26,663 nucleotides of DNA. Source: a virus. The DNA lies in IMG/VR virus record IMGVR_UViG_3300010885_054652, positions 1-26,663 of that record, one strand, 5' to 3'. Shown piece after piece: positions 1 to 26,663 of this stretch (the stretch's first letter is position 1; every line of letters starts with the position of its first letter). The notes under the pieces were generated by a model. That model had not been told where the DNA came from, made no database searches, and was given only the letters and a program-made list of their open reading frames with translations. The position numbers and the translations under genes were made by a program.

Positions 1-484
1 CTTCTTCATTCACCGTGTCACTGTGACGTATGATCAACCTTGCATTGCCAACCTTTTGGAAGCTTGATTTGGTGCTACCAAATACCTTGCCGATATCGCG
101 GCTTTCTGTTACGTTGTTCACGGTTTCGTCCTTGAGATTTATTTTGCTATTCAGCTTCTTCCATTTGACCATAAGATTGTTGGGCTGGCTTATGCTGTGC
201 CTCATCAGCATGGCCAATCTAACCACCTTATTGAAATCGTTACCCTTGGGCAAAGGAGGGCTCTCAATTTGTATGTAACTACGGCTGAACTCATCCCTGA
301 CAGCAACCAAGATGCTGTAATCGCCCTGTTGGGGATCGTGGCTGGTGAAACTGGCCACGAACCGTGTCGCCTCACGAGGATCAGGTGTGTTCATGCCGTG
401 GGAATCATACATTTCACAGGTAAACCCGCTGGCTGTGAGTAGCCCATGTACCTGCTCGCTGATGTCTTTGAGATCAATGGCCAA
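1..484 (-). CDS. Unidentified protein, 3' end cut by the window edge, TTG start
   Basis: An open frame runs from a TTG at 484 down to position 1, giving 161 codons without a stop. The protein begins LAIDLKDISEQVHGLL (Met at the TTG) and is mixed alpha/beta in character, with a basic middle (VKWKKLNSKINLK). I do not recognise the family. No ATG lies in frame between the upstream in-frame stop and residue 24. The TTG is chosen because GGAG sits 7 nt before it (492-495), and a late-promoter-like site lies at 509-516, overlapping the gp17 stop. It follows gp17 by 27 nt on the same strand, so it is probably a late virion-related gene. The function is unknown. Confidence 0.7.
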   Translation of the reverse strand, partial: MAIDLKDISEQVHGLLTASGFTCEMYDSHGMNTPDPREATRFVASFTSHDPQQGDYSILVAVRDEFSRSYIQIESPPLPKGNDFNKVVRLAMLMRHSISQPNNLMVKWKKLNSKINLKDETVNNVTESRDIGKVFGSTKSSFQKVGNARLIIRHSDTVNEE

Positions 485-508
485 TGCGTTGCTCCAAAAT
501 GCTGCTGA

Positions 509-516
509 TATTTATG
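509..516 (-). promoter_or_regulatory. Late-promoter-like site CATAAATA
   Basis: On the minus strand the sequence reads GCATAAATATCAGC. It matches the T4 late core TATAAATA at 7 of 8 bases and overlaps the gp17 stop codon. With T4 spacing, transcription would start near 503, ahead of the GGAG and TTG of the next gene. Confidence 0.5.
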
Positions 517-2101
517 CAAAAACGATTGGCATTGGTTCTTCGTGCGCAGCTTCGTCATCAAACACATCACGCATCAGATCACCAAAGCGTTCATCCCAAT
601 TTTGGGATATCAACATCATCCGGATACACAATATGGTTGCCATGACACAGTCATCATGCTCGCCGCTCTTGGCTGCAAAACTATCGCCTTTTGAAACAAA
701 AAACTTCAGCTGGCGTACCAAAGCCTTGCTCTTTACCTGCAGGCGACCGCTTTCAATCAACCCCTTGAGCTTGCTGCATGCAAGGCTTTTGCTGCGTACG
801 TTGGTGTTGAACCCCTTGGTTCGACCAGATCCGCGTTGTTTTGGTTCATGTATCATTGTTCCATAAAACTGATCCTCACCGATCTCCTGGATCGACTGTA
901 AAGCTGCGATACCCTGGCTATTATTCTCAAGGGTGAAATAGACTTCCGGATCGCCCCGCTGGTCGGGCTGCTTCTTCAGCTCTTCATAGATTGAATTGAC
1001 TATCAGCTGCATGGTACGAACCTGCTGCGGTATGCTGGTACGATTGTGAGTCCATTCGGCTACCTGTGCCATGTCTGGCATTGAGTAAACCTGTATTGCA
1101 GCATCGTCCTTGCCAACACCCTGGCTGGGATCCAGTGCTACCAGGTATGTATTGCCAACGGTGGGTTTACCATACCACCGCACTTGACCATGTGTCTTGA
1201 ACAAGGGGTCTTGACCACGCAGTTGCAGCAGCTTGGCAGGTGCTATCAAAGTCTCATCGGCGGTAAGGAATTCACACCCATACTCACGCCTGAATCGATC
1301 GTGACCTATCTTGGCAGTTTCCTGCACAGACCATGCTTCGTCACGCCCTGGTACTTCGCTATAGTGTGCGGTAAAGGCTTTGAATCCATTTACACCAACA
1401 CCGTCCGGAGTCTCATTGCCATAATCGTCTATGGTTTTGTTGGCCCCAAACCAAATCTCAGCAAATTTATCCTCATCTGAGTTTGGAGTGCTGGTTATGA
1501 TGCACTTACCACCTGTGGCCAGGGTTGGTGCCATCGATGTCCAGAACTCGTCAGCCACGCGTGGTTTGACGAACGCAAATTCGTCCAAATACAGCAGAGA
1601 GATAGACTTACCTCGTCCGCTATCTGCCGTTGTGGTTGTGCTTTCTATCTTGCTGCCATTTTCAAACTCAATGGTTTGTACGTTGTAGGTTTTGATCCCC
1701 GCTCGCACATGATCAGGCAGTTCTTCATATGTGAACTTCACGCGATCCATGATTTCTTTGGCAGCTATAAACTTGTTTGCCGCTATCAACACATGCACGT
1801 CTGGATGATACATGGCATACCAAAGCAAAAAACCAGCTGCTGTGGTTGTCTTGCCGCTTTGGCGAGGCAGCAATGCAATGCTGTCTTTGTTGTTCCAGAA
1901 GGTGTCGATCATCTTTTTTTGATAATCGTATGCTTCAAAACGCATCCTGCCTTTCTTGGGATTTGGATGCCTGATCCACATGAAATTCTCCATGAAATAA
2001 AGAGGATCTTGTCGGCATTTTAGCCATTGCATCAGCAGTTCTTGGTTGTACTCAACCTTGGCGTTTGCATTTTTTATGAGTTTGTTACCTGGTCCAGCCA
2101 T
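512..2101 (-). CDS. gp17: Terminase large subunit (gp17-like ATPase-nuclease)
   Basis: This is the 529-residue DNA packaging motor, which translocates DNA into the prohead and cuts the concatemer. The N-terminal ATPase shows Walker A LLPRQSGKTTT (77-87, K84), Walker B LLYLDE (169-174, with catalytic E174) and the coupling motif ITSTPN (202-207). The C-terminal RNase H-fold nuclease shows VALDPSQGVGKDD (321-333, D324), LENNSQG (391-397, E392) and HDDCVMA (482-488). Length is a little under that of T4 gp17. The ATG at 2101 follows the Usg-like stop by only a few bases and has no clear Shine-Dalgarno sequence, so translation may be coupled. The small subunit gp16 lies upstream in the same minus-strand block, separated by four genes, unlike T4, where 16 and 17 are adjacent. 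Confidence 0.95.
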   Translation of the reverse strand: MAGPGNKLIKNANAKVEYNQELLMQWLKCRQDPLYFMENFMWIRHPNPKKGRMRFEAYDYQKKMIDTFWNNKDSIALLPRQSGKTTTAAGFLLWYAMYHPDVHVLIAANKFIAAKEIMDRVKFTYEELPDHVRAGIKTYNVQTIEFENGSKIESTTTTADSGRGKSISLLYLDEFAFVKPRVADEFWTSMAPTLATGGKCIITSTPNSDEDKFAEIWFGANKTIDDYGNETPDGVGVNGFKAFTAHYSEVPGRDEAWSVQETAKIGHDRFRREYGCEFLTADETLIAPAKLLQLRGQDPLFKTHGQVRWYGKPTVGNTYLVALDPSQGVGKDDAAIQVYSMPDMAQVAEWTHNRTSIPQQVRTMQLIVNSIYEELKKQPDQRGDPEVYFTLENNSQGIAALQSIQEIGEDQFYGTMIHEPKQRGSGRTKGFNTNVRSKSLACSKLKGLIESGRLQVKSKALVRQLKFFVSKGDSFAAKSGEHDDCVMATILCIRMMLISQNWDERFGDLMRDVFDDEAAHEEPMPIVFA

Positions 2102-2106
2102 TGATA

Positions 2107-2358
2107 TTATTGCATTGTCAGCAAATGACTGACATTCCTATATTGTTGGGTCTTATACTTATCCTCTACAGATACAAGGACCCCATGTATAGGAGCTTCT
2201 ATGTTTGATTTCCAATGATTGAGAAAACGATGTATTCTCGCAAGCTCAGGAAGTTCATCTTCGGTTTGCCAATAAAACTCTTGCATTACACTGGGACTAT
2301 CTGGCATGTAATAAATTACTGTGAGCAAAATTGGCCTACGTGTCATTATCAACATCAT
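2107..2358 (-). CDS. Usg-family-like small protein (83 aa)
   Basis: This small protein matches my memory of the Usg family pattern: I-x-Y-x-x-PD-x-PS-x-x-Q-x-x-x-WQ, then D/E-rich, P-E-x-x-R, FL-x-x-W and PIHGVLVS. Visible stretches are YYMPDSPSVMQEFYWQ (16-31) and RIHRFLNHW (41-49). Usg proteins are short proteins of unknown biochemical function, named for a gene upstream of trpF in Caulobacter and found mainly in Alphaproteobacteria. The frame starts with two ATGs in a row (2358, 2355). AGG lies 3 nt before the first and 6 nt before the second, so the second may be used. The gene ends 5 nt before gp17, so it is co-expressed with packaging genes. The family call rests on recalled motifs and needs a profile search. 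Confidence 0.6.
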   Translation of the reverse strand: MMLIMTRRPILLTVIYYMPDSPSVMQEFYWQTEDELPELARIHRFLNHWKSNIEAPIHGVLVSVEDKYKTQQYRNVSHLLTMQ

Positions 2359-2401
2359 TTACCTACTGGTTGTCGTTCCCAGGATAGTAAACATGGTATG
2401 C

Positions 2402-3424
2402 TCATGCGTTGAAAAGCCCGGTCACGTATTTCAATCCAGACAACACCTTTCTTTTGTCATCCTCTGCTCTGGCAATAGCAGTGGGATCCTCTGCCTTGTC
2501 TCGCTTGGTGCTGTCCACATCTTTCATAGCTTTCTTGGTATAAAGCTCTAGGAACTGATCTAGGAAGTCTCGGGCCCCGGTAAAACGTGCAAGATCTCCT
2601 TGCCCATACATGTTGTTCTTCTCAAAGCTCTGTGCCAACCCCTTTACCGCATTGACCAAATTGGAAATCTTGACATCATACAGGTTTTTACCAGGGTGTT
2701 TGAGCAGCAATGGATCAACATGAGCATTGGCTATGCCAAGCTCCTGGCACTCGTGATCAAATATCTCACGAACAAATGTTTCTGGATCTTTGGTAATGGT
2801 CTTTAGGTCGTAGTTCTTTCGTGTGCTGGCATATGGTTGCTTCTTGCCGTCGCGGATTTTGTATTGCACACCACTGTGTTGTATGCTCATTGTCAGCAGT
2901 TCACCAAGAACCGAAAACATGTTGCCATGCAACAACCCCTTGATACCTCTTTCTGGTATTGTTCGTGCTGCTCCCCATTTCTCAAGATCGGGAGTGTGAA
3001 TCATTAGGTCAATCTGTACCCAATCGTGTTTGCCCACTGACATTATGGGATGTCCGGCATGGCTTTCATCATGCACATATGATGGCCGTTGTTCTTGTAC
3101 GAAAGCATTTTCCAAGTCATACCAAATGGTTTGCTGTTGTGCATGTGTCTTGTCTTGGGTCTCAGCGATAGAAGGTACAACTATCTGCAGATCAATATCA
3201 CCATAGATCTTGTCTTCATCGTCAACTTCATAATAGGCGCTGCTGCCTGTGGGTGTGCCAATCCTAACGGGAGCTATGTTTCTTTTGGCAAGCCAAAGAT
3301 TCCATTCATTTATGAATCGACCGACGATGACCATCGCTCGTTTGACAACGCTGCGTGTTATCACAGTACCCTGTGTTATTTTGGTATCCCAGCCGCCTTC
3401 GTGCAGTAGTTCCCGAATCTTCAT
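2402..3424 (-). CDS. Nucleotidyltransferase-fold protein with a head-targeting-like N terminus
   Basis: The 340-residue protein has the signature of the polymerase-beta-like nucleotidyltransferase fold. GS is at residues 60-61 (GTPTGSSAYY), the two metal-binding acids are in YGDIDLQI (D76, D78), and a third is in WVQIDLMI (D139). These enzymes move a nucleotide onto RNA, protein or an antibiotic; the substrate here is unknown. The first nine residues, MKIRELLHE, resemble T4 capsid targeting sequences, which end in L-x-E or I-x-E and are cut by the gp21 protease. If real, the enzyme would be packed in the head and enter the host with the DNA, as T4 Alt does. It lies between the Cys-rich gene (3-nt gap) and the Usg-like gene. 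The tail is charged and helical (about 280-330). Confidence 0.7.
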   Translation of the reverse strand: MKIRELLHEGGWDTKITQGTVITRSVVKRAMVIVGRFINEWNLWLAKRNIAPVRIGTPTGSSAYYEVDDEDKIYGDIDLQIVVPSIAETQDKTHAQQQTIWYDLENAFVQEQRPSYVHDESHAGHPIMSVGKHDWVQIDLMIHTPDLEKWGAARTIPERGIKGLLHGNMFSVLGELLTMSIQHSGVQYKIRDGKKQPYASTRKNYDLKTITKDPETFVREIFDHECQELGIANAHVDPLLLKHPGKNLYDVKISNLVNAVKGLAQSFEKNNMYGQGDLARFTGARDFLDQFLELYTKKAMKDVDSTKRDKAEDPTAIARAEDDKRKVLSGLKYVTGLFNA

Positions 3425-3427
3425 CAG

Positions 3428-4177
3428 TTACTTGGCTACCTGTTGCCTAGAAATCCTGCTCATTGGGCTGCGAGTTCCATCTGTCACTGGTTCTTCTTTG
3501 GCAGTTGGGTCCTTGTCGAAATTCACGCGATCGGCCATGCTCAGCGGGCTCAGCTGACCGTCTTGATTCTTGCCGTGATCGTCGCTGTCATCAGCTTCTC
3601 CGAGGAATGACTTGTAATCCTCCAACATACGCTGGGCTATCTTTGCTGCTGCCTCGGCTATCAATGGGTTGTCACCCATGCCACCCTTGACTATCTTCTG
3701 CTCACCTGCGGTTGGCTTCCACATGTAGAGATCTGGATCAACTTCCTCACCCTCATCGGTTATCACAACCTGTCCATGGTCAAAATCGGCTTGCCCTTCC
3801 ATCATCGGTGGTATCACTCGTACCGCAAATGATTGCGCTGGCATCATATCCTCATGATCCGGATCATCGCATGTGCAATGTTCTATTGGGGCTCCGCAGC
3901 CTCCGCAGTAGTCGCTCTCATCACATTCACATTGATCAACTGCATTTCCGCAATCAGCACACACTGCATCACTGTCCATATGGTCATCATCTTGATGTAC
4001 ATGAACTGATGGCCCCTCTACGGCAATTGCAGCCTGTTGCTCGTGTGTACCATCCAGTATGCCTGCCAGCGCCATCAGCCTCTGGATTTCTCCTGGATCA
4101 TTTGAAGTTACATTTAGGCTCTTGGTGCCATTAGCGTCTTGTGCCTGCATATTGAGGCTGTAATTTATGTTGCTCAT
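3428..4177 (-). CDS. Acidic protein with two tandem Cys-rich (zinc-ribbon-like) motifs
   Basis: I cannot name this 249-residue protein. Residues 73-103 contain two copies of C-x2-CG-x(5-6)-C-x-CD: CADCGNAVDQCECD and CGGCGAPIEHCTCD. These could bind two zinc ions. The copies are set in an Asp/Glu/His-rich stretch (HVHQDDDHMDSD before, DDPDHED after). The N terminus has a short domain (LNVTSNDPGEIQRLMALAGI, 21-40), and the C terminus is polar and probably disordered. The ATG overlaps the upstream stop (ATGA), with GGGG a few bases before it, so it is coupled to the 4174-4968 gene. The company of packaging and head genes suggests a virion or assembly role, but nothing in the sequence proves it. 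Confidence 0.7.
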   Translation of the reverse strand: MSNINYSLNMQAQDANGTKSLNVTSNDPGEIQRLMALAGILDGTHEQQAAIAVEGPSVHVHQDDDHMDSDAVCADCGNAVDQCECDESDYCGGCGAPIEHCTCDDPDHEDMMPAQSFAVRVIPPMMEGQADFDHGQVVITDEGEEVDPDLYMWKPTAGEQKIVKGGMGDNPLIAEAAAKIAQRMLEDYKSFLGEADDSDDHGKNQDGQLSPLSMADRVNFDKDPTAKEEPVTDGTRSPMSRISRQQVAK

Positions 4178-4968
4178 TTCTTCCCCTTTACCTCAGCACG
4201 CCGTTGGGTCATGTCTGCATCCTTGCCAGCTTTGGTTTTGAGCAGCTTGACGTTCTGCGTGGCACGATCGTCCAAGTTACCATACGGTCCAAGCACCAAT
4301 GGGTCAACTGCTTTTTCGCCCTTGGATTTCAATACCGGTTTAGGCGTGTCATGACCAGCATTGAAATCATCGCCGGATTGGGTTGGTTCCTGCGGAGCCA
4401 CCTTTTGCATGTCCAGCCAGCTAAACAGGGGTGACGGAGCATCCATTTCTTTAGACGGGCGGTTCGCCGCAATACCTGCCAGGTAATCCAACAGCTTCTT
4501 ATTGTAATCGTTACCATACAGATCAGTTACCACCGGCTGTTCTGCAGGATCATATTCTCGATCAGTGCTCAATCGCGCTCTGCTGGTCATTCCACTGGCC
4601 TGTGCCTTCTTGTCAGCATCTGAATGGAAAGCCACATCCTCAGCTTCAAGCTCAAATGGTTCATTGCTGGCACGAACCACCACGTATTTCTCATTCAAAT
4701 GCAGTGCAGCTCGGATATCCTGCATGAGTATGTAACTGCTTACCGGCACGCCTACCTGGCAAAGCATGCAATATATTGGCTCATGTGGGATGTCAAAGAA
4801 GTCATCAGTATCTCGTATTTCTTCTGGAGCGGAGATATCTATCAGGTCATATCGCTTGAGCATGTCCTCTATCACTTCTAGCTGCTGATCAGTTGGCTTC
4901 ACTGCCAGCTTGATTGCAAGGTAATGCGGGGTTATGCTTTCGGCAAGATATTGTTTGAAACTCTTCAT
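4174..4968 (-). CDS. Protein with a capsid-targeting-like N terminus (putative internal head protein)
   Basis: The 264-residue protein starts MKSFKQYLAE-S. This is close to the T4 internal head protein leader (for example MKTYQEFIAE), which directs proteins into the prohead core and is cut after L/I-x-E by gp21. Here the cut would follow E10. Residues 15-120 look folded (TPHYLAIKLAVKPTDQQLEV and a hydrophobic PIYCMLCQVGVPVSSYIL segment). The C-terminal half is polar and Lys/Asp-rich and probably disordered. It is the first gene after the late-promoter-like site at 4997-5004 and overlaps the next gene by 4 nt. The exact function is unknown; the head assignment comes only from the leader and the operon. 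Confidence 0.7.
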   Translation of the reverse strand: MKSFKQYLAESITPHYLAIKLAVKPTDQQLEVIEDMLKRYDLIDISAPEEIRDTDDFFDIPHEPIYCMLCQVGVPVSSYILMQDIRAALHLNEKYVVVRASNEPFELEAEDVAFHSDADKKAQASGMTSRARLSTDREYDPAEQPVVTDLYGNDYNKKLLDYLAGIAANRPSKEMDAPSPLFSWLDMQKVAPQEPTQSGDDFNAGHDTPKPVLKSKGEKAVDPLVLGPYGNLDDRATQNVKLLKTKAGKDADMTQRRAEVKGKK

Positions 4969-4995
4969 GGATTGGTTCTCATGTCTATCAGCCAG

Positions 4996-5478
4996 TTATT
5001 TATGTTCAGACCCGCCCTGCTTGAACTGTTTGAGCAGTTCGTTGAAATCAAGTTTGGTTGCTGTACCTTCTATCGGTGCTTCCTGTGGGTCCATCAGCGA
5101 GATTTGAGCATCTATCTTGCGCTTATCAAGCTCAAGTTTCATTGCTTTCAAAAGTTTTTCAACCTTGTTGTTTTTGGCATCAACTGCTATCTTCAACATG
5201 GTACTGGCTGTGTTGAGTATTTCACCGGCATGGCGAAGCTCCACATTCATCCCCAATTCCATGAGATCCTTGTGAGCCGTAACAGCCATGCCGGCCAGCT
5301 CATCCATCTCGTGATCATGCCTGGCCAGCCCGTTGGCTTCTTTGCTCTTGGATGTGATTGTTCTTGCTTGGTCGAGAACAGCCATCATGTCCATGCTGTC
5401 TGACTCATCAGGCTCAGTTGAATCCAGCGGCGGTAGATTTAGAACGTCTTCAAGCTGTTGGAACTGCTTGCCCATCAT
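4996..5478 (-). CDS. gp16: Terminase small subunit (gp16-like)
   Basis: The 160-residue acidic, mostly helical protein has the layout of T4 gp16 (164 aa). A short N-terminal helix (FQQLEDVLNLPPLD) and an acidic linker are followed by two long central helices (about 50-80 and 80-125, rich in Met and Lys: AGEILNTASTMLKIAVDAK) that would form the oligomer core. The C terminus is short and polar. Small terminase regulates the ATPase and nuclease of gp17 and helps choose the DNA to be packaged. Tandem ATGs at 5478 and 5475 overlap the gp4 stop (ATGATG) with AGGA just upstream, so it is coupled to gp4. The assignment is by architecture and context, since gp16 sequences are weakly conserved. Confidence 0.75.
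   Translation of the reverse strand: MMGKQFQQLEDVLNLPPLDSTEPDESDSMDMMAVLDQARTITSKSKEANGLARHDHEMDELAGMAVTAHKDLMELGMNVELRHAGEILNTASTMLKIAVDAKNNKVEKLLKAMKLELDKRKIDAQISLMDPQEAPIEGTATKLDFNELLKQFKQGGSEHK
4997..5004 (-). promoter_or_regulatory. Late-promoter-like site CATAAATA
   Basis: The minus strand reads CATAAATAACTGGC, the same 13-base string CATAAATAACTGG that precedes the sheath gene. The site overlaps the gp16 stop. The predicted start near 4991 serves the operon beginning at 4968. Confidence 0.6.
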
Positions 5479-5924
5479 TTCTTCCTTTTCGACTGCCCAG
5501 TGGTTATGTATATGTCTTGTTCCGTCAGCACGCGGAAAACCAATCCATTTTTCTTACAGAACATCATTGCTGCTGCCCATTTGGCGGTGTTTACGATCAG
5601 CATCAGCTTATCACGCTTGCTCTTGGCATTCTCGGCCAAGGCTTCCTTGCCAGGCTTAACCTCAATCAGTTCAGCCCGAGTTTTACCATCCTTGTCTTTG
5701 AACAACACCAGGAAGTCGGGTATGTAGCGGCTCTGCTTGCCAGTCAATGGATTGATATAGGGTATTGATATGCTTTCGCTCGCCCACTGTATGACATTTG
5801 GATGAGTATCAAGCAATGTCATCACTTTCAATTCCCAGGATGAACGGTAGAAAATTTTGGCATTGCCGACCACCTTTTGTGGATTCTGCGGTACGAAATA
5901 ATCCTGGCTGTATTTGCTGCTCAT
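5475..5924 (-). CDS. gp4: Head completion protein (gp4-like, TnsA-type nuclease fold)
   Basis: The 149-residue protein matches T4 gp4 (150 aa), which is needed to finish DNA-filled heads and has a TnsA-like PD-(D/E)XK fold. Conserved points are YRSSWELKVMTLLDTHPNV (about 27-45, E at the start of the fold), ESISIPY, then YIPDFLV (Asp) and AELIEVKPG (E-x-K). The late stretch NTAKWAAAMMFCKKNGLVF is typical of the family. The open frame extends 12 codons further up, but the ATG at 5924 has GAGG 8 nt before it and directly follows the upstream stop, so it is preferred. The nuclease residues (D, E-x-K) are all present. It overlaps gp16 by ATGA. Confidence 0.85.
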   Translation of the reverse strand: MSSKYSQDYFVPQNPQKVVGNAKIFYRSSWELKVMTLLDTHPNVIQWASESISIPYINPLTGKQSRYIPDFLVLFKDKDGKTRAELIEVKPGKEALAENAKSKRDKLMLIVNTAKWAAAMMFCKKNGLVFRVLTEQDIYITTGQSKRKK

Positions 5925-5925
5925 G

Positions 5926-6402
5926 CTAACGTCCTCGAGCTGCCAGCACATTGGGTCCAATCAAATAGTTATTGGTCCATGCCGGGGTGGCAGCCGTGTT
6001 GCTGAAACCTATCTGTCCGCTGGGGTCACGTAGGTTATTGATCGTAGCAATAAAATTCTTTTGGAGCTGTCCATTCTTGAACAGGTCGCTTACGTTGGTG
6101 CCGGTATTGACCGCATACCACGTGGCGAGATTGGCCATGACCTCTATTAGATCAGGAGGTACAGTCTCGCCACCAAAGAGCCCTTTGGCATAATTGTATA
6201 CCTGGGCCTGTACGGTAATGGTAGTGGTTGAACCTGCTTGTCCAACTATAGATGACCCAGCATTGCCAGCTTGCGTTATAGGCTGCCCTGTGCGGGTGCT
6301 GACGTACTGATAATTGCCATTGTTATTGATGATACCAATGTCGCCACTGTTTAGAGCCAGCTGTTTCTGTATGTTTTTTACAAGAGGATCATTTACTGCC
6401 AT
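5926..6402 (-). CDS. Putative virion protein, unidentified (158 aa)
   Basis: I do not recognise the family with confidence. The protein has a Gly/Ser/Thr-rich, Gln-rich middle (QPITQAGNAGSSIVGQAGS, then TTTITVQAQVYNYA), a helical segment (PPDLIEVMANLATWYAV) and a C terminus ending PAWTNNYLIGPNVLAARGR. This composition is common in phage tail and neck proteins. It overlaps the tube-like gene by 1 nt and touches gp4, so it is in the same late operon. Tail completion or baseplate roles are possible by position, since T4 has genes 3, 2, 4 and 53 together, but I see no motif that decides. Confidence 0.6.
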   Translation of the reverse strand: MAVNDPLVKNIQKQLALNSGDIGIINNNGNYQYVSTRTGQPITQAGNAGSSIVGQAGSTTTITVQAQVYNYAKGLFGGETVPPDLIEVMANLATWYAVNTGTNVSDLFKNGQLQKNFIATINNLRDPSGQIGFSNTAATPAWTNNYLIGPNVLAARGR

Positions 6403-7382
6403 TATGCGCCACTGCCACCCAAGACCGTACTTTTTCCACTCTTATCGGCGCCGCCAACGCTGCCCAAAGTATCGCTTACTATACCTCCGATACTGAGACC
6501 TCCGGTTATTCCAAACAGTCCCATCACACCCGACTGCAAGCTGTAACTGGTTACCGGACTGACTTGGCTTAAGAATCCCTGCATGGCCTCCAAGCTGCCG
6601 CCATGGCTTGCAAGACTGCCTTGGCCAAAGTTTGGAGCTCCTGTGACCTCTATGGTAGCTGCATCAACGGTAAATCCAAATAAGGCAGCTAGTTGAGGTG
6701 TGATTGGAGCATTGCTGTTCACGTATTCTAATGCTTCATATCGGAAAGTGAGTCCAAGGTCCTCTAGATCACTGCTGGTCTGATCATAGCCTCCGCCATC
6801 TATCGCAGTGATTTTTGGATTGATGTAATTGACCTGGGTGTAGTGTCCACCGAACATGGTGTACAGTTCTATGCGTTCAAAAAAGTTTTTATTTTCTTCA
6901 ACTGGTCGAAAACCCCAACCGCTGCTGTCATAGACGGTTGCATTGACCACGCTTTGGCCGTAGGCTAAACCATTCTTCTTCCTGCTGTCACCAAAGTAAT
7001 ATGTGAAGTAGTCAATCCACATCCGCAAAGGCCTATCATCAACGGTGTCGTGCAATCGCATGCTGATTGGATGGTATTCTGCTTTGGTATAAACAACTCT
7101 CTTGCGATTGTATTGGTTCAGCTCAAGCGCAGTTAGATCAACCTTTGGCTTGTCAACTGCCTTGACCTTGAAACTGATACCGATGGTGGGATCTGCAAGA
7201 TTGGCCAAATCACCAGTAAACAGTCCACGTGCATCACTGCTAGGCACAAAGTTCACAAAGTACATGAACTTGTAGCGTGGCACTGATTGCATCACGCTGC
7301 CAGGACTGTCAGCCCCATAGACGCGTGATGCAGTATGCTTGGTTCTCAAGACCACCGTTGGTGCTGTGTTTGGTATTGTCAT
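6402..7382 (-). CDS. Tail-tube-like protein, possibly the baseplate tube initiator (gp54/gp48 type)
   Basis: Residues 30-240 have the look of the contractile-tail tube fold. There is a beta-rich start (YKFMYFVNFVPS), then IGISFKVKAVDKPKVDL, NRKRVVYTKAEYHPISMRLHD and WIDYFTYYFGD, ending in RIELYTMFGGHYTQVNYIN and LGLTFRYEALEYV. At 326 residues it is longer than a plain tube protein and close to T4 gp54 (320 aa), which starts tube growth on the baseplate. The Gly/Ser-rich C terminus (260-326) is an extra. It follows gp19 after a strong terminator and has its own late-promoter-like site. No Shine-Dalgarno sequence is visible, and the predicted transcript start falls on the ATG, so it may be leaderless. 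The choice between gp54, gp48 or a second gp19 is open. Confidence 0.65.
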   Translation of the reverse strand: MTIPNTAPTVVLRTKHTASRVYGADSPGSVMQSVPRYKFMYFVNFVPSSDARGLFTGDLANLADPTIGISFKVKAVDKPKVDLTALELNQYNRKRVVYTKAEYHPISMRLHDTVDDRPLRMWIDYFTYYFGDSRKKNGLAYGQSVVNATVYDSSGWGFRPVEENKNFFERIELYTMFGGHYTQVNYINPKITAIDGGGYDQTSSDLEDLGLTFRYEALEYVNSNAPITPQLAALFGFTVDAATIEVTGAPNFGQGSLASHGGSLEAMQGFLSQVSPVTSYSLQSGVMGLFGITGGLSIGGIVSDTLGSVGGADKSGKSTVLGGSGA

Positions 7383-7387
7383 AATCT

Positions 7388-7395
7388 TATTTATT
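7388..7395 (-). promoter_or_regulatory. Late-promoter-like site AATAAATA, at the start codon
   Basis: The minus strand reads TGAATAAATAAGATT-ATG. With T4 spacing (core from -13 to -6), +1 would be 7382, the A of the ATG of the tube-like gene. Confidence 0.5.
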
Positions 7396-7400
7396 CAAGG

Positions 7401-7431
7401 AAAAAGGCCATTGGATTTCAATGGCCTTTTT
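7401..7431 (-). terminator. Strong factor-independent terminator after gp19
   Basis: A perfect 13-bp inverted repeat, AAAAAGGCCATTG and CAATGGCCTTTTT, brackets a 5-nt loop. The A and T tracts make it work in either direction. It lies 30 nt past the gp19 stop and would stop gp19 transcripts before the next gene, which has its own promoter. Confidence 0.9.
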
Positions 7432-7460
7432 GTCCTAATTTCTATACCAGCAGCAGTGTT

Positions 7461-8057
7461 TTAGCCTACCAGTGTCCCCTCATTGGTTGCTGGGATGGTC
7501 TGCGGCATTATGGTGTTGTCTTGGGTAGCGTTGTCGTAACGTATGGTCAGTTCAATGGTCATTGGGTCGCTGCTGTCATAAGAAAACTGCTCATAGTTTA
7601 CTGTTTCGAGATAGCAGCCTTCAAGATACCAATTCTCAAGAGTATTTTGATTACCGCCATCAAGAGTTTCAAGTATGGTGGTAAACTTGAAGTTTATGCC
7701 AGCCAGTGCTGAGGTTTGATCGAAGTGGTTCATCTGCTTCTGTAGCTGTGCCCCAATCAATGCGCTCACGCTGTTGTTGACATCATCGCGCACGGTTATG
7801 TTGATGCTTTGCCATTCCGGCTTATGCGGGATATACATGATGTTGTTGTAGCTGTGGATAGGTGTGCTGTTGTGCTGGATCTGTGGACGGTTGGCGCTCT
7901 GCACGTTGCGAGTTAGATCAATCGCGTTGCCTGTGGGTCCAAAGTTCTGCATGGTTACCCTAAAGCGATATTTCAGCTTGGGCATCAGTATGCCAAGACC
8001 ACTTTGTCCAGGAGCTACCGGAACTCCAAACTTGCTAAGGGTTGGTTGAAAAGCCAT
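7461..8057 (-). CDS. gp19: Tail tube protein (gp19-like)
   Basis: The 198-residue protein builds the inner tube of the contractile tail. It has the beta-rich order of the family: an opening strand LKYRFRVTMQNFG, an exposed RPQIQHNSTPIHSYNN loop, PHKPEWQSINITVRDD, a helix (VSALIGAQLQKQMNHF), then NTLENWYLEGCYLETVNYEQ and a last strand MTIELTIRYDNA. The frame is open five codons upstream to a TTG, but the ATG at 8057 has GGAG 9 nt before it and a late-promoter-like site 32 nt upstream, so it is chosen. It forms a single-gene late unit with its own promoter and terminator, which fits the high copy number of tube protein. T4 gp19 is 163 aa. Confidence 0.85.
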   Translation of the reverse strand: MAFQPTLSKFGVPVAPGQSGLGILMPKLKYRFRVTMQNFGPTGNAIDLTRNVQSANRPQIQHNSTPIHSYNNIMYIPHKPEWQSINITVRDDVNNSVSALIGAQLQKQMNHFDQTSALAGINFKFTTILETLDGGNQNTLENWYLEGCYLETVNYEQFSYDSSDPMTIELTIRYDNATQDNTIMPQTIPATNEGTLVG

Positions 8058-8088
8058 CGGATGTGTCTCCAATAATTGTTGCTGCCAT

Positions 8089-8096
8089 TATTTATG
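8089..8096 (-). promoter_or_regulatory. Late-promoter-like site CATAAATA before gp19
   Basis: The minus strand reads GGCATAAATAATGGC. The predicted start is near 8083, leaving a leader of about 26 nt that contains the GGAG used by gp19. Confidence 0.6.
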
Positions 8097-8125
8097 CCAG
8101 CCGTCAACGAGAGGATCCTGTGGGC

Positions 8126-8299
8126 CTATTTGGTGCGTAGTAGCAGCTTGACCAGTTCATCTTCCGGTGATGGTTCAGGATGATGCTGGTCCAGCCATTC
8201 CTTTACCTCAACCGTGGTCCGTTTGCCATCAGCAACTAATCTCAGCATTTGTATTGCTTCTTCTAGTTCAAGTTGCAATGATGTGGTTCGTGAGATCAT
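8126..8299 (-). CDS. Small hypothetical protein (57 aa)
   Basis: A short frame begins MISRTTSLQLELEEAIQM and ends DELVKLLLRTK. It is charged and mostly helical (LQLELEEAIQMLRLVADG, then VEVKEWLDQHH), with a Pro/Glu-rich turn. No family is recognised. No good Shine-Dalgarno sequence precedes the ATG at 8299, though AGGG lies farther up, and an internal ATG at codon 18 is an alternative. The codon use and amphipathic pattern look coding. It fills an otherwise empty 340-nt stretch between gp19 and the homing endonuclease and points the same way as gp19. Confidence 0.5.
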   Translation of the reverse strand: MISRTTSLQLELEEAIQMLRLVADGKRTTVEVKEWLDQHHPEPSPEDELVKLLLRTK

Positions 8300-8358
8300 G
8301 ATAGTTTATAGGCTACCCTGGTGTTGAATGCAAATAATTATCTGTGGATTGACATTGG

Positions 8359-8366
8359 TATAAATA
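8359..8366 (+). promoter_or_regulatory. Exact T4 late promoter core TATAAATA
   Basis: The sequence GGTATAAATATATAA has all eight bases of the T4 late consensus and lies 33 nt before the homing endonuclease ATG. The predicted start is near 8372. A TTGACA at 8349 is too close to a TATAAT at 8367 (12-nt spacer) for a good sigma70 promoter. Confidence 0.65.
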
Positions 8367-8398
8367 TATAATAAACTAGAATAGCAAAAGGTAAAACC

Positions 8399-10021
8399 AT
8401 GGCCATAGTTTGTCAGATCTGTAATCAAGAATTTGAAAAATTAGTATCCAGCACACATCTAAAATTTGCTCACAATATATCAAGCAGTGATTACAAGAAA
8501 TTATACGGCAACCTCAGCCTTGCATCAGATGACTATCGTGCCAGTCGCAGTGCTGACCGCAGAGGCGAGAATAACCCAATGTTTGGAAAAAAACATGGCA
8601 CAGAGGCTAAAAACAGCATTTCCCAAAAAAATGCTGGTCGCACTGCCAGTACCAAGGGGCAAAAAATAACCGACGCAACAAAATTAGCCAATATCAGAGA
8701 TGGACACAAACGTAGAGAAGCCTCATATAAAATAACCGGTCATCCGCGCCAAGGTGCTGTGCTATCAGATGAAACCAAATCTAAGATATCAGGCGCTGTT
8801 TCTAGGTATGCTGCCAACAACGCTGATCAGCTCACTGCTAGGGCCAAGAAAATACTAGATACCAAACGCATGAGAAATTACGACTTTGGATCCAGCATGC
8901 GTGGAAGAAGACACAGCAATGATACCAAAGAAAGAATTTCAAAAAGCAGCAAGCTGGTTGCAGAAAGAAAACACCAGGATGCGGTTTTGCGCTGGTTAGA
9001 CAAGATCAAAGCTGCCGGTATCACCTTGCTGGCTATCGATCACGGTAATGCCACATTGCAATGCGATCAATGTGCAAACGTATTCAATCTTACCACCCAA
9101 TACTTTACCAACAGTAAATTTAGCCCTGAAATGTGTGGGATCTGCTATCCCCCTCCCACCAAAAGCCAAGCCGAACTCGAACTGCTGGAATATGTGCGCT
9201 CCATTACATCAGAGATGGTAATCAGTGGTAATAGAAGCCTAATATTCCCATTAGAGCTTGATATCTATATACCAACTCTGCAAATAGCCATTGAATACTG
9301 TGGGCTATGGTGGCACAGTGAGTTGGCGGGTAAGTATCAATCCTATCATATCACCAAGCACGACCTCTGTGCAAACGCAGGGGCCAGATTGATCACCGTA
9401 TTTGAGGATGAGTGGATAAATCGTAATGAAATCGTCAAGTCCAGACTGAGGTCTATAATCTCCAAATCAGCTGAAAAAATCTATGCACGTAAATGTGAAC
9501 TTAGACCGATATCAAACCAAATAGCCAGACAATTCTGTGCCAACCATCACTTACAAGGGGCCGGATCGTCTAGAATTGCCTATGGTTTATATTATAACAC
9601 TGTGTTGGTGTCGGTCATGACATTTACATTGCCAAGTATCGCCAAAGGCAACAGAGTGATTACCCCAAGTACCTGGGAATTGAATAGATTTTGTACGATT
9701 CCAAATACAATCATAACAGGCGGAGCCAGCAGGCTATTTCGGGCATTCACAGATCAGCACCAACCAAATCAGGTGATCAGCTATTCGGATCTGCGGTGGA
9801 ACACAGGCAATGTTTACAATCAATTGGGATTCAAACACGGTGGACGAACCCCTCCGGGATATTGGTATTTTTCCTTGCCCAATCTAGTGAGAACTCATCG
9901 TTTTGCTCTCCGTAAAAACCCAAAGGATGATGCCAACAAAACAGAGTGGGAGAATAGACAAGATCAAGGATACAATCGCATCTGGGACTGTGGCCACGAC
10001 CGATGGAGTTGGTCAAAATGA
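8399..10021 (+). CDS. Free-standing homing endonuclease, EDxHD (Vsr-like) type with NUMOD3 repeats
   Basis: The 540-residue protein has clear modules. An N-terminal MucR/Ros-like zinc finger has C5, C8, H20 and H25, followed by DYKKLYG. Three NUMOD3-like DNA-binding repeats lie near 56-75 (GENNPMFGKKH), 114-133 and 166-185 (GRRHSNDTKERIS). A Cys4 ribbon has C222, C225, C246 and C249. The Vsr/EDxHD nuclease spans about 255-340 with SQAELELLEY (E259), LELDIYIP (D288), AIEYCGLWWHSE (E299, H306) and VFEDEW. A C-terminal domain often paired with this nuclease follows (WELNRFC, YSDLRW, GYWYF). Such enzymes cut phage DNA to spread their own gene. It sits between gp19 and gp18 on the opposite strand, and its DNA is visibly richer in A and AAA/ATA codons than its neighbours, fitting recent arrival. 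AAAGG precedes the ATG. Confidence 0.85.
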   Translation: MAIVCQICNQEFEKLVSSTHLKFAHNISSSDYKKLYGNLSLASDDYRASRSADRRGENNPMFGKKHGTEAKNSISQKNAGRTASTKGQKITDATKLANIRDGHKRREASYKITGHPRQGAVLSDETKSKISGAVSRYAANNADQLTARAKKILDTKRMRNYDFGSSMRGRRHSNDTKERISKSSKLVAERKHQDAVLRWLDKIKAAGITLLAIDHGNATLQCDQCANVFNLTTQYFTNSKFSPEMCGICYPPPTKSQAELELLEYVRSITSEMVISGNRSLIFPLELDIYIPTLQIAIEYCGLWWHSELAGKYQSYHITKHDLCANAGARLITVFEDEWINRNEIVKSRLRSIISKSAEKIYARKCELRPISNQIARQFCANHHLQGAGSSRIAYGLYYNTVLVSVMTFTLPSIAKGNRVITPSTWELNRFCTIPNTIITGGASRLFRAFTDQHQPNQVISYSDLRWNTGNVYNQLGFKHGGRTPPGYWYFSLPNLVRTHRFALRKNPKDDANKTEWENRQDQGYNRIWDCGHDRWSWSK

Positions 10022-10042
10022 TAGGAGGATTTCTCCTCCTAT
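10021..10042. terminator. Hairpin between converging genes
   Basis: ATAGGAGGA and TCCTCCTAT form a perfect 9-bp stem with a TTTC loop. It starts at the last base of the endonuclease stop and lies 12 nt past the sheath gene stop on the other strand. On the minus strand it is followed by CATTTTG, a weak T run, so it more likely ends sheath transcripts. Confidence 0.55.
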
Positions 10043-10053
10043 CAAAATCAACT

Positions 10054-13000
10054 TCAGCCGTTTCTGTTGGCGCCGGGTAGTGGTGCACCCGTGTTTAGAA
10101 TTCGTATTGGAATGTAAATAAATTCAATTGCTTTCTCAGGTTTGATTGCTATGTCAATCCACAGTTCATTTGCATCTATGCGTGCAGGAGTATTATTGGT
10201 AGGGTCGCATACCACAGCAAAGTCATACAATGCACGCAAACTAACCAAGTTACCCAAGAAGCTGGTGAACGTTGATGTGACCGCTTTTTGTGTCTGGATA
10301 TCATTCAGTTCAAAGAGGAACGGTTTGGCTAGGTTGTCCAACTGGTAGTTTAGGTAGCAAATCAGCCTGCTGACATTGACTCGATCGCGTGCTTCTGACA
10401 GTGCATCCAGTGTCTTCTGACCATATATCACCAATCCCCTGTTTGGTATGTAGGCGATTGGATTGATCTTGTTGGTATACAACACGTCACGCTGTCCTTG
10501 GTTCAGCTGAACTGGCTGATATGTGCCATCAGCCTGTAGATATCCGACCGAGTTGATACCAATCACAATGCCACGGTTGAAACCAGCTGGTGCAAACCAT
10601 GGGTATGCAACTTGGTCATTGTAGGCATATGTACGCAATGCCATGTGGCTTGGCGGTACCAATACGAAAGTGCCGTCTAGGTTTGTGCCAAGGCCCCAAG
10701 GATAATACAGAGCAGTGTATGGGTCGCCGTTGTAGGTAAGAGCAAGATCGCCCGTGTAGCTGGCATTTGCCGCATTTGTGGCCCAGTTCTGGATGGTTGT
10801 ACCATCTGGTTGTAGGCGTGCTGGTGTATCACCGATCACAAATGCAACGTTCTTGATATCCTGGTTCAGCAGGCCCATCTCAGGCAGTACCTCTGGATAA
10901 CCGGGCGCAGCAATGAGATTGAAGAACACGTTTTCGCTGCGTATCTCCTGGTTGCTGGCCAACTGTGCGTTGATAGCCTCTACTACGATGATGCGCTGCG
11001 ATTCATGACCCATGTATGGGCTGCCATCCGGCTTGTTGCCGCTGGCGGTTACCCAGGTATCAATGGGATATACGCTCTGTCCAGCATTGGCTGGAAAGTA
11101 GTTCTTGGTCCACTTCTTGACGTTGTTGGTGCTGTAACGTGTGTTGAACAGCAGCATGCCACGAGGGTACAGTTCGGCGTTGGGAGCATCGCTATCAACG
11201 GACGGAGCCACTTGGCCTGCTGTCCTGTTCATGGCCGCAGGCGTTTGGCTGCCATTTATGGTACCATCTGCTGTCCAGCGTGCATCCTCAAAAATTATAC
11301 CTGCTGGGCTGCTGTGATCAGTATTGTCAATCAGCGTCCATGAGCTGGTAGCAGCGGTATATCTATTGAGAGTTGGATAGCCTGGGTTGCTGCTGTCCAA
11401 CCATATGTCATAATCAACCAAGGCATTGCCGTTGCTCTGTGTAAGAGGTTGGCTACCATCTATTATCACGCCATTGGGATCGGTTGCAGGATAAACATTG
11501 CCATATGCTTGCCAGATCTGACCAGTGCCAACCATCATATCCACACGCAGGTGAGTGTTATACCAGTAGGTACCATTGGCCGGGGCGCCAGTTGGGCTAG
11601 TTGGGCTGGCCGTATAGGTGTTGAGTGCGTCAGGCCCACTCAGTGGTGCCCATGTGGTGCCGTACCACCTGTAGATCACAAAGTTTGCCTCTGGAGGTGT
11701 ATCATCATCGTTGTTGAAGCGTATGTAGATACTGCCAACGGCGCGCGAGGCACCAAATGCCATGTTTGCGATTTGATCTGCTGTCTGAGACATCTGGCTG
11801 GGCACCGTCACCTCGCTGGTATCGCCTGGTCCATACAGAGGAATGGTGCCTGTGTTGGGTACCGTGTTCAATGGAGTCCACACACCACCAATGTATTCTT
11901 TGAATGCCCAGCTGGCGCCGCGATTGGCAACATCAGTGTTTATCCAAACATTGTTGGCTGCCAATTCTGGCAGCTGGCTTGGCACCTGGAGATCAAACTG
12001 GTAACCGCGATATGTAAGCCTGCGGCCAAATGTCCAACCAGTCTTGATACCCATGGTGTTTAGAGCCGTTCCGCTTACGTCTGCGAGAATGAAATTGGTA
12101 CCGTTGGTGTTGGTAATGGTCAATATCTTGCCATTGGCTACGGCCTTGATCGGACCAGCAGCAGTTGCATTGAGATAACCAACCGCACTTGCGTTGATAG
12201 CATCAGCTATACCGCTTACATTGGTATTTGGAGTAGCTGGATTGCCCTGTGGCACATAGATCGTTGCTGGTCCTGTACCTGGATCAATTGTGAATGAGTC
12301 ACCGCTCAAGTTACCGGGGGTTAGGTTCACCAACAGATTGTTGTCCCCAACACCTGTCAATGCTGTTGTGGATGCTGGGTTGGATGGATATGCAGTATAA
12401 TCACCTGACTCCACGCTGGGACCGTATGTTGTATCAGCTGTGTTGAAGGTAATTGCTGCCACTCCCCACACAATGTTGATGGTTACCTGGCTAACGGTTG
12501 TCAACACACCATTCCTGTAGACCTTGACATTGCTGTCTGTGGTAGTAAAGCTGAGGTTCGGATTGGCCCCGCTGAAATCGCCCGGGCGGGCGCTGGCATT
12601 GTCAGCTGGATTCACATAGAGAGTTGGTGTATTGCCAACGCCTACATGTGTGAAGTACATGATCACTGGACTGTTGAAATGCGTGCTGCCATTGCCATAT
12701 TGTATGATATCGCCGTTTTGAAGGTTTCCTTCACTGCTGGCAAATGCTGCGCTGGTTACCTGTACGTTGGTAACAACGCCAACGCTTGATGGTGAACCAC
12801 CAACTATTTGTATATGATCGCCTGGGTTATAGCCCCCGCCTGCCTGTGCAAGGCCTGCTGGCACCGCGCTGGCAGTGTAAAGGTGTGTTGTGCTGAATCT
12901 AGGTGCGCTGTTGGTGCTGGTTACGCTACCAAAGTAATGCTGGTTGGTGGCAACTCCCAGCGCGGCCCAAATATCTTGTGGTGCAAGATTGAGGTTTACC

Positions 13001-14385
13001 ACGCTATGCAACCAGATGTCAGTGCCATCATAGTTGGTGATATTGAAATACAACAGGTTGCCACGCTGTGAAGTGCTGGCAACCGCATTGAGACCAGCGG
13101 TTTTCATTGCGGTATTCACTGTTGTGACAAATGAGTTTACCGTGGTCCCCGTGGCAGTAACGGTCACAGGCGCTGCCGTACCGATCTGTATCTGAACGCT
13201 TGCTCCAATGCTGATAACTGCGTTGGTAGCCCCGTGGCCCTTGGTGCCCGCAACAACACGAGGTGCTGCTGGGATCCACCCAAAACCTGGATAGTTTGCT
13301 TCTGAGCTACCAACCAGATACCACCAAGCCTTGGTACCAAGATCGGTTGTTGTTGTGATTTTTTCAAATATCTTGTTGCGAACGATGCCATCATTTGGAT
13401 CAGCACTGATCAGATCAATTGCATAATTGCCGCTGGTGCCATATCCATTGGCAGGGAAGATGTAATTCTTAGGAGTGCCAGTTGGGTTCATATCTGCATC
13501 AAAAAAGTTCAGAGCAGTGAGGACTTCTGTGTGGGTATTAGTGAGATCAATTGCAGTGTTTGGATTGCTGTTGACGATACGCAGGCTGTAAACCGTTGCA
13601 GAGTATGTAGCGGTATTGCCCTGAAGTGCTTCATGGCGCGCAAATATAAGCGCGGTGATACCAGCAGTGCTGAGAGTGGTGTTGGCATTGATCTTGCTTA
13701 CGATGGTGTTCAATGTATCTGGTTTTGCCGCAGCTGGACCATATATGTTCAGCGTAACACCATTTATGGCCAGCGCCCGAGCGGCGGTACCAGTTATAAC
13801 ATCAAACACCGCATCAGCATCAAGTATGGGTGTAGCAGTGCTGGACCCCATAACAAATGTCTCGAGATGTGATGTGCTGGTGATCTTTATTGGAGCTTCT
13901 GCTGTCCATGCATAGGCTGGATTGGACTGGCCGTTGCTGCGGAAAAGTCCAAAGGCTGTGTTGGCAGTGTCAAGCCAGTACTGTCCTTGCACAGTGGCCC
14001 CGGACGGAGCCATCGTGCTGGGAGCCAGCTGGCCGAGGTCAACGTCAGCACGCAGCACATATGCGGTATTGGCAATTCCCAGATACTCATAAGCAGCGAA
14101 CAGACCAGATTCGTTCAATTCATTGTCATATTGCACGCTACCGGCCACGCTATAGAACTTTGGATTACCAAACTTCTGTAGCAGAGCTCGCTGGCTGGTA
14201 ATCAGCTGTAGCTGACCAGCGCTTGACGACACCGTTCCAGATGCCAGGGCAGTGGTGCTGCCGGATTGATATTTGTTGCTGGCGGTTGCGATCAGCAGCA
14301 GCGGAACCGTGCCTTGACCGGCGGTAGCATAGAAGCTTTCGTCGGTTACAGATACCGATACGCCGGGTGAAACTAGAGTGGCCAT
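10054..14385 (-). CDS. gp18: Tail sheath protein (gp18-like), very large
   Basis: This contractile sheath subunit has 1443 residues against 659 in T4. The N terminus (MATLVSPGVSVSVTDES, then VPLLLIATA and FAAYEYLGIANTAYVLRADV) and the C-terminal 320 residues (RIIVVEAINAQLAS, NRGLVIYGQKTL, NVSRLICYLNYQL, IKPEKAIEFIYIPIRI) are the conserved sheath core. Between about 115 and 1120 lies an insertion with at least three modules of the form ING/IGT..., INA..., NGK-x-L-x-I, G-x-x-I (about 195-294, 391-478, 696-780), like bacterial hook-IN motifs. These are followed by Trp-rich W-x-D repeats (YDIWLDSSNPGYPTLNRY, 992-1009) known in other marine T4-like sheaths. The insertion probably sits on the tail surface. 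GAGG precedes the ATG, and a late-promoter-like site lies 33 nt upstream. Confidence 0.93.
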   Translation of the reverse strand: MATLVSPGVSVSVTDESFYATAGQGTVPLLLIATASNKYQSGSTTALASGTVSSSAGQLQLITSQRALLQKFGNPKFYSVAGSVQYDNELNESGLFAAYEYLGIANTAYVLRADVDLGQLAPSTMAPSGATVQGQYWLDTANTAFGLFRSNGQSNPAYAWTAEAPIKITSTSHLETFVMGSSTATPILDADAVFDVITGTAARALAINGVTLNIYGPAAAKPDTLNTIVSKINANTTLSTAGITALIFARHEALQGNTATYSATVYSLRIVNSNPNTAIDLTNTHTEVLTALNFFDADMNPTGTPKNYIFPANGYGTSGNYAIDLISADPNDGIVRNKIFEKITTTTDLGTKAWWYLVGSSEANYPGFGWIPAAPRVVAGTKGHGATNAVISIGASVQIQIGTAAPVTVTATGTTVNSFVTTVNTAMKTAGLNAVASTSQRGNLLYFNITNYDGTDIWLHSVVNLNLAPQDIWAALGVATNQHYFGSVTSTNSAPRFSTTHLYTASAVPAGLAQAGGGYNPGDHIQIVGGSPSSVGVVTNVQVTSAAFASSEGNLQNGDIIQYGNGSTHFNSPVIMYFTHVGVGNTPTLYVNPADNASARPGDFSGANPNLSFTTTDSNVKVYRNGVLTTVSQVTINIVWGVAAITFNTADTTYGPSVESGDYTAYPSNPASTTALTGVGDNNLLVNLTPGNLSGDSFTIDPGTGPATIYVPQGNPATPNTNVSGIADAINASAVGYLNATAAGPIKAVANGKILTITNTNGTNFILADVSGTALNTMGIKTGWTFGRRLTYRGYQFDLQVPSQLPELAANNVWINTDVANRGASWAFKEYIGGVWTPLNTVPNTGTIPLYGPGDTSEVTVPSQMSQTADQIANMAFGASRAVGSIYIRFNNDDDTPPEANFVIYRWYGTTWAPLSGPDALNTYTASPTSPTGAPANGTYWYNTHLRVDMMVGTGQIWQAYGNVYPATDPNGVIIDGSQPLTQSNGNALVDYDIWLDSSNPGYPTLNRYTAATSSWTLIDNTDHSSPAGIIFEDARWTADGTINGSQTPAAMNRTAGQVAPSVDSDAPNAELYPRGMLLFNTRYSTNNVKKWTKNYFPANAGQSVYPIDTWVTASGNKPDGSPYMGHESQRIIVVEAINAQLASNQEIRSENVFFNLIAAPGYPEVLPEMGLLNQDIKNVAFVIGDTPARLQPDGTTIQNWATNAANASYTGDLALTYNGDPYTALYYPWGLGTNLDGTFVLVPPSHMALRTYAYNDQVAYPWFAPAGFNRGIVIGINSVGYLQADGTYQPVQLNQGQRDVLYTNKINPIAYIPNRGLVIYGQKTLDALSEARDRVNVSRLICYLNYQLDNLAKPFLFELNDIQTQKAVTSTFTSFLGNLVSLRALYDFAVVCDPTNNTPARIDANELWIDIAIKPEKAIEFIYIPIRILNTGAPLPGANRNG

Positions 14386-14417
14386 TTGTTACCTCATGGA
14401 AAATGTATATTGCCAGT

Positions 14418-14425
14418 TATTTATG
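14418..14425 (-). promoter_or_regulatory. Late-promoter-like site CATAAATA before gp18
   Basis: The minus strand reads GCCATAAATAACTGGC, sharing CATAAATAACTGG exactly with the site at 4997. The predicted start is near 14412, giving a 27-nt leader with GAGGT. Confidence 0.65.
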
Positions 14426-14479
14426 GCAGCCAGATGAAATCCCCTTGATTTCTGCCATGGTGTTCCTGCAGACTTAGGC

Positions 14480-15082
14480 ATGTTCACACACAAGATAATA
14501 GGCGTGCTTGGTTTCATAGGATCAGGCAAGGGCACCGTAGGAACCCATTTGGTTCGATCTCATGGGTTCACTGCAATGAGCTTTGCAGGTAACCTCAAGG
14601 ACGCTGCGTCTGCAATTTTTGGATGGCCGCGACACTTGCTCGAGGGAGATACGATCGAAAGCAGGCACTGGCGTGACTGTCCAGATGAGTTCTGGAGCCA
14701 TAAGATGCAGAGAGAGGTAACTCCTCGCTGGGTCCTACAGCATCTAGGAACCGATGTTTTACGTCGTCAGTTCTTTGACGATATTTGGATGGCCGGGCTA
14801 GAGCGAAAGATACTGGGCTCAACCGGTCCAGTGGTCATAACTGATGTGCGATTCCCCAACGAGGTCAAGATGCTTGGTGCCATGGGTGCCGGATTCATAT
14901 GGGTTAGGCGGAATCCGGAACCCCAGTGGGCCTCACAAGCTATCACCGATCCCAGCTCTATGCGGGCTCGCAGCGACGTACACCCAAGCGAATACGAATG
15001 GATAGGTGCCGGAGATTACCAAATGATCTGGAACGATGGCAGCTTGGACCAGCTTTACTCGAGGATTGATCTCTGCATCTAG
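14480..15082 (+). CDS. gp1: Deoxynucleoside monophosphate kinase (gp1-like)
   Basis: The 200-residue kinase phosphorylates dNMPs to dNDPs to feed phage DNA synthesis. The P-loop GFIGSGKGTV is at 11-20. AGNLKDAASAIFGWPRHLLEG, PRWVLQHLGTDVLR and VVITDVRFPNEV are typical of phage dNMP kinases, the last being the substrate-side DVRF motif. T4 gp1 is 241 aa, so this version is somewhat short at the C terminus. It is divergent from the sheath gene and has a poor Shine-Dalgarno match (AGG is only 1 nt from the ATG). No clear promoter is visible. In T4, gene 1 lies next to genes 3, 2 and 4; here it is apart from gp4. Confidence 0.85.
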   Translation: MFTHKIIGVLGFIGSGKGTVGTHLVRSHGFTAMSFAGNLKDAASAIFGWPRHLLEGDTIESRHWRDCPDEFWSHKMQREVTPRWVLQHLGTDVLRRQFFDDIWMAGLERKILGSTGPVVITDVRFPNEVKMLGAMGAGFIWVRRNPEPQWASQAITDPSSMRARSDVHPSEYEWIGAGDYQMIWNDGSLDQLYSRIDLCI

Positions 15083-15172
15083 ACAGCGTAATCTGCTTGA
15101 GTGGTAGCGCCAATCTCCACCATGTTGATTTTTGCAGTATAGAGGCAGATTCAGGGCTTTGTCTAGCCCGCA

Positions 15173-15200
15173 TTGACGCATCCTAGGGCTGCGCTATAGT
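15173..15200 (+). promoter_or_regulatory. Sigma70-type promoter before the membrane protein
   Basis: TTGACG (15173-15178) and TATAGT (15195-15200) are 16 nt apart, each one base from consensus. The predicted start is near 15207, giving a leader of about 65 nt. The 190-nt stretch 15083-15272 holds this promoter, a small GGGCT/AGCCC hairpin (15154-15169) and the leader inverted repeat, and no gene that I can see. Confidence 0.7.
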
Positions 15201-15217
15201 TGTGATAGTACTAGAAC

Positions 15218-15259
15218 AAAACTTTTCACTGAAGAAAACTAAAATAAAAGTGAAGTTTT
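15218..15259 (+). promoter_or_regulatory. Inverted repeat in the 5' leader, next to the ribosome binding site
   Basis: AAAACTTTTCACT (15218-15230) can pair with AGTGAAGTTTT (15249-15259), leaving a two-base bulge. The stem would end directly before GAGGAG (15261-15266). It may stabilise the mRNA 5' end or keep the ribosome site open. This is inference from structure only. Confidence 0.45.
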
Positions 15260-15272
15260 CGAGGAGCCAAAA

Positions 15273-16409
15273 ATGAGCATCAGTAGAATATTGTTGATCT
15301 GTGCATTGTGTTTGAGTGGCACCGCAGGGTATTTTTCCATTGTGGGTTTGGCCAGTATCTTTGCTTCGGCCTTTGTTCCCGTGGTGCTGATGAGCACCAT
15401 TCTGGAGATCTGCAAATTGGTTGTGACCAGTTGGTTGTATCAAAACTGGAACCAGGTGCCAGGTTCTCTCAAGAGCTATCTCATTGGTGCAGTGCTGGTG
15501 TTGATGTTGATCACCAGCTTGGGTATCTTTGGATTCCTCAGCAAGGCTCATGTGGACATGGGACTCAACAACAGCGAGCTGACTTTGAGAGTGCAGCAGA
15601 TTCGAGACCAGGAACTTGGAGTTCAAAAAACCATTGACCGCTATCAAAGTCAGCTGGCTCAGTTGGACCAAAGTGTCAAGATAAAATTGGACAACAACCG
15701 CAGCCTCGAAGCTGATGCACTGCGCAAAACTCAGGCCCCAGAACGCGCTGACATCAAGCAGAAGCTGGACGCAGCCAGTGTGAGCTTGGCACAGCTCAAC
15801 ACCAAACAAGCCGATCTCAAGAGTCAGCTACAGGTTGTGGTCAGCAAGGTTGGACCCATCAAGTATGTGGCTGAATTGTTCAGTGGTGGCTCAGAAGCGG
15901 ACGTTGACTCCGCAGTGCGCTACATGATCATGATGATCGTTCTGGTGTTTGATCCCTTGGCTGTGTTGATGATCATTGCCAGCACCATGAGTTTGACCAA
16001 GAGACCGGGAGGTGAGCCTGTGGCAAAACCAGCTCCGGCCTTGGACGCGGAGGCCCTGGCAACGGTGTTGAGCAGCAGCATGGCTCAGGTACTGGCTGAG
16101 TTGAAACCAGCCCTGGGCAGTGAGCCCGTGATCGCGAGACCAATTGTGGGAGAGATACACTGGGATGAACACACTGGCAACATGACTCGTTGGGATGGCA
16201 GCATTTGGGTGCCAGTGACCTTGCCTGAAATTGACACCAGTGTTGTGCAACGTGTGGTCCAGGAATCAATGGATTCATGGTTGAACAACGCGCTATCAGA
16301 CACCAAATCAGCTGGACGAGCCACCAAACGAGCAGTGGATACACCGGATCATGGTGGGATCAAACCCAATGATCCCACCCATGAAACGCCTGCCAAACCA
16401 AAGAAATAA
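15273..16409 (+). CDS. Membrane protein with a large coiled-coil domain, unknown function
   Basis: The 378-residue protein has hydrophobic segments at about 5-30, 32-50 and 68-90, and a fourth at 215-240 (MIMMIVLVFDPLAVLMIIAS). Between the third and fourth is a long charged helical region (100-195: RVQQIRDQELGVQKTIDRYQ and similar heptads) that should form a coiled coil. The tail is Pro/Lys-rich and contains HWDEHTGNMTRWDGSIWVPV (about 293-312). I recall proteins with this layout and the FDPLAV segment in other marine T4-like phages, where they are unassigned. Possible roles are changing the host envelope, lysis timing or exclusion of other phages. A sigma70-like promoter and a strong GAGGAG site suggest expression by host polymerase, perhaps early. 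Confidence 0.75.
   Translation: MSISRILLICALCLSGTAGYFSIVGLASIFASAFVPVVLMSTILEICKLVVTSWLYQNWNQVPGSLKSYLIGAVLVLMLITSLGIFGFLSKAHVDMGLNNSELTLRVQQIRDQELGVQKTIDRYQSQLAQLDQSVKIKLDNNRSLEADALRKTQAPERADIKQKLDAASVSLAQLNTKQADLKSQLQVVVSKVGPIKYVAELFSGGSEADVDSAVRYMIMMIVLVFDPLAVLMIIASTMSLTKRPGGEPVAKPAPALDAEALATVLSSSMAQVLAELKPALGSEPVIARPIVGEIHWDEHTGNMTRWDGSIWVPVTLPEIDTSVVQRVVQESMDSWLNNALSDTKSAGRATKRAVDTPDHGGIKPNDPTHETPAKPKK
16353..16379 (+). repeat. Perfect 10-bp inverted repeat inside the 3' end of the membrane protein gene
   Basis: GGTGGGATCA and TGATCCCACC flank a 7-nt loop within the codons for the DHGGIKPNDPTHET segment. No T run follows, so it is not a classical terminator, but it could slow 3' decay. 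Confidence 0.5.
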
Positions 16410-16445
16410 TACAAGGCAGCCGGGGGTTGAGGCTAGCTTCCCAGC

Positions 16446-16925
16446 CTATGGATGAAGATCAAATGTGTTGAACAGTGAGCGGAAGTTGACATCGTTGCGA
16501 TCACCCAAGAACCAAGCCACTGTGGTCTCAGGGCGCACCATCAACACACGACCGTCATCCCATACCTTGATCACCTTGGTGTGTTCGTCCTGTGGGATGA
16601 GATTGGCCAGTTCTTGATTGGGTACAATGAAGGGGTAGCTGGGATCAACGATGATCCCATGTGGATAACCAGCAAGCTTGGCGGCCAACTTGGTGTTGAA
16701 GATACCATTGAGAGTGGCACCTAGCACCAACGTGGTGTTGAAATAATCAGCGCCTGCTGCATTCCCACCATTGATATATTCCTGAACCAACTTGTCCTTG
16801 CCATGCTTGCTTATCATTTGCACCCCGGCATGATGCACTTGAGCAGCCATCTTGCCGGGGGTCATGCTGGGCAAGTCGGTTCGTGAGAGAACATAGACAG
16901 CGAGATCCTTGGCAGTATCTTGCAT
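16446..16925 (-). CDS. Peptidyl-tRNA hydrolase 2 (Pth2)-like protein
   Basis: The 159-residue protein carries the Pth2 signature LSRTDLPSMTPGKMAAQVHHAG (about 13-34). It includes the R-T-D-L start and the G-K-x-A-A-Q-x-x-H-A core (K25, Q29, H32). Pth2 enzymes, common in archaea and eukaryotes and found in some phages, release tRNA from peptidyl-tRNA that drops off ribosomes. The protein is longer than most Pth2 (about 115-120 aa), with extra sequence at 45-75 and at the C terminus, so the reaction is inferred. The frame is open further up, but the ATG at 16925 has AGGAG 5 nt before it. A strong sigma70-like promoter with an inverted repeat lies directly upstream, separating it from gp13. Confidence 0.75.
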   Translation of the reverse strand: MQDTAKDLAVYVLSRTDLPSMTPGKMAAQVHHAGVQMISKHGKDKLVQEYINGGNAAGADYFNTTLVLGATLNGIFNTKLAAKLAGYPHGIIVDPSYPFIVPNQELANLIPQDEHTKVIKVWDDGRVLMVRPETTVAWFLGDRNDVNFRSLFNTFDLHP

Positions 16926-16935
16926 AACAGCTCCT

Positions 16936-16976
16936 TGTGTGGGCGTATTATAGCATGCCCACACAGCCTGCGTCAA
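16936..16976 (-). promoter_or_regulatory. Sigma70 promoter with operator-like inverted repeat before the Pth2 gene
   Basis: On the minus strand TTGACG (16976-16971) and a perfect TATAAT (16952-16947) are 18 nt apart. TGTGTGGGC (16936-16944) and GCCCACACA (16957-16965) form a perfect 9-bp inverted repeat with the -10 box in the 12-nt gap. Because the predicted start (near 16940) lies inside one arm, the repeat would not fold in the mRNA and is better read as a protein-binding operator. The -35 box contains the gp13 stop codon. Confidence 0.7.
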
Positions 16977-17725
16977 CCAATGAGAACCCCCAGTGGCATG
17001 GTATTGTCAAGATAGAGGTCAATTTCTTTCTCAAGACGTTCAAACATGGCAGTGGCTTCGGTCTTTAGCTGCTCGCCCTTGAGCGTGGTACCGCCCCCTG
17101 GTCCTATTATGGTATTGAACTTTGAATAAGCCTCACCAAGCATCTGCTTGCACCAAGCCAGCGTGTAATCACGCAACCAAGGCCTCGCATACTGATCGGC
17201 CAGCAAGGTCTCATCAGGGCGTGTCTTGTATACCCACAGCAGTATGGTCTCACCACCGGTTGGTTTACGTATTATGGTTAGTAGCTTGGTGACAGGATCA
17301 AATGTAAAATTGATGTCACGCCCAAACATCCTACCTGCTTGCTTTTGGAACTGATTGAACAGTTCATATGTCAGCAGGCCAGCTGTGTAACCACCACCTG
17401 TACCAGCTTGCAATAGGTACAGGTTGGTATAGGCCAGCGAGAATGGATCCAACTGTGTACCACCGGTGGTCTCACCTATCCCTCGCCTAAATGCCTGCCT
17501 TACTTGGAATATTTCCTCAGGTAACACATATTCGCTGCGCTCATATTCCAGGGTCAGAAACATGTATGATTCTTCAGTACTGTTACCAGATCGAACCCTG
17601 TATCTGTCAATGGCCAAATTCAATGCCATAGCGTAGTCGTCTGCCTCAAGCTCAACGTCAACCATTGAGCCTCCCAACATACGTTTGACGTTATCTATCA
17701 GCTGTTGACGATTGGTAGTTGACAT
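16973..17725 (-). CDS. gp13: Neck protein (gp13-like)
   Basis: The 250-residue protein matches the gp13 type of marine T4-like phages, part of the head-tail neck. It has an N-terminal helical part (NRQQLIDNVKRMLGGSMVDV and ADDYAMALNLAIDRYRVRSG), YVLPEEIFQVRQAFR and TLAWCKQMLGEAYSKFN, and ends with a helix-rich EATAMFERLEKEIDLYLDN. T4 gp13 is longer (309 aa). The frame is open for 39 more codons upstream, but the ATG at 17725 has GGAG 7 nt before it and lies just behind a late-promoter-like site, so it is chosen. In T4 gp13 and gp14 are adjacent and on one strand; here they diverge around a restriction-modification cassette. Confidence 0.8.
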   Translation of the reverse strand: MSTTNRQQLIDNVKRMLGGSMVDVELEADDYAMALNLAIDRYRVRSGNSTEESYMFLTLEYERSEYVLPEEIFQVRQAFRRGIGETTGGTQLDPFSLAYTNLYLLQAGTGGGYTAGLLTYELFNQFQKQAGRMFGRDINFTFDPVTKLLTIIRKPTGGETILLWVYKTRPDETLLADQYARPWLRDYTLAWCKQMLGEAYSKFNTIIGPGGGTTLKGEQLKTEATAMFERLEKEIDLYLDNTMPLGVLIG

Positions 17726-17745
17726 GCGGTATCTCCTATACCAAC

Positions 17746-17753
17746 TATTTATT
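17746..17753 (-). promoter_or_regulatory. Late-promoter-like site AATAAATA before gp13
   Basis: The minus strand reads GCCAATAAATAGTTGG, a variant of the CATAAATAACTGG type. The predicted start is near 17740, giving a short leader with GGAG. Confidence 0.6.
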
Positions 17754-17768
17754 GGCAGGAGATTGGGT

Positions 17769-18233
17769 TTAGAACTCAAACATTCCGTCGTGTATGATGT
17801 TTGTTTCTCCAAATGTCCAATCATAGCTGAGACCATCAGCACAAACTATGTTCTTTGCCACGATGTGCCATAGCCTGTTTCTACCACACAACAGTCTCCG
17901 TCGGCATTCGTCGACGTTGTCCTGCATGAGATCAACTCCATATATGGTGCCCAGTGCCTGTTCGAAATCATGTCCAGCTGCCAGCTTGCGGATCAATACC
18001 TCGCTGAGGAACTGACCATCACCGCATGCTGGATCACAAAAGGTCTTGGTGGGATCATCCCAGACATCCTGTGGTAGACGATCAAGTATCTCATTGACCA
18101 ACGGTGTTGGGGTAAACACTTCGCCATTGGCTTTGATTCTAGCAGCATCACGCTCAACACCACTCATATATTCTCGATCACGAAGATGGCCAACAATATC
18201 AACCAGCGTACGAGACCACAATGCTTTCAACAT
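17769..18233 (-). CDS. DNA adenine methyltransferase, N-terminal-type half (motifs X, I-III)
   Basis: This 154-residue protein has the AdoMet-binding half of an N6-adenine methyltransferase. Motif X-like GEVFTPTPLVNEIL is at 37-50, motif I FCDPACGDGQFL at 65-76, motif II GVDLMQDN at 99-106 (D101) and motif III CADGLSYDW at 131-139. It then ends, just where a normal Eco57I-like enzyme would continue into motif IV (NPPF). That missing half is encoded by the upstream overlapping gene (18199-19077). The start is firm: GAGGAG (18241-18246) lies 7 nt before the ATG at 18233, inside the other gene, and the two frames overlap by 35 nt. The two proteins probably assemble into one active enzyme. Confidence 0.85.
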   Translation of the reverse strand: MLKALWSRTLVDIVGHLRDREYMSGVERDAARIKANGEVFTPTPLVNEILDRLPQDVWDDPTKTFCDPACGDGQFLSEVLIRKLAAGHDFEQALGTIYGVDLMQDNVDECRRRLLCGRNRLWHIVAKNIVCADGLSYDWTFGETNIIHDGMFEF

Positions 18234-19077
18234 ATGATTGCTCCTCTGGTGTTAGTGCAAAATGATCATATAGTCCTTGATCTGTCCATGATCTAGTAAA
18301 ATCAACGGCAGGAAAGCTTCTTACACCTTCATTATGCTGTGCCATTCTGGTTATGCCAAGACAATATCTGTAGAGCTTGCTGGTAAAAACCGTGAACCAA
18401 TTGGCCCCGTTACCATTGGTGTAAGCATACACGCAACTGTCACCTGCCACATATCTACCCCATGTAACATGCTTGTCATAGGTGTTGGACCAAGGTACCA
18501 GTATCTTCTCATCATCATCAAATTCAGTGCTATCTGTCCTACAAAACTTGCCGTTGGTGAATACCACACGGTTACCAGAGTCACTGAACACCATCTTGTT
18601 GTTGCGAGTGTTGGTAACCAATGTATGCTTGATCACCTCACGATCTCCATTGAAGAATTTCTTAGCAATGCTGATACCATTGACATCATTTGGTATGAAA
18701 TCCATGCTGGCAAAATCCAGCAACAGGGTCTTGCTGCCTTGCTCAAGAATGCCTTGGCCGGTATTGGGTTGATTTATGATATGAAACCAGGAAAACAACA
18801 CACCAACCCCAGGAAAATGGCTGCCACAGTCCGTGTTATTGAGATAGCGCATATCCCTGGCTGCCAGCGTTTTGTATAGCTTGCCACTGCCGTTGGGGGC
18901 GATATTGCCCTTGGTCCAACTGTTGGGGGATATCATCAGCATGTGGCCGCCTTCTGCCAACGATCTCAACCCCAGTTCAATGAATTTTGGCCATAGCTTC
19001 CCGCTCTTGGCCTCTCGGTTGGAATTCTGGAATGGTGGATTACCCAGGAAGACATCAAATTTGAATCTCTTGCTCAT
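18199..19077 (-). CDS. DNA adenine methyltransferase, C-terminal-type half (motif IV, target recognition)
   Basis: The 292-residue protein starts almost at motif IV: MSKRFKFDVFLGNPPFQNSN, with the catalytic NPPF at 13-16. It has no AdoMet-binding motif I. It continues with GGHMLMISPNSW (motif V/VI region), a long target-recognition region, and the ending FPAVDFTRSWTD...LYDHF...TPEE that I know from the C terminus of phage Eco57I-like methyltransferases. So it corresponds to the C-terminal half of a linear enzyme but is encoded first. A TTG at 19095 is an alternative start; neither start has a good ribosome site, and the gene follows the nuclease stop closely, so coupling is likely. It overlaps the second half by 35 nt. 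Confidence 0.85.
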   Translation of the reverse strand: MSKRFKFDVFLGNPPFQNSNREAKSGKLWPKFIELGLRSLAEGGHMLMISPNSWTKGNIAPNGSGKLYKTLAARDMRYLNNTDCGSHFPGVGVLFSWFHIINQPNTGQGILEQGSKTLLLDFASMDFIPNDVNGISIAKKFFNGDREVIKHTLVTNTRNNKMVFSDSGNRVVFTNGKFCRTDSTEFDDDEKILVPWSNTYDKHVTWGRYVAGDSCVYAYTNGNGANWFTVFTSKLYRYCLGITRMAQHNEGVRSFPAVDFTRSWTDQGLYDHFALTPEEQSYVESIVVSYAG

Positions 19078-19085
19078 GGCATATT

Positions 19086-19613
19086 TTACTGGCAAAAGCT
19101 GCTATCAACTATCTGTTTCATCCAAGTGAAATTTTCTGGGAATCCATCTATGAACATGGTACCACTGTCAACCTCTTTGCCTCCATGCTGGTTGTTGAGC
19201 AGCCTGTCCAGATTAGCCTGCAGATCTTGCTTTGTTGCCCAGTAAAATTTGACCTCAGTTGGATACATGGCCAGGAATATCATCACATCGTAATCCTGAT
19301 CAATGCGGATCTGCTGCCATCTAAAATGGGTGCCTTGTCCTGCTTCATTTACCCATACGGTGCTGCCTTTGATTTCAATCTTGACACCATTTATCCGCAC
19401 ATCGTGCTGGCTGCTCTCGGGCTTTTCGGGTTTTACCCCAAATGTTGTTTCGATCCATTCCTTGGTGAGTTTTTCAAAAAATGCACCCTTGCTTCGGCTA
19501 GACAGATTGCGAGCAGATTCAAAGGCTGTGTTCAAATATGGATCGCGTGCTACCTTCCTCTGCAAATCCTGCGCGCATTTCATGTTGATATATTGGTCTG
19601 ATGTAATTGTCAC
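19086..19613 (-). CDS. PD-(D/E)XK nuclease, probable restriction endonuclease of the cassette
   Basis: The 175-residue protein shows a PD-(D/E)XK core: GAFFEKLTKEW (E47), then HDVRINGVKIEIKGS (D71, E80, K82), as in many type II restriction enzymes. DYDVMIFLAMYPTEVKFYW later matches the strand after the active site. It would cut DNA at sites left unmethylated by the neighbouring split methyltransferase, perhaps host DNA or rival phages. The target sequence cannot be read from this. A GTG at 19613 is chosen as start because AGAGGA (19620-19625) lies 6 nt before it and a sigma70-like promoter lies directly upstream. Longer in-frame starts would run through that promoter. It is the first gene of a three-gene unit. 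Confidence 0.75.
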   Translation of the reverse strand: MTITSDQYINMKCAQDLQRKVARDPYLNTAFESARNLSSRSKGAFFEKLTKEWIETTFGVKPEKPESSQHDVRINGVKIEIKGSTVWVNEAGQGTHFRWQQIRIDQDYDVMIFLAMYPTEVKFYWATKQDLQANLDRLLNNQHGGKEVDSGTMFIDGFPENFTWMKQIVDSSFCQ

Positions 19614-19632
19614 GGTAGATCCTCTCACCAGC

Positions 19633-19660
19633 ATGCTAACACATAAACGGCGGTTGTCAA
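19633..19660 (-). promoter_or_regulatory. Sigma70-type promoter before the restriction nuclease
   Basis: On the minus strand TTGACA (19660-19655, perfect) and TAGCAT (19638-19633) are 16 nt apart. The predicted start, near 19626, leaves a very short leader with AGAGGA. It lies only 2 nt from the late-promoter-like site of gp14 on the other strand. Confidence 0.55.
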
Positions 19661-19662
19661 GT

Positions 19663-19670
19663 GATAAATA
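19663..19670 (+). promoter_or_regulatory. Late-promoter-like site GATAAATA before gp14
   Basis: GTGATAAATATCGCC matches the late core at 7 of 8 bases. The predicted start is near 19676, 20 nt before the gp14 ATG, with AGGA in between. Confidence 0.55.
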
Positions 19671-19695
19671 TCGCCATAGAACCAGGAAATATCTC

Positions 19696-20793
19696 ATGCC
19701 ACCTCTAAGCCTTTGGCGCGGTATAAATGTCAAGACCAAAGACTACCAGTTCATAGATCGTCAGATAAGTGGTATGTATCGCATAGGCGGCACTGAGTTT
19801 TGGATCCACAAATATCTTGGTACAGGGGCCAGCAGCACAGGTGGTGCCATGCCTGCTACTCAAGCAGAGACACCTGAACTACAGATACAGGATATGGTCA
19901 ACATGGAAATCAGGGATCGCAAGTATGACCCCGACGTCTACAGCCTCAAAGGTCATTACCAGGTGTCAGATACTGAATTTGATCTAAGGCAATTTGGTTT
20001 ATTCCTCAGCAATGAAACCATTTTCATAACCTTCCATCTCAATGACATGGTTGATTCTATTGGACGCAAGCTGATGAGCGGAGACGTGATAGAAATCCTG
20101 CACCAACGAGATGATTTGGTGCTGGGACAATCAGTGCCAGTCAGCAAGTATTATGTGATAGAAGATGGTACTCGCCCAGCGGAAGGATATTCACCAACAT
20201 GGTGGGCTCATATGTGGAGGGTCAAGTGCAATCCAATAACTGATAGCCAGGAATATCGTGATATCCTGCAGGCTCCATTGAAAAACAGTGATGGCGATCT
20301 GGTACCAAATGCTGACGGAAGCGGCATAACCAGCTTGGCAGATCTTCTCAGCACCTACAACTACAACCTACAGATAAATGACGCAGTTCTGGCAGAAGCT
20401 GCTGCTGCGGTACAGTTTAGAAACACTCAAGGCGCGCATTTCTACGTGCTGGCAGGCGATCTTGACAAGCCAGTGAGCGTATGGGCCGGAGACGGTATCC
20501 CACCAAATGCCAGCAAGCCTGTCAGCAGCGGATCCGTGTTTCCCACCCATCCGCATGTGGGAGAATATTTCGTGAGGACCGATTACAGCCCACCTGTGCT
20601 CTACCGGCGTGCGGAGAATCGTTGGACCCGCGCCGAGATAAATTGGAGAGACAGCTGGTTGCCATCAAACAGGGTGTTGACCAGCTTTATCAACAATACC
20701 AACGAAACCACTCTAACCAACGGCAGCGTGGTACCGCAGCAAACCAACCTGCGCAATGCCATCAAACCCAAGCTAGACCCAGACCTAATATAG
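19696..20793 (+). CDS. gp14: Neck protein (gp14-like) with a long C-terminal extension
   Basis: The 365-residue protein matches the gp14 neck layout: QFIDRQISGMYRIGGTEFWI near the start, VYSLKGHYQVSDTEFDLRQFG, then GDVIEILH, KYYVIEDG and WWAHMWRVKCNP, with a partner-facing EYRDILQAP. T4 gp14 is 256 aa. The extra C-terminal region (about 210-365) contains an Ala/Glu-rich helix, GDLDKPVSVWAGDGIPPNA and an EYFVRTDYSPPVLYRR segment that resembles tail surface domains. The frame is open far upstream, but the ATG at 19696 has AGGA 9 nt before it and follows the late-promoter-like site. Gp13 and gp14 form the neck with gp15 at the tail end, and gp15 is two genes downstream. Confidence 0.75.
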   Translation: MPPLSLWRGINVKTKDYQFIDRQISGMYRIGGTEFWIHKYLGTGASSTGGAMPATQAETPELQIQDMVNMEIRDRKYDPDVYSLKGHYQVSDTEFDLRQFGLFLSNETIFITFHLNDMVDSIGRKLMSGDVIEILHQRDDLVLGQSVPVSKYYVIEDGTRPAEGYSPTWWAHMWRVKCNPITDSQEYRDILQAPLKNSDGDLVPNADGSGITSLADLLSTYNYNLQINDAVLAEAAAAVQFRNTQGAHFYVLAGDLDKPVSVWAGDGIPPNASKPVSSGSVFPTHPHVGEYFVRTDYSPPVLYRRAENRWTRAEINWRDSWLPSNRVLTSFINNTNETTLTNGSVVPQQTNLRNAIKPKLDPDLI

Positions 20794-20805
20794 GAGCAAC
20801 AACAC

Positions 20806-21438
20806 ATGGCATTTGACTTTGATTTCAGCGTAGAACAGCTACACGCCTGCATGCCTCATCCACAGATCGACCAGTGGCATGAGCCAATCTGCCAAATCTT
20901 ACCAGAGTTTGAAATAAACACACCTCCTCGCCTAGCTGCTTGGCTGGCTCAGATGGGCCATGAAAGCGGAGACCTGCGTGAATTGCAAGAGAATCTCAAC
21001 TACAGCGCCAAAGGGCTTCGCGGCGTGTTTCCCAAATACTTTCCAACTGATGAGATGGCACTGCATTACGAACGCAAGCCACAGATGATCGCCAGCCGAG
21101 TATATGGTGGACGCATGGGCAATGGTCCAGAGGAGACTGGAGAAGGATTCATGTATCATGGTCGTGGCCTCATCCAGATCACCGGCAAGGACAACTATGG
21201 TAATTGCAGCATGGCCCTGTTTGGCGACACACGTTTGATAGACGATCCAGACCTTCTCTGCCAACAGGATGCTGCCATACGTTCTGCCTGCTGGTTTTGG
21301 AACAGCAGAGGATTGAATACGTTTGCTGATCAAGGCGATATCCTTACCATCACCAAGCGCATCAACGGTGGCACCATTGGATTGGATGATCGCACCAATC
21401 GCTATCATCGTGCGCTTCATGTGCTGGGATTGGGCTAA
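20806..21438 (+). CDS. Endolysin, glycoside hydrolase family 19 (chitinase-like lysozyme)
   Basis: The 210-residue single-domain enzyme cleaves peptidoglycan glycan strands at lysis. The first catalytic Glu is in AQMGHESGDL (E53) and the second in LQENLNYSA (E62). GFMYHGRGLIQITGKDNY, ACWFWNSRGLN and ITKRINGG are family hallmarks. There is no signal peptide or membrane anchor, so it needs a holin, and no holin is clear in this window; the membrane protein at 15273 is too complex to call one. GGAG lies 9 nt before the ATG, and the gene is 12 nt behind gp14 in the late plus-strand unit. A tail-associated role is possible by position, but free endolysin is more likely. Confidence 0.92.
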   Translation: MAFDFDFSVEQLHACMPHPQIDQWHEPICQILPEFEINTPPRLAAWLAQMGHESGDLRELQENLNYSAKGLRGVFPKYFPTDEMALHYERKPQMIASRVYGGRMGNGPEETGEGFMYHGRGLIQITGKDNYGNCSMALFGDTRLIDDPDLLCQQDAAIRSACWFWNSRGLNTFADQGDILTITKRINGGTIGLDDRTNRYHRALHVLGLG

Positions 21439-21454
21439 TCACTCAATCCCTTGC

Positions 21455-21462
21455 GGTAAATA
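21455..21462 (+). promoter_or_regulatory. Weak late-promoter-like site GGTAAATA before gp15
   Basis: GCGGTAAATATCAGG shares TAAATATCAG with the site at 509-516 and TAAATATC with the gp14 site. Two bases differ from the T4 core, so it is the weakest of the set. Confidence 0.4.
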
Positions 21463-21479
21463 TCAGGAAGGTGTAATCA

Positions 21480-23420
21480 ATGCAATACTGGTATAGCGCA
21501 CAACTACGACAATATCGGATACAATTCATCCGAGTTTTTTCAAATTTCTATGTTCAAACAGGACTGGGCGGTCCCAACAATACCGCCCAGCTCTTGCGTG
21601 TGCCCTGTAGATACGGTGACCCATCTAGGATCGCAGAGACCATTGTCAGAGGCAACAGCGAAAACAAGCTGCTTAGCACACCGTTCATCACGACCCATCT
21701 GGCCAACATCAACATGGCCCCACAGCGACGCCAGGATCCCAGCCTGGTAGAAACCGTTGTGGTCAATGAGAGGGCCTATGACGAAAGCAATCAGGCCTAT
21801 CTAGAAACCATGGGCAATCGCTACATGGTTGAACGATACATGCCAGTGCCCTATGATCTTACCATGCAGGTGGACATCTGGACCAGCAATCTGGACCAAA
21901 AAGAACAGCTATTCGAACAGATCATGGTACTGTTCAACCCCAGCATAGACATACAAACCAGCAACAATCCCATAGATTGGAGCTGGCTTACATACTGCGA
22001 AATGCAGGACAACATCACATGGAGCAGCCGCAGCATTCCCATGGGAACAGACAATCCCATCGACGTGATGACCCTGCAATTCAAATTGCCAGCATTGATC
22101 AATCCCCCTGCCAAAATCAAGAAGCAGGCCATCATCCAAGAAATAATAACCAATCTCAGGATAGATGCTGAGCATCAAGACGGAGATGTTGAATGGCAAC
22201 CCAATGATTTCCTGTTACAGGAAGTGACCACGCCCGGTGATTACAGCATCGCGTTGATCTATATCAATGCTACCACATACAACATCAGCCTAACCAATCA
22301 TGCAGGCAATCCAACTGACACTCTGGGACTGTCAACCATAGTCTACAGCCAATCTGATCCTCAGCTGATTCCTGGTACCAACTTGACGTGGAATGGCGTT
22401 CTGATACCTGTCAATACCAACGTGCTTGCTGATTTTGTTGCCAGCACCAATGAACTGCTGCTGGATACCAATATGAGTTTGAAGCAGATCAACGGTAATC
22501 TGCTGCATTTCGTCAATGCAGCAGGCACAGATAATGTTTTTATGGCAGGCATCCCAGATGCGCTTGGAGGATTGGGTATCACAGCAGGTATCCATCCAGG
22601 TAAGAAACTCAGCTGGCGTCGTTTGCTGGAAGCATATGGTAATGTAAAGCCAGCCAGCAGCTATGGTCTAGGAGCCAGCAGCATCGATCTGTTGTTTGGC
22701 ACGGACGTTGAAAACATCAGCCAAACCGTAAGCGGGTTCATTGACTGGCACCCGCTGGACGAGAACCTTTTGGTATGGCTCCCCATCAGCTCTACCCTTC
22801 CCTCAGCAACGATCCCTGCCATCACCGCAGTGGTAAATCCTCAGGTCAAGGGACCTCTGGCAGGATTGCCAGCCAGCGCACTGGGCCAGCGCTATCTGCT
22901 GCTGGAAAAGCCAGCCGATGAAAGCGCCAGCTGGTTGTTCACTGGCCGTGACACCGTAACTGTCAGTCTGGAGAATCCATTGCTGACACCCAGCAGTAAT
23001 TTTGTATGGAATGGCCATCTGATCCCGATAAATGGCACTGACCTTGGAAAATTTGCCAGTGATACCACAGCTCTGCTGAGCAATACCGGGCTATATGTAA
23101 CAGATGTTGGCAACATCCTGCGATTCATCAATGACCGAGGAACTGCCAACAGCTTTGCGCGTGGATCTCCGCGTGATGGACTGCTGGGTATTGGTATCGA
23201 ACCAGGAACATATGGCAGTGACAGCGCATATGCACAGGCCAATGACATAGTGGAGTGGGACGGTAATCTATGGAAGGTGTCTTGGTCGGCCAGCATGAAC
23301 CAAAACACCGCATATGTGACAAATCAGTTGACAGGCAAGCTACTAGAATGGGATGGCCAGCAATGGAGCGAATATCTTCCCAAGAAAGTGTTCCCTGGTT
23401 ACTGGCATATCAACATCTAG
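21480..23420 (+). CDS. gp15: Tail sheath stabiliser/terminator (gp15-like) with a repeated C-terminal extension
   Basis: Residues 1-230 match gp15, which caps the tail and joins it to the neck: MQYWYSAQLRQYRIQFIRVF, SNFYVQ, then a Pro/Asn-rich loop, ERYMPVPYDLTMQVDIWTSN and FEQIMVLFNPSIDIQ. T4 gp15 is 272 aa; this one has 646. The extra 400 residues hold two copies of a module (302-371 and 508-576: WNG-x-LIP-I/V-N, N-x-L-x-F-I/V-N, then LGI-x-x-G). Copy 2 lies inside a stretch that starts LPASALGQRYLLLEKP and ends ANDIVEWDGNLW and LLEWDGQQW, like DUF2793-type tail domains. The module resembles those in the sheath, which gp15 contacts in T4. AAGG lies 8 nt before the ATG. Confidence 0.85.
   Translation: MQYWYSAQLRQYRIQFIRVFSNFYVQTGLGGPNNTAQLLRVPCRYGDPSRIAETIVRGNSENKLLSTPFITTHLANINMAPQRRQDPSLVETVVVNERAYDESNQAYLETMGNRYMVERYMPVPYDLTMQVDIWTSNLDQKEQLFEQIMVLFNPSIDIQTSNNPIDWSWLTYCEMQDNITWSSRSIPMGTDNPIDVMTLQFKLPALINPPAKIKKQAIIQEIITNLRIDAEHQDGDVEWQPNDFLLQEVTTPGDYSIALIYINATTYNISLTNHAGNPTDTLGLSTIVYSQSDPQLIPGTNLTWNGVLIPVNTNVLADFVASTNELLLDTNMSLKQINGNLLHFVNAAGTDNVFMAGIPDALGGLGITAGIHPGKKLSWRRLLEAYGNVKPASSYGLGASSIDLLFGTDVENISQTVSGFIDWHPLDENLLVWLPISSTLPSATIPAITAVVNPQVKGPLAGLPASALGQRYLLLEKPADESASWLFTGRDTVTVSLENPLLTPSSNFVWNGHLIPINGTDLGKFASDTTALLSNTGLYVTDVGNILRFINDRGTANSFARGSPRDGLLGIGIEPGTYGSDSAYAQANDIVEWDGNLWKVSWSASMNQNTAYVTNQLTGKLLEWDGQQWSEYLPKKVFPGYWHINI
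22383..23207 (+). repeat. Two diverged copies of a module within the gp15-like gene
   Basis: Codons 302-371 (22383-22592) and 508-576 (23001-23207) encode similar modules. WNGVLIPVN pairs with WNGHLIPIN, GNLLHFVNAAGT with GNILRFINDRGT, and LGGLGITAG with LLGIGIEPG. The spacing between copies is 206 codons. The similarity is at protein level, so the duplication is old. Confidence 0.75.
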
Positions 23421-23428
23421 AGACAGAA

Positions 23429-23436
23429 AATAAATA
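23429..23436 (+). promoter_or_regulatory. Late-promoter-like site AATAAATA at the start of the CCA-adding-like gene
   Basis: AAAATAAATAGTTG-ATG places the core 4 nt before the ATG at 23441. With T4 spacing +1 falls at about the ATG, so this transcript would have almost no leader. No Shine-Dalgarno sequence is visible. Confidence 0.45.
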
Positions 23437-23440
23437 GTTG

Positions 23441-24181
23441 ATGCCCAACATATCACAACATATCGACATTGCCAGCTTTGAGGCAGCATGGCCAGCCAGT
23501 GCAACAAAAGTTGCCAAGCTGATCAAAGACTATGGATTTGAATTACGAGTGGTCGGAGGAGCCGTCAGGGATCTAATCAGAGGCCAAAAGCCGCGTGATA
23601 TAGATTTTGCAACTGATGCTGATCCTGCATTGCTGATATGGATGTTCAATCAAGAAGGCATTGAATGTGACAGCGGAGGCATTGCACACGGTACGGTCAA
23701 AGCAGTGTTCGGCGATGATGATGTGGTTGACGTTACCTGCATCAACTATCACATCGACCCCAGCAATGGCAGGGTCAAGATAGAGCATGATCGTGACTGG
23801 AAAGCAGACGCCCTGCGCAGGGATCTAACCATAAACAGCTTGTCAGTGGATCTAGATGGCAATCTCTATGATTATACCAATGGCATACAGGACATCAAAA
23901 CGCAGAGGTTGAGATTGAATCCGGGCGTGGATCTCAAGATCCGACAGGACCCAAATCTAATACTGAGATGGTTTCGTGCCATGGGCTATTTTGCCAACCC
24001 CAACTGGCCTACCAGAGATTTCAAAATGATGCAACGGATGATGCCTTTGCTGGCAAAGATCCGCAATGACAAGCGAGTACAGCTAGGCATAGCTGGTATC
24101 ATGTCACACCCCAACAGCAGGAAGATCATCAGGCTGATGTGCCAAGCAGGGGCCAGCAAGTATATTGATTTAGACTGTTGA
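23441..24181 (+). CDS. tRNA nucleotidyltransferase / poly(A) polymerase-like head (CCA-adding type)
   Basis: The 246-residue protein has class II nucleotidyltransferase motifs in order: RVVGGAVRD (36-44), RDIDFATDAD (52-61, D53 and D55), ALRRDLTINSLSVD (124-137), YDYTNGIQDI (143-152) and RQDPNLILRWFRA (168-180). Such enzymes add or repair the CCA end of tRNAs, or add A tails. Normal bacterial forms have about 400 residues; this one keeps the head and neck but lacks most of the body and tail that hold tRNA, so its substrate is uncertain. It follows gp15 closely, and a TTG at 23438 directly before the ATG is an alternative start. With Pth2 it is the second tRNA-related gene in the window. Confidence 0.85.
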   Translation: MPNISQHIDIASFEAAWPASATKVAKLIKDYGFELRVVGGAVRDLIRGQKPRDIDFATDADPALLIWMFNQEGIECDSGGIAHGTVKAVFGDDDVVDVTCINYHIDPSNGRVKIEHDRDWKADALRRDLTINSLSVDLDGNLYDYTNGIQDIKTQRLRLNPGVDLKIRQDPNLILRWFRAMGYFANPNWPTRDFKMMQRMMPLLAKIRNDKRVQLGIAGIMSHPNSRKIIRLMCQAGASKYIDLDC

Positions 24182-24194
24182 AATATGGTATCCT
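24165..24194 (+). promoter_or_regulatory. Weak candidate sigma70 promoter before the sugar cluster
   Basis: TTGATT (24165-24170) and TATCCT (24189-24194) are 18 nt apart, each with four of six consensus bases. It lies across the end of the CCA-adding-like gene, 29 nt before the epimerase ATG. Confidence 0.25.
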
Positions 24195-24222
24195 CTATCA
24201 GTAATGCGCATGGAGGAAGGTT

Positions 24223-25224
24223 ATGAAAACAGCATTAGTTTGTGGCGCTGGCGGATTTATCGGCAACCATATGGTTATCCGGCTAAAACAAGAAGGATAT
24301 TGGGTCCGCGGTGTTGATATCAAATTCCCGGAATACAATGATTCACATGCAGACGAGTTTGTAATTCAAGATTTATGTGAACGAAGCGCATGGGACACCT
24401 TGCTAGCACCGCCAGATGGCACGCAACTTGATGAAATATATCAATTTGCAGCCCTCATGGGAGGAGCTGGGTATATTTTCACTGGAATGCACGATGCGGA
24501 TATCATGCACAATTCTGCCACGATCAATCTCAACTGTTTGGATGCCATGGTCAAGCACGGCAAGAAATTTCACAACATCAGTGCTACCAAGATTTTCTAT
24601 TCCAGCAGTGCATGCATGTATCCTGAACACAACCAACAGGATCCACTGAATCCCAAGTGTAGAGAAGATTCAGCCTATCCAGCCAATCCAGACAGCGAAT
24701 ATGGTTGGGAGAAATTGTTCAGCGAGAGGCTGTTCCTCAGCTACAGCCGCAACTATGGTATACCAGTGAGAGTAGCACGATTCCACAATATCTTTGGTCC
24801 GCTTGGCACATGGCAAGGTGGCAAGGAAAAAGCGCCTGCTGCCATTTGCCGCAAGGTGGCCACAGCCGGCAACGACGGTGTTATTGAAGTCTGGGGCGAT
24901 GGTCAACAGACCCGCAGCTTCCTCTATGTGGATGAATGCATCGAAGGGGTCAAGCGATTGATGGAAGGCGATTTCCAGGGGCCTGTCAACATTGGCAGCG
25001 ATGAGATGGTGACCATCAACCAATTGGTAGAGATGATTGCTGAGATCAGCGGCAGAACCATCACCATCAACCATATTGACGGTCCGCTGGGTGTGCGAGG
25101 CCGAAACAGCGACAATGCATTGATCAACAAGCAGTTAGGTTGGGCCCCCAACCAACCGCTGGCCGATGGGTTGGCCATCACCTACCAGTGGATATGCCAA
25201 CAACTGGATCAGGCAGCACAATGA
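24223..25224 (+). CDS. GDP-mannose 3,5-epimerase-like enzyme
   Basis: The 333-residue extended SDR enzyme should convert GDP-D-mannose to GDP-L-galactose or GDP-L-gulose. The NAD-binding GAGGFIG is at 8-14. Catalytic residues known from the plant enzyme are all present at a constant offset of 14: C131 (SSSACMYPE), Y160 and K164 (YGWEK), and K203 (GGKEKAPAA). RFHNIFGPLGTW, GDGQQTRSFLYVDEC and VNIGSDEMVTINQ are near-identical to family hallmarks, as are the late GVRGRNSDN and LGWAP. A strong GGAGGAAGG site precedes the ATG. The next gene overlaps by ATGA, so the three sugar genes form one operon, probably for a modified surface or virion sugar. Confidence 0.92.
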   Translation: MKTALVCGAGGFIGNHMVIRLKQEGYWVRGVDIKFPEYNDSHADEFVIQDLCERSAWDTLLAPPDGTQLDEIYQFAALMGGAGYIFTGMHDADIMHNSATINLNCLDAMVKHGKKFHNISATKIFYSSSACMYPEHNQQDPLNPKCREDSAYPANPDSEYGWEKLFSERLFLSYSRNYGIPVRVARFHNIFGPLGTWQGGKEKAPAAICRKVATAGNDGVIEVWGDGQQTRSFLYVDECIEGVKRLMEGDFQGPVNIGSDEMVTINQLVEMIAEISGRTITINHIDGPLGVRGRNSDNALINKQLGWAPNQPLADGLAITYQWICQQLDQAAQ

Positions 25225-26063
25225 CAGATACTATTACTGATACCATATCCGTGTTTGGCGCACGTGGGTTCATAGGCAGCCGATACTGTGCCGCATACCC
25301 TGATAAAACCTGGCCAATACCGCGTGTACAGAGAAACCCTGTGACCAAGGACATACTGTGGTTCATATCAACCACAGACAATTACAATGTGTTTGGCGAT
25401 CTCACGCTGGATGTCGAGACCAACCTAATCACCATGCTAGAGACTCTCAGGTTCTGCCGTGGCGGCGATTACACTTTCAATTTCATATCAAGCTGGTTCG
25501 TGTATGGCAAGTGTGATCAATTACCTGCATCAGAAGACTTTGAATGCCGACCAACTGGCTTCTACAGCATTACCAAGCGTTGTGCAGAACAGTTGCTGAT
25601 CAGCTTCTGCGAAACACACAATATGAAATATCGAATCTTGAGACTGGGCAATGTTTATGGTCGCGGGGATCTCGGCGCCAGCAAGAAAAAGAATGCGATA
25701 CAGCATATGATCCAAAAGATACGAAACGGCGAGCCAGTTGACTTGTACAATGGTGGCACTGGTCGACGAGACCTCATACATGTCGATGATGTGGTGCGTG
25801 CGATAGATCTGGTGATATCCAACGGTGAGATCAATACCATCTACAACATTGGATCAGGTGTAGGTACCAGCGTCCGAGACATGATCTTGGCAGCCAAACA
25901 GCTTGCACAAAGCTCTAGCGAAATACGCAGCATACCTACCCCAACGTTTCACCAGCAGGTTCAGGTTGAGGATTTCTATCTCGATGTATCTAGACTAACC
26001 AAACTGGGATTTGAACCACAGATATCAATCACTGAAGGTATAAGGGAATTATTATCATCATGA
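25221..26063 (+). CDS. NAD-dependent epimerase/dehydratase (extended SDR family)
   Basis: The 280-residue protein has the Rossmann signature VFGARGFIGS (11-20), FISSWFVYG (88-96, with the catalytic Ser), FYSITK (114-119, with Y115 and K119 of the YxxxK pair), then RLGNVYGRGD and RRDLIHVDDVV, and a YNIGSG near the end. It belongs to the nucleotide-sugar epimerase/reductase group, but the substrate cannot be read from sequence. The frame is open upstream, but the ATG at 25221 overlaps the stop of the epimerase gene (ATGA) and places the Rossmann motif at the N terminus, so it is chosen. It probably acts on the product of, or in parallel to, the 3,5-epimerase. Confidence 0.85.
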   Translation: MTDTITDTISVFGARGFIGSRYCAAYPDKTWPIPRVQRNPVTKDILWFISTTDNYNVFGDLTLDVETNLITMLETLRFCRGGDYTFNFISSWFVYGKCDQLPASEDFECRPTGFYSITKRCAEQLLISFCETHNMKYRILRLGNVYGRGDLGASKKKNAIQHMIQKIRNGEPVDLYNGGTGRRDLIHVDDVVRAIDLVISNGEINTIYNIGSGVGTSVRDMILAAKQLAQSSSEIRSIPTPTFHQQVQVEDFYLDVSRLTKLGFEPQISITEGIRELLSS

Positions 26064-26663
26064 GACAGTTAGTAGAGAAATTCTTAGCTGACGCTATGAT
26101 CGAAAACGGCGGACAATTCCCGTTCATGGCCAACAAGTCTCGCTTTGACCCGTCCAAGGATACCGTTTACTACAGTGGTCCATTCTGGGATCAACAAGAG
26201 ATAGCCGAAGCTATCCATAGCCTCGTCAAAGGCAAATGGCTAAGCAGCGGTGAGAAGGTTGCAAGATTTGAGAAGAAATTTGGTGAGCAGTTCAATTTTG
26301 CCCACAACGTGATGGTCAACAGTGGTAGCTCTGCTAACCTTGTGATGATAGCTGCTCTAAAAAAGAGGTTTGGTTGGCTAGATGGTGACGAGATCATTGT
26401 CAGTGCCTGTGGCTTCCCAACCACAATTGCACCGGTTGCACAGAACAATCTAGTGCCATTGTTTGTAGATATCACGATGGATGATCTAAACTGGGATCTA
26501 GATCAGGTAGAATCTTCAATTGGTCCTCGCACCCGTGCTGTTTTTATGAGTCCTGTTCTCGGTAACCCCGGTGACATGGATCGCCTCGTTGCTATTTGCC
26601 AATTGCATAACATCAAGTTGATAGCAGACAACTGCGATAGCCTAGGCAGCAGATGGCAAGGGC
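26060..26663 (+). CDS. DegT/DnrJ/EryC1-family enzyme, RfbH-like, 3' end cut by the window edge
   Basis: 201 codons are present, starting with an ATG that overlaps the previous stop (ATGA). The N-terminal part has VYYSGPFWDQQEIAEAIHSL, then GKWLSSGEKVARFEKKFGEQ, VNSGSSANLV (87-95, phosphate and PLP contact), SACGFPTTIAPVAQNN (115-130), VPLFVDIT and ADNCDSLGS (189-197). The CGFPTT and DNCDSLGS forms look more like RfbH (CDP-4-keto-6-deoxyglucose 3-dehydrase) than like ordinary sugar aminotransferases. RfbH has His in place of the PLP-binding Lys, and that residue would lie just beyond the window, so the choice between transaminase and 3-dehydrase stays open. It fits a deoxy-sugar pathway with the two genes before it. 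Confidence 0.85.
   Translation, partial: MRQLVEKFLADAMIENGGQFPFMANKSRFDPSKDTVYYSGPFWDQQEIAEAIHSLVKGKWLSSGEKVARFEKKFGEQFNFAHNVMVNSGSSANLVMIAALKKRFGWLDGDEIIVSACGFPTTIAPVAQNNLVPLFVDITMDDLNWDLDQVESSIGPRTRAVFMSPVLGNPGDMDRLVAICQLHNIKLIADNCDSLGSRWQG

What the first reader, a model, noticed from the sequence alone, without database searches (positions are those of the whole stretch)
17769..19077. Adenine methyltransferase split into two overlapping genes with its halves in swapped order
The first gene starts at motif IV (KFDVFLGNPPFQNSN) and carries the target-recognition half. The second gene, overlapping by 35 nt with its own GAGGAG site, carries motif X and motifs I-III and stops right after CADGLSYDW. 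In linear Eco57I-like enzymes CADG-x-YDW leads directly into FD-x-x-x-GNPPF, so the break is exactly at that joint and the pieces are reversed. This is a natural circular permutation and split, probably by gene duplication and loss of outer halves. It converts an X-I-IV order into IV-TRD-X-I.
Basis: partly seen in the sequence, partly recalled or inferred. Interest (0 to 1): 0.85.

Follow-up and report, generated by a model that had tools for sequence, protein, structure and literature searches.

The report
Two-gene DNA methyltransferase with swappable half
A phage gene pair encodes the two halves of one DNA adenine methyltransferase, catalytic and target-reading half first and cofactor-binding half second, and relatives across many phages and some bacteria suggest that the first half is a self-contained cassette that is swapped between systems.

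Summary
On the - strand, gene A (18199-19077) starts at motif IV and carries the target-recognition half. Gene B (17769-18233) carries motifs X and I-III. They overlap by 35 nt, and B has its own GAGGAG site. The halves tile linear gamma-type methyltransferases: B matches CamA 26-159 and the A model matches CamA 154-577. It is not an assembly frameshift: 68 of 80 related IMG/VR loci have an NPP-motif gene directly before B, with mixed frame relations and strong purifying selection.

The explanation needs changing. For two polypeptides, gene order is not protein permutation; 13 bacterial relatives carry the same halves in order B-A. A true IV-TRD-X-I permutation does exist, fused, in Aeromonas phages. 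Many A genes carry an extra, decayed X-I domain upstream of motif IV, homologous to B.

New here: in those longer A genes an in-frame ATG sits just before motif IV (39/49, replicated), with Shine-Dalgarno-like sequence in 27/62 versus 9.4 expected from synonymous recoding. DNA homology between loci begins at that ATG. So IV-TRD is an exchangeable cassette, probably made as its own protein, pairing with B. The window carries it free-standing, after a Type II restriction-enzyme homologue. Nothing has been shown experimentally.

The parts
18199..19077 (-). Gene A: motif IV (NPPF) plus target-recognition half of an Eco57I-like N6-adenine methyltransferase, 292 aa (alternative TTG start at 19095)
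   Evidence: ORF; Pfam Eco57I 5.8e-8, profile 72-141 only; model residues 2-275 align with CamA 154-577 (Z 13.4) and M.TaqI 95-412 (Z 11.3)
17769..18233 (-). Gene B: motif X and motifs I-III, cofactor-binding half, 154 aa
   Evidence: Pfam N6_Mtase 8.4e-6; phrog_4376 1.1e-18 and C-terminus of phrog_11371 2.8e-20; family profile hits CamA 26-159
18199..18233 (-). 35-nt overlap of A and B in different frames
   Evidence: sequence; 49 of 68 related pairs share this frame relation, 16 and 3 have the other two
18241..18246 (-). GAGGAG, Shine-Dalgarno-like site of gene B, 7 nt before its ATG
   Evidence: sequence
19018..19062 (-). Motif IV region KFDVFLGNPPFQNSN
   Evidence: sequence; F7, N13, P14, P15 invariant in 21 A sequences
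18108..18122 (-). Motif X region EVFTP
   Evidence: E38, F40, T41 invariant in 60 B sequences
18015..18041 (-). Motif I FCDPACGDG
   Evidence: G71 and G73 invariant in 60 B sequences
17817..17843 (-). Motif III region CADGLSYDW, 15 codons before B's stop
   Evidence: sequence
19086..19739 (-). Upstream neighbour: PD-(D/E)XK-looking restriction-enzyme homologue (true start uncertain), candidate restriction partner
   Evidence: PADLOC REase_II PDLC03515 3.2e-18; phrog_6927 1.2e-25

Best explanation
Genes A and B encode the two subunits of one site-specific DNA N6-adenine methyltransferase. B supplies the SAM-binding half of the Rossmann fold (motifs X, I-III). A supplies the catalytic NPPF strand and the DNA-recognition domain. 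Docked together they restore the fold of linear gamma-type enzymes such as CamA and M.TaqI, whichever gene comes first. In relatives the IV-TRD part is a cassette with its own start codon, either free-standing (as here) or reading in frame behind another module (a decayed X-I domain, or a helicase plus such a domain), with translation probably also starting inside. The cassette is exchanged as a unit, presumably changing specificity while the upstream part and B are kept. In the window it probably marks the phage's own DNA, perhaps partnered with the restriction-enzyme homologue upstream. Shown by computation: gene anatomy, tiling of the halves, recurrence, purifying selection in relatives, cassette edges, start-site signal. 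Inferred: heterodimer formation, methylation, internal translation, change of specificity, link to the nuclease.
For: A and B match consecutive parts of the same enzymes. 68 of 80 B loci have an NPP-motif gene directly upstream. 13 of 13 large phage records hold one A and one B. A natural fused IV-TRD-X-I protein of about 383 aa exists in Aeromonas phages, with 27 records covered at 80% or more. Bacterial B-A pairs, where the upstream X-I copy in A has lost motif I (FLDPxxKSG) while B keeps it. Motif X is invariant in 60 B but present in about 4 of 47 upstream copies. Cassette dN/dS 0.05-0.17 where measurable. ATG 8 codons before the N of NPP in 39/49 long A genes, replicated on new loci 12/19 with a Met within 7-13 residues in all 19; strong SD-like sequence in 27/62 versus 9.4 (sd 2.5) expected from synonymous recoding and 10/628 at other internal ATGs. 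DNA identity rises from about 0.25 to about 0.8 at that ATG. Cassettes 90% alike with N-parts 20% alike; N-parts 88% alike with cassettes 35% alike.
Against: No experiment. The single-chain model of the pair is moderate (pLDDT 80, pTM 0.65); no coordinates were available, so docking of B on A was not measured. In a long-A pair (L015) the model was poor (pLDDT 57), B was not resolved and the decayed domain folded in cis with motif IV, so B's role there is uncertain. In Synechococcus phage ACG-2014f, B stands without an adjacent A. The window's own A has no clear SD before its ATG. The SD score is home-made, and the loci are related, so the counts are not independent.
Confidence: 0.78

Rival explanations
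1. Classical circular permutation by duplication: a linear enzyme was duplicated in tandem, outer halves were lost, and the remaining IV-TRD and X-I parts split into two genes.
For: Many A genes carry a decayed X-I domain before motif IV that is homologous to B (hhalign 99.45 and 85.6 versus 0.2-0.3 for reversed controls); the Aeromonas phage protein is a fused IV-TRD-X-I; L079 and L087 keep both X-I copies nearly intact.
Against: B and the upstream copies fall in separate groups; bacteria carry B before A; upstream parts are unrelated between loci that share a cassette, with homology starting at a start codon.
Confidence: 0.3
2. B is not the missing half but an accessory regulator or anti-restriction factor; A alone, or A with its upstream X-I copy, is the enzyme.
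For: About half of the long A genes keep a GxG-like motif I; in the L015 model the upstream copy folds in cis with motif IV; ACG-2014f has B without adjacent A.
Against: The window's A has no X-I part at all; motif X and motif I are invariant in B; the Aeromonas phage fusion puts both in one chain; in bacterial pairs the upstream copy has lost motif I.
Confidence: 0.15
3. The split is an assembly frameshift or a decaying pseudogene.
For: The two ORFs overlap in different frames.
Against: The same split in dozens of contigs and named phages, mixed frame relations, dN/dS of the cassette 0.05-0.17 in relatives, own SD before B. One continuous frame would still give the order IV-TRD-X-I.
Confidence: 0.02

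Closest known systems
Linear gamma-type N6-adenine methyltransferases (CamA, M.TaqI, M.BseCI; Pfam Eco57I / N6_Mtase)
   Same: Motif content and fold of each half; the two subunits tile the linear chain with a seam just before motif IV.
   Different: Two polypeptides, IV-TRD gene first; linear enzymes are one chain in order X-I-IV-TRD.
Split C5-cytosine methyltransferase M.AquI (alpha and beta subunits)
   Same: A natural DNA methyltransferase encoded by two genes whose products complement (cited in PMC5944983).
   Different: C5 chemistry; [quoted passage not shown] Here the cut is inside the catalytic domain, between motifs III and IV, and the enzyme type is N6-adenine.
Beta-class amino methyltransferases (such as CcrM, M.RsrI)
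   Same: Motif order IV-TRD-X-I, as the gene order here and as the Aeromonas phage fusion.
   Different: Sequence family is Eco57I/N6_Mtase, not N6_N4_Mtase; two chains in the window. Class definition from general knowledge.
Bacterial B-A-helicase systems (phylum of G004; PADLOC PDLC03375, PDLC03626)
   Same: Separate X-I gene, A gene with degenerate first motif I, NPPY, TRD and an ATG (or GTG) just before motif IV.
   Different: Gene order B-A-helicase; A is 500-524 aa; PADLOC files the matching A and helicase models as Type II or IIG enzymes and no separate B subunit was found named.

Membership tests
Gamma-class (Eco57I / N6_Mtase) amino methyltransferase | Motif IV NPP(Y/F) and motif X/I sequence of the family | tested here: met
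   Pfam Eco57I in A and N6_Mtase in B, both above gathering score
Gamma-class (Eco57I / N6_Mtase) amino methyltransferase | Single chain in order X-I-IV-TRD | tested here: not met
   Two ORFs, IV-TRD first
Gamma-class (Eco57I / N6_Mtase) amino methyltransferase | Transfers methyl to adenine N6 | not testable with these tools
   Needs protein or long-read methylation data
Beta-class amino methyltransferase | N6_N4_Mtase (PF01555) sequence family | tested here: not met
   No PF01555 match for A or B at E <= 1; Eco57I and N6_Mtase instead
Beta-class amino methyltransferase | Order IV-TRD-X-I in one chain | tested here: not met
   Order holds only across two genes here; met in one chain in the Aeromonas phage CC2 protein
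Circularly permuted methyltransferase | One polypeptide with permuted motif order | tested here: not met
   Separate ORFs with stop of A at 18199 and own start of B
Naturally split DNA methyltransferase | Two genes whose products tile one enzyme, neither with the full motif set | tested here: met
Naturally split DNA methyltransferase | Subunits bind each other and are active only together | not testable with these tools
   Model gives folds of both halves but the interface was not measured
Type II restriction-modification system | Restriction endonuclease gene beside the methyltransferase | tested here: met
   REase_II homologue directly upstream; homologues elsewhere in cyanophages stand without a methyltransferase next to them
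Type II restriction-modification system | Nuclease and methyltransferase share a target site | not testable with these tools
   No specificity data

The most novel reading that the evidence does not exclude
A family of two-subunit N6-adenine methyltransferases in which the catalytic/target-recognition half is a mobile cassette carrying its own start codon inside a larger gene. The full-length product (helicase or decayed cofactor domain fused to the same target-recognition domain) serves restriction or targeting, the internally started half joins subunit B to methylate, and one cassette swap changes the specificity of both at once.
Probability: 0.4. Interest if true: 0.9.

Novelty: new variant of a known kind. 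Interest (0 to 1): 0.72.

Why it matters
Natural split DNA methyltransferases cut inside the catalytic domain of the adenine type were not found in the papers searched. This family gives many natural examples of a Rossmann-fold enzyme divided between motifs III and IV, in both gene orders and fused, so the proposed routes of motif permutation in DNA methyltransferases can be tested on real relatives. If the internal start is real, annotation pipelines misread these genes: the 'Type IIG' proteins would hold a second protein, and the small neighbouring gene annotated as hypothetical would be an essential methyltransferase subunit. The swappable cassette would also be a ready way for phages to change their DNA marks.

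Tried and rejected
Programmed frameshift: rejected, frame relations of 68 pairs are mixed (49/16/3); the GGTT=G joined chain was made only for modelling. First alignment for folding (A3) put A rows on B columns and was dropped for A4 (checked). Model of the long-A plus B chain (L015, stop read through) was too poor to tell which X-I domain docks (pLDDT 57). One B shared by several A genes: considered after extra A-like hits, rejected for the 13 large records checked, which hold one A and one B each. Strict link of the upstream nuclease with A-B: not supported by relatives, its homologues in S-ShM2 and S-BM3 have no adjacent methyltransferase and no other locus fetched by then holds it. PDB sequence search with the nuclease: no hit. 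Literature searches on split, circularly permuted or bipartite adenine methyltransferases and on internal starts found no description of this family; subscription papers, preprints and REBASE were not searchable.

Full report
Observation. The window is a T4-like phage contig (terminase, tail sheath, tail-sheath stabiliser gp15, head-tail adaptor). On the - strand, gene A (18199-19077, 292 aa) begins with MSKRFKFDVFLGNPPF, that is motif IV, and contains the target-recognition half. Gene B (17769-18233, 154 aa) contains EVFTP (X), FCDPACGDG (I), YGVDL (II) and CADGLSYDW (III region) and ends 15 codons later. The overlap is 35 nt and GAGGAG lies 7 nt before B's ATG. Pfam places A at positions 72-141 of Eco57I and B at 22-118 of N6_Mtase.

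The halves tile one enzyme. A profile of B relatives hits CamA 26-159 and M.BseCI 9-103. A single-chain model of A followed by B (joined for modelling only through a +1 step at the overlap) has mean pLDDT 80 and pTM 0.65. Its A part aligns with CamA 154-577 (Z 13.4), M.TaqI 95-412 (Z 11.3) and M.BseCI 122-576; its B part aligns with BsaXI 333-544 (Z 10.4). CamA's NPPY ends at Tyr168 (PMC8187626). Docking of B on A could not be measured because coordinates are not returned.

It is neither artefact nor rarity. IMG/VR has 441 matches for B. Of the best 80, 68 have a gene with the NPP motif directly before B, with overlaps or short gaps in all three frame relations (49/16/3). Synechococcus phage S-CAM7, Prochlorococcus phage P-SSM2 and Synechococcus phage S-SKS1 have the same order. 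Thirteen large phage records each hold one B and one A. Cassette dN/dS is 0.05-0.17 where measurable.

Other arrangements. Aeromonas phages (CC2, 65, Aeh1 and others; 27 records covered at 80% or more) carry a single protein of about 383 aa that starts at MNPPY and ends just after motif III: a true fused IV-TRD-X-I permutation. Bacterial genomes carry the reverse gene order: 13 of 13 pairs examined are B-A, and where the flank was read a helicase whose N-terminus looks like GIY-YIG follows in several. In a sample of 296 genomes from one phylum, 18 have a stand-alone B-sized frame besides the phage-like seed. For a two-chain enzyme the order of the genes does not alter the protein, so 'circular permutation' describes the Aeromonas phage protein, not the window.

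The extra domain. Most A genes in relatives are longer than the window's. Of 68, 48 are classed as long and 14 are over 900 aa. Upstream of motif IV they carry a domain homologous to B: hhalign 99.45 (E 5e-22) for the 24 better preserved ones and 85.6 for the 22 decayed ones, against 0.2-0.3 for reversed controls. Motif X is invariant in 60 B but present in about 4 of 47 of these copies. In the bacterial A genes listed, motif I of this copy reads FLDPxxKSG or nearly so. B and the upstream copies fall in separate groups (several branches long, bootstrap not settled). In the one long-A pair modelled the upstream copy folded in cis and B was not resolved, so B's part there is open.

The cassette. 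A tree of the IV-TRD part shows the upstream type scattered almost at random (22 changes, shuffled mean 23.3). L046 and L080 share a 90% identical IV-TRD part but 20% identical N-domains; L027 and L033 share 83% against 26%. Conversely L184 and L202 share an 88% identical helicase part but 35% identical cassettes, while L037 and L184 share 82% and 89%. DNA identity in the first case jumps from chance level to 0.8-0.9 at one place: an in-frame ATG eight codons before the N of NPP.

The internal start. That ATG is present at exactly this position in 39 of 49 long A genes. In 19 long genes from loci fetched afterwards it is there in 12, and all 19 have a Met within 7-13 residues, several with extra residues between (MKEFD, MKYPFD), which fits a start codon better than a structural residue. 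Strong SD-like sequence stands before it in 21/43 and 6/19, together 27/62, against 9.4 (sd 2.5, maximum 16 of 200 runs) from synonymous recoding and 10/628 at other internal ATGs. In bacterial A genes 12 of 13 have the Met, the 13th has GTG after AGGAG, and 7 of 12 have strong SD-like sequence, against 6 of 78 control ATGs. The loci are related and the score is home-made, so the figures show a clear trend rather than exact odds.

Interpretation. The simplest reading is a two-subunit methyltransferase in which B binds SAM and the IV-TRD subunit holds the catalytic strand and recognises DNA. The second subunit is a cassette, free-standing in the window and in a few relatives, and embedded with its own start in most. 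Whether the long products act as restriction or targeting subunits with the same recognition domain is a hypothesis. The restriction-enzyme homologue before A (PADLOC REase_II 3.2e-18) is a candidate partner, but its homologues in cyanophages S-ShM2 and S-BM3 have no adjacent methyltransferase.

Literature. Known natural split methyltransferases are of the C5 type, such as M.AquI (PMC5944983). Searches found no account of a split adenine type cut between motifs III and IV, nor of the cassette; REBASE and closed journals could not be searched.

Noticed in passing
L136, L137, L138, L139, L140 (bacterial genomes): Recurrent operon-like set: X-I gene, A gene with degenerate first motif I and NPPY, and in several a helicase whose N-terminus looks like GIY-YIG; 18 of 296 sampled genomes of one phylum carry the X-I gene as a separate B-sized frame.
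   Followed up: partly
L007 4194-5345 and one search hits: Aeromonas phages 65, CC2, Aeh1 and relatives encode a fused, truly permuted IV-TRD-X-I methyltransferase, mostly annotated hypothetical.
   Followed up: partly
L004 4968-5372: Synechococcus phage ACG-2014f carries a B gene without an adjacent A; two genes further on lies an ORF with its own NPPY motif.
   Followed up: no
L051: In this record B and A are about 1.7 kb apart instead of adjacent.
   Followed up: no
window 8399-10021 +: Homing/HNH endonuclease homologue with a NUMOD3 motif whose C-terminal part also matches a Mom-like DNA modification family (phrog_1384, 4.9e-9).
   Followed up: no
window 19086-19739 -: Nuclease homologue also found in cyanophages S-ShM2 (next to a helicase) and S-BM3, without a methyltransferase beside it; possibly a stand-alone phage nuclease.
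   Followed up: partly
window 10054-14385 -: Very long tail-sheath-like protein (1443 aa) with the sheath C-terminal domain only at its end.
   Followed up: no
window 24223-25224 +: Nucleotide-sugar epimerase gene near the tail genes (phrog_540, Pfam Epimerase).
   Followed up: no
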